Positions 1 through 48,611 of a stretch of DNA of 48,611 nucleotides are shown piece by piece. The first letter of the stretch is position 1. The number at the start of each line of letters is the position of its first letter. The notes below the pieces were generated by a model. That model saw nothing but the letters and a program-made list of their open reading frames with translations. It did not search any database and was not told where the DNA came from. This stretch comes from Acidobacteriota bacterium. Lineage in GTDB: Bacteria > Acidobacteriota > Vicinamibacteria > Vicinamibacterales > UBA2999. The position numbers were made by a program, and so were the translations under genes. The stretch covers positions 1 through 48,611 of the forward strand of contig JAUSDY010000080.1 in the NCBI GenBank assembly GCA_030650395.1, given 5' to 3'.

Positions 1-28
1 ACGCGACAATCGACGCGCCCATCGATCG

Positions 29-1552
29 ATGTGTCGTGGCATCGTGATGGTTGCCGCGGCCCTGCTGGTTTCGCTCGCTGCTGCCGCCGAGGCGGGGCCA
101 TCGCGCGCCCGCCTGTCGTCGGACCTCGCCAAGCACCTCGACTCCGGTTCCACCGCACCGGTTGACCTGATCGTGTCGGGCCCGCCCGAACGCATCGAGC
201 GTCTCGCGCAGCGTCATGGCCTGGTGGTGAAGAAAGTGTTGAGCTCGGGCGCGCTGCTGACCGCGTCGCGGGCCGCGTTCGAGTCGTTGGTGGAAGACGA
301 GGAAGCCGGCGCGGTATCGGGCAATTCGATCGTGCGCTCGCAGATGGCGGTGACGACGAGCCTGACGGGAGCGGATGCGGCGTGGGCCGGCGAAGTTGTA
401 TCGCTCGGGTCGGTGGACGGCAGCGGCATCGGCGTCGCGGTCATCGACAGCGGCATCGCCAACCATCCGGCGCTCAAGGGCCGCGTCGTCGCCAACGTCG
501 ATTTCACCGACGACAACGGCACCGGCCAGGACCTCTACGGCCACGGCACGCACATCGCCGGCATCATCGCCGCGCGCGGCTTCAACAACTCGGCGGAAGG
601 TGCGGACTCGGGAATGGCGCCGGCGGCGCATCTGATCAACCTGAAGGTGCTCGGCGCGGATGGCAGCGGCTACGTCAGCGATGTCATCGCGGCGATCGAC
701 TTCGCCATCCAGTACCGCACGACATTCGGCATCAAGGTGCTGAACCTGTCGCTGGGCGCGGCGCCGACGCAGAGCTATCGGGACGACCCGCTGTGCCAGG
801 CGGTCGAGCGCGCCGTGCGCGCGGGGCTGGTGGTGGTGGCCTCGGCTGGCAACTACGGCGAGTTCAAAGGCAAGCAGGTTTACGGCAGCATCACCTCGCC
901 CGGCATCTCGCCTTACGCGATCACGGTCGGCGCGCTTCGGACGCAGGGCACCGTGGACCCGAGTGACGACGAAGTGGCGCCGTGGAGCTCGAAGGGGCCG
1001 ACGCTGGTGGATCACATCGTCAAGCCGGACCTGGTGGCGCCGGGCTCGAAGATCATATCGACGGCGGCCGAGGGCGGGGCGCTGATGGCGCAGTTCCCGG
1101 ATCGGTTATTCGACGGCCCCGGCGCGCGCGACTACTTCTCAATGAGCGGCACCAGCATGGCGGCGGCGGTAGTCAGTGGCGCAGTCGCATTACTGCTGGA
1201 TGGGCAGCCGACGATGACGCCGTTGCAGGTCAAGCTGGCGCTACAGGCGAGCGCGGATTTCATGCTTTCGGCGGGTTTGCTGGCGTCGGGCGCCGGCAGT
1301 CTCGACCTTGCGGACATCGATCAGATTCCTAATCTTTACCCAAGCGACAAGGGCTTTTTGACCGGCTTCGCGATGGTTGTGCCGAACCCTGACGGAACGT
1401 CTTCTCAGATCCTGATTTGGGGCGACATCCTCATCTGGGGCGACACTACATCGGCCGACGACATCTTGATCTGGGGTGACATCCTTATCTGGGGCGACAC
1501 CACATTGGCCGACATCCTGATCTGGGGCGACATCCTCATCTGGGGCGACTAG
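29..1552 (+). CDS. Secreted subtilisin-like S8 serine protease with C-terminal ILIWGD repeats
   Basis: 507 residues. It begins with a signal peptide (hydrophobic run about residues 7-20), then an I9-like propeptide region (about 45-105), then an S8 catalytic domain. The triad is visible as D140 (VIDSG), H172 (GHGTH) and S376 (GTSMAAA), with the oxyanion Asn in SAGN near 272-275. It should be an exported, self-processed endopeptidase. The catalytic domain ends near residue 430. A short linker then leads to six copies of ILIWGD (residues 461-507), the last ending exactly at the TAG stop. Start at 29 is the first ATG and gives a proper signal peptide; ATG at codon 7 is an alternative. No gene precedes it in the window. 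The protease family is certain; the role of the tail is unknown and could be anchoring, aggregation or a peptide reservoir. Confidence 0.95.
   Translation: MCRGIVMVAAALLVSLAAAAEAGPSRARLSSDLAKHLDSGSTAPVDLIVSGPPERIERLAQRHGLVVKKVLSSGALLTASRAAFESLVEDEEAGAVSGNSIVRSQMAVTTSLTGADAAWAGEVVSLGSVDGSGIGVAVIDSGIANHPALKGRVVANVDFTDDNGTGQDLYGHGTHIAGIIAARGFNNSAEGADSGMAPAAHLINLKVLGADGSGYVSDVIAAIDFAIQYRTTFGIKVLNLSLGAAPTQSYRDDPLCQAVERAVRAGLVVVASAGNYGEFKGKQVYGSITSPGISPYAITVGALRTQGTVDPSDDEVAPWSSKGPTLVDHIVKPDLVAPGSKIISTAAEGGALMAQFPDRLFDGPGARDYFSMSGTSMAAAVVSGAVALLLDGQPTMTPLQVKLALQASADFMLSAGLLASGAGSLDLADIDQIPNLYPSDKGFLTGFAMVVPNPDGTSSQILIWGDILIWGDTTSADDILIWGDILIWGDTTLADILIWGDILIWGD
1409..1549 (+). repeat. Six in-frame ILIWGD hexapeptide repeats at the protease C-terminus
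   Basis: The hexapeptides are arranged as three tandem pairs separated by short TTSAD- and TTLA-type spacers. The amino-acid motif is invariant, while codons vary synonymously (Leu as ctg/ctc/ttg/ctt, Ile as att/atc, Gly as ggc/ggt). This suggests that the peptide rather than the DNA is conserved. A related WG-rich tail on some other secreted bacterial proteases is something I recall only loosely; I know of no assigned function. Confidence 0.93.
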
Positions 1553-1567
1553 GGCCCCCCGCCAGAT

Positions 1568-1577
1568 TATCTAGATA
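1568..1577. promoter_or_regulatory. AT-rich palindrome TATCTAGATA between protease and micro-ORF
   Basis: A perfect 10-bp palindrome lies in a locally AT-rich patch, 15 nt after the protease stop and 23 nt before the nine-codon ORF. In this GC-rich window such a patch could be an operator or part of a promoter (TAGATA as a weak -10), but no good -35 is visible. Confidence 0.3.
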
Positions 1578-1600
1578 GACCCTCTATAGGAGACATGACA

Positions 1601-1630
1601 ATGAGCCGATTGATCATTTGGGGCGAATAA
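1601..1630 (+). CDS. Nine-codon ORF MSRLIIWGE with strong Shine-Dalgarno, echoing the ILIWGD repeats
   Basis: The ORF reads MSRLIIWGE then TAA. AGGAGA at 1588-1593 lies 7 nt before the ATG, one of the best ribosome-binding sites in the window. The last six residues, LIIWGE, match the ILIWGD unit of the protease tail 50 nt upstream in pattern ([IL][IL]IWG[DE]). An in-frame ATG at 1595 would give 11 residues but sits too close to the SD. The ORF is in the same frame as the protease and separated from it by one TAG and 16 sense codons, so it could instead be the severed last repeat of a longer protease, or be reached by readthrough. It has no signal peptide. Translation is plausible but unproven. 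Confidence 0.5.
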   Translation: MSRLIIWGE

Positions 1631-1684
1631 GCGGTAGAACGCCGTAGGTGTGCGAGCCTACAGTGATTCTGGAAGCCGAAACCA

Positions 1685-3583
1685 ATGAATCTCTCACCGC
1701 GAGGCCAGCTGTACGTAGTCGTGGTAGCTGCGGCGGGCCTTCTGATCGTCGGCCACTGCATTACGATACTGCTGGCCAACCCGATTGGGTGGGAGTGGGT
1801 GGTCCTCGCAGGTTTAACACTACTCAGCGGGTCTTTCACCGTCCGAGTTCCGTCGTTCCAGGCCCGCATCTCGGTGTCCGAGACCTTCGTTTTCACATCT
1901 GTACTGCTGTTTGGAACGTGCGCGGGAACCCTCACGGTCGCGCTGGATACTCTCGTAGCAGCCTTGAGTTCGCGGCGGCGAGCAAGAGAGCCGCTGAGAA
2001 TCCTGTTCAATTTATCGTCAGGCTCTCTCTCCATTTGGGCTGCGGCTCACATCTTTTACGCCACGGCCGGCATTGCCCCACTATCGATAGCCCCAACACG
2101 CGTCCCGGACTTGCTCTGGCCGCTTGTAGCCATGACATCGGTCTACTTTCTTGTGAACAGCGGTCTGGTCGCAGTGGCTCTGGCTACAGAGCGAAATGAA
2201 AGCGCATTCACGATCTGGCGCAAGCTCTTTCCGTGGCTCTCGATCAACTACTTCGGCGGGGCTTCCGTAGCAGCGCTACTCGTGTCGTACACGAGGTCCG
2301 TGGACTTCATGGCCCTCAGTATCATCGTCCCGCTCCTCGTCATCTCCTATCTGACGTACAAGACGGCTCTTGGTCGAGTAGAAGACGCCGTAGTGCACGT
2401 GGATGAAGTCAATCGCCTGTACCTGTCGACAATTGAAACGTTGGCAACGGCCATTGACGCGAAGGATCAGGTTACCCACGGCCACATCCGACGAGTCCAA
2501 AAATTCGCCATCGGGTTGGCTAGAAAACTAGGGATCCAGGATCCGCTTCAGCTGAAGGCGCTGGAAGCCGCTGCCTTGCTGCACGACATGGGCAAGATTG
2601 CGGTTCCCGAGCACATCCTCAACAAGCCCAGTGGCCTGACAGCCGGTGAGTTCGACAAGATGAAGCTGCACGCCAGCGTCGGAGCAAACATCCTGTCGTC
2701 CATCAAGTTCCCGTACCCAGTGGTGCCTATCGTCCGGCATCATCACGAAAGCTGGGACGGCACCGGTTACCCCGACGGCCTTCGCGGCACGGACATTCCG
2801 TTGGGAGCGAGGATTCTAGCCGTAGTCGATTGCTTCGACGCTCTTACCTCGGACCGGCCGTACCGACCCCGCTTGGCGGATCATGAAGCGGTCGAGATCC
2901 TGATGAAGCGTCGCGCCATCATGTACGATCCGCTGATTGTCGATAGGTTCATTGCGACGAAGGACGAACTGTCGGAGGCAATCGGCGATGGAGCAGCGAC
3001 CCCCAATAGCCTCGAGGGCTTCCTCAGGCCGATACTGCCGCCTAGCCACGCGGCAGAAGCGGGTTCCGCAAAAGCGATCGCCTCTGCGCTTAGCGTGGTG
3101 ACAAAGCTCGAGCTGCGTCAGGCTGTGAGGACGGTTTTGACCGCAGTCAACAAAGAAACCTCGTGTGTCTTGTCGGTCGCCTATCTCAAAGACAAGTCCA
3201 GAGATGAACTGGTCATCATCGATGCTCTCGGCCAGAACGCTGATAGCTTGATCGGCATTACTCTTCCAATTGGCTCGAAAGTCACGGGCTGGGTCGCCGC
3301 CAACGGACGCGCGATCCTCAATACCGATGCGCGATTAGAAATGCCTACGGCAGTTGGAACGGCGAGCCTAATCTGCGCGGCGCTTCCGATTCACTTCGCA
3401 GCTGAAATTGCGGGGGTGCTGCTTGTGGTTCGGAGCCAGAGTCAGCCGTTTGAGAGCGGTGAGATCGACTACCTGGAGAGTATCTGCCGCAAGTTCAACG
3501 AAACTCCCCTTCGGGAGCTATTGTCGTCGGCATTGACCAGCGTTGCGATCGAACGTTCTGGTAGGCGCCCAAGCGTTCATTGA
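1685..3583 (+). CDS. Membrane HD-GYP domain protein with C-terminal GAF domain (probable c-di-GMP phosphodiesterase)
   Basis: 632 residues. About 230 N-terminal residues form several hydrophobic helices (starting near residue 9), like a MASE-type membrane sensor. An HD-GYP domain follows: H300 D301 within LLHDMGK, a downstream HHH near 348-350, and the signature GYP at 361-363. The C-terminal 150 residues resemble a GAF domain (ITLPIGSKVTGWV near 520). HD-GYP enzymes hydrolyse c-di-GMP at a binuclear metal site, and the ligands visible here look intact. The likely role is a membrane-tethered sensor that changes c-di-GMP or acts through its GAF domain. It lies 54 nt after the micro-ORF and upstream of the sigma54 activator on the same strand. 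Start at 1685 has GGAAG about 9 nt upstream. Confidence 0.9.
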   Translation: MNLSPRGQLYVVVVAAAGLLIVGHCITILLANPIGWEWVVLAGLTLLSGSFTVRVPSFQARISVSETFVFTSVLLFGTCAGTLTVALDTLVAALSSRRRAREPLRILFNLSSGSLSIWAAAHIFYATAGIAPLSIAPTRVPDLLWPLVAMTSVYFLVNSGLVAVALATERNESAFTIWRKLFPWLSINYFGGASVAALLVSYTRSVDFMALSIIVPLLVISYLTYKTALGRVEDAVVHVDEVNRLYLSTIETLATAIDAKDQVTHGHIRRVQKFAIGLARKLGIQDPLQLKALEAAALLHDMGKIAVPEHILNKPSGLTAGEFDKMKLHASVGANILSSIKFPYPVVPIVRHHHESWDGTGYPDGLRGTDIPLGARILAVVDCFDALTSDRPYRPRLADHEAVEILMKRRAIMYDPLIVDRFIATKDELSEAIGDGAATPNSLEGFLRPILPPSHAAEAGSAKAIASALSVVTKLELRQAVRTVLTAVNKETSCVLSVAYLKDKSRDELVIIDALGQNADSLIGITLPIGSKVTGWVAANGRAILNTDARLEMPTAVGTASLICAALPIHFAAEIAGVLLVVRSQSQPFESGEIDYLESICRKFNETPLRELLSSALTSVAIERSGRRPSVH

Positions 3584-3745
3584 GGCGACAATGCCTCACC
3601 CGCGGCTCGAATAGGGCTGCCCGTCGAAGCGAAGCGCCTCCCGCAAACCCGTCAATTCATCAGTTCGACCATCCTGCGGTGTTTGTTGCGTGCAACCCTC
3701 ATTACGACGCGTGGGCCCAGCGTGTATGCTGTCGTTCGTCGCTCT

Positions 3746-6544
<2,799 letters not shown>

Positions 6545-6756
6545 CGCGCCCTCCAGATCTGTTGAGTAGTAACTACCCCCTCTAAACAAGTTACGAGTAG
6601 TGGCTTCTCAGTTCACGCGGCCGGCCGGCGCTCGGCGGCGATCTCGCACCAACGGGCTCAAGCTCGGTTTGCACGGTTTCTGGCGAGATTCCGTACATTC
6701 CCTCGAGTGCGTCGGCTCGACGCCATTCAGGCATCACCCTTGCCAATGAGCCTTGA

Positions 6757-7011
6757 ATGGATATCCACAGGGCCAAATTCAATGGGCACGATTTGCCGCC
6801 GCAGGTGGGACGGAGCATAAGCATCGAACGCGCCGCCGAGATACTGCGGGTCTCTCGCCGCACCGTCTACTACCGCATTCGCGACGGGCAGTTGCGGACG
6901 ATTCGGACGCTGGGCGGGTCGCAACGCGTCTTGCTGGATTCGGTCGACGAATGTTGTTCTCGGACTAAGCGAGACCACTCTGTCGAACGCGACGAACGAC
7001 CGTACCAGTGA
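6757..7011 (+). CDS. Small helix-turn-helix (excisionase/MerR-like) DNA-binding protein
   Basis: 84 residues. The core, from about residue 21, reads SIERAAEILRVSRRTVYYRI followed by a DGQL turn and a short wing. This is the typical arrangement of single-domain HTH proteins of the excisionase/MerR type, which bind DNA as small regulators or recombination-directionality factors. No integrase is adjacent, so a regulatory role is more likely. The tail (residues 66-84) is charged and overlaps the 3' end of the opposite-strand gene by 47 nt. The RBS is weak, so the start is uncertain. The preceding 6545-6756 contains no gene I can support. Confidence 0.65.
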   Translation: MDIHRAKFNGHDLPPQVGRSISIERAAEILRVSRRTVYYRIRDGQLRTIRTLGGSQRVLLDSVDECCSRTKRDHSVERDERPYQ

Positions 7012-7306
7012 CCACCTGGGAAGGTTCTGGAACTTCCTTGACGATCGCCTCAGCCACTGTGGCGATCAGGGCGTTCTCGTCCGGGGATTGAGGCGCGTCG
7101 TGGTCGACTAGCGCCAGGGACGCCATTCGCGTCATCTCCTGCAATTCGGTAATCGCTTCCGTATCGAACTCGTACGTCGCCAGGCGTTCTCGCACGCCCA
7201 CGTACAACCGATACTGCGTTTCCTCTAGGCGCATCGCCCGGTGCAGCAACGTTGTGCTGGGTCCGATAGCCTTCAGGCTCAAGGACGGACCATTTGTCGC
7301 GACCAC
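6965..7306 (-). CDS. Hypothetical protein, probably N-terminally altered
   Basis: 113 residues from a GTG start. It is mostly helical and acidic (VRERLATYEFDTEAITEL and similar) with no motif I recognise. Its first codons lie exactly where a dioxygenase remnant in another frame ends, so the present N-terminus may have been created by a rearrangement. It converges on and overlaps the small HTH gene by 47 nt. Codon use looks coding, but function is unknown. Confidence 0.4.
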   Translation of the reverse strand: MVATNGPSLSLKAIGPSTTLLHRAMRLEETQYRLYVGVRERLATYEFDTEAITELQEMTRMASLALVDHDAPQSPDENALIATVAEAIVKEVPEPSQVVTGTVVRRVRQSGLA

Positions 7307-7450
7307 TTAGCGAGGTGGATGTGGGTGGCGCGGCCCGCGTACCAGCCCGGGTAGACGGTGGTGAAACGCGCGACGCCGTTAGCGTCGACCGGCTGAATGC
7401 CGCGCAGCCAGGTCGATGAGGTGAGGTTGCCGTACTCGGGCACAATCGAA
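7303..7450 (-). pseudogene. Remnant of an intradiol ring-cleavage dioxygenase
   Basis: The minus-strand translation contains WLRGIQPVDANGV, then FTTVYPGWYAGR, then ATHIHL. This is the diagnostic C-terminal core of intradiol dioxygenases (protocatechuate 3,4-dioxygenase/catechol 1,2-dioxygenase superfamily), where the YPGWY tyrosine and HIH histidines bind the non-haem Fe(III). About 50 residues match; the residues after HIH diverge at once and stop, and the upstream half of the domain is missing. It is a truncated relic, not a functional enzyme. Confidence 0.75.
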
Positions 7451-7586
7451 AGGTTGCCACTGGCTGGCGCCACTTGCACGGCAAGCCGGCAGACCGCTTG
7501 ACCCCGGGACGAACGGCGGGTACTGTTCAGCCTGTTCGGCTCCGCGCCCCCCAACGAGCCTTTTTGCGGAGCCGCTTGAACACGGA

Positions 7587-8156
7587 ATGAGCCAGGCCAC
7601 GTGTGTCGACAATCTCCCGGTGCTGACGCAGGGCGACGTGTGCCTGCGTGAAGTGCACCCGTGCGACTCGGCGGCGCTGGTCGAGCTGTTCGCGCGCCCC
7701 GACGTGTCGGCGCACCTGTCGCCGCCCCCGGCCAACGTCGACGAATTCAATCGCTGGATCGCCCTCAGCCATTCGCGCCGCAGCGAGCGGCGGGGCGCCT
7801 GCTACACCCTGCTCACCGGCAACGGCGACGTGTCAGGCCTGTTCATGGCGCTGCGGCTCGAAACCGACGGCCACGCCGAGATCGGCTTTGCAATCGCACC
7901 GCAGTTGTGGGGCACCGGCGTGTTCGTGACCGCGACGGAAATCTACCTGGAGTTTCTGTTCGAGAAGTGGGACGTGACGACGCTGATGGGGCGCACGCTG
8001 CAGCGCAACGCGCGCGGCGTCGGCGCGATGCGTAAGCTGGGCGCTACTGTGATCGAGCTGGCCGATCGCAACGGCGAGCTCGAGCTAATCTGGACGGTGA
8101 CTAAGGATGCGTACGAACAACGACGTGGCAGAGCTGCCACGCCGTTGTCCAGCTAG
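7587..8156 (+). CDS. GNAT-family N-acetyltransferase (RimJ/RimL type)
   Basis: 189 residues. The N-terminal part (VCLREVHPCDSAALVELF) and the later HAEIGFAIAPQLWGTGV and QRNARGVGAMRKLGA blocks are the usual GNAT beta4/alpha3 and alpha4 elements that bind acetyl-CoA and shape the acceptor site. These enzymes acetylate amino groups of proteins or small molecules; the substrate cannot be deduced. The length is normal. An 8-bp inverted repeat (GGCTCCGC at 7538-7545, GCGGAGCC at 7566-7573) precedes the gene and might form a leader hairpin. The gene stands alone and ends just before a 13-nt palindrome pair. Confidence 0.88.
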   Translation: MSQATCVDNLPVLTQGDVCLREVHPCDSAALVELFARPDVSAHLSPPPANVDEFNRWIALSHSRRSERRGACYTLLTGNGDVSGLFMALRLETDGHAEIGFAIAPQLWGTGVFVTATEIYLEFLFEKWDVTTLMGRTLQRNARGVGAMRKLGATVIELADRNGELELIWTVTKDAYEQRRGRAATPLSS

Positions 8157-8163
8157 CCGCGCG

Positions 8164-8208
8164 GGGGTCAGACCCCTTCTGGAAAAGACCTGCGCGGGGT
8201 CAGACCCC
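8164..8208. repeat. Pair of GGGGTCAGACCCC palindromes
   Basis: Two identical 13-nt near-palindromes at 8164-8176 and 8196-8208 (32 nt centre to centre) fill the gap between the stop codons of the converging GNAT and CsbD-like genes. The same paired element occurs at 32182-32223 and 36433-36474. It probably belongs to a REP-like dispersed family and could act as a bidirectional transcription end or as a mobile hairpin pair. Confidence 0.8.
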
Positions 8209-8216
8209 CTTTACGC

Positions 8217-8426
8217 TTAGACAGCGTCGTTCTTCTGCTGCCGATCTTTGCCCGCGGCGTTCTCACGATTGCCTTTGTTTTCCATCTCCTCGTCGTCGAT
8301 GGCGTCGCCGACGGCTTCCTTGATGGCGCCCTTGGCGCGCTGGCCCGTGGCCGAAACTTCTTCAGCAACGGAATTCGGGTCGTGTTTCCGGGCGTGCGAG
8401 TCGTCCGGACGATCGTGGTCAGCCAT
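8217..8426 (-). CDS. CsbD-like small stress-response protein
   Basis: 69 residues, very hydrophilic, starting MADHDRPDD. The segment GQRAKGAIKEAVGDAIDDEE followed by an ENKGNRENAAGK-type half resembles the CsbD family, small general-stress proteins of unknown biochemical role. The start at 8426 is chosen because GGAG lies 6 nt upstream; an ATG four codons earlier lacks a ribosome-binding site. It is monocistronic and converges on the GNAT gene across the palindrome pair. Confidence 0.72.
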   Translation of the reverse strand: MADHDRPDDSHARKHDPNSVAEEVSATGQRAKGAIKEAVGDAIDDEEMENKGNRENAAGKDRQQKNDAV

Positions 8427-8524
8427 TTGTCGCTCCATTGGATGCGCGGCGCCTCATGTGTGAGGCGCACAGCCGTGTTACTGGGAGACGCAACGCCGCT
8501 GCCATGTCGCGGGGCAGCTCATCG

Positions 8525-9541
8525 CTACCGCACCAGCAGGAAGTAGTCGTACACCGCCCGAGCGATCTGGGCGATCGTCCGTTCCTGATCCTCGACGCCT
8601 TTCGTCGCTTCCTTCTGGAATACCGCGAGCGCGACGTGGCCGGCCCCGTCCGGCAGCTCGACGATGCCGACGTCATTAGCGATGCCGAGGTCGAGCGAGC
8701 CGGTCTTGTGGGCGACGCGCGTGCCCGGCGGCAGCATCCCCTTGATCCGCAGCGCGCCGGTCTCGCACCTGAACATGATGTCGATCAGCAGCTCGGTGCT
8801 GGTCTTCGAGAGCGTCTCGCCTTTCCAGATCTTCGCGAGCAGCTGCGCCATGCCGCGCGGCGTTGCCGTGTCGCGGCGGTCGGCGAGAAACCCCTTTCGC
8901 GCGGCGTCGCGCTCGGCCTCGGTCACGGCGGCGGAGAGCTTCTGAAACCCGGCGCGGCTCCATTCGAATTCGGGCGGCAGGCTGCGAATGCCGATCGCGT
9001 CGGCAATCAGCAGAATCGTGGGCCGGTCGACCGAGATGCCCTTCACCGCAAGCTCGGCGAGACGCGCGTTCACCGCGGGACCGCCGCCAGCGGCGGTCAG
9101 CACGAGGTCGGTGGCGCTGTTGTCGCTGATGAGCAGCATCAGCTCGAGCAGGTTGCGCAGTGATAACGACACGCCGGGGTCGTCGAACAGGCCCGACAGC
9201 GTGCCGCTGCCCGGGTGCAGATCCTGCGGCCGGATCGTGATCATCGAGTCGAGCCGAACCCGGCCTTGATCCACCAGCCGCAGCAGCTGCACGGCGACCG
9301 GCACCTTGAACGTGCTCGCCATCGGGAACGGCTGGTCGGCGTTGACGTGCAGCTCGCGCCCGGTTTCCAGGTGAATGATCCCGACGCCGAGCTTTCCGCC
9401 GGCGATGCCGCTCAGCCGGCCGATCTCGCGCTCGAGCGCGCCGAGGCCCTGGGCCTGGACGGTCGTGGCGAGCAGGATCGCGGCGCCGGCGGCACACCGC
9501 AGTGATGTGAACATTTGGCGGCGGCGAGGATCGAGCGTCAT
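8525..9541 (-). CDS. Class A beta-lactamase-like serine hydrolase with enlarged omega-loop region
   Basis: 338 residues with an N-terminal signal peptide (about 12-31). Class A motifs are present in order: S76-T-F-K79 (nucleophile Ser and general-base Lys), S139-D-N141, and K279-T-G281. Beta-lactamases of this class hydrolyse beta-lactam rings in the periplasm. The SDN-to-KTG distance is 139-279, about 36 residues longer than the roughly 104 usual in class A. No clear ExxLN omega-loop motif (deacylating Glu166) precedes DTATP. The enzyme may therefore be an unusual beta-lactamase or a penicillin-interacting protein with slow deacylation. GGAGG is 8 nt before the ATG. Nothing suggests a resistance cassette. 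Confidence 0.85.
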   Translation of the reverse strand: MTLDPRRRQMFTSLRCAAGAAILLATTVQAQGLGALEREIGRLSGIAGGKLGVGIIHLETGRELHVNADQPFPMASTFKVPVAVQLLRLVDQGRVRLDSMITIRPQDLHPGSGTLSGLFDDPGVSLSLRNLLELMLLISDNSATDLVLTAAGGGPAVNARLAELAVKGISVDRPTILLIADAIGIRSLPPEFEWSRAGFQKLSAAVTEAERDAARKGFLADRRDTATPRGMAQLLAKIWKGETLSKTSTELLIDIMFRCETGALRIKGMLPPGTRVAHKTGSLDLGIANDVGIVELPDGAGHVALAVFQKEATKGVEDQERTIAQIARAVYDYFLLVR

Positions 9542-9626
9542 GAGGCGGCCCTCCCTGGGTGCGCCGATTATGGGTCGAGAATTGGGCTCAAGTCACCAGC
9601 GAGGCAGCGTTCGCCCTGTCAACCAG

Positions 9627-9641
9627 TATGATAAACTAGTT
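9627..9641 (+). promoter_or_regulatory. Candidate -10 and operator of the toxin-antitoxin pair
   Basis: TATGAT at 9627-9632 resembles a -10 box. The 8-bp palindrome AACTAGTT at 9634-9641 sits directly before the antitoxin ATG at 9644, where Phd-type antitoxins usually autoregulate. No convincing -35 is visible, and there is no Shine-Dalgarno. Confidence 0.35.
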
Positions 9642-9643
9642 GT

Positions 9644-9874
9644 ATGGACAGCGAAGACATCGGCGCCTTCGAGGCCAAGACCCGGCTGTCGGAGCTCCTG
9701 GAGAAGGTGAGTCGCGGCCACGTCTACCGCATCACGAAACGCGGTAAGCCCGTGGCCGAGCTGCGGCCGGTCGCGGACGGGGCCGGGCGCCCGACCTTCG
9801 GCGAAGACAAAGGCCGCATCACCATGCGCGAGGATTTTGAGGCGCCGCTCGATGACATGAAAGCGTACCGGTGA
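9644..9874 (+). CDS. Phd/YefM-type antitoxin
   Basis: 76 residues. The N-terminal half (GAFEAKTRLSELLEKVSRG, then YRITKRGKPVAELRP) is the standard Phd/YefM fold that dimerises and binds operator DNA. The C-terminal third is acidic and flexible and would neutralise the toxin. The stop overlaps the GTG start of the VapC gene by 4 nt (GTGA), so the two are translationally coupled. It should neutralise the PIN RNase and repress its own promoter. Confidence 0.9.
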   Translation: MDSEDIGAFEAKTRLSELLEKVSRGHVYRITKRGKPVAELRPVADGAGRPTFGEDKGRITMREDFEAPLDDMKAYR

Positions 9875-10254
9875 GGCTGCTGCTCGACACTCACGCGCTG
9901 CTGTGGTTCCAGGCCGGCGATCGCCGGCTGAGTCAAACGGCCCGGCGCGCCATCGAGGCGGACGATGCGGAGCTGCTGGTGAGCGCGGCGACGGTGTGGG
10001 AAATGGCGATCAAGGCCAGCCTGGGCCGCCTGCGCCTGCCCGACCCGGTTGAGACCTACATGACGAGGAAGATCGCCCAGGGCTACCGCATGCTCGCGGT
10101 CTCGTGGGCCCACGCCGCGAAGGTCGAGACCTTGCCGTGGCACCATCGCGATCCGTTCGATCGCCTGCTGGCGGCTCAGGCGATCGCGGAAGGCTGCCCG
10201 ATCGTGACGCGCGACCGCGTCTTCCGCAAGTACGGCGCGGAGGTGGTGTGGTGA
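9871..10254 (+). CDS. VapC-type PIN-domain ribonuclease toxin
   Basis: 127 residues from GTG. PIN-domain acidic residues are visible: D6 in LLLDTHALLW, E48 in AATVWEMAIK, and the C-terminal DPFDRLLAAQA block with a following D in VTRDRVF. These coordinate Mg2+ for RNA cleavage. The length and the VWE(M/I) form are typical of the VapC group that pairs with Phd-like antitoxins. It is coupled to the antitoxin by a GTGA overlap. It is followed closely by the converging asparaginase gene. The active site looks intact. Confidence 0.93.
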   Translation: MRLLLDTHALLWFQAGDRRLSQTARRAIEADDAELLVSAATVWEMAIKASLGRLRLPDPVETYMTRKIAQGYRMLAVSWAHAAKVETLPWHHRDPFDRLLAAQAIAEGCPIVTRDRVFRKYGAEVVW

Positions 10255-10263
10255 CCGGCGACC

Positions 10264-11442
10264 TTACGCCTCAGGCCCGCCGGGCAACAACGGTTCGAGA
10301 TCGAGTGTTTGCGCGCCGTTCTCGGTGCACACCGCATACTTCGTTTCCCCCGCCCGGTACATCGCCACCCCGGCATAGTTGCCGGACTTGTCGAGCACGA
10401 AGAAGCGGATGTTGAAGTTGGGGTTGCCGCTGTTGTTGAGGAGCCGCGCTTCGATGGTGTTGGCGCGAATGCGCTTGAGCGCTTCCATGCCGGCGTCTTT
10501 CGGCGCCATGCCCCGTCGCATCGACTCGACGATCAGGAACGACGACAGGTTATAGAGGTTGGCCTCGCCGCGCCCGGTCGAGCCCGCCGCGCCGACCTCG
10601 TTGTCGACATACAAACCGGCGCCGAGGATCGGCGAGTCGCCGGTGCGGCCCGGGATCTTCCACGCCAGGCCGCTGGTGGTGGTGACACCGCAGATGTCGC
10701 CGTTCGGGCCGATCGCGTCGCAGTTGATGGTGCCCCAGAAGCTGCCCTCGCGGATCAGCCCGTCGCGCACCATCGAGCGGCCGGCGGCGAGGCCGCGCGC
10801 CTCGAGTCCCGGATCCTTCTCGTGCTTCGGCTTCGGCTGGCGTTGCTTGCTGTTCGGATCGAGCCAGTGCTCGGGGTCGACGCGGCGCTTCCATTCGCGC
10901 CACAACCGGCGCGAGTTGTCGGTGTTGAGGTCGGCCTCAATCGTGAAGCCCATCGCGCGCGCGAACTGCTGCGCCCCGGCGCCGCTCAGCAGGTGGTGGT
11001 CGGTGTGATCCATCACCGCTCTTGCGACGAGCGACGGCGTCCGCACGCCCTCGATGCAGGCGACCGCGCCGGCGCGCTTCAGCGGCCCGTGCATGCACGA
11101 GGCGTCGAGCTGGATCACGCCGTCGGCGTTGGGCAGCGCGCCGTAGCCGATGCCGGTCTCGAGCGGATCCAACTCGGGAATGTTGACGCCGGCGATCAAC
11201 GCGTCGAGCACGTCCTTGCCTTCGGTGATCAGGCGGAACGCGCGCTGCACGGCGTTCTCGGCGCCGCCGTTCTTGAACTCGAATCCGGAATAATCGGAGA
11301 TCACCACCGGGCGCACGGTCCGCTTGACGAGGATCTGCGGCGACTGCGCCGGAGCGGGAGCGGACTGCGCGAGCGCCCCGATGGGCGACGCCGCTGCCAT
11401 TGACGCCGAAGCGGCCTTGACGAAATCGCGTCTGCTAATCAT
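10264..11442 (-). CDS. Tat-exported N4-(beta-N-acetylglucosaminyl)-L-asparaginase (Ntn hydrolase)
   Basis: 392 residues. The N-terminus [10 protein letters not shown] is a twin-arginine signal. The body matches glycosylasparaginases, which cleave the Asn-GlcNAc amide of glycoasparagines. The probable autocatalytic cleavage site and nucleophile is the Thr in [10 protein letters not shown], followed by [15 protein letters not shown] and [14 protein letters not shown], the substrate-binding blocks of this family. The precursor would split into alpha and beta chains outside the cytoplasm. The start codon directly abuts twelve heptamer repeats that supply AGAAGG five nt upstream. It converges on the VapC gene with 9 nt between. 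Confidence 0.9.
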
Positions 11443-11526
11443 TTCTGCCTTCTGCCTTCTGCCTTCTGCCTTCTGCCTTCTGCCTTCTGCCTTCTGCCTT
11501 CTGCCTTCTGCCTTCTGCCTTCTGCC
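11443..11526 (-). repeat. Twelve perfect TTCTGCC heptamers directly upstream of the asparaginase start
   Basis: Twelve uninterrupted 7-bp units (GGCAGAA on the minus strand) run to the base before the ATG at 11442. They fill almost all of the gap to the kinase stop at 11533. The last unit gives AGAAGG as an SD-like sequence 5 nt before the ATG. Perfect tandem identity suggests recent expansion and likely length variability. Confidence 0.95.
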
Positions 11527-11532
11527 TTGTGA

Positions 11533-14316
11533 TCACTTCACCGGCGCACGCGCGCGCAGCTCTTCGAACCAGTTGAGGACGATCTGGATGTCGCTGCCGG
11601 TGAGGGCGCTCGGCTGATCGGCGGAGATCAACCCCAGGAATCGTTTGCCGTCGCGGGCCGCGTCGTACGGTCGCTGTTGGGTGGGCGAGAGGACCGTGAA
11701 CGCTTTAGTGACTCCGGGCGCCGCGCCAAAAGCAAATCCGCGTGTCGTGGACACGCTGACGCCGGTCAGCGGCGGGCCGGGGCCCGGGTTGTAGAACAGC
11801 TCCTTGCCATCGGACGACCACATCTGATGATGGCCGGACTCGGCACTTCCCGAGACCTGCGATTTCGCGCCAGTCGCCGGGAATGGTTGCACGAACAGGC
11901 TCGACCCGCCCGTATTCGGCGGCCGTGCCGAGTAGGCCACCCACCGGCCGTCGGGTGAGAAGATCGCGCCGGTGGACAAGATCGACTCGACGCCACCGAA
12001 CGGCGCCAGCGTTCGCCCCTTGAGCGACAGGACCAGCAACGTCGTCTTGCCAGTCTCGACCCGATCGACCAGCAGCACCGCGCCGTCGGGCGACGACGAT
12101 TGCGCGACGTGCGCGACGCTCTTCTCGGGCCTGGTCAGCCGCTCCGCCGTGCCCGTGCCGTCGGCGGCTTGCCAGAACAGCGCCAGGTCGCCTTCGCGAT
12201 CCGACTGAAACACCACGCGCTGACTGTCTGCCGTCCACACCGGGTATCGATCCCGGCCGCCAAACGTCAGCCGGCGCGCCGATCCGCCACCCGATAGCTC
12301 GTAGAACCAGATGCTGACGTCGCGGCCGTCGTCCCGGCCAAACACAATGGCGCGTCCATCGGGCGACATGCGAGGCTCCGAGTAGGGCCCCTGCGGCACG
12401 TTCAACAACTCGGCAACGCCCGACCGGTCGAACAGCCCGATCTTCAGGTTCGTGGCGCCTGTCCCGGCCGCCGGGCCGGGAATGTACGCAAGGGTTCCCG
12501 TGTCGGAGACGCTGAACTGCGCCGTGCCACCGCCCACATTGCCACTGCCACGGCGAACACCCTCGACGACCGAGACCGCGCCGGTGACGGCCAGGCGCGA
12601 CACGTCGAAGGCACGGGCGAAGACGACTCCAGAGACTGCGTAGACGAGGTGGCCGCCTCCGCGCTCGCCGCGCTTCGGCGAGCCAAGGCCGCTCGGCACG
12701 TATCGGGCGTCGCTGGCACCCTCGACGAGAATGGTGCGCGTGCCGGTCTCGAGCGACTGCACCACCGTCTTGGCCTTCTCCCACTGCTCGCCGCTCCCAG
12801 CAGGGGCGAGCGTAAAGAGCACCGCGTTGGCGTCGGGAAGCATCTGCGGGCGGAACGCAATCTCCTGGTTCTCGAGCGGCACGATCACCTCCGGCTGCCC
12901 GCCGCTGGCCGGTACGCGCATCACCCCTTTCGTTGCCCCGAACAGCAGGCTGTCGCCGCTCCAGGAAATACCCCCCGGGCTCTCTGTGGCACAGACCGTC
13001 ACCGGCGCGCCCCCTGCGATCTCCACGGTCTTGATCTGTCCGGCTTGCCAGTAGGCGATCGAGCGGCCATCGGGCGAGAAGACGATGCTGCCGAGGAGGG
13101 CTCCACCCTGGGAGGTGGCCTTGACCGGGCTCGCGTCGTGCTCGGACAGCGAGCGCACATACACCTGGGAATTGGCGATGTAGGCGATCCGTCTGCCATC
13201 CGGCGACACTGCAATCGCCGGCCGCCCGAGATTAAACGTCTGATTGTCGCTCAGCGCGAGGGGAAAACGCGTAATCACAGCGGGCGTGATCGCGGGACGC
13301 ATGGTCCACAGCACGCCGGCGGTGATCGCGCTGGCGATCAATGCGGCGAGCGCCGCCGGCATCGCGCGTTGCCACATTGGACGCGGCGCCGACGCAGCAC
13401 TCGCCTGCGGTGCGGGTGTCGCGACAGCGCGCGGCTGTGCCGCGATGACCTCGAGCTCATGCCGCACGTCGCCGATCGCCTGCCAGCGCCGCCGCGGCTG
13501 TTTCTCGAGACAGCGGCGCACCAGATCGGTGAGCCGCGGCGACAGATCCTGCGGCAGTGCCGAAAGATCGGGCTCGCGCACCAGCACGGCAGCAAGAACG
13601 TCCGACACCGTCTCACCCGGAAACGGATGCCGGCCCGTCAGCATCTCGTAGAGCACGATGCCGAACGAAAAAATGTCGCTGCGGTGATCCGCCTGCGCGC
13701 CCCTCGCCTGCTCGGGCGCCATGTAGGCCGCGGTGCCAAGGATCACGCCTTGCGCCGTCGCCATCGCGCTCATTGTCGGGGAGTTGAGCACGCTCTCTTT
13801 GCCGGAGCCGCCGGCGGCTTCGCCCATCGCCTTGGCGAGCCCGAAGTCGAGGACCTTGACCTTGTCCTCCGGCGTGATCTTCACGTTGGCCGGCTTGAGG
13901 TCGCGATGGATGATGCCCTTTTCATGCGCCGCTTCGAGCGCCTCGGCAATCTGGCGCGCGATGTTCACGGCCTCGTCCAGCGTGAGCCGGCGCGCGATCC
14001 GCTCCGCGAGCGTCTCGCCCTCGACCAGCTCCATCACCAGGAAATGGACCGGCGCAGCCGAGCCGGCCGGCGTGGCCTGTTCGAGGCCGTGCAGCGTCGC
14101 AATGCCCGGATGATTCAGGGAGGCCAGCGTCCGCGCCTCGCGCTCGAACCTGGCGAGCCGATCGTGATCGCCCAGGAACACTTCGAGCACCAGCTTGAGG
14201 GCGACCTCGCGTCCCAGCTTGGTGTCCCGCGCACGGAACACTTCTCCCATCCCACCCGCGCCGAGCGGGGCGACGATTTCGTACTGGCCGAGCCGGGATC
14301 CGGGACCGATCGTCAT
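11533..14316 (-). CDS. Membrane Ser/Thr protein kinase with extracytoplasmic PD40 propeller
   Basis: 927 residues from ATG 14316; an open extension to 14400 is less likely because the GSRLGQYEI kinase start follows the later Met. The Hanks-type kinase domain is complete: glycine loop [12 protein letters not shown] lysine (about K41), HRDLKPAN (about D139), DFG (about D157) and an APE-like MAPEQARG. A transmembrane helix ([17 protein letters not shown]) follows near residue 320-340. The rest is a PD40/TolB-like beta-propeller with repeated SPDGR blocks. The architecture suggests sensing outside the membrane and phosphorylating inside. It is the only intact one of three kinases of this type here. 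It is divergent from the next gene across about 100 bp. Confidence 0.92.
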
Positions 14317-14416
14317 AGTTTTGCTTGGTGGGCGGGGTGAGTCTACCTCACAGAACTCATTGAAAACGACGCCAGAAGGTGTAGCCTTGTATATGGCCAA
14401 TTACCATGGGTGAGCG

Positions 14417-14806
14417 ATGAGCGACACGACCCTGTCGGGCATCGTTCCCGCAACAGCGCGCAAGGCCGCGCCGACCCTGCAAGGGTTCGCCGCGGCCGCG
14501 ATCGAGTCGGACGGCGTCTACCTGTCGTCGCTGGCTGCGATCGGGCAGCTCGAAGTACGGACGCGCAACTCTCTTTATAAACTAACGATGCTCGGTGACG
14601 GCCGTGTGCTGGTGCTCGGCGGCGCGTTCTTCCCGGTCTGGACCGAAGCGCACCTCGCCGGCAGCACGCTCGGCGGCAGCTTCCTCAAGGTCGGCTGGGT
14701 GGGATGCGGCTTCTGCATGGAGTTCCTCCACGACGGCCAGCGCATCGTCACGACCCGCGCGAGAGAAATCCGGAAGATCGAGAACGCTTCCGCAACCGTT
14801 AGCTAG
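14417..14806 (+). CDS. Conserved-looking hypothetical protein
   Basis: 129 residues, soluble, with no signal peptide. The stretch from SDGVYLSSL through RTRNSLYKL and GGAFFPVW to WVGCGFCMEF looks like a compact beta-rich domain; two Cys lie close together (GCGFC). I do not recognise the family. GGTGAG lies just upstream of the ATG. It sits between a divergent kinase gene and the next kinase, so it might be regulatory, but this is only positional. Confidence 0.7.
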   Translation: MSDTTLSGIVPATARKAAPTLQGFAAAAIESDGVYLSSLAAIGQLEVRTRNSLYKLTMLGDGRVLVLGGAFFPVWTEAHLAGSTLGGSFLKVGWVGCGFCMEFLHDGQRIVTTRAREIRKIENASATVS

Positions 14807-14821
14807 TTCCGCCGGACTCTG

Positions 14822-14827
14822 TATAAT
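14822..14827 (+). promoter_or_regulatory. Perfect -10 TATAAT 12 nt before the kinase start
   Basis: TATAAT lies 11 nt before the ATG at 14839, implying a transcript with about 5 nt of leader. A weak -35 (TTAGCT, 14799-14804) has 17-nt spacing. The same arrangement precedes the kinase pseudogene at 44240. Confidence 0.55.
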
Positions 14828-14838
14828 CCCGCCACCGC

Positions 14839-17593
14839 ATGGCGCTATCCCCCGGCTCGAGAATCGGTTCGTACGAAATCGTAAGCTCGCTTGGCGCCGG
14901 CGGCATGGGCGAGGTCTATCGTGCCCGCGATACGCGGCTCGATCTCGATGTCGCGATCAAGATCCTGCCTGAGGCCTTCGCGCTCGACCCCGAGCGCCTC
15001 GCCCGCTTCGAGCGCGAGGCGAAGACGCTCGCCTCGCTCAATCATCCGCACATCGCCGCGATCTACGGTATCGAGGACGGTCTCGCGCCGCGGGCCACAC
15101 GCGCGCGCTCGTGATGGAACTCGTCGAAGGCGAGGATCTGTCCCGACGGATCGCGCGCGGGCCGCTCCCGATGGATGAGGCGTTGCCGATTGCACGTCAG
15201 ATTGCGGAAGCCCTCGAGGCCGCTCATGAGCAGGGCGTCATTCATCGCGATCTCAAACCCGCCAATATCAAGGTGCGTCCCGATGGCACGGTGAAGGTGC
15301 TGGATTTCGGACTGGCCAAGGCGCTGGATAGGGCGGGTGGGGCGGGTCAGGCGGGTGGGGAACCCGCATTCAACTCGCCGACGATCACGTCGCCCGCGAT
15401 GATGACAGGCGTGGGCATGATTCTCGGCACGGCCGCCTATATGAGCCCCGAGCAGGCACGCGGCAAGCTGGTGGACCACCGCACCGACATCTGGGCCTTT
15501 GGCGTCGTCGTGTTCGAGCTGTTGACGGGCGACCGGCTCTTCAGCGCAGAGACGATGTCCGATACGCTCGCCTCGGTGCTGAAGACGGTCCCGAATTGGA
15601 GTGCGCTCCCCACCACCGTGCCGCCGGGTCTTCGACGGCTCCTCCACCGGTGCCTGGAGAAAGATCCGAAGCGTCGGCTGCAGGCGATCGGCGATGCGCG
15701 TGTCCAGATCGAGGATCTGCTGAGCGGCGCGCCTGACGAATTCGGCGGCGCCGCGATTGCGCGCCACCCGCCGCGTTGGCACCGCGCGTTGCCATGGGTC
15801 GTGGCCGGCGCGCTCGCGGCCGGATTGACGCTCGTGCTGGCGCTCTGGGTGCCGTGGCGAAACGTGCCGCCACCGGCGCCGCTGCGTTTGAGCGCGGAGT
15901 TGGGCGCGGACGCCCTGCTGGCAAGCTCGATTTTTGGGACCGCCATTACCCTCTCACCCGACGGCGCCGTCGTCACGTTCGTGGCGCAGAAAGGCGCGAG
16001 TGGAAGTCCCCAGCTCTACGTGCGACGACTCACCCAACTACAGGCCACGCCCTTGTCGGGGACCGACGACGCCGAAAGTCCGTTCTTTTCGCCGGACGGA
16101 CAGTGGATCGGATTCTTTGCCGGCGGCCAACTGAAGAAGATCTCGGTCACGGGAGGCGCCGCCGTCACGCTGGGCGACGCGCCGACCGGCCGCGGCGGCG
16201 CGTGGGGCGAGGACGGCACCATCGTGTTCACGCCCGATAGCGGGTCGGGCATGGGCTTGTTCCGGATGTCCTCGGCCGGAGGAACGCCCGCACCGGTGAC
16301 GTCGCTCGCCGAGGGCGAGGTCACCCAGCGTTGGCCCCAGGTGCTGCCGGGTGGCAAGGCGGTACTCTTCACGAGCAGCGGCACCATCGGCGTCTACAAC
16401 GACGCGAACCTCGTGGTGCAGGCGCTGCCAAGCGGCGCGCGGAAGGTCGTCCAGCGCGGGGGCTATCACGGCCGCTATCTGCCGAGCGGTCATCTGGTCT
16501 ACATCAACGACGGGACGCTCTTTGCCGCGCCATTCGATCTCGACCGTCTGGCGGTGACGGGTCAGCCCGTGCCCGCGCTCGACGGCGTGATGTCGAACGC
16601 GAGCACGGGAGGCGCGCCGTGTCGGCCAGCGGCACGCTGGTGTACCTGCCTGGGCAGAGCACCAGCGCCGGACTACCGATCCACTGGATGGATCACGAGG
16701 GGAAAACGACGCTGCTGCGCGCCACGCCCGAGACTTGGTTCAATCCACGTTTCGCTTCCGACGGCCGCCGGCTCGCCCTGCAATTCTTTGAGGGACAATC
16801 CGACATCTGGGTGTACGAGTGGGCGCGCGACACGCTCACTCGCCTGACGTTTGACACGGCCATCGTGAGGCCGGTGTGGACCCCCGATGGCCGCCGGATC
16901 GTGTTCGCATCACAGCGCGCGGATCCGACGCTGAACCTGTATTGGCAGCGGGCCGATGGGACAGGTGACGCGCAGCGCCTCACGGAGAGCAGGAACCATC
17001 AGCGTCCCGCCTCGTGGCATCCGAGCGGCAAGTTTCTGGCGTTCGATGAGCAGACCACGCAAACGAGCTGGGACTTGATGATCCTGCCGTTGGAGGGAGA
17101 CGACGCGTCTGGCTGGAAGCCCGGAAAGCCCAGCGTGTTCTTGAACACGCCCTTCGCCGAGAGCGAGCCGATGTTCTCGCCGGACGGGCGATGGCTCGCG
17201 TATCAGTCGAACGAATCAGGACGCAATGAAGTGTACGTGCGGCCGTTCTCGGGCCCGGGCGGGGTCGGCAAGTGGCAGATCTCGATCGGCGGCGGCTTTT
17301 CTCCGATGTGGTCGCGTACCAAACACGAGCTGTTCTATGGCACAACCAACGGACAAATCATGGTCGCAGCGTTCACGGTGGAGGCCGACTCGTTCCGCGC
17401 CGAGAAACCGCAGCCGTGGTCCGACGGGCGTTTCGTGGTACGTGGGCTAAACCGGATGTTCGACCTGCACCCAGACGGTGAGCGGTTCGCGCTCACCGCA
17501 CAGACGCAGGTGGGAGCGAAGCAGGACAAGGTCGTCTTCCTCTTCAACTTCTTCGACGAACTGCGCCGCATCGCGCCGGTGGCGAAACAATGA
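14839..17593 (+). pseudogene. PD40 Ser/Thr kinase interrupted by two frameshifts
   Basis: Three segments together make one kinase of the 11.5-14.3 kb type. Frame 1 from 14839 gives the glycine loop (GAGGMGEV), AIKIL lysine and NHPHIAAIYGIEDG. After a shift near 15080-15100 the next frame gives [31 protein letters not shown], a transmembrane helix (about nt 15785-15850) and the first propeller blades. A second shift near 16600-16620 leads into SASGTLVYLPG and the remaining blades to 17593. Each shift equals loss of one base (or gain of two). All catalytic motifs survive, so this could be recent decay, sequence error or, less likely, programmed shifting; I see no slippery heptamer at either site. 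Confidence 0.8.
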
Positions 17594-17611
17594 TGCTTGC
17601 AGTCTCGTGCA

Positions 17612-18448
<837 letters not shown>

Positions 18449-18458
18449 CGGACGCTCC

Positions 18459-18480
18459 GGACAAACCTAAAGGTTTGTCC
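18459..18480. repeat. Perfect hairpin with 10-nt arms in the DUF1501-SUMF1 gap
   Basis: Arms GGACAAACCT and AGGTTTGTCC are separated by AA. The hairpin occupies nearly half of the 49-nt gap between the two minus-strand genes, and its edge supplies part of the GGAG used by the SUMF1 gene. No T-run follows on the minus strand, so it looks like a dispersed palindromic element or an RNA-stabilising hairpin rather than a terminator. Confidence 0.75.
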
Positions 18481-18497
18481 CCACAACTAGCGCGCGC

Positions 18498-19895
18498 TCA
18501 CTCGAACAGCGGCGCGATCTCGTCGTCTACCATCATCGAGGCGCCGCCGAGGTTGACGCGATCGACGTAGACGTACTCGCGGCCCGACGGCGTGTTCTTC
18601 ACCGACTTGCGCCAGTCGATGCCGAGCGCGGAGTAGATCGAGGCGACCGTGTTGTCCATGAAGGGCTGCCGCTTGTAGGGCCAGCCCGCGTCGAGGCAGG
18701 TGCTGCCGTCCTTGTCGGTCTTGCCGATCACGCGGCCGCCGATCACGCCGCCGCCGGCGTAGAGGCCGGTGTAGGCGCCTTTGTAGTGATCGCGTCCGGC
18801 CACGGGATTCATGCCCGGTGTGCGGCCGAACTCGCTCTGCGCGACGATCAGCGTTTCGTCGAGCAGCGACTTGCCCGCCTCGTGACCGGCCGTCGCGGCC
18901 AGGTCGTCCATCAGGCTGACGAGCGCCTTATCGAGCCGCACGCCGGTGCGGTAATGGTTCCACTCGGCGCTGCGATCGAAGATGCCGGCGTGATGGTCCC
19001 AGCGATCGCCGTCGTAGACGTAGACGAACCGCGTGCCCGCGTCGGTCTTCAAAAGATTGCGCGCCAGGATGCAGCCGAGGCCGAACTCGTCGGTGCCGTA
19101 GCGCTGCTTCTCTTCTTCCGTGGCCTTGAACACGCCTGGCCACCGCGCGTCGGTGAGCAACCGATGCGCTTCGTCATAGAACGTCTGGTAATCCGACGAG
19201 CGCTGCCCGAGCGCCTTGCGCTGGCCCTCGTTGACCTTGGCCAGCGCCGACAGCAGCTTCCAGCGTTCCTCGAGCACCTGATTCACGCCCTCGACGTTGC
19301 CGCCGAACGCCTCGAACACGGTGCTGGGATCGAGATCCAGTCCGGTCGCCCACGTCGGCAGGAACCCGGCGCCGATCGAGCCGGCGCGCGCCTTCGTCAG
19401 GCTGGTGCTGATGTAAGTCGGGAAGCTGTCGCTCGGCCGGCGCTTCGACGCCAGCTCGTAGGCGATCACCGATCCGAACGCCGGAATCTCGCGGGCCACC
19501 GCGGGGTTCAGCGATCGGCCGGTCTGCGTGTGGTACTGGCCGTTGAAGTGGATCAGCTCGGGCGCCTGCAGCGACCGCACCAGCGCGACGCGATGCATCT
19601 GGGTCGACAGCTGCGGGAACAGCGTGCGGGAAATATAGAGATCCTTCGAGACCTCGGTGACGTCGAGGTCCTTCGGCGTCCAGTGCGTTTCCTTGAAGTC
19701 CCAGCAGTCCATCGGGCTGATGGCGCCGCCAAGCTCGATGAAGATGCAGTTGCGCGCGGTGCCGCGCGGGTTGGAGATGCCGTTGGCGCGGATGTCGAGC
19801 GGCCACACCAGGCCGTCAACGCAGGTGCCGGCCAGGGCCACGCCGCCCCACTGCAGCACGTCGCGCCGCGACGGAAGAAGGTCGTTGACGTTCAT
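18498..19895 (-). CDS. DUF1501 family protein with twin-arginine-like signal
   Basis: 465 residues. The N-terminus PSRRDVLQWGGVALAG is Tat-like. DUF1501 proteins have an alkaline-phosphatase/sulfatase-like fold; blocks seen here include NCIFIELGGAISPMDCWD, FNGQYHTQTGRS, RFVYVYDGDRWDHH and VAQSEFGRTPGMNP with GRDHYKGAY. They are nearly always encoded next to DUF1549/DUF1553 proteins, as here (12 nt downstream of one). The biochemical role of this pair is not established; membership in an envelope-associated system is a reasonable inference. Confidence 0.92.
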   Translation of the reverse strand: MNVNDLLPSRRDVLQWGGVALAGTCVDGLVWPLDIRANGISNPRGTARNCIFIELGGAISPMDCWDFKETHWTPKDLDVTEVSKDLYISRTLFPQLSTQMHRVALVRSLQAPELIHFNGQYHTQTGRSLNPAVAREIPAFGSVIAYELASKRRPSDSFPTYISTSLTKARAGSIGAGFLPTWATGLDLDPSTVFEAFGGNVEGVNQVLEERWKLLSALAKVNEGQRKALGQRSSDYQTFYDEAHRLLTDARWPGVFKATEEEKQRYGTDEFGLGCILARNLLKTDAGTRFVYVYDGDRWDHHAGIFDRSAEWNHYRTGVRLDKALVSLMDDLAATAGHEAGKSLLDETLIVAQSEFGRTPGMNPVAGRDHYKGAYTGLYAGGGVIGGRVIGKTDKDGSTCLDAGWPYKRQPFMDNTVASIYSALGIDWRKSVKNTPSGREYVYVDRVNLGGASMMVDDEIAPLFE

Positions 19896-19907
19896 TGGAT
19901 GGCAGCC

Positions 19908-21848
19908 TTATTGAATGACAAGGAACTCGGGACTGTTGATGAGCGCCCACAGCAGGTTCTCGGTACCGCCGGCGCGGTTCTTCGCGATCGCCGCGCGCGC
20001 CACTTGCGCCTCGGCATCGCTCGGCCGGCGCGCCAGCGTGCTCAGGTAGATCTCGTCGACCAGCTCCGCATCGGTGCGCGGGGAGTTCACAAGCTCGGCG
20101 ACCTGGCCTTTGGCATCCATGCGCACGCGATCGTTCACGACGGTGGATCGCATCAGCAACAGCGCCTGCAAGGTCGACGGGCGGTTGCCGGCTTGCGGCG
20201 GCGTGCGGCGGTTGCTCTGGAAAAAACTCTGCATCAAGGCGTCAACCGGCTGGCCCTCGCCGCCGCGGCCGATGTCGGTCGGCGCGGTGAGGTGTTTCAC
20301 GAGGCCGACGGTCTCGCCCGACTGGTTGAACCGCATCGGTACTTTCGTCACGGTGGCGAGCGCGTCGATCACCTCGGGGCCCGTCATCACGCGCGCGTAG
20401 TGCCGCGGGTAGTAACTGAGGTAGCGGTCGTTCCACTCGCCGGGGAACCGCGCGGACAACTGATACGCGTTCGACTTCATGATGGTCTTGATGGAGTGCT
20501 GCAGCCGGAAGCCGCTGGCGCGGAAATCAGCCGCGAGCGCTTCGAGCAATTCGGTGTTGGTCGGTTGCGGGTCCTTGCCGGTCAACCGCGACAAGTCGAA
20601 CGAATCGTACGGCTCGACGAAGCCGACCGTCATGAGACGGCCCCACAGCAGGTTGACCGTCGCGCGGGCAAACTGCGGATGGGTGGTGATCATGCGCGCG
20701 AGCTCGGCGCGGGGGTCGTGCCCCGGCCGCGGCTTCTCGCCGGTCAGCATGAACGCCGGCTCGTGCACGCCCCTCGCCCGGGGGAACTGGCTCTCCGCCA
20801 GCGTCAGGAACGGCGCATCGTCGCCGGCGTCGTAGCCCTTGGCGAGGTCGTCGACCTGCAGGTCGCGATCGACGTTCTTCGACTTGTCGTTCCAGTTGCC
20901 GATCAACCGCGTCTTGCCGAAGAACGCGGACATCTGGAAGAACTCCTTGCGGGTGCGCTCGGTCAGGTAGCCGTTGATCGGCTCGAGATGGTTCCGGCCG
21001 TCGTGGCACGACACGCACGACGTGTTGACGCCGAGGAAGACGCGGCTGACGTCGATCGTCAGCGCGTCGAGGTGGTCGAGCCGGTTGGAAATGCGGTAGT
21101 CGTCCGCGCTCTCGACCATGCGGCTCTTCAACTGGTTGCTGCGGCCGATCATCGCCAGCGACGGCAGGGTGGCGTGCACCTTGGCCGACGGGGTCAGCAC
21201 GTCGTGCACGAGCAGGTCGTAAGGCCGGTCGACGCGCAGCTGCTCTTTCAGCCAGTAGTGGAACGACGCGGCGCCCGGGCCGGCCTCGTTCGACATGCGC
21301 AGCAGGTCGCCCCAGTACCACGCCCACTGCTCGGCGAAGCCGTCGTTCGCAATCAGCGTGTCGATCAGGCGATCGCGCTTATCTTTCGATTTGTCGGCGA
21401 TGAAGCTCCGCACCTGGTCGGCGGTGGGCGGCAGCCCGATCGCGTCCATGTAGGCGCGGCGCACGAATTCCTCGTCGGTGGCGAGTCCTGCGTGAGGGAT
21501 GCCGTCTTTCTTGATGCGATCGAAAATGATCGTGTCGATGAAGTTGCGGCGCGGTAGCGGTGATGACTTGACCGCGCGTGCCGGCTTCGCGATGGCGTCA
21601 GTCAGGCGGGCCGCGTCACGCGCGGCGTCGGCGGTGGATGGCCGCATGCCGGTGTGCGCCGCTTCGATCTGATCGTGGGCTGTGGGTGTGACCGGCGGCG
21701 CGGCTTGCTGCCTGTCCTGAGTGAGATGGAGCTCGCTCGCGAGGTCCGTCGAGTCGAAGGGCCCCGCCGCGATCAGGCTGAGCGAGTAGCACGAGAATGC
21801 GGCGGCCAACAAGACTGACGACCGGCGCGCGCTGAGCGACACTGCCAT
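19908..21848 (-). CDS. DUF1549/DUF1553 protein with one CxxCH haem motif
   Basis: 646 residues from ATG 21848, chosen because GGGAGG lies 7 nt upstream and a signal peptide follows (SSVLLAAAFSCYSLSLIAAG). An upstream in-frame extension consists only of repeat-derived codons. DUF1549 is recognisable from RRNFIDTIIFDRI to EQWAWYWGDLLR; DUF1553 from RAELARMITTHPQFARATVN to RFPGEWNDRYLSYYPR. Between them, NTSCVSCHDG is a c-type haem attachment site with a single CxxCH. The family is best known from Planctomycetes and Acidobacteria. It is followed 12 nt later by the DUF1501 gene. Residues about 29-46 are encoded by a dispersed palindromic repeat. Confidence 0.9.
   Translation of the reverse strand: MAVSLSARRSSVLLAAAFSCYSLSLIAAGPFDSTDLASELHLTQDRQQAAPPVTPTAHDQIEAAHTGMRPSTADAARDAARLTDAIAKPARAVKSSPLPRRNFIDTIIFDRIKKDGIPHAGLATDEEFVRRAYMDAIGLPPTADQVRSFIADKSKDKRDRLIDTLIANDGFAEQWAWYWGDLLRMSNEAGPGAASFHYWLKEQLRVDRPYDLLVHDVLTPSAKVHATLPSLAMIGRSNQLKSRMVESADDYRISNRLDHLDALTIDVSRVFLGVNTSCVSCHDGRNHLEPINGYLTERTRKEFFQMSAFFGKTRLIGNWNDKSKNVDRDLQVDDLAKGYDAGDDAPFLTLAESQFPRARGVHEPAFMLTGEKPRPGHDPRAELARMITTHPQFARATVNLLWGRLMTVGFVEPYDSFDLSRLTGKDPQPTNTELLEALAADFRASGFRLQHSIKTIMKSNAYQLSARFPGEWNDRYLSYYPRHYARVMTGPEVIDALATVTKVPMRFNQSGETVGLVKHLTAPTDIGRGGEGQPVDALMQSFFQSNRRTPPQAGNRPSTLQALLLMRSTVVNDRVRMDAKGQVAELVNSPRTDAELVDEIYLSTLARRPSDAEAQVARAAIAKNRAGGTENLLWALINSPEFLVIQ
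21711..21763. repeat. Long-form palindromic element inside the DUF1549 coding region
   Basis: The element starts GTCCTGAGTGAG and ends GTCGAGTCGAAGGGCC, with an internal GAGCTCGCTCGCGAG palindrome. It is a long version of the CCTGAGCGyAGTCGAAGGG family tandemly repeated at 22061-22156. It stays in frame and codes the mature N-terminus of the protein. Confidence 0.65.
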
Positions 21849-21887
21849 GCTCGAGCCTCCCTGAATTGCTGACAGTTTACCCCGTCT

Positions 21888-21915
21888 TTCTGCCTTCTGC
21901 CTTCTGCCTTTTGCC
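21888..21915. repeat. Short TTCTGCC heptamer array (three perfect, one variant)
   Basis: Three perfect TTCTGCC units and one TTTTGCC lie between the SnoaL-like stop (21919) and the DUF1549 start (21848). The unit is the same as in the twelve-copy array at 11443, showing that the heptamer recurs at separate loci. Confidence 0.85.
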
Positions 21916-21918
21916 TTC

Positions 21919-22596
21919 CTAGTCGCCGGGTGGACGCCGCTTCGGCTGAGGCTCGACTTCGGCTTTTTCGGCATCGGCGAAATAGATCCGCACGCGCCGG
22001 ATCTTGCCGTCGACCAGCTGGAAAAAGGCGGCGCCCGGCACCACCCACCGCTTGCCGCCTGTCCTGAGCGTAGTCGAAGGGCCGCTTGTCCCGAGCGCAG
22101 TCGAGGGGCCTGCCCTGAGCGCAGTCGAAGGGCCTGCCCTGAGCGCAGTCGAAGGGTCACGGTCGGTGTAGGCGGCGACGATCTGGATCGCGATCGCGGG
22201 ACCTTTCCACGGACCCGCCGCGACGTGCAGCAGCTCGGCCGTCTCTTCGTTCGCGGTTTCCGTCTCGATGCGATACGTCATCCCCTGCTGACTCGCGGCG
22301 ATGCGCGAGGCGAGCACGCGAATACCGTCATGGCCGCGATACGTGGCGGTACCGCGCTGGTGCGGCAACGGGCCGGTAATGTGGAGAGCGTCAGGCGCGT
22401 AGAGTGCCAGCAGCTCGTCGATCGCCTTCGCATTGTCGCCGCCGAGCGCGTTCCAACGTTGCACCCAGGCGCGCACGGTCTGCTCGTCGCGTTCGGCGTT
22501 CGCCGGCGGTGCCGGAGGTGATTGCGCCGCGAGCGGCGCACCGAGCAGCGCCACCAGCGCAAGCATGACGAGCCGCGCCGCGTTGTGGTCCTTCAT
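21919..22596 (-). CDS. Exported SnoaL/NTF2-like protein with repeat-derived insertion
   Basis: 225 residues: signal peptide (LVMLALVALLGAPLAAQ), then an NTF2/SnoaL-like cone domain. Typical blocks are QTVRAWVQRWNAL, IDELLALYAPDALHITGPL and a C-terminal AAFFQLVDGKIRRVRIYF. Such domains may be enzymes or binding modules; the ligand is unknown. Between two predicted strands lies an insertion of about 34 residues made of four PSTALRAG-like units encoded by a tandem DNA repeat, each a multiple of three bases. The family without insertion is usually about 140-160 residues. It is first in a minus-strand set leading to DUF1549/DUF1501/SUMF1. No clear SD. Confidence 0.75.
   Translation of the reverse strand: MKDHNAARLVMLALVALLGAPLAAQSPPAPPANAERDEQTVRAWVQRWNALGGDNAKAIDELLALYAPDALHITGPLPHQRGTATYRGHDGIRVLASRIAASQQGMTYRIETETANEETAELLHVAAGPWKGPAIAIQIVAAYTDRDPSTALRAGPSTALRAGPSTALGTSGPSTTLRTGGKRWVVPGAAFFQLVDGKIRRVRIYFADAEKAEVEPQPKRRPPGD
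22061..22156. repeat. Four tandem copies of a CCTGAGCGyAGTCGAAGGG element inside a CDS
   Basis: Copies start at 22061, 22088, 22112 and 22136 (periods 27, 24, 24), each about 21 nt plus a short GCC/CTT spacer. The core has inverted ends (CCTGAG / GTCGAAGGG-type). All spacings are multiples of three, so the host SnoaL-like frame stays open. Confidence 0.9.
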
Positions 22597-22623
22597 GGCG
22601 GTTAGTGTAAACCCGCGCGGCCT

Positions 22624-22672
22624 GCCCTGAGCGAGCGACGCGAACCGAAGGTTCGCGCCCGAGTCGAACGGG
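22624..22672. repeat. Long-form palindromic element between divergent SnoaL and NHL genes
   Basis: It starts GCCCTGAGCGAG and ends CGAGTCGAACGGG, with a central hairpin CGCGAACC-gaa-GGTTCGCG. It looks like the complete form of the short units at 22061-22156, which lack the central hairpin. It occupies half of the 101-bp intergenic gap. Confidence 0.75.
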
Positions 22673-22697
22673 CGGCGTTCGGGTTAGAGTCTTCTCC

Positions 22698-23690
22698 ATG
22701 ATCAGGTTCCTGCCGTTGTTGATCGCCATGCCGCTCGCCCTTTACGCGCAAAGCCAGGCGCCGTCGCCGGCCCAGACCGGGGCCCCCGCCACGCGGACTT
22801 TGCGTGGTGGGGTGGAGACGGCGGAGCTCAAAGCCCTCGTGGCAGCAGCGCCCCGTCTTCCTCTGGAGCGCAGCGACATCAAGGTCACGCCGCCAACCGA
22901 CGGTTGGGCGATGGGAATGGTCTCGTGGGTCGCGATGGATCGCGAAGGCCTGATCTGGCTGCTGCAGCGTGGCGACAAGGCGGACCCGGTCGTCGCGATC
23001 AATGCCAATGGCCGCGTGGTGCGATCGTGGGGCAAAGGCATGTTTGTGATGCCGCACGCGATTCGCGTCGACCCGCAAGGCAGCGTGTGGACCACTGACG
23101 CGGCCAGCTCGATGGTGATCAAGTTCACGCCCGAGGGGAAGAAGCTGATGGAAATTTCCGTCGGCGGCCAACCCACGCCGTGCCGGAACAATTTCTGCGG
23201 CACGACCGACATTGCGTTCGGGCCCAACGGACGGCTGTTCATCGCCGACGGTTACGCCAACGCCCGCATCCTCGAGTACACCGCGGACGGCCGCAAGGTG
23301 CGCGAGTGGGGCACGGCCGGTAGCGGACCCGGACAGTTCCAGTTGCCCCACTCGATCGTCGTGGACGAGGGCGGCATCGTCTACGTTGCCGATCGCGAGA
23401 ACGGCCGCGTTCAGCGGTTCGATCTCGAGGGAAAGTTCCTCGGACAGTGGCCGGATTACGGCAAGACATTTTCGCTGGCGCTGTCGCCCGGGGCCGTGTG
23501 GCTTGCCACGCAGCCGCGCACCGATCCGAATCTGTCACCGGGCTGGCTGATCAAGGTCGATCGGCAGAGCGGCAAGCTGCTTGGCTATGTGGATGCCACC
23601 GGCGTCCACGGCATGGATGCGCGTGAGGACGGCACGGTGCTGTTTGGCCCGGGACCCAACCAAACGCCGCAGATCTACCGGCGACCTTGA
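22698..23690 (+). CDS. Exported NHL-repeat six-bladed beta-propeller protein
   Basis: 330 residues with a signal peptide (FLPLLIAMPLALYAQ). NHL blades are visible as repeated blocks: PHAIRVDPQGSVWTTDA, DIAFGPNGRLFIADGYAN, PHSIVVDEGGIVYVADREN with GRVQRFDLEG after it. The family includes peptidyl-alpha-hydroxyglycine amidating-lyase-like proteins, but catalytic assignment is not possible from this sequence. It probably binds or acts on an extracellular ligand. It is divergent from the SnoaL-like gene and converges on the sulfatase remnant with 10 nt between. No SD is evident at the ATG. Confidence 0.85.
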   Translation: MIRFLPLLIAMPLALYAQSQAPSPAQTGAPATRTLRGGVETAELKALVAAAPRLPLERSDIKVTPPTDGWAMGMVSWVAMDREGLIWLLQRGDKADPVVAINANGRVVRSWGKGMFVMPHAIRVDPQGSVWTTDAASSMVIKFTPEGKKLMEISVGGQPTPCRNNFCGTTDIAFGPNGRLFIADGYANARILEYTADGRKVREWGTAGSGPGQFQLPHSIVVDEGGIVYVADRENGRVQRFDLEGKFLGQWPDYGKTFSLALSPGAVWLATQPRTDPNLSPGWLIKVDRQSGKLLGYVDATGVHGMDAREDGTVLFGPGPNQTPQIYRRP

Positions 23691-23700
23691 ACGAGAGCGG

Positions 23701-24766
23701 CTACTTTCCCCTCAGTCTTGCCACCGCGCCGTCGACCCCATTTGGCAATTGCGCATCGGCAAGCTGATCGTCGTCTCGTACCTCCCGCTTCACCCTTGCG
23801 AGCTCCTGTTTCAGGGATGCCGTCAGCGCGTCCTGCCCGGGCTCGCCGTACAGGTTGTGGAGCTCATACGGATCGTTGCATGTAACGTTGATACTTCCAC
23901 CGGACGAGCGAATCGCCCGTGAGGGTCACGCTCTTCCCGTCGCGGACAATCGTCACAGCATCCGGTTTGAGTACGAGCCATTTCGCGAGGTCCTGCGCGT
24001 CGAGGCCCGGCGGCGGCGTCAGTTTCAAGTCGCGGTTGGTCAGATCGGCCGCGACGCGCTGTTGGTTCTCGTGCAGCGCATCCGTGCGGGTCGCGTACGA
24101 ATCCCAGAACGTGACCGGCTCTGGAATCCGTTGGGTGGCGAAGTGGGCGGCGTGAGATTCGCTCGGCTCCCATGGGCGGTGAGGAGCCTTGTGATGCATC
24201 ATCAGGAAAAACGGCTTGTCGCGCGGACGGTTCTCGATGAATTCGAGCGCCAGGTCCGTGATGACGTCGGTCGCATACCGGCCGGTATAGGTCTTCTCCC
24301 CGGTCGCCGTGTAGAACACGGGATCCCGGTACGCGCCCTGGCCGGGCAGGATCTCCCAACGGTGGAAGCCGACGGGATCGCTGCCAAGGTGCCACTTGCC
24401 AACCATCCCGGTGTGGTAGCCGCCCTGCTGCAGCAGCCGCGCGACCGTCATGCGCGAGCTGTCGAACCGGTTGAACATCGTCACGCCGTTGAGGTGCGAG
24501 TACTGGCCGGTCAGAATCGCGGCGCGGCTCGGCGTGCAGATCGCGTTGGTGGCAAAGACGCTCGTCAGCAGCGCGCCTTCGCGAGCCAGGCGATCGAGGT
24601 GCGGCGTCTGGTTGACGCGCGACCCGTACGCGCCGATGGCGTGCGCCGCGTGGTCGTCGGTCATGATGTAGATGATGTTGGGACGGCCGGCGCGCTGGGA
24701 CTGAGCCACTACGCTCGAGGGCAGGAGCGTGACCGCCATGAAGAGGCCTACCGCCAGGAATTTCAT
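23701..24766 (-). pseudogene. Arylsulfatase with internal deletion and frameshift
   Basis: The N-terminal 296 codons are a normal sulfatase: signal peptide, NIIYIMTDDHA metal-binding aspartates, and C77 in ICTPSRAAILTG, the Cys that would become formylglycine. After WKYQRYMQ the frame ends within four codons. The sulfatase C-terminus (NDPYELHNLYG onwards, 59 residues to TAG at 23701) continues in the +1 frame immediately after. The middle block with the remaining metal ligands, roughly 100-150 residues in homologues, is absent. N- and C-terminal parts share TGCAA at the junction, consistent with a microhomology deletion. The product cannot be active. Confidence 0.85.
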
Positions 24767-24807
24767 GCGGGCTGAGCTTACGCTAAAGTACGCCAGACCG
24801 CATCACC

Positions 24808-26040
24808 ATGAGGACCCCGCACATGCGCGCATCGATCATTCTGCTGGCCGCCTTCCTGGTTATCCCCGTCGCGCTGCACGCGCAGAAGCCACGGGAACGC
24901 GACCTCGAGCTGCCGATCGGGGGCACGCCGGGCACGCTCGACGCCATCACCGACGTGGCCGGCGTCGAGGTCGGACACACCACGTTGATCTCGGGGAGCG
25001 GCGCGCTGGTCGTCGGCAAGGGACCCGTCCGCACCGGCGTGACCGTGATACACCCGCGCGGCAAGGCCAACGCCGATCCGGTGTTTGCCGCCTGGTTCAC
25101 GCTCAACGGCAACGGCGAGATGACGGGGACGACGTGGATCCAGGAGAGCGGGCTGCTCGAAGGACCGGTGGCGATCACCAACACGCACAGCGTGGGCGTG
25201 GTGCGTGACGCGATCATCCAGTGGGAAGTCTCGAAGAAGAACGCACTGCAGCCGTGGTGGTTGCCGGTCGTCGCCGAGACGTACGACGGCGGGTTGAACG
25301 ACATCAACGGCTTCCACGTGAAGGCGGAGCATGTGCTGGCCGCGCTCGACGGCGCCGGGAGCGGCCTGCCGAAAGAGGGCGCGGTCGGCGGCGGCACCGG
25401 CATGGTGTGCCACGGCTTCAAGGGCGGCATCGGCACGGCGTCACGCAAGCTTCCAGCGGAACAGGGCGGCTACACAGTGGGCGTGCTGGTGCAGTGCAAC
25501 TACGGATTGCGCCGCGACCTGCGCATCGCCGGCGTTCCGGTGGGCGAGGAGATTACCGACCTCACCGGATGCATCGCCAACACCGCGCCGGTGCCGGCGG
25601 ATTCGGGGCGCCGCCGCTGCGATGAGCCGCGACCTCCCGGCGCAGCCGACGAAGCACTGGAACAGGGATCGATCATCGTCGTCGTCGCGACCGACGCGCC
25701 GCTCTTGCCGCATCAACTGAAGCGCATCGCCACGCGGGTGTCGATCGGAGTCGGCCGTCAGGGCGGGTTTGGCGGTAACGGGTCGGGCGATATCTTCGTC
25801 GCCTTCTCTACCGCAAACGCACGAGCGTGGTTCAACGATCAGCCGGTGACCGACGTGAAGATGCTGCCGAACGATCGGATCACGCCGCTGTTCCAGGCCA
25901 CCGCTCAGGCGACGGAGGCCGCAATCACCAACGCCCTGCTGGCGGCCGAGACGATGACCGGCGCCAACGATCTGCGGATCTACGCGATGCCGGTGGACCG
26001 CATGCTGGCGGCGATGAAGAAGTACGGGCGGCTGCCGTAG
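24808..26040 (+). CDS. P1-family (S58, DmpA/BapA-like) aminopeptidase, exported
   Basis: 410 residues with a signal peptide (SIILLAAFLVIPVALHAQ). The family consists of self-cleaving Ntn-fold aminopeptidases that release N-terminal residues, including D-amino or beta-amino acids. The self-cleavage/nucleophile Ser is S288 in EQGSIIVVVATDAPLLPHQ. Other conserved blocks: TDVAGVEVGHTTL, TNTHSVGVVRD, GGGTGMVCHGFKGGIGTASR. The length matches DmpA. It starts 41 nt from the divergent sulfatase remnant; start choice between 24808 and 24823 is open as neither has a strong SD. Confidence 0.92.
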   Translation: MRTPHMRASIILLAAFLVIPVALHAQKPRERDLELPIGGTPGTLDAITDVAGVEVGHTTLISGSGALVVGKGPVRTGVTVIHPRGKANADPVFAAWFTLNGNGEMTGTTWIQESGLLEGPVAITNTHSVGVVRDAIIQWEVSKKNALQPWWLPVVAETYDGGLNDINGFHVKAEHVLAALDGAGSGLPKEGAVGGGTGMVCHGFKGGIGTASRKLPAEQGGYTVGVLVQCNYGLRRDLRIAGVPVGEEITDLTGCIANTAPVPADSGRRRCDEPRPPGAADEALEQGSIIVVVATDAPLLPHQLKRIATRVSIGVGRQGGFGGNGSGDIFVAFSTANARAWFNDQPVTDVKMLPNDRITPLFQATAQATEAAITNALLAAETMTGANDLRIYAMPVDRMLAAMKKYGRLP

Positions 26041-26138
26041 CGTGGAAAGATTCGTCTAACCAGCGTCTTCGCCCCAGATTTCATTCGCAAGCTCGGCATC
26101 GCCACGTTTCTGCTGATAGTCGTCGGCTCAATTGGTTG

Positions 26139-26375
26139 TCAGCTGGCTCTTTCAATCGCGAGCATCCGCCGTTTAACGGCCTGAGGAAGATTGACGAACG
26201 CGAACTGCTGCCTGGCAAACAGGTAGTCTTCGCCGCTTTCGTCGATGACGCGAATCAGTTCGTCCTTGGCGGCCTGCGCATCGGGCAGAATTCGGTACAC
26301 CTTGCCTCGAATGAGTGAGGCTTCGTTCCCGTGATTCTCCAGGCACAGCGCAAACCTTCTGGTCACTCGTTTCAT
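26139..26375 (-). CDS. Small conserved hypothetical protein
   Basis: 78 residues. The segment KVYRILPDAQAAKDELIRVI then DESGEDYLF is a pattern I associate with a widespread family of small bacterial proteins without known function. Its ATG overlaps, as ATGA, the stop of an upstream minus-strand reading remnant (WYEAHGIGKRDFKIK), as if it had been the second gene of a coupled pair whose first member is now broken. The flanking 26041-26138 contains nothing I can assign. Confidence 0.6.
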   Translation of the reverse strand: MKRVTRRFALCLENHGNEASLIRGKVYRILPDAQAAKDELIRVIDESGEDYLFARQQFAFVNLPQAVKRRMLAIERAS

Positions 26376-26446
26376 GATTGGTCAAAGTACAACTTGATCT
26401 TGAAGTCTCGCTTCCCGATGCCGTGCGCTTCGTACCAATGTAGGCG

Positions 26447-26515
26447 TCACAAAGCTTTCGTACGACCGTAGCTCTTCTCGGTCCGCCGGCTGTAGTGCCG
26501 CAGACGAATTCGATG
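26447..26515 (-). pseudogene. Fragment resembling an integron-type tyrosine recombinase N-terminus
   Basis: A 21-codon fragment containing RIRLRHYSRRTEKSYGR resembles the N-terminal (core-binding) consensus of XerD-like/integron integrases (RHYSRRTE-xxY). It ends at a TAA-class stop and the rest of the gene is missing. It is too short to be certain, but the match is dense. It suggests past recombinase activity beside the TonB receptor gene. Confidence 0.45.
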
Positions 26516-26535
26516 CGAGGACCATGGAATTGCCT

Positions 26536-29466
26536 TTAGAAGTCGTACGTCACGCCCACGCGCAGCGTGCGCGGCGGCAGGATGTCCGTGACCCTCCCAA
26601 AGCTCGGTCCCGACACGTAGGTCACGGCCGTGATCGCGTTGGTGTTGGTGACGTTGAGCACGTCGAAACTCAGATTCAACCGGCCCTTCGGCAAATCGAG
26701 CATTTTCGACGCACGCACATTGAACGTCGTCTGCTTGCCTTCCTTCTGCGAACCAAACGGCTCGAGCCGAATCGTCGCCGACGCGAGCTGCCGGAGCGGC
26801 GGGCCGCTGGCATCGGTTGCCCGGAAGACGTAGGTGCGCTGGCCGAGATTGCCGTTGCGGACCTCGACGATGCCGCCAACGGAAATATCGTACGGGAACT
26901 TGTAGTTGCCGTTCAGCTTGAACGCCCAGCGCCACGCCTCGTCGAGCGGAAAGAACTCGTCGTTCGGACTCTGCGGAATGCCGACGATCCAGCGGTGATA
27001 TTTGGTCGCGGTATACGCGGCCAACATCGACCAGCTGCTGGTCATGCGGCGCGTGACCGAGCCCTCGTATGAGCTGTAGTAATCGCTCCGGCCCGCGGGC
27101 CGGTCCACTTCCTGGTTGCCGACGAAGTTGCTGCCGCGATACGCGGCGTCGTAGTCGTGGATGGTGACCATGCCGCCGTCATCCGCCGTGCCGAGCACGC
27201 CATCGGAACCCGGATCGCGACGCGTGATGGGGATGTTGAATGCGCTATAGGGCCGCAGCACGTTGATGGTGTTGTAGTTGCTGCCCACCTGCTTCAAGAC
27301 GTAGAGGCCGCGCACCGCGAGGTTGGGCGCGAGCTCGTGCTCGATCGACGCCGTGACCTCGTTGATATGCGACAACCTCAGGTCCTCGTTCACTTTGTTG
27401 TTCGCCGCACTGGTGGTGCTGATGAAGTCCGGCGCCGGCGCATTCGTGTCGAGGTTGACCTCGCCCGGATCGTAGCGGCCGTTGCGATTCGGATCGGTCC
27501 ACCGATACACCGTCTGGAAGGTCGTGTACTGGTTGTAGTTCGACGAGATCGCCGCCTCGGTGTTGAACTTGCCGTATGTGGCCTTGACGACGGTCTTGCC
27601 GCCGCCGGTGAGATCCCACGCGAGAGCCGCACGAGGCGCGAGGCGATTCCACTTGCCCACTTCCACGCGAGGGAATGTGGCTGCCGCAGCAAAGGGCCCC
27701 GCGGGGCGCTCTTGTTCGGGCACGAACGAGTGTTGGTAGTCGTAGCGCAGGCCGAGGTTGAAGGTCAGCCGCTGCCCCACGCGCCACTGGTCCGTGAAGT
27801 AGGCCGAGTAGACGTTGTCCCAGTTGTCCGGTTCAACCGGCGCGTTGGTCGTCTCGAACTGCACCGGCTGATTCGGAACGCCGTTCACCGTGTCGTACAT
27901 CAGATGGTAGTTGCCGCTGCCGGTGACGTTGGCGTTGCCGGTGATGTCGCGGCGCGACACCTGGTATCCCAGCTTGAACTCGTGATTGCCGCCGAGGAAA
28001 CTCGTCGGCAGGTAGGTGGCGCTGCCATCCGCGACCCACATGGTGAAATCGCTTTCACGCTGGATCCCGCACCCGGTGATCATCAACGTGTTCCGGTTGT
28101 AGGTGCCGGGCGTCGTGCCGCACGACGGCTGCTGCGAATAGTTCAGAAGGTAGGTCGAGCGGCCAAACTGCAGATCGAAAAACAGCTTGTCGGTCGGGGT
28201 GCCTTTCATCTCGGTCTTCCAGCGGGTCGGCACCCACTTGAACACCTGCGTCGCTTCAAACGCCAGGTGCGAGAAGTCGGGCGCGTTGGTCGGCTGCGCG
28301 CCAAACGGCGTGTTCTGTGAGTCGGCGTCGCTGTTGGTGACCTCGCGGGCGTAGTCGGCCACGAATTGGAACTTGGTGGTCATCTGGTACTGCCCCTTGA
28401 TGGTCGGATTGGCCAGTGTCGATGTCGGGAACGCCGCCGGCTCGTCGCCCGTGAGATAGACCCCGTCGGGTCCGGGGTCCGTCACCAGCCCTGGCCTCGT
28501 CGTCTCGTTGCGGCGGTCGCGATAGGACCCGTAGAACCACAGCTTGTCGCGCACGATGCGGCCGCCAAGATCGGCGCTCGCGTCGTTGAAATACTGGAGC
28601 GAGGTGCCGATCCTCAGGCCTCGGGCCTCGAGCTCCGGGCTGATGTTTCCGCCCGGCTGGCGCATGTAGGCCTCGCTGAAGCGGCCATGAAACTGGTTGC
28701 CGCCGGATTTGGTGATCATGTTGATCAATGCGCCGGCCTCTTTGACCTCGGCGCCGTTGCCGTAGGTCTTGACGTCCACTTCTTCGGTGTTCGCCAGGTC
28801 CGGAATGGAGTTCGCGATGATCTTGAAGCCATCCACCATCACGGTGACGTTGGTATTGCCGCTGTTGATCCCATAGGTATTGAAACGAATCCGCGCATTG
28901 AGCCCAATGGCGCCGGGTTTGTAGCCATCAGTCGCCGTCAGCCCGGGCGACATCTGGATGATGTCGGCCATCTGCTTGAGACCGGGCAGCGCGAACGAGA
29001 GGAGGTCGGTGGAGACGTTCTGACCACCACCGGTTGACGAGAGGTCGACGACCGGACTCGCGCCGCTGACCGTGACCGTCTCGTTGAGCGATCCGACCTT
29101 CAACGAGACGTTGACGCGAGCCGCGAAGCCCGCATTCAGCGTCAGGCCCTGACGAACCAGGAGTTCGAACCCGGGGAGTTCGAACCGAAGTTGGTAGGTG
29201 CCACGAGGCAGATCGAGGAAGCGGTAGAGACCCTGTCCATCGGACAGGGTCGTCAGCTGCGCAACCTGCAATGCCGAACTGGTCGCGGTCACCGTGACCC
29301 CGGGCAGTGCGGCGCCAGATTGGTCGGTGATCACGCCATCGATACTTGACGAACTGAGGTTTTGTGCCGTGACCGGGCCGGCTACCGCAAGCCACGCCGC
29401 CAGAACGAGGCCCACCGCTTGAGCCATCCGGGTGCGACGAGCAACGCGCCTGAACACCAGAGACAT
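26536..29466 (-). CDS. Oar-like TonB-dependent outer-membrane receptor
   Basis: 976 residues from ATG 29466, chosen for AAGGGA 7 nt upstream. Signal peptide (AVGLVLAAWLAVAGPVTAQ), then a carboxypeptidase-regulatory-like domain (SIDGVITDQSGAALPGVTVT to YRFLDLPRGTYQLRF), a plug (DIIQMSPGLTATDG, then VTVMVDGFKII) and a long beta-barrel ending GVTYDF with the terminal Phe needed for outer-membrane insertion. Such receptors import large ligands, often peptides or glycans, with TonB energy; the substrate is unknown. It is last in a closely spaced minus-strand series with CapA-like, CxxCH and DapB-like genes (gaps of 55-62 nt). Confidence 0.93.
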   Translation of the reverse strand: MSLVFRRVARRTRMAQAVGLVLAAWLAVAGPVTAQNLSSSSIDGVITDQSGAALPGVTVTATSSALQVAQLTTLSDGQGLYRFLDLPRGTYQLRFELPGFELLVRQGLTLNAGFAARVNVSLKVGSLNETVTVSGASPVVDLSSTGGGQNVSTDLLSFALPGLKQMADIIQMSPGLTATDGYKPGAIGLNARIRFNTYGINSGNTNVTVMVDGFKIIANSIPDLANTEEVDVKTYGNGAEVKEAGALINMITKSGGNQFHGRFSEAYMRQPGGNISPELEARGLRIGTSLQYFNDASADLGGRIVRDKLWFYGSYRDRRNETTRPGLVTDPGPDGVYLTGDEPAAFPTSTLANPTIKGQYQMTTKFQFVADYAREVTNSDADSQNTPFGAQPTNAPDFSHLAFEATQVFKWVPTRWKTEMKGTPTDKLFFDLQFGRSTYLLNYSQQPSCGTTPGTYNRNTLMITGCGIQRESDFTMWVADGSATYLPTSFLGGNHEFKLGYQVSRRDITGNANVTGSGNYHLMYDTVNGVPNQPVQFETTNAPVEPDNWDNVYSAYFTDQWRVGQRLTFNLGLRYDYQHSFVPEQERPAGPFAAAATFPRVEVGKWNRLAPRAALAWDLTGGGKTVVKATYGKFNTEAAISSNYNQYTTFQTVYRWTDPNRNGRYDPGEVNLDTNAPAPDFISTTSAANNKVNEDLRLSHINEVTASIEHELAPNLAVRGLYVLKQVGSNYNTINVLRPYSAFNIPITRRDPGSDGVLGTADDGGMVTIHDYDAAYRGSNFVGNQEVDRPAGRSDYYSSYEGSVTRRMTSSWSMLAAYTATKYHRWIVGIPQSPNDEFFPLDEAWRWAFKLNGNYKFPYDISVGGIVEVRNGNLGQRTYVFRATDASGPPLRQLASATIRLEPFGSQKEGKQTTFNVRASKMLDLPKGRLNLSFDVLNVTNTNAITAVTYVSGPSFGRVTDILPPRTLRVGVTYDF

Positions 29467-29528
29467 ATGACGTTCCCTTCTCATCGACCCAAGGGCCGAA
29501 ATCATCGGATCACGCTTCGCCTTGCGAG

Positions 29529-30902
29529 CTACTGCTGGTTCGACGTCGCTCCCAAGCTCACGTACCCCACGCCGTTGCGGATCGTGATCTTCGTCCCCAT
29601 CGGGGCTGAGAGCCTGACGAGATCGTCCAGAATCTTCTGACCCAATTCGCCTTCCGCGAACATGGGACGCCCGCGAACGCTGCGCGACCTGCCAAATCCG
29701 AGCGTAATCGGATGCAGCGCCAGCTCGGTCAGTTGTTCGCCGCGAAACCGCGGCACGGCGACGGCAGCTTCCCAGATCAGGCGATCGGCAGGGAATCCGC
29801 TCTTGTCGAAGTTGTAGCGTGCATCGTTGAAGTCGTTGACGTGCGCGGTGGCGCCGAGATCGAAGGACTCGTAGTTCTCGCTGGGCAGTCGCAGCAGCGT
29901 CTCGTTCTGAAAGATGAAATCGCCCAGGCTGTAGAGAATCGGCTTGCCCTTGTAGATCTCCACGCCGCGCAGTACGTGGGGGCCGTGCCCGACGAACATG
30001 TCCGCGCCGGCGTCGACCATCGCACGCGCAAACGTCACGAGGAAATCAGCCGGCAGGGTGCGTTCGCGTCCGCCCTCGTGCGCGTGGATGCTCACCACGG
30101 TGTAGTCGGCGAGCCCGGACGCGTTCTTGACGACCGCCGCGATCTCGTCGAGGTCGACCTTCAGCGGTTCGGTGCGAACACCCGGCGTGGGGCCTGCCAC
30201 GAAGCGGGTCCCCATGAACGTCAGCGAGTCGCCCGCACCCTGCGCAGGACGGCCGCTGACTTCCGAGGCGATCTCGCGAAGTGTGGCCAGCCGCGCCGGC
30301 GTCACCGTCGTGGTCGTCGTGAAGCGAAGCGGATTCAAACCAGGCCGCGCCGGCATGTCCCCGCGCGTGCGACCCGCCCGCGAACTGTCGGGAAACGTGG
30401 ATGCCACGGAGATCAGGGCGACGCGCCCTTTGGGCGTCTCGAGGAACGCCGCTTCACGAGCCGCTGAAAGACTCTGGCCGACCCCCGCCTGCACGACACC
30501 CGCGTCCGCGACATACTTCGTCGTCAGGTTCATGCCCAGCACGCCGTAGTCGCCGCTGTGATTATTGGCTCGGCCCACCATGTCGAAACCGGCCCATACG
30601 ATGTCCTTGATGAGCGCCGGCTCGGCCCGCATGTAGGTGCCCCCGCTGGCGGCCGAGGCGTAAGGCTCGTAATCGTGAAAGAGCATCTCGAGATTCGTGA
30701 ACGCGGCGTCGGCGCCGCGAATCAGCTCGATGATGCGCGTGAACGCCGGCTCGGAATAGACCGAGAGCCGGCGGGTGATGATGGAATCGCCCGTCAGCGC
30801 CAGCACGAAGTCCTGGGCCGGTTGTTGGGCGAGGCCCGGGAGCACAGGCGCGAGAACGCAGCCGAGAGCCGAAGCGAGGATGATAGCGCGCAGCCTGATC
30901 AT
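29529..30902 (-). CDS. CapA-like metallophosphatase-fold protein, exported
   Basis: 457 residues from ATG 30902 (GGAGG 5 nt upstream), with a signal peptide (IILASALGCVLAPVLPGLAQ). The calcineurin-like CapA fold is indicated by LALTGDSIITRR, AFTNLEMLFHDYE, GFDMVGRANNHSGDYGV, VVSIHAHEGG and FVGHGPHVLRGVE with KPILYSLGDF. Family members act in poly-gamma-glutamate/capsule metabolism, but many are uncharacterised; no capB/capC partners are present, so a capsule role should not be assumed. An open extension beyond 30902 is arginine-rich shadow sequence. Confidence 0.88.
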   Translation of the reverse strand: MIRLRAIILASALGCVLAPVLPGLAQQPAQDFVLALTGDSIITRRLSVYSEPAFTRIIELIRGADAAFTNLEMLFHDYEPYASAASGGTYMRAEPALIKDIVWAGFDMVGRANNHSGDYGVLGMNLTTKYVADAGVVQAGVGQSLSAAREAAFLETPKGRVALISVASTFPDSSRAGRTRGDMPARPGLNPLRFTTTTTVTPARLATLREIASEVSGRPAQGAGDSLTFMGTRFVAGPTPGVRTEPLKVDLDEIAAVVKNASGLADYTVVSIHAHEGGRERTLPADFLVTFARAMVDAGADMFVGHGPHVLRGVEIYKGKPILYSLGDFIFQNETLLRLPSENYESFDLGATAHVNDFNDARYNFDKSGFPADRLIWEAAVAVPRFRGEQLTELALHPITLGFGRSRSVRGRPMFAEGELGQKILDDLVRLSAPMGTKITIRNGVGYVSLGATSNQQ

Positions 30903-30957
30903 GGAAGCCTCCGGGGGACTGTAGTCCGACGCCCGGCGAAACGCAATGCGCGCAGCC

Positions 30958-32166
30958 CTACATCGTCTCTTTGAGAATCTCCGTAGTCGCCTGCCGAATC
31001 GCGGGCGTGAGACGCGCGTAGTTCGGGCCGGTGATCTCGCCCGACAGCACGCGCTTGATCCGATCCATCGCCATCTCCTTCGCGGCCGGCGGGAGCGCCG
31101 CAAAGCCTTGCGAGTAGATCATGTAGCTCAACGGGTAATTCATCAGCCGCGTGTTCAGATCGAAATCGCGCAGCGATCGCCCTTTCGAATCGCGCGGGCC
31201 CGTCGCCTGGAACTTCTCCGCGAAGCCGGATGACCCTTCGATGCCGCCGGCGGGAATCGGTGCTTCGTCCACAAACAGCAGGTAGTCGACAAGCGTCTCG
31301 ACGGCTTCCGTGACACGCGCCGGCTGGTTGAGGCGCGCTTCCCAATTGGCGCGCGTCATCAGATTGGCAGCGTGCACCTGGTGCTCGAGCACCATCAACG
31401 CCACGATGTCGCTGTAGGGCGTCAAGTAGCTGGTGAGATCGATCTGCCCTGCCATCGACACGCGCGCCGGCGGCGGCGTGAGGGCCGGCTTCGGCATGAA
31501 CAGCGGAAAGTTGCCCATGTGCTTAGCGGGCACACGCTTGCCGGTCACGTACCACCCGCCCCAGCGCTGCGCGATCGGCCGGTAGTGATCGACGAAGAAG
31601 CCGTTGGCGTAATCGTCCTTGGTCTTGCGCGGGAAGGTGCTGAGCACGCTCATGCCGGGCACGCCGAGCGTGTCCCAGGAAAGATGACAGCGCAGGCATT
31701 GCTGCTCGCGCCCGAGATTGCGCGCGGCGCCCGCCTGCTGGTGAACGACGTAGAACACCGAGCCGAGCCGCGCATCCTGCGCGACGATTTCGAGGATGCC
31801 GCCGCCGCGCACGTATCCCACCGAGACGTTGTCGTTGAAATAAATGGCGCGCGGGTTTTGCGGGTTGATCTTCTCCGCCTGCTGGCTGGTCGGCGAATAC
31901 ACCAGGAGCTGTGATTCGACCGGGACCTTCAGCAGATCGAGCACCGACTTCAGGTAGCCGCTCTGCTCGTCGAAGGTCAGTGCGGCGGATCCATCGGCGA
32001 GCTTTCGATTCAGCTCGTCGACGACGGTGTTCGCGGCGGTGGTGCTGTAGAGGATCGCCGGGTGATTGAGCGATTCGGCGAAGGCGCCGGTACGCTGGGC
32101 GACTGCGACGGAGAAGCCCGTGGCGTATACAACGCCGGCGAAAGCGAATAAGCGAGACACACGCAT
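30958..32166 (-). CDS. Exported protein with one CxxCH haem-binding motif
   Basis: 402 residues with a signal peptide (RLFAFAGVVYATGFSVAVAQ). A single QQCLRCHLSW site near residue 160 should bind one c-type haem. The rest is not a standard cytochrome domain; blocks such as ARLGSVFYVVHQQ and SYLTPYSDIVALMVLEHQ look conserved. Location is probably periplasmic; redox partner and reaction are unknown. It lies between a CapA-like gene (55 nt) and the DapB-like gene (61 nt, containing a palindrome pair). Confidence 0.75.
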   Translation of the reverse strand: MRVSRLFAFAGVVYATGFSVAVAQRTGAFAESLNHPAILYSTTAANTVVDELNRKLADGSAALTFDEQSGYLKSVLDLLKVPVESQLLVYSPTSQQAEKINPQNPRAIYFNDNVSVGYVRGGGILEIVAQDARLGSVFYVVHQQAGAARNLGREQQCLRCHLSWDTLGVPGMSVLSTFPRKTKDDYANGFFVDHYRPIAQRWGGWYVTGKRVPAKHMGNFPLFMPKPALTPPPARVSMAGQIDLTSYLTPYSDIVALMVLEHQVHAANLMTRANWEARLNQPARVTEAVETLVDYLLFVDEAPIPAGGIEGSSGFAEKFQATGPRDSKGRSLRDFDLNTRLMNYPLSYMIYSQGFAALPPAAKEMAMDRIKRVLSGEITGPNYARLTPAIRQATTEILKETM

Positions 32167-32181
32167 TTGGATCTCTGCGTT

Positions 32182-32223
32182 GGGGTCAGACCCCTCTGAA
32201 CTTCTTGCTCGGGGTCAGACCCC
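32182..32223. repeat. Pair of GGGGTCAGACCCC palindromes
   Basis: Copies at 32182-32194 and 32211-32223 (29 nt apart) fill the gap between two minus-strand genes; the second copy ends 4 nt from the DapB-like stop. Confidence 0.8.
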
Positions 32224-32227
32224 GCTT

Positions 32228-33229
32228 CTACTTGCCGCCGAACCAGCTGGGGATCGGCATATCCGCCATCGTCCGCAGCCCCGGCGCGACGCGCAGGATC
32301 TTCGGAATCGAGTTCACGGTGATCGACGCCGTCGCGATATCGCCGTGCAGGCCGCCCGTGATCTTCTGCTTGATGTTGGGATTGCCCTCGACCGTGACGG
32401 CGTCGTACGACTCGGGCGCGCCCAGGTACGCTTCCATGTGGAGCGTCACCACCGGCTTGCCCTTGCTGTAGCCGATGCCGTCCTGGATGATCCCGCACAC
32501 GTAGCCGGGGTCGACCGCGAGCAGCTCGCTTTCAACCGCCTTGTCGGCGATCTTTGGCTGGATCTCGTCGGTGATCTTGTCCAGTTTCCAGCCCATCGCG
32601 TCGGCGATCATCGTCACGCTCTCGGCCAGGCCGACGTGGCGGACGCTGCCGTCTTTCACCTTCTGCGCGAACTGTTCCCTGGTGAGGCCGGCGCCGATCT
32701 TCTGCTGGAACGGCAGGCGGCGGGTGCGCGCGTCCTGGATGCGATCGACGCGGATGCTGTCGACGCGCTCGCAAATGCCGGTCAGCATGATCGGCAGCGC
32801 GTCCATCGCGAAGCCGGGATTGACGCCGGTGCCGACGACGGCGACCTTGGCCTTCTTGGCGAGGGCGTCGATCTTCTTCGCCAGCGTGCGGTTCTTGCCG
32901 ACGGGATATGACAGCTCCTCGGTGGTCGACACGATCGCGACCTTCTTCGAGAGCACCGTCTGGATCTGCGGCATCACTTTCTTGAGCGACGAGCTGGTGC
33001 ACAGCACGGCCACGTCAGGCTTGCCGTCTTTGATTGCGCCGATCGCGTCGTTGGTGACGCGCACCTTAAGTTTTTTCTCGAGGCCAATCACCTCGCCAAG
33101 ATCGCGGCCGATCTTGTTGCGATCGATGTCGACCGCGCCGACAATCTGAAAGCCCTTGCGCGACGCCACCTGGCGTGCCACGGCCGCGCCGATCGGGCCA
33201 AGCCCGTACAACAACACTCGAATCGCCAT
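32228..33229 (-). CDS. DapB-like NAD(P)-dependent dehydrogenase
   Basis: 333 residues, cytoplasmic. The N-terminal Rossmann motif is LLYGLGPIGAAVARQV, with an acidic VDID at the end of beta2 (NAD preference possible). Further blocks are TGVNPGFAMDALPIML and HVGLAESV. This matches the dihydrodipicolinate-reductase-like group that includes 2,4-diaminopentanoate dehydrogenases, not the housekeeping DapB. The real substrate is unknown. AAGG lies 6 nt before the ATG. It heads a minus-strand series of four genes with gaps of 55-62 nt, although the others are envelope proteins. Confidence 0.85.
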   Translation of the reverse strand: MAIRVLLYGLGPIGAAVARQVASRKGFQIVGAVDIDRNKIGRDLGEVIGLEKKLKVRVTNDAIGAIKDGKPDVAVLCTSSSLKKVMPQIQTVLSKKVAIVSTTEELSYPVGKNRTLAKKIDALAKKAKVAVVGTGVNPGFAMDALPIMLTGICERVDSIRVDRIQDARTRRLPFQQKIGAGLTREQFAQKVKDGSVRHVGLAESVTMIADAMGWKLDKITDEIQPKIADKAVESELLAVDPGYVCGIIQDGIGYSKGKPVVTLHMEAYLGAPESYDAVTVEGNPNIKQKITGGLHGDIATASITVNSIPKILRVAPGLRTMADMPIPSWFGGK

Positions 33230-33246
33230 AGGAGCCTTTGATTATA

Positions 33247-33272
33247 CCCGCCTTCGCCAAGGCTACGGCGGG
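33247..33272. repeat. GC-rich hairpin upstream of the DapB-like gene
   Basis: CCCGCC at 33247-33252 pairs with GGCGGG at 33267-33272; the loop contains TTCGCCAAGGCTAC. It lies in the divergent gap between the DapB-like and M1 genes and looks like a dispersed palindromic element. It is followed by a degenerate CTCAAGCCCTCAAGTCCT simple repeat. Confidence 0.5.
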
Positions 33273-33343
33273 GCAAGTCGCCCAAGCCCTCTAGTCCTCA
33301 AGCCCTCAAGTCCTGGATCGCATCAAACGAGTTACGATGGGCG

Positions 33344-35404
33344 TTGGTGACAGACAGAAAGCGACTCCGCGGACAGATGCTGGCCGGGTGCGCCGTGATT
33401 CTGGTGCTGGCGGGGTCCGGTGCACCAGACGGCCAGACGGCACCGCCGCCCGCGGCCACCGCGCCTCCCTCGTCCGTGACCGCGCTGCAGTCGGAGCGCA
33501 ACGCCAACTACGACATCGACGTCACGCTCGATCCGGGCACGCGCATGCTGACCGGGAGCGAGATCATCACCTGGCGCAACACCGGGGCGGTCGCCGCCTA
33601 TTCGCTGCGGCTGCATCTCTATTGGAACGCGTTCCGAAACAGCGAGTCGACCTGGATGAAGCAGCGGCAGCTGGCGGGCGACAATCCGGTCGCCAAGTGG
33701 GCGGCCGATGATTTCGGTTACACCGACGTCACAGGCATCCAGATTGTCGGACCTGATGGCGCGCCGTCGGTTGACCTGAAGCCGACATTCCGCGCGATCT
33801 CGCCGAGCGATCAGAATCAGGAGGATCGATCGCTGGCGCTGGCGCAGTTGGCCACGCCCATTCAACCGGGTGAGACGCTTCGCCTGCGCGTGACCTGGAA
33901 GGGAAAGTTTCCGAAGAACTTCGATCGCACCGGCGCGATCGGCAACTACTTTTTCGTATCGCAGTGGTTCCCCAAGCTCGGCGTGTTCGAGCCTGGCGGG
34001 TGGCTGGCGCACCAGTTCTTCGCCAACAGCGAGTTCTATTCCGATTTCGGCCGCTACGACGTGCGCATGACCGTGCCGTCGGGATGGGTGGTGGGCGCCA
34101 CCGGCGTCCAGCAATCGCAGACCGATGCCGGGTCAGGAAAGGCGACGCACCGATACGTGCAAGACGACGTGCACGATTTCGCGTGGACGACGAGCCCGGA
34201 TTTCATCGAGCGCACCGAACGGTTCGAGCATGCCGGCTTGCCGCCGGTGGAGATGCGGCTGCTGCTGCAGCCTGAGCACGCCGGGCAGGCCGATCGCCAT
34301 TTCGCCGGCACCGCCGCCGCGCTGCGCTATTACGGCGAGTGGTTCGGCCGCTACACCTACGGTCACATTACGATCGTCGACCCGCCGTTTCAGAGCGAGT
34401 CTGGCGGCATGGAATATCCGACGCTCTTTACGGGCGGCACGCGCTGGCTGGCGCCGCGCGGTGGAAACGAGCCGGAGTACGTTGTGATTCACGAAGCCGG
34501 CCACCAGTTTTGGTACGGGATGGTGGCGAACAACGAGGTCGAGCACGCCTGGCTGGATGAAGGGTTGAACGAGTACTCGGACGCCCGCGTGCAGGCGGAG
34601 GCGTTCCCGCCCTTTCATCTCGTGCAGCGGTTTTTCGGCGATTTCATCCCGTGGCGGTTCGACGACATCGAGCTCAAGCGCGCCACTGATCTCAACTGGA
34701 TGAACAGCTATCGGCGATCGGGGGATCGTGATGCGCTGTCGTCGCCGACGCGGCTGCTGTGGCCCGGCACGCACCAGGCGCAGTCGTACCATAAGGCCGC
34801 GCTGATGCTGCACACGCTCGAGCGGCGGCTTGGCTGGGACACGATGCGGCGGGTCATGGCGACGTTCTTCGATCGCTGGCGGTTCAGGCATCCGCAACCC
34901 GAGGATTTCTTCGCGGTCGTGAATGAGGTCACGCAGCAGGACTACACGTGGTTTTTCGATCGCGTTTATCACAGCTCCAACCGCTTCGATTACGCGATCG
35001 AGCGGTTCGACAGCGAGCCGGTCGAGTCACGCGGCTTGATGGATTCCCCCACCGGCCCGACGTTCCAGGAAAAGAAGGTCGAGGGCATGTTTCGAACGAC
35101 GGTGGTGGCGCGGCGGCTCGAGGCCGGTCAGTTTCCAGTGGATGTGCTGACCACGTTCAGTAACGGCGAACAGGTCCGCGAGAACTGGGACGGCTTGGCG
35201 CGGTGGCAGGTGTTCAGCTACGACAAACCGGTGAAGGCCGTGTCGGTGCAAGTCGATCCTGAACGCGTGCTGTTGCTCGACACCAACTACACGAATAACA
35301 GCCGCGAGATGGAGCCGGCCACCGAGGCTGCGGCGACGAAGTGGTCGCTGCGCTGGATGGTCTGGCTGCAGGACCTGCTCATGACTTACGCATTCTTTGT
35401 GTGA
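33344..35404 (+). CDS. M1-family zinc metallopeptidase, exported
   Basis: 686 residues. N-terminal signal (RKRLRGQ then LAGCAVILVLAGSGA); the start is TTG 33344 or GTG 33347, since the basic n-region would be lost from the ATG at 33377. The zinc site is complete: H383-E-A-G-H387 and E406 in WLDEG. An upstream SESGGMEYPTL block corresponds to the GxMEN exopeptidase motif of M1 enzymes but reads GGMEY, so specificity may differ. The family removes N-terminal residues from peptides. The final hydrophobic WMVWLQDLLMTYAFFV could be a membrane-proximal tail. A decamer repeat begins right after its TGA. Confidence 0.9.
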   Translation: MVTDRKRLRGQMLAGCAVILVLAGSGAPDGQTAPPPAATAPPSSVTALQSERNANYDIDVTLDPGTRMLTGSEIITWRNTGAVAAYSLRLHLYWNAFRNSESTWMKQRQLAGDNPVAKWAADDFGYTDVTGIQIVGPDGAPSVDLKPTFRAISPSDQNQEDRSLALAQLATPIQPGETLRLRVTWKGKFPKNFDRTGAIGNYFFVSQWFPKLGVFEPGGWLAHQFFANSEFYSDFGRYDVRMTVPSGWVVGATGVQQSQTDAGSGKATHRYVQDDVHDFAWTTSPDFIERTERFEHAGLPPVEMRLLLQPEHAGQADRHFAGTAAALRYYGEWFGRYTYGHITIVDPPFQSESGGMEYPTLFTGGTRWLAPRGGNEPEYVVIHEAGHQFWYGMVANNEVEHAWLDEGLNEYSDARVQAEAFPPFHLVQRFFGDFIPWRFDDIELKRATDLNWMNSYRRSGDRDALSSPTRLLWPGTHQAQSYHKAALMLHTLERRLGWDTMRRVMATFFDRWRFRHPQPEDFFAVVNEVTQQDYTWFFDRVYHSSNRFDYAIERFDSEPVESRGLMDSPTGPTFQEKKVEGMFRTTVVARRLEAGQFPVDVLTTFSNGEQVRENWDGLARWQVFSYDKPVKAVSVQVDPERVLLLDTNYTNNSREMEPATEAAATKWSLRWMVWLQDLLMTYAFFV

Positions 35405-35464
35405 GGTTCAGAAAGGTTCGGAAGGGTTCTGAAAGGTTCTGAAAGGTGCAGATAGGTTCTGCTT
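35405..35464 (+). repeat. Six tandem 10-bp repeats (GGTTCTGAAA type) spanning a stop-to-start junction
   Basis: Six decamers begin on the base after the M1 stop: variants GGTTCAGAAA, GGTTCGGAAG, two exact GGTTCTGAAA, GGTGCAGATA and GGTTCTGCTT. The fifth contains the GTG start of the next gene (35446). Each copy boundary creates GAAAGG, an SD-like sequence, every ten bases. Confidence 0.9.
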
Positions 35465-36441
35465 TTGTTGACGGTTTGCGGAGGGTGCAACGAGCGCCGT
35501 GGCTGGTTGCGGGCCTGTGGATGTCGACGGTGTTGCTGGCGCTGCCGCTGGCGGTTGCGCTGCACGGCCAGATCAGCGAGCACCTCGGTTCCAGCATGGC
35601 GGCCAAGGCGGCGGCGGAGGGTGTGAACAACGACTGGTGGAATGAGTTCCTGGCGCAGGCCACCGGTGTGGGACAGACCTTCGTGCCGGCCATTCTCGGG
35701 TTCGCGGCGGTTCTGAAGAACCTGAGCGGCGTTGCCGACTCACAGAGTTTGTCGATCGTGATCGCCTCGGTGGTGGCGTCGCAGATCGTCGTGGCGATGT
35801 TCCTGGTGGGAGGCGTGCTGGATCGGCTGGCGCGCGATCGCGCGCTCGGCGCAGGCGCGTTCTTTGCCGCATGCGGCGTCTATTTTGTCCGCTTCCTGCG
35901 TCTGGGGATCATCGCGGCGGCCGTCTACTGGGTGCTGTTCGTCTCGTTCCACACCTGGCTCTTCGATGCGGTCTATCCGCGGCTGACTACCAACCTTACG
36001 GTCGAGCGAACGGCATTCTTTTATCGAGTGGCGCTGTATGTGATCTTCGCCGTTCCGGTGCTGTTCGCGAACGTGGTGTTCGACTACGCCAAGATTCGCG
36101 CGGTGGTGGAAGATCGGCGCAGCATGATCGGCGCCTTGAGCGCGGGCGCGCGGTTTGTCATCCGCAACCCCGCCACGCTTGGCCTCTACGCGCTCGACAC
36201 GCTGTTGTTCCTGCTGGTGATCGGTCTTTATTTCCTGGTGGCGCCAGGCGGGAGCAGCAATCTGCTGGCGTTCGCGGTCGGCCAGCTCTACATCGTCCTC
36301 AGAGTGGTGGTGCGGTTGCAGTTCGCGGCGTCGCAGACGGCGCTGTTCCAGGGCCGGCTTGCACATGCGGGTTATGTCGCAAGGCCGGTGCCGAAGTGGC
36401 CCGATTCGCCTGCGGCTGAGGCGATCGGACCCGGGGTCTGA
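35446..36441 (+). CDS. Polytopic membrane protein of unknown function
   Basis: 331 residues with about six hydrophobic segments (GLWMSTVLLALPLAVAL; VIASVVASQIVVAMFLVGGV; FLRLGIIAAAVYWVLFV; VALYVIFAVPVLFANVVF; TLLFLLVIGLYFLVAP; and one near 120). No catalytic motif is recognisable. A start at GTG 35446 is supported by GAAAGG 9 nt upstream inside the decamer array; ATG 35521 is a possible later start but falls inside the first helix. The stop lies inside the first palindrome of the pair at 36433. It may be co-transcribed with the M1 gene (41-nt gap). Confidence 0.75.
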   Translation: MQIGSAFVDGLRRVQRAPWLVAGLWMSTVLLALPLAVALHGQISEHLGSSMAAKAAAEGVNNDWWNEFLAQATGVGQTFVPAILGFAAVLKNLSGVADSQSLSIVIASVVASQIVVAMFLVGGVLDRLARDRALGAGAFFAACGVYFVRFLRLGIIAAAVYWVLFVSFHTWLFDAVYPRLTTNLTVERTAFFYRVALYVIFAVPVLFANVVFDYAKIRAVVEDRRSMIGALSAGARFVIRNPATLGLYALDTLLFLLVIGLYFLVAPGGSSNLLAFAVGQLYIVLRVVVRLQFAASQTALFQGRLAHAGYVARPVPKWPDSPAAEAIGPGV

Positions 36442-36474
36442 CCCCGACCAAGGAGTGCGGAGGGGTCTGACCCC
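36433..36474. repeat. Pair of GGGGTCTGACCCC palindromes bridging two convergent stop codons
   Basis: Copies at 36433-36445 and 36462-36474. The TGA of the membrane-protein gene (36439-36441) is inside the first copy, and the last base of the second copy is the last base of the opposite gene's TAG. The orientation is inverted relative to the pairs at 8164 and 32182. Confidence 0.85.
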
Positions 36475-39260
36475 TACAATGCGTCGACGCCGGCGGTTGA
36501 GGCGGCGGCGTGGCGGAGTTTCTCTCGGGCGTCGATCGCCGTGGCGCGCAACAGCGGATCACTGTCGTTCGCCCACTCATCCAGCTTCGCCGCAAACCGC
36601 GTCAGCCGCATCTCGCCCATCGCGTAGGCGGCGCACGAGCGCAGCCATGGGTCTTCGCTGATCGCCATCACCTCGATCGCTTCCTCGCGGTCGGTCAGCG
36701 CCGTGCCGAGCAGGCGGTTGGCGGTGGCGATCCGATCCGCGACCGGCACCTGCCGATCGAACAGCGGCACAATCAGCGCGCGAACTTCTGGCGGGAGCAC
36801 GGAGTCGAGAAACTCCACGGCGTTGTCGTGCACCACCGGATCCGCGGACTGCAGGCCGACGTGCGCGCTGTGCATGTCGTACTCGGGATACAGGATTTTC
36901 AGCAGACGGAAGATCCGCTCCGCCTCCTTCTCCATCGATTCGTTCAGTCCGTGCGCAATCGGGTCCGCCGTGTCTTCCAGCGACGTGCCCAGCGTGGCCA
37001 GCACCTGATACGAACGATAGTGACCCATGATCTCGGCGCCCAGCACCATCTCGATCAGCTTGCGATCGGCCGAGCGCTCCGGGTGCGCCTGCCCGAGCTT
37101 ATTGAGCGCCGCTATGGTGTGATAGCGAAGCACGACGTCCCGATCGAGCACGCTTTCGGTCAGCACCACTTGCGCCGCGGGCGTGCCGATCGCCTGCAGC
37201 ACCTTCGGGATTTCCCGCCGCACCTCGGTCGGCATCTGGCTGTCGGTCAGGTAATCGCGCAGCGTGCCGACGATGCGATCGCCGAACTGGGCGAGGGCCG
37301 CGGTGGCCGCGTCGACGAGGTCGGGCTCGCGCAGCCGCTCGATCAGCCGATCGATCAGCACGCGCTTCTTCAGCCGGCCCGCCGCCGCAATCGCCGCTCG
37401 CGCCACCTCCACGTCGTCGTCTTCCAGAAGGGTCCTCAGCTCCCGATCGAACAGGTCGGGCAGCATCTCGATCAGCTTGGCGGCCTCGAGCCGGGTGCGC
37501 CGGCCTTCCTCGCCCGGCTCTTCAACCATCTTGGAGAGCAGCAGCTTCGCGGCTTCGACGTTCTGCGTCCGGCCGGGCCGCGCCAGGAATGCCACCAGAG
37601 CCGCGCGAATCGAGAAGTCGTCGAAGTCGCCGAGCTGTTCGATGCGCTCGAGCGGATCGACCTGGTCGAACGCCGTCAGGTACAACAATGCCTCGGTGCG
37701 GACGTCGAGGCTCGGATCGCGCAACAACTTTTCGACCTCGGCCTTGACGGACGCATCACCAGCTCGGGTCAGGAGCGAAATCGCCTGTCGTCGAATCTCC
37801 GGCTGCTCGTGATGCAGCAGGCCGCGGACGGCGGGATGCACCTTGCGGTCGTGGGCCATCTCGAACAGGCTGAGCGCATACGCGATCTCGCGAGTACTGC
37901 CCTTCAATCGCGACGAGATCAGCCGCGACGCGTCGCGATCTATCACCGGCAGCGAGGCGCGCTCGAAATCGACGCGATGCTGGTGGATGCTGTCGCGCAG
38001 GTTCTCGACGTACTGGCGGCGCGCGACATACGCGACGCCGATCCAGGCGGCGACCAACACGATTCCGATCCACGCCATCTCGCGCGGCGACCAGCCGAGC
38101 GCGGCGGCAAACGCCAGCACCAGTAGCCCTCCGAGAGCATCACCGACCCGGTAGACGACGGTGTCGATGAATGACTTGACGCGGAAAGTATGAGCCGCGG
38201 GTACCGGCAGGTACAACAGCTCCACCGTCGCTTTGTCGATCGAATAGCGCAGCACCTGGTCGCTCGCCTTGAGCATCGCCGCTGCCACGAGCGTGCCGAG
38301 AATGATGATGCCGACCTGCCCCATCATCATCGCGGTCGGCACGATGAAGAGCGCCGTGCCGACGCCGGCGGTGCGCAGCACGCGCCCGGTCAGTACCAGT
38401 TGCAGCACCAGTGACACCAGCCCGGCGATCATGTTGAAGGTGCCGAAGAACATCGCCAGATCGTCGGTGCCGGGAATCGCGGCTTTGGCGATCGCTTTGA
38501 ACTGCCAGCCCGCCACCGTCGTGGCGACCGCGGAAATCAGCACCAGCCACGCGATGGCGCGCAGGTACGGCGATTCGCGAACCAGCCCGAGGCTCGTCCA
38601 CAACCCGCCGGTCTGTCGATCGCTGCCGGTCGCCGGCTGCCCGTCGCCGAGATACGAGGGCCGATGGCGCCAGATGTAGACGACGAGCACCGAACATCCC
38701 AGTAACGAGACCGCGACGAAACCCAGCATGCTCTCGGTTCCGAAGCGCGACACGGCGGTGCGGGTGGCAAAACCGCCGACGATCCAGCCGAGAATGGCGC
38801 CGCTGCCGATGAACCCGAACGCGCGCTTCGCTTCGCGCGTGGTCATCACGTAATTGGCGAGCGTCCACACCTGCGACGGCGCGAGCACCGAGAACACCCC
38901 GACCCACACGTAGAGGACGATAAAGAGGAGGTTCGACTCGAGGACCGAGACGGCCGCCCACCACCAGAACAGCAGCGCGTTGCTCGCAAAGAACAGCAGG
39001 TTGCCGACCAGCAGGTTGCGGAGGTTGGTGCGGTGGCCGATGCGGATGTAGAGGCCCGCGACGACGCCGACGAGGGCGGCGATCGCGATGTCGACGTATG
39101 GCAGATCGACAGCGCGGTAGCGATCGAGGAAGAGGGCGTCGCGCGCCGCCTTGCTGGCGACGCTGCTCGCCATGGTCAGAAAGAGGTAGCCGAAGAGGGG
39201 GAAGGCCCGCCGCAGTTCCGGGCCCGTAAGGCCGAGCGCGCGTTCAGCAAGACTCAGCAT
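36474..39260 (-). CDS. Npt1/Npt2 (ATP/ADP translocase-like) carrier fused to HEAT repeats
   Basis: 928 residues. About 410 N-terminal residues form 10-12 membrane helices of the Npt/Tlc type, an MFS-related fold (PLFGYLFLTMASSVASKAAR; QVWTLANYVMTTREAKRAFGFI). The remaining ~500 residues are HEAT/Armadillo-type helical repeats (ARAAIAAAGRLKKRVLIDRL, then TAALAQFGDRIVGTLRDYL). In obligate intracellular bacteria Npt proteins exchange or import nucleotides; in a free-living type the substrate is not known, and the family name should not be read as function. It is divergent from a larger paralogue, with 43 nt between start codons. Confidence 0.88.
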   Translation of the reverse strand: MLSLAERALGLTGPELRRAFPLFGYLFLTMASSVASKAARDALFLDRYRAVDLPYVDIAIAALVGVVAGLYIRIGHRTNLRNLLVGNLLFFASNALLFWWWAAVSVLESNLLFIVLYVWVGVFSVLAPSQVWTLANYVMTTREAKRAFGFIGSGAILGWIVGGFATRTAVSRFGTESMLGFVAVSLLGCSVLVVYIWRHRPSYLGDGQPATGSDRQTGGLWTSLGLVRESPYLRAIAWLVLISAVATTVAGWQFKAIAKAAIPGTDDLAMFFGTFNMIAGLVSLVLQLVLTGRVLRTAGVGTALFIVPTAMMMGQVGIIILGTLVAAAMLKASDQVLRYSIDKATVELLYLPVPAAHTFRVKSFIDTVVYRVGDALGGLLVLAFAAALGWSPREMAWIGIVLVAAWIGVAYVARRQYVENLRDSIHQHRVDFERASLPVIDRDASRLISSRLKGSTREIAYALSLFEMAHDRKVHPAVRGLLHHEQPEIRRQAISLLTRAGDASVKAEVEKLLRDPSLDVRTEALLYLTAFDQVDPLERIEQLGDFDDFSIRAALVAFLARPGRTQNVEAAKLLLSKMVEEPGEEGRRTRLEAAKLIEMLPDLFDRELRTLLEDDDVEVARAAIAAAGRLKKRVLIDRLIERLREPDLVDAATAALAQFGDRIVGTLRDYLTDSQMPTEVRREIPKVLQAIGTPAAQVVLTESVLDRDVVLRYHTIAALNKLGQAHPERSADRKLIEMVLGAEIMGHYRSYQVLATLGTSLEDTADPIAHGLNESMEKEAERIFRLLKILYPEYDMHSAHVGLQSADPVVHDNAVEFLDSVLPPEVRALIVPLFDRQVPVADRIATANRLLGTALTDREEAIEVMAISEDPWLRSCAAYAMGEMRLTRFAAKLDEWANDSDPLLRATAIDAREKLRHAAASTAGVDAL

Positions 39261-39303
39261 CGGGGGCGACTGGAGTTTACCTTAGGATAAGATTCCCTCA
39301 CTC
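39261..39303. promoter_or_regulatory. Divergent promoter gap between the two Npt-HEAT carriers
   Basis: A 43-bp gap separates two start codons on opposite strands, so both promoters must overlap here or lie within coding sequence. TAAGAT on + and TAAACT on - are candidate -10 boxes; no good -35 is visible for either. Common control is likely. Confidence 0.4.
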
Positions 39304-42300
39304 TTGTTAAGCCGGATACTGAGACCGATCGTACAGCTTCGCGGAGGCGAAGCCACCACCGCGCTGTTGATGTTCTTGTACGCCTTCCTGGCGATGACCA
39401 GCTACAACATCGTCAAGCCGATCACGCGTTCGCAGTTCATCGCGGGCCTCGGCGCCGACAACCTGCCGTACGTGCAGTTCGGCGCGGGCGTGCTGATCGG
39501 CTTCATCATGCAGGCCTACACCAAGGCGATGCGTGTCGTGCCGCGGCGGTGGACGATTCCGGTGACGCAGGCGGGCATGGCCGGCCTGCTCGTGTTGTTC
39601 TGGTTTTTGTTCACGACGGTCGGCGCAGACTGGGTGTCGGTGGCGTTCTACGTGCTGGGGCTGATCCTCGCGGTGCTGCTGATCAGCCAGTTCTGGACGC
39701 TGGCCAACGACGTCTACGACCCGCGCCAGGCCAAGCGGCTGTTCGGCTTCATCGGCGGCGGCGCCAGCCTGGGCGGCGCCAGCGGCGCGGCGATCACCGT
39801 GTTTCTCGTCGAGTCGATCGGCGCGAAGAACATGCTGCTGGTGAGCGCGGCGGTGATGAGCGTCTCGCTGGCGATCGTGATGTTCATCCTGAAGCGGGAA
39901 CGGTCGGCCGGTACGAGCGACGCGGCGACGACGGGCGAAGAAAAGGGCGTGGGCGGCGGCGAGGCGATCCAGTTGCTCCGTTCCTCGAAGCATTTGCAGG
40001 TGATCGCAATGGTGATTGCGTTTGCCGCCATCGGCGCCGCGATCATCGAACAGCAGTTGAACATGGCGGCAGCCGAGGCCAAGGGCGCGGCCAACTCCGA
40101 CGCCATCGCCGGCTTCCTGGCCCAGGTCACGGTCTACCTCTCGCTGATCGGCTTCGTGATTCAGGTTGGACTGACCAGCCGCATTCACCGCGTGCTCGGC
40201 ATCGGCTTCGCGCTGCTGATATTGCCGATCAGCCTGGGCACAACCGCGGGGATCATGCTGTTCAACCGCGCGTTGTGGGCGCCAAGCCTGGCGCGCATTC
40301 TCGACACCTCGCTGCGCTACACCGTAGACAAGACCTCGCGCGAGGTACTGTTTCTGCCGCTGCCGTCCGAGCTGAAGTACCGCGCCAAGCCGTTCATCGA
40401 CGTCACGATGGATCGGCTGGCCAAGGGTATGGGCGCGCTGATGATCCTCGTCCTGATCAAGGACTGGGGCCTGGGCTGGGACTGGCAGAAACTGAGTTAC
40501 GCCAGCCTCGCGATGGTCGGCTTGTGGGTGCTGACGGCCAACCTGGCGCGCAGGGAATATCTCCGCTCGTTCCGCCGCAGCATCGAGCAGCAGGACGTGG
40601 CGCCGGCGGAGCTGCGGTTCAAGAACCTCGACCCGACCTCGATCGAGACGCTGGTGAGCGAGCTGGCGCACCACGAACCGCGCCGCGTGCTCTATGCGAT
40701 CGAACTGCTCGACTCGATGGACAAGCGTCAGCTCGTGACGCCGCTGCTGTTGTCACACGAGTCGGCGGAGATCCGCGCGCGGGCGCTACGCGTCGCCGAA
40801 ACCTCCGGCACCGAGCTGACGGAGCGATGGCTGCCGGGCGTGCAGCGGGCGCTGAAAGATCCGGACGCAGCGGTTCGCATTGCGGCCGTCCGCGCACTGG
40901 CCGCGCTCCGGGGACAAGCAGCGGCCGACGTGATGCGGCCGTTCCTGCAGAGCAGCGATCCGGCGCTCGCGATTGTCGCTGCGGCGGCACTTTCCTCGAG
41001 CACGGAAGGCGCGGATGCCGACGCGGCGGAGGACATGCTCAAGCGTTTCTCCGATGACGCGCGCGAACAGGGCATGCCGTGGCGGCTGCAGGTGGCGCGT
41101 GCGCTCGGCGACATCCCCAACCCGCGCTTCCGCCCCCTGCTGGTGCCGTTGATGTACGACGCCAACGCCGACGTGGCCCGCGCGGCGATCGACAGCGCCG
41201 GCACGCTGGGCGCGGACGATTTCCTGTTCGTGCCGCCCCTGGTCTCGCTGCTTCGGAACCGGCGGCTCAAATCGGCCGCACGCCAGGTGCTGGTCGGCTA
41301 TGGCGAGCCGGTGGTCGCGCCGCTTGCCTATTTCATGCAAGACAGCGAGGAAGACGTCTGGGTTCGCCGCCACGTTCCGTCGACGCTCGCCCTGCTGCCC
41401 TTCCCCTCGTCGGTGGCCGCGCTGCTCGTTGCGCTCGATTCCACGGACGGGTTCCTGAAGTTCAAGGCGGTGTCGGCACTCGAGCGGATCCGCAAGACCC
41501 ATCCGGAGATCGCGATCGATCCCGCGGCCGTCACGCGCCACCTTCACGCCGAAGCCGGGGGCGCCTTCAACGCCCTCACGCTGCACTACAACCTGTTCGT
41601 GGCGGGCGGGCTCGACAGCTCGTCGCTGCTGGCGCGCTCGCTGAGCGAGAAGTACAGCCGCCGCCTCGGCCGCACGTTCCAGTTGCTCGGCCTGATCAAG
41701 ACGCCATCCGACATCGCCGCGGTGCGGCACACGCTGAACGATGGCGACGCGAGAATCCGCGCGAGGGCGATCGAGTACCTGGACAACCTGCTGAAGGGCG
41801 ACGCCCGCAAGCGCGTGATGCTGCTGGTCGATGAGATGCCGCTCGACGAGCGCATCCGCAAGGGCAACGTGATCTACCGCACCCGCGTGCGCGACGTCGA
41901 AGACACGCTCGCACAACTCCTGCACGACGAGGACGAGTCGATTGCCGCGGCAGCGGTGTTGCTGGTAGAAGAGCGCGGCTTATGGTCGCTGGCCGACGAC
42001 CTGGAGCACGTGCTGGCGAACCGCGATGTGCGGGACCAACACGTGTTCGAGGCCGCGTCGTGGGCGCTGGCGGCGCACCGCATGCCGCCGGACAAGCGCT
42101 TCGCGCTGTGGCAGGAGCCGCTGCCGTCGGTGGAGCTGGCCGATCGCCTCCGGCGCCTGCCGGTATTCGAGTTCACGCAGGTCAACGAGCTGTTCAGGCT
42201 GGCGCGGCTGGGGCGCCAGGTCCGGCACGAGGCGGGCCGCACGCTTTACAGCCGCGGCGCCACGCCCACGTCTCTGCAGTTCCTGCTCGACGGCCGCGTG

Positions 42301-42999
42301 CTGTCGGAGGACGCGGATGGATCGCACGATGTGATCGCGCCCGCGCCGCTCGCAGTTGAAGAAGTGCTCGAAGGCGCGCCGATGCGGGCGACCATCACCG
42401 CGCGCGACCGCGTGATCGCGCTGTCGCTGTCGACCGACGAGTTCCTCGGGCTGCTGTCGGAGAACGTCGAGCTTGCCGAGGGGATCTTCCACATGCTAAT
42501 CCAGCGGCGCCACCTCGACGCCGGGCACACGCTGATGCACGCCAACTTGCCGGCGGAGCTAAAGGAAATAGTCGGTGTCGGGCTCCGGGCTCCGGGCTCC
42601 GGCAGCGAAGGACTGAAGCCGGTGGATCGACTGCTGTTGTTGCAATCCAGCCCGCTGCTCGCGCATGCGACCGCCGCCCAGTTGTGGCGCCTGTCGGCGA
42701 TCGCGCGCCCGGTGCCGTTGCAGATGGACAAGGAGCCGCTGGCGAAGGGCGGCGAGCCGGCCATCCTGATCGTGCTCTCGGGATCGTTACGGGTGGAAAC
42801 CGGAGACGGACAGCCCGGGATCGCAACGGCCGGCGATGTGATCGGGATGTACGAGACGCTCGGCGGCTCGCCGGTCAACGCCACCATCATCGTCACCGCA
42901 CCTGGAATGGCGCTCCGTGTCGATCGCGAGGAGCTGTTCGAGCTGCTCGCCGATCACACGGACTTGTTGCAAGGGATCTTCTCGGCGCTGATGAAGTAG
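39304..42999 (+). CDS. Npt1/Npt2-like carrier with HEAT repeats and two cyclic-nucleotide-binding-like domains
   Basis: 1231 residues from TTG 39304. The membrane part (1-420; LMFLYAFLAMTSYNIVKPITR; FWTLANDVYDPRQAKRLFGF) matches the divergent paralogue. HEAT-like repeats follow (about 430-930). Two cNMP-binding-fold domains lie at about 960-1075 (ELFRLARLGRQVRHEAGRTL) and 1105-1231 (PAILIVLSGSLRVETGD). Neither phosphate-binding cassette shows the Arg expected for cAMP/cGMP binding (ATIT and NATII in place of RxA-type motifs), so they may bind another ligand or act structurally. The domain order suggests a regulated carrier with a large cytoplasmic sensor. The linker holds three GGGCTCC heptamers. 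Confidence 0.85.
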   Translation: MLSRILRPIVQLRGGEATTALLMFLYAFLAMTSYNIVKPITRSQFIAGLGADNLPYVQFGAGVLIGFIMQAYTKAMRVVPRRWTIPVTQAGMAGLLVLFWFLFTTVGADWVSVAFYVLGLILAVLLISQFWTLANDVYDPRQAKRLFGFIGGGASLGGASGAAITVFLVESIGAKNMLLVSAAVMSVSLAIVMFILKRERSAGTSDAATTGEEKGVGGGEAIQLLRSSKHLQVIAMVIAFAAIGAAIIEQQLNMAAAEAKGAANSDAIAGFLAQVTVYLSLIGFVIQVGLTSRIHRVLGIGFALLILPISLGTTAGIMLFNRALWAPSLARILDTSLRYTVDKTSREVLFLPLPSELKYRAKPFIDVTMDRLAKGMGALMILVLIKDWGLGWDWQKLSYASLAMVGLWVLTANLARREYLRSFRRSIEQQDVAPAELRFKNLDPTSIETLVSELAHHEPRRVLYAIELLDSMDKRQLVTPLLLSHESAEIRARALRVAETSGTELTERWLPGVQRALKDPDAAVRIAAVRALAALRGQAAADVMRPFLQSSDPALAIVAAAALSSSTEGADADAAEDMLKRFSDDAREQGMPWRLQVARALGDIPNPRFRPLLVPLMYDANADVARAAIDSAGTLGADDFLFVPPLVSLLRNRRLKSAARQVLVGYGEPVVAPLAYFMQDSEEDVWVRRHVPSTLALLPFPSSVAALLVALDSTDGFLKFKAVSALERIRKTHPEIAIDPAAVTRHLHAEAGGAFNALTLHYNLFVAGGLDSSSLLARSLSEKYSRRLGRTFQLLGLIKTPSDIAAVRHTLNDGDARIRARAIEYLDNLLKGDARKRVMLLVDEMPLDERIRKGNVIYRTRVRDVEDTLAQLLHDEDESIAAAAVLLVEERGLWSLADDLEHVLANRDVRDQHVFEAASWALAAHRMPPDKRFALWQEPLPSVELADRLRRLPVFEFTQVNELFRLARLGRQVRHEAGRTLYSRGATPTSLQFLLDGRVLSEDADGSHDVIAPAPLAVEEVLEGAPMRATITARDRVIALSLSTDEFLGLLSENVELAEGIFHMLIQRRHLDAGHTLMHANLPAELKEIVGVGLRAPGSGSEGLKPVDRLLLLQSSPLLAHATAAQLWRLSAIARPVPLQMDKEPLAKGGEPAILIVLSGSLRVETGDGQPGIATAGDVIGMYETLGGSPVNATIIVTAPGMALRVDREELFELLADHTDLLQGIFSALMK
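42580..42600 (+). repeat. Three in-frame GGGCTCC heptamers in the linker between the two cNMP-like domains
   Basis: Three tandem 7-bp units code for a GLRAPGS linker. As the unit is not a multiple of three, gain or loss of single copies would shift the frame and remove the second domain. Confidence 0.85.
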
Positions 43000-43002
43000 G
43001 AA

Positions 43003-43160
43003 GATCTGTTGGGCTTTTGAGCTGGTGATCTTTTGATCGAGTTGTTGATCTTGCGATCGCTCGAGCGGTTGATCGCAGCTTTCGATCCAAGAGATCGATC
43101 AAGAGCTCGAAACTTCAATAGATCAGCAGAGAGATCAAGACATCACCAAGATCAAGGGCT
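43003..43160. repeat. GATC-dense imperfect foldback between convergent genes
   Basis: Twelve GATC sites occur in about 150 bp. The left half has TTGATC forms, the right half AGATCAA forms; TTGATCTTG (43045-43053) and CAAGATCAA (43147-43155) are exact inverted copies. A 10-bp palindrome CGCTCGAGCG lies inside the left half. No gene is present. It sits after the Npt-cNMP stop and before the converging DUF6265 gene, so it might end transcription. Confidence 0.7.
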
Positions 43161-43189
43161 CACGAGATGTGCGGTGGGCATCGGGGTGT

Positions 43190-43660
43190 TTATTTCAGTC
43201 CGGCGGGACTCCATCGCCACTCTTCGCTCCCCGCCTTCCCTTTTTTCGTCCCTTCGATTCGCGCGCGCAAGTCGGCGCCGTCCTTGCAGTAGATGATCCG
43301 CTGTGGAAAGTCGTGCGTCGGATTTTCGAATACGACGCGCGTGCCGCTGACTTCTTTCAGCGGGAACGGCGTCGCCGGCGATCTGCCGTTTGGCATCGAC
43401 AAATAGACGATGCGGTCGGCCTGCTGTTCGATCCGCAGGAACTCGAAGCCCACGGTGCGGCCCTTGGCGACGTCGCGATGCAAGCCGATCATCGAGTTGC
43501 CCTTGGGCGCCGTCCAATGCTCTTCCATCTCGACGCCGCCGGCGCTGCCGGCCCACGCGCCCGCAATCCAGGCGAGAGAATCGAGCGTCGGCTTTGCCTG
43601 CCGCGCCCCTCCCGCCACTGAAGACACGAAGATCAACGCGAGCGCGAACAATCCCTTCAT
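43190..43660 (-). CDS. DUF6265 family exported protein
   Basis: 156 residues with a signal peptide (FALALIFVSSVAGGA). The DUF6265 pattern is visible: DSLAWIAGAWAG, MEEHWTAPKGNSMIGLHR, VGFEFLRIEQQADRIVYL, and VVFENPTHDFPQRIIY. The family is probably a lipocalin-like beta-barrel of unknown function. It is separated by a hairpin (43689-43711) from the small membrane-protein gene upstream on the same strand. Confidence 0.85.
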   Translation of the reverse strand: MKGLFALALIFVSSVAGGARQAKPTLDSLAWIAGAWAGSAGGVEMEEHWTAPKGNSMIGLHRDVAKGRTVGFEFLRIEQQADRIVYLSMPNGRSPATPFPLKEVSGTRVVFENPTHDFPQRIIYCKDGADLRARIEGTKKGKAGSEEWRWSPAGLK

Positions 43661-43688
43661 CCGAATCCCTTCACAGGAGAACAGGAGT

Positions 43689-43711
43689 TCAGGAGAATAT
43701 TCTTCTCCTGA
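43689..43711 (-). terminator. Hairpin with 9-nt perfect arms between two minus-strand genes
   Basis: TCAGGAGAA and TTCTCCTGA flank a 5-nt loop, inside a CAGGAG-rich degenerate repeat. It lies 43 nt after the 51-residue gene's stop on the minus strand. No T-run follows, so termination is uncertain; a degenerate relative of the region is at 46768. Confidence 0.35.
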
Positions 43712-43753
43712 TCTTCTGGCCTCCTGTTTGCTCTTCTGATCTTCTGTTTGGTA

Positions 43754-43909
43754 TTACCGGCCGACGAGAATCAAAATGCCGGCAAGCAATGCCAGCACTG
43801 ACATGATCGGGGCCGGCAGCGCGAAGGCGACCACGCCCATGAGCCCATAGAGAATCAGCCAGATCGCGAGAACCAACATGCCCATGTTCTTCTGGATATT
43901 GACCGCCAT
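43754..43909 (-). CDS. 51-residue membrane protein with two helices
   Basis: The sequence starts MAVNIQKNMGMLVLAIW and ends LLAGILILVGR. Two hydrophobic helices (about 9-30 and 33-49) are joined by a short ALPAP turn. GGAGG lies 5 nt before the ATG, a strong site. The layout recalls small DUF3096-like membrane proteins, but I cannot be sure of the family. A second tiny membrane protein is encoded 36 nt upstream on the same strand. The surrounding non-coding sequence, without this gene, recurs near 46.8 kb. Confidence 0.7.
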   Translation of the reverse strand: MAVNIQKNMGMLVLAIWLILYGLMGVVAFALPAPIMSVLALLAGILILVGR

Positions 43910-43945
43910 TCCGTCCTCCCTGTGACTGCGTGAATACGTGGACGA

Positions 43946-44131
43946 CTAACCGCCGGATCGTGCCCGGTATGCGAGATAGGCGACGATGATGACGATGACC
44001 AGCAGCGCGAGACGGGCGCCGGTCATCAAGCTGGTGCGGGCAACGTGGCGCGTGCCCTTGGGCTTGATGCCGGTGACCGCGGCGACCGCGACGATCAGGA
44101 CGACAACACCGAGCCAGCCGAGCCAGGTCAT
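43946..44131 (-). CDS. 61-residue membrane protein with two helices
   Basis: Two hydrophobic helices (WLGWLGVVVLIVAVAAV and LALLVIVIIVAYLAYRA) flank a basic GIKPKGTRHVAR loop. No family is recognised. The RBS is weak. It is probably co-transcribed with the 51-residue protein (36 nt downstream). Divergent from the kinase pseudogene. Confidence 0.6.
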   Translation of the reverse strand: MTWLGWLGVVVLIVAVAAVTGIKPKGTRHVARTSLMTGARLALLVIVIIVAYLAYRARSGG

Positions 44132-44221
44132 AAAGCGCCAGCATACACGCTCGCACGATTCGCGAACTGTGCAGAAAGAGTCACTTCGGTGTTTGTGCGC
44201 GGAGCAGCCCTCGCCCTGCCC

Positions 44222-44227
44222 TATAAT
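44222..44227 (+). promoter_or_regulatory. Perfect -10 TATAAT 13 nt before the kinase-like start
   Basis: TATAAT ends 12 nt before the ATG at 44240, implying a leader of only about 5 nt. The 17-mer CTGCCCTATAATCCGGC (44216-44232) recurs exactly at 46890-46906. No -35 at normal spacing. Confidence 0.5.
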
Positions 44228-44239
44228 CCGGCCATCCGC

Positions 44240-46748
44240 ATGGCATTGGCTGCCGGCACACGGCTCGGCGCCTACGAGATCATCGCTCTTTTGGGCGCGG
44301 GCGGCATGGGCGAAGTCTACCGGGCGCGCGATGCCACACTCGGCCGCGACGTCGCGATCAAGGTGCTACCCGAGTTGTTCGCAGGCAACGCCGACCGGTT
44401 GGCGCGTTTCACGCGCGAAGCCCGGACCCTCGCGTCGCTGAACCATCCGAACATCGCGCAGATTCACGGTCTCGAAGAATATGGCGGCGTCCGCGCGCTC
44501 GTGATGGAGCTGGTCGAAGGCGACGATCTGTCCCAGCGGATCGCGCGTGGCGCGATCACGCTCGACGAAGCGCTGCCGATCGCGAAGCACGACGGTCGAG
44601 GCCGGCGGCGAGCCGGCGCCGACGATCACCTCCCCGGCGATGATGGCCAGCGCCGGCGTGATCCTGGGCACCGCGGCCTACATGAGCCCGGAGCAGGCAC
44701 GAGGCCATCCGGTCGACCGCCGCACGGATGTCTGGTCGTTCGGCTGCGTGCTCTTCGAGATGCTCGCGGGTCGGCGCTGCTTCGCACACGCCGATTCGAC
44801 CTCCGACGCGATTGCGGCGATTCTGAGTCAGGAGCCGGACTGGCACGCTCTGCCCGCGGCAACGCCCGAACCGATCAGGCGCTTGCTGCGCCGGTGCCTG
44901 AAGAAGCCGACGGCCGAGCGGCTCCATCACCTGGCCGATGCCCGCATCGAGATCGACGAGGCGATGGCCGAGCCTCGGGGCGTGTCCACCGGGCATCGAC
45001 GATCGGCGCGCGCGCGAATCGTCCGCATGATCCCGTGGGCGGCGGCAGCGGCGTGTGCGATCCTCGCGCTCGGTCTCGGCCTCCGGCTCCGAACCTACGA
45101 GCCGGATCGAAGCGAGCGGCCACTCGCCCAGTTCGAGATGAGCCTGCCCCCGGGTGTCGAGGTCTACCAGGGATCGAGCCAGGCAATGGCTTTCTCTCCG
45201 GATGGCACCCACGTGGCGTTCGTGGGCAACCTCAACGGTCTGCGGCACGTCTACGTGCGCGACCTGGGTCGGCTCGACGCGGTCGCAATCCGCGGCAGTG
45301 AGAACGCGCTCTCGTGTTTTTTCTCTCCGGCAGGCGACGCAGTGGGATTCGTCACGGACTTCGGTGTCCACAAGGTGTCGCTGCGAGACCTGCAGGTCAC
45401 GCTCTTAGCCCCCTATGCCCTGAACAGAAGCGGTGGCACGTGGGGCTCCGATGGTCGCGTGACGTTTACCCGCAACGATGGCCTGTGGCAAGTTCCATCC
45501 GCGGGCGGAAAGCCAACGCAGCTCACAACCCTGGCGGCCGGCGAAAGCCTGCACGCGTGGCCGGCGGTGGTGAATGACGGCAAGACGATCCTGTTCACGT
45601 CGGTACCGAGCAGCGGCGTCCAGCGCGCGCGCGTCGAAGCCGTCGCGGTCGACACCGGCAAGAGGCAGGTGCTGATCGAGGGCGCGAGGTTCCCGCGTCA
45701 CACGTCCAGCGGACATCTCGTGTTTTACCGCGACGGTGGGTTGTACGCGGTGCCGTTCGACGCGGCCCGGCTGACCATGACCGGTCAGCCGATTGAGGTG
45801 ACCGCGGCGGTCGAACAAGACTCCTCAGGCGCGCCGCTCGCCGAGCTGTCGAGCGCGGGCTCACTGGTTTACCAACGCGCGGGCGTAGCATCAGGGCGGC
45901 TGGTGTGGGTCTCGCGTCAAGGCATCGAGCAATCCTTGACCGATGTTCCGCGCGCATATCTGAGCCCGCACCTATCGGCCGACAACCGTCGCATCGTCGT
46001 CGGCGTCGGGAGCGACCTCTGGATTCAGGATACGCTTCGTTCGACGTTCACGAGGCTGACGTCTCAACAGGCCGCCTCCTATCCCGTGTGGACGCCGGAC
46101 GGAAAGCAGATTGTCTTTCGAACGCCCACCGGGTTGCGCTCAATCGAAACGGATGGGAGCGGCCGTTCACGGACGATTGCCGGGACGACATCCGGCGATT
46201 TCCCCAGCGCAGTCTCACCGGACGGCGCAACGCTGGCGACGGCACGCCGAACCACGGACGGCCCCGCCGACGTTTACGTGCTCTCGCTCGCCGGCGATTC
46301 CACGCCGCGTGCGCTCGTCACGGGTCCAGCCTTCGAGGGTGGCCCGCAGTTTTCTCCAGACGGCGGTTGGATGGCCTACGTGTCCAGCGAGTCGGGCCAG
46401 TTTCAGGTGTATCTCCGTCGCTATCCCGGTCCCGACAGCCGATGGCAGGTGTCAACTGACGGCGGAACCTCTCCACTCTGGAATCACACTGGTAAAGAGC
46501 TGTTCTATCGTAACGGGAACAAGATGATGGCGGTCTCGGTCTCGACGACGCCCGACGTGAAACTTGCGACGCCGCGGGTCCTCTTCGAGCAGCGCTACTC
46601 GTACGGCGGCACCATCGCCCTGACAAACTACGACGTCAGCGCCGACGGACAGCGCTTCCTCATGGTGAAGCGTGAATCGGGTGTCGCATATCTGAACGTC
46701 GTGCTGAACTGGTTCTCCGAGCTCACGCGACTCGCGCCGATTCAGTAA
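44240..46748 (+). pseudogene. PD40 Ser/Thr kinase missing its catalytic loop and DFG
   Basis: The N-lobe is normal to residue ~115: [14 protein letters not shown] lysine, [12 protein letters not shown] and LDEALPIAK. The sequence then jumps, with a frame change near 44585-44600, to VEAGGEPAPTITSPAMM and GTAAYMSPEQARG. Compared with the paralogue at 14.8 kb about 50 residues are missing, including HRDLKPAN and DFG. The rest (transmembrane helix near nt 45030-45090 and PD40 propeller to 46748) is open in one frame. It cannot be an active kinase; the downstream frame could in principle still make a propeller protein but has no obvious start signal. Confidence 0.85.
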
Positions 46749-46785
46749 CCTCTCGCTCGAGCCCCTTAACAGGAGGCTAGGAGAT

Positions 46786-46820
46786 CAGGAGGACATTCTT
46801 CTTCTGATGTCGTGCTCCTG
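46786..46820 (+). terminator. Possible terminator hairpin after the kinase pseudogene
   Basis: CAGGAG-GACAT pairs with ATGTC-(gtg)-CTCCTG around a pyrimidine-rich loop, followed by CCTTTTCC. The bulge and weak T-tract make it only a candidate. Confidence 0.3.
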
Positions 46821-46895
46821 CCTTTTCCTATCGGCCGAGTCCTCCTTTGTGACCGCGTGCGTAGAGACGCTAACCGTCGGAACGTGCCGCTGCCC

Positions 46896-46901
46896 TATAA
46901 T
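46896..46901 (+). promoter_or_regulatory. TATAAT -10 candidate upstream of the sugar dehydrogenase
   Basis: Part of the 17-mer shared with the kinase promoter at 44216. Here it lies 71 nt before the ATG at 46973, giving a leader of about 65 nt. No good -35. Confidence 0.4.
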
Positions 46902-46972
46902 CCGGCACTACCCACGCACTGCGTTCGAGGAGCTGAAGGCCAGGGTGGAGTAACCAGCATTTGGGGGAGTTC

Positions 46973-48478
46973 ATGCGCAAACAGATGCCGCTCGTCATCG
47001 TCATGCTTCTCGCGCTCGGGACCGCTCGCGCGATGCACGGGCAGATCGCCAACCCGATTCCGGCGCCGATCCAGAAACGCGGCCTGATGGTCGAGATCCG
47101 GGATGTCGTGCGCCTCCCGGAGACCCGTGGTCTGCGTCCGGCCGATCAGGACGTGTCGCCGGCCGGCTGGGCGCGGATCAGTTACGTCCGCGACCTTCCG
47201 GACGGCCGCCGCTTCGCCAACGACTCACGCGGCCTGCTGTATCTGCTCGACCGCAACAACCAGCCGTCGGTGTATGCCGACGTCGCCGCCTCCTTTCCGT
47301 TCGCCGTCTACAACCGGCTCGAGAGCGGGTTCATCGGATTCGTCTTCCACCCGGACTTCGCGCGCAACGGCTTGCTCTACACGGTGCACAGCGAGCGGGC
47401 CGCGGGCAACCCCGCGACGCCCAACTTCATCCCGCCGGGATTCACGCCGGCGGATGTGACCTACCACAACGTCATCACGGAGTGGCGCGCGACCAACCCG
47501 GCGGCCAACACGTTCGAGGGCACGAGGCGCGAGCTGCTGCGCGTCGCCCACGTCGTCAACAACCTCACCCACCCGTTCGGTGCGGTCGAGTTCAACCCGA
47601 CGGCGAAGCCCGGTGCGACCGACTATAGCCTGCTGTACACGAGCGGCAGCGACCTCGGGTTCAGCAACGGCGGCGGACCGCACGCGGGCAATCCCGGCCA
47701 GACGCAGCGCCTCGACTCGGTCATCGGCGCCATCCTGCGCCTCGATCCCCGCAGTCCCTCGGTCACGGGCGGCGTGAAGGGACTCGGGGACTACACGATT
47801 CCGTCGACCAACAAATTCGCCGCGGACGGCGACCCGAAGACGCTGGGCGAGATCTACGCCTACGGCTTCCGCAACGCCCACCGCCTGTCATGGGACCCGA
47901 CCGACGGCACCATGTTCGCGGCGGACATCGGGATGAACCACATCGAGGAGATCAACATCGTCCGTAACGGCGAGAACTACGGCTGGATGAAGCGGGAGGG
48001 GTTCTGGGAAAACGGCATGACGAGGCCCGGCGGCGCCCTCAACCAGTTGTTCCCGCTGCCGGCGGACGTCATGGACGGGCGCCAAAAGGACGGCTTCACC
48101 TATCCGGTAGTCATGTACGACCACAACGACGGACAGGCCGTGAGCGGCGGGTTCGCGTACTACGGGCTCATCGCCGCGCTCCGCGGCAAGTTCGTCTTCG
48201 GCGACATCGTGCGGGGACGCCTGTTCGCGGCCGACCTGGCCGCGCTGAAGAAGGCCGATGACGGCATTCCCCAGACGGTGGCGCCCGTCGAGGAGATCCA
48301 ACTCTACGTGCGGGGTGCGGGTGGCGGCCGCATCTACGTGACGTTGCGAGAGCTCACGGAGCAGACGATGGGCGCGACCATGGCCCGCGCCGACCTGCAC
48401 ATCAGCCGCAGCGGCGACGGCGAGCTCTTCATCACGTCGAGGCAGGACGGTGTGATCCGAATGCTCGTTCCGGACTAG
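46973..48478 (+). CDS. Exported glucose/sorbosone dehydrogenase-like (PQQ-type) beta-propeller
   Basis: 501 residues from ATG 46973 (GGGGGAG just upstream), with a signal peptide (PLVIVMLLALGTARAMHGQ). The glucose/sorbosone dehydrogenase fold is seen in ESGFIGFVFHPDFARNGLLY, GAILRLDPRSPS, EIYAYGFRNAHRLSWDP, ADIGMNHIEEINIVRNGENYGW and SGGFAYYG. Such proteins oxidise sugars with PQQ in the periplasm; no PQQ biosynthesis genes are in the window. Length is normal. Transcribed alone. Confidence 0.88.
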   Translation: MRKQMPLVIVMLLALGTARAMHGQIANPIPAPIQKRGLMVEIRDVVRLPETRGLRPADQDVSPAGWARISYVRDLPDGRRFANDSRGLLYLLDRNNQPSVYADVAASFPFAVYNRLESGFIGFVFHPDFARNGLLYTVHSERAAGNPATPNFIPPGFTPADVTYHNVITEWRATNPAANTFEGTRRELLRVAHVVNNLTHPFGAVEFNPTAKPGATDYSLLYTSGSDLGFSNGGGPHAGNPGQTQRLDSVIGAILRLDPRSPSVTGGVKGLGDYTIPSTNKFAADGDPKTLGEIYAYGFRNAHRLSWDPTDGTMFAADIGMNHIEEINIVRNGENYGWMKREGFWENGMTRPGGALNQLFPLPADVMDGRQKDGFTYPVVMYDHNDGQAVSGGFAYYGLIAALRGKFVFGDIVRGRLFAADLAALKKADDGIPQTVAPVEEIQLYVRGAGGGRIYVTLRELTEQTMGATMARADLHISRSGDGELFITSRQDGVIRMLVPD

Positions 48479-48490
48479 TACATCGTCCGA

Positions 48491-48611
48491 TTAGTGCTTT
48501 GTAGTATTCGCGGGCCGACGGCGCCGCTTCCGCTTGGGGGGATGCGCCGCCTGATAGGCTTTCGTGGCCGCGATGATGCGTTGGAGCTTCTCGGGGCCCT
48601 TGGTCCACGTG
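48491..48611 (-). CDS. C-terminal part of an unidentified gene, cut by the window edge
   Basis: The minus strand reads 39 residues to a TAA at 48491: TWTKGPEKLQRIIAATKAYQ, then a strongly basic tail (KRKRRRR). Stop position and basic composition are clear, but the family is not. It converges on the sugar dehydrogenase gene. Confidence 0.45.
   Translation of the reverse strand, partial: TWTKGPEKLQRIIAATKAYQAAHPPKRKRRRRPANTTKH

Follow-up and report, generated by a model that had tools for sequence, protein, structure and literature searches.

A conserved nine-codon gene beside a WG-tailed S8 protease in Acidobacteriota, and its possible role in peptide signalling

Why would an S8 protease end in six copies of one short motif, and why would a nine-codon open reading frame immediately downstream encode a version of that motif again? 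The question is posed by the left end of the window—by which we mean the whole 48,611-nt stretch of DNA analysed here—where the following features succeed one another:

29..1552, plus strand: S8 (subtilase) protease with a hydrophobic stretch near its N-terminus (Pfam PF00082, Peptidase_S8, E 2.4e-52)
1409..1549, plus strand: six-unit ILIWGD C-terminal tail of the protease, predicted to be disordered (sequence; AlphaFold2)
1588..1593, plus strand: Shine-Dalgarno (SD) sequence AGGAGA, 7 nt 5' of the micro-ORF ATG (sequence)
1601..1630, plus strand: micro-ORF MSRLIIWGE, including its stop (sequence; conserved in 44/110 HD-GYP loci)
1685..3583, plus strand: MASE9-like membrane region, HD-GYP domain (c-di-GMP phosphodiesterase family) and weak GAF match (Pfam)
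3683..6544 (first ATG 3746), plus strand: TPR superhelix, small alpha/beta domain, sigma54 AAA+ domain and Fis-type HTH (Pfam; model)

Taking these from left to right, the reading frame of the protease is open at the window's left end, where the true start of the protein may precede the window, and closes with a stop at 1550–1552. The Asp/His/Ser residues of a subtilase (D140, H172 and S376) are invariant across 15 aligned proteases. The C-terminus reads ILIWGDILIWGDTTSADDILIWGDILIWGDTTLADILIWGDILIWGD, i.e. six ILIWGD units, and the ATG of the micro-ORF (position 1601) lies 48 nt beyond the protease stop; the earlier note had described just such a six-unit tail with a separate, SD-bearing MSRLIIWGE frame downstream of it, and the sequence confirms this. 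The motif is thus ILIWGD in the tail and LIIWGE in the micro-ORF. Tandem repeats of other kinds are found elsewhere in the window: two arrays of the 7-bp unit TTCTGCC, at 11443–11528 (12.3 perfect copies) and 21888–21918 (4.4 copies); around four copies of a 24-bp repeat, GCCTGCCCTGAGCGCAGTCGAAGG, at 22057–22156; and around six copies of a ~10-bp repeat, AGGTTCAGAA, at 35404–35461.

Is so short a frame a gene at all? Searching 162 genomes of the order with the N-terminus of the HD-GYP protein gave matches in 112, and the best 110 places by E-value (to 1.5e-32) were inspected for a frame of 7–10 residues, lying just 5' of the HD-GYP gene and ending in two mostly aliphatic residues, a tryptophan and 0–2 further residues. 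The earlier note would have given up its proposal had homologous loci lacked the short ORF; the opposite is seen, with 44 of the 110 loci carrying one, in 43 genomes and seven families (20 loci in f1, 10 in f5, six in f10, five in f15 and one each in f2, f8 and f11). Two further examples, in genomes G034 (L072) and G009 (L073), came from a search with the protease and stand outside the 44; alignment A1 excludes L064 and L080, and alignment A2 excludes L064 and L075.

Across these loci the start codon is ATG or GTG and the stop is freely TAA, TAG or TGA, whilst 41 of the 44 have an SD core at a spacing of 5–9 nt, one has it at 12 nt and two have none. The 29 nine-codon copies give a consensus that is mostly M-x-x-[LIV]-I-[IV]-W-G-[ED], and in the same 29 loci conservation takes the shape of codons: second positions are invariant in codons 4–7 and 9 (0.86 identical in codon 8); third positions, those of the W and G codons aside, are 0.28–0.57 identical; the 30-nt flanks are mostly 0.23–0.33 identical; and the SD region reaches 0.35–0.81, its maximum of 0.81 falling at position −9. 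In most f1 loci the peptide departs little from LIIWG[ED], and most of the others end in IVW plus 0–2 residues. A weak GCCGATA-like run 3' of the stop in several loci, with identity up to 0.46, is what one might cite in favour of a conserved DNA element, part of a promoter for example, that is open by accident; set against codon-shaped conservation, a well-spaced SD and free choice of stop codon, however, this reading is partly refuted already and we consider it scarcely credible.

Background matches were gauged with a regular expression for SD-preceded ORFs of 6–12 residues ending [LIVTFMA][IVFLA]W plus 0–2 residues, run over both strands of the window and 40 loci (1,308,384 strand-bases). 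Of its 22 matches, 21 fall on the micro-ORF (in 20 loci, one of which is matched from two starts) and one is unrelated; the expression was written from these same ORFs, such that the figure measures background and not discovery. A scan with an exact 30-base pattern through 84,980 species, each represented by a single genome, making no use of neighbouring genes, gave 34 matches where roughly 17 would be expected by chance (a rough figure, assuming uniform bases): in 20, WG repeats lie on the upstream side and an HD-GYP homologue on the downstream side, with S8 matched as well in 19 of them, whilst the remaining 14 have neither HD-GYP nor WG repeats and were taken as chance. Most of the 20 belong to genomes already in the HD-GYP survey, making this an independent search but not independent data. 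A scan of the phylum at fixed SD spacing found 3 of 396 genomes, and was too strict to bear on other orders, missing known carriers such as G004. A chance ORF is rejected by the codon-shaped conservation, the single unrelated regex match and the 20 HD-GYP-linked matches of the motif-only scan.

From comparative sequence evidence, then, we conclude that the micro-ORF is a real gene, one that is predicted to encode a leaderless nine-residue peptide. The suggestion that the peptide is under selection, originally made from the tail repeats, is upheld by those repeats and more strongly by the micro-ORF, conserved as it is across seven families. Even if signalling plays no part, a coding sequence of roughly nine codons maintained over seven families is a very short gene for which the comparative evidence is unusually clear, and it falls under the size that gene callers usually report.

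How, then, does the peptide relate to the tail? In the window, the six units have the same protein sequence and differ only by synonymous codons; in the two codons before the Trp, pairwise comparison gives 18 synonymous and 0 non-synonymous differences. Counted in the same pairwise fashion over 40 loci (mixed-unit tails included, and with L139 contributing no in-frame unit), the figures are 1438 synonymous versus 704 non-synonymous; the window's synonymous-only pattern holds in 24 loci with differences but is looser elsewhere, and is not universal. Tail units are similar within a species and differ between species (IIWGD, IIWAD, IVWSD, LVWGD, IIWTD, IFWGQ). Residues 410–507 of the protease have AlphaFold2 pLDDT values below 50, by which the tail is probably disordered and accessible to proteolysis; its repeated sequence is consistent with a multi-copy peptide precursor. 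Self-processing of the protease, as invoked in the earlier note, finds no evidence in our data. In three cases (L139, L206 and L141/L064), the tail leaves frame within the repeats, through slippage, phase variation or assembly error.

The micro-ORF had also been proposed as a cytoplasmic version of the tail peptide. Lacking a leader, its product would indeed be cytoplasmic, and the frame is SD-preceded and shares the motif; within a species, however, the sequences of micro-ORF and tail differ at individual residues (a TIIWAD tail accompanies a LIIWGE micro-ORF, for example), such that ‘same motif’ stands and ‘same peptide’ fails. The residue before the Trp does covary weakly between the two (12/8 versus 4/15 over 39 loci, p 0.022), an agreement confounded by descent, for which family history could account.

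One could imagine that the nine-mer mimics the tail in order to silence the protease, or to solubilise the tail before export, and the shared motif together with the adjacency and common direction of the two genes would fit. In f1, however, tails diverge (IIWAD, IVWSD, LVWGD) where the peptide stays LIIWG[ED]; one genome, G143, retains the micro-ORF with no protease; and 25 loci couple a WG-tailed protease to an HD-GYP gene with no micro-ORF between them. An inhibitor or chaperone of the protease is, on this showing, very unlikely.

Those 25 loci become informative when set within the wider gene order, which in the module runs from a divergent oligopeptide importer through the WG-tailed S8 protease, the micro-ORF and the membrane HD-GYP gene to the sigma54 activator. 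The window opens at the end of its contig, in an overlap of exactly 141 nt (window 1–141) with a second contig of the same genome, C2. Just outside the window, C2 carries divergent genes for a permease and for a protein that binds oligopeptides (SBP_bac_5, 3.9e-81); this match and that to BPD_transp_1 identify the system as Opp, and in micro-ORF loci oppB/oppC stand beside oppA. To the right, the 1685..3583 product matches HD_5 (9.1e-40) and MASE9 (1.2e-5), with GAF_2 under its cut-off. The micro-ORF precedes the HD-GYP gene by ~27–99 nt in the 44 loci (the search having been confined to that position), with a spacer that varies freely in length and sequence.

An S8 gene lies within 3 kb upstream in 65 of the 110 loci, and 40 of those 65 have the micro-ORF. 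Amongst these S8 loci, where testable, a downstream sigma54 activator (judged here from its AAA+ part alone) accompanies the micro-ORF in 27/27 cases versus 1/13 without it, and a divergent upstream oppA in 34/38 versus 2/23; the loci being orthologous, P values on such counts overstate independence, and the counts are best read as one conserved module with some losses, and not as many independent events. In a phylogeny covering 107 of the 110 HD-GYP proteins, the micro-ORF loci need 6 changes versus 33.6 in shuffles. The 25 S8-bearing loci lacking the micro-ORF have WG tails of 3–15 W-x units and are mostly of a second type, from which importer and activator are mostly absent, and in which the gap between S8 and HD-GYP is 6–46 nt in 18, 65–74 in 3, 198 in 1 and 769–790 in 3. 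In L191, L195, L202, L211 and others of the second type, several tails finish in a short non-repeat sequence such as PDGR, PDAR or PDPR.

The peptide therefore tracks the importer and the activator and not the HD-GYP enzyme as such, which bears on a reading in which it binds the MASE9-like region, tuning c-di-GMP with the TPR activator uninvolved. The HD-GYP gene does adjoin the micro-ORF in 44 of 44 loci, G143 included (loci that were selected by HD-GYP), and the same holds for 20 of the 34 motif-only matches, the others being chance; given the 25 loci in which WG-tailed S8 and HD-GYP do without the peptide, mostly with neither importer nor activator, we regard a ligand of the membrane enzyme as a decidedly unlikely explanation. 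Importer, TPR-sigma54 activator, sigma54-type promoter and constant HD-GYP partner together make the signalling reading more specific.

A sigma54-type promoter was sought upstream of the protease as TGGCAC-N5-TTGC with at least 9 of 10 positions matching and GG and GC fixed. Amongst 38 micro-ORF loci, such a site faces the protease in 23, is reversed in 3, and is absent at this cut-off in 15; of 20 loci without a micro-ORF, four have one, among them a fused locus described below (G089). Sites are concentrated in the gap between oppA and S8, at 0.605 per kb strand versus 0.0275 elsewhere in the same 34 oppA loci, with 23 of the 34 gaps holding a site on either strand; the −12 part is mostly GTGC or CTGC, not TTGC. 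For the genome of the window, such a site maps to C2:39,688, which is 366 nt before the window's first base. An operon whose last gene encodes a sigma54 activator suggests positive autoregulation. A GCCGATAA-like stretch, which we take to resemble a sigma28 −10 element, is seen just 3' of the micro-ORF stop in L072, L073, L074 and L078.

The main rival to signalling is a leader (arrest) peptide, in which stalling near W-G-E-stop would control HD-GYP and activator in cis, likeness to the tail being a by-product. Known arrest leaders lie just upstream of a gene and have a conserved C-terminus and stop; here, too, the micro-ORF sits just 5' of HD-GYP in 44 loci, with its C-terminus and the presence of a stop conserved, and G143 retains it beside HD-GYP though S8, Opp and nearby activator have gone. 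Yet the sequence 3' of the ORF gives no folding signal against simple shuffles (z averages −0.5 and falls below −2 in 6 of 44 loci), there is no run of five T's within 70 nt in the 44 loci, the spacer is unconstrained in length and sequence, and both the resemblance to the tail and the linkage to Opp and activator are left unexplained. We consider a leader peptide unlikely on balance. Attenuation was rejected, the 44 loci offering neither RNA structure nor T runs; arrest that needs no RNA structure is still compatible with them.

Several natural variants bear on the signalling reading. G089 (L137/L261) lacks a separate micro-ORF, and its protease instead ends ...GDTKSIIVWD, resembling its relatives' micro-ORFs MKRIIVWD and MKTIFVWD; the locus is nested among micro-ORF loci with 96–98 SH-aLRT support, although as a single metagenome contig it may be a mis-assembly. 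G143 has the micro-ORF MTSRTIVWG with a good SD before HD-GYP, no S8 upstream, an oppA remnant comprising residues 225–271 only, and no sigma54-activator match in the 10.6 kb downstream; a search of this whole genome (89% complete) with the window's TPR region was empty, the probe being a weak one that also misses G089. A micro-ORF with neither S8 nor nearby activator counts against the signalling reading: the receptor may be something other than the activator, or else the locus is decaying. Elsewhere, G014 has the activator with both micro-ORF and importer missing, L206 has a frame-shifted tail and a micro-ORF, and 4 of 38 testable micro-ORF loci have no adjacent oppA.

Could the activator hold a peptide? 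By its domains (Sigma54_activat 1.9e-65, HTH_8 1.7e-9, and TPR_1 at 3e-5, under its cut-off), the product of 3683..6544 is classed as an enhancer-binding activator. The 606 residues from ATG 3746 to the AAA+ domain (3746–5563) are modelled with confidence (pLDDT 86.7) as a long TPR superhelix followed by a small alpha/beta domain. A sigma54 domain was found in all 20 activators scanned, of 27 in modules, and a TPR match (E ≤0.01) in 15 of the 20; 440–580 residues precede the AAA match in all 27 but one frame-split gene. The best VIA-align/Foldseek matches to the model are eukaryotic TPR proteins (APC/C, Z up to 28.1), and the best bacterial or phage chain is NprR-NprX (VIA-align Z 22.3, 320 aligned residues, rmsd 6.1), with Rap (Z ~21), AimR (~18–19) and MalT (18.9) also matching. 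In sequence, the relation to the RRNPP family is that of generic TPRs (RapJ 1.7e-4, NprR 0.022), behind many unrelated TPR proteins. Judged from the predicted model, the TPR fold could hold a peptide.

With gene, synteny, domain identities and promoter-like site established, the module can be read as a self-regulated peptide-signalling circuit, built from a leaderless peptide and a multi-copy form of its motif on a secreted protease; we infer the mechanism, and put the proposal at about an even chance. A sigma54-type promoter would drive protease, micro-peptide, HD-GYP enzyme and activator together. Proteolysis would release copies of the motif from the disordered tail of the secreted protease, and the divergently encoded Opp system would import such tail-type peptides, for binding by the TPR groove of the activator. 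Sigma54 transcription, that of the operon itself included, would then respond to the imported peptide, as would c-di-GMP via the HD-GYP enzyme, whilst the cytoplasmic nine-mer may act as a built-in ligand and so set the threshold, or may instead compete with the imported peptide. Were this so, the WG-repeat tails of these proteases would gain their first testable role.

The earlier note knew of no described system of this form, and our searches, which covered open-access papers, found no description either; parts of the arrangement nevertheless have counterparts. The yeast alpha-factor is made from a multi-copy peptide precursor, and like such precursors the module presents tandem, near-identical peptides on a secreted protein; unlike them, the carrier is itself a protease and has no recognised processing site. 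Systems of the RRNPP family (NprR/NprX, Rap/Phr, AimR), whose peptides are imported by Opp and whose receptors have an N-terminal HTH or a Rap-type domain as effector, share with the module a TPR superhelix (VIA-align Z ~18–22; the window's activator model agrees with RRNPP in fold only), a small peptide gene and genes for an Opp importer. They differ in that the effector here is a C-terminal sigma54 AAA+ domain with Fis HTH, and in that the micro-peptide carries no secretion signal: with 7–10 residues there is no room for one, and the protease tail would be the sole secreted form.

SpeB of Streptococcus pyogenes is a secreted protease, and the system to which it belongs, SIP/RopB/SpeB, resembles the module in its peptide gene. 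In the account drawn upon here, the leaderless LCP class in Firmicutes has an eight-residue peptide encoded by a 24-bp ORF and a cytosolic receptor, RopB, and SIP is reported to function without canonical export and import (PMC10518010). That system and the module have in common an ORF of 8–9 codons with its own SD, a leaderless hydrophobic/aromatic product and a TPR regulator nearby; an ultrasmall, leaderless, usually SD-bearing ORF of 7–10 residues is what we find in 44 of 110 loci. The operon's regulator, however, is no RopB-clan receptor of HTH plus TPR, joining TPR, sigma54 AAA+ and Fis HTH instead, and the module further differs in belonging to Acidobacteriota, in its adjacent Opp genes, in the repetition of the motif on the protease and in the HD-GYP gene of the operon. 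PatS and HetN of heterocyst-forming cyanobacteria provide a precedent for one pentapeptide common to a short peptide and a protein, according to the part of the source drawn upon (PMC7761841), and as there described, short peptide and larger protein carry one motif and act on one regulator, HetR. That motif is RGSGR, which is absent from our 44 micro-peptides, and the regulator is another one with other domains than ours; tandem copies and an importer gene do not figure in the same part of the source, and a protease-borne peptide array, a sigma54 activator and an HD-GYP protein are all missing from the portions of the LCP and PatS/HetN accounts used. Tentatively, and at somewhat less than even chances, we suggest a new class of peptide signalling in a diderm phylum, in which a secreted protease carries a pheromone array as its tail, an intracellular nine-codon product serves as co-ligand or antagonist, Opp imports the released copies, a TPR-sigma54 activator with an autoregulated sigma54 promoter reads the balance and c-di-GMP is coupled to the outcome; if true, peptide circuits with an intracellular receptor would extend beyond Gram-positive bacteria.
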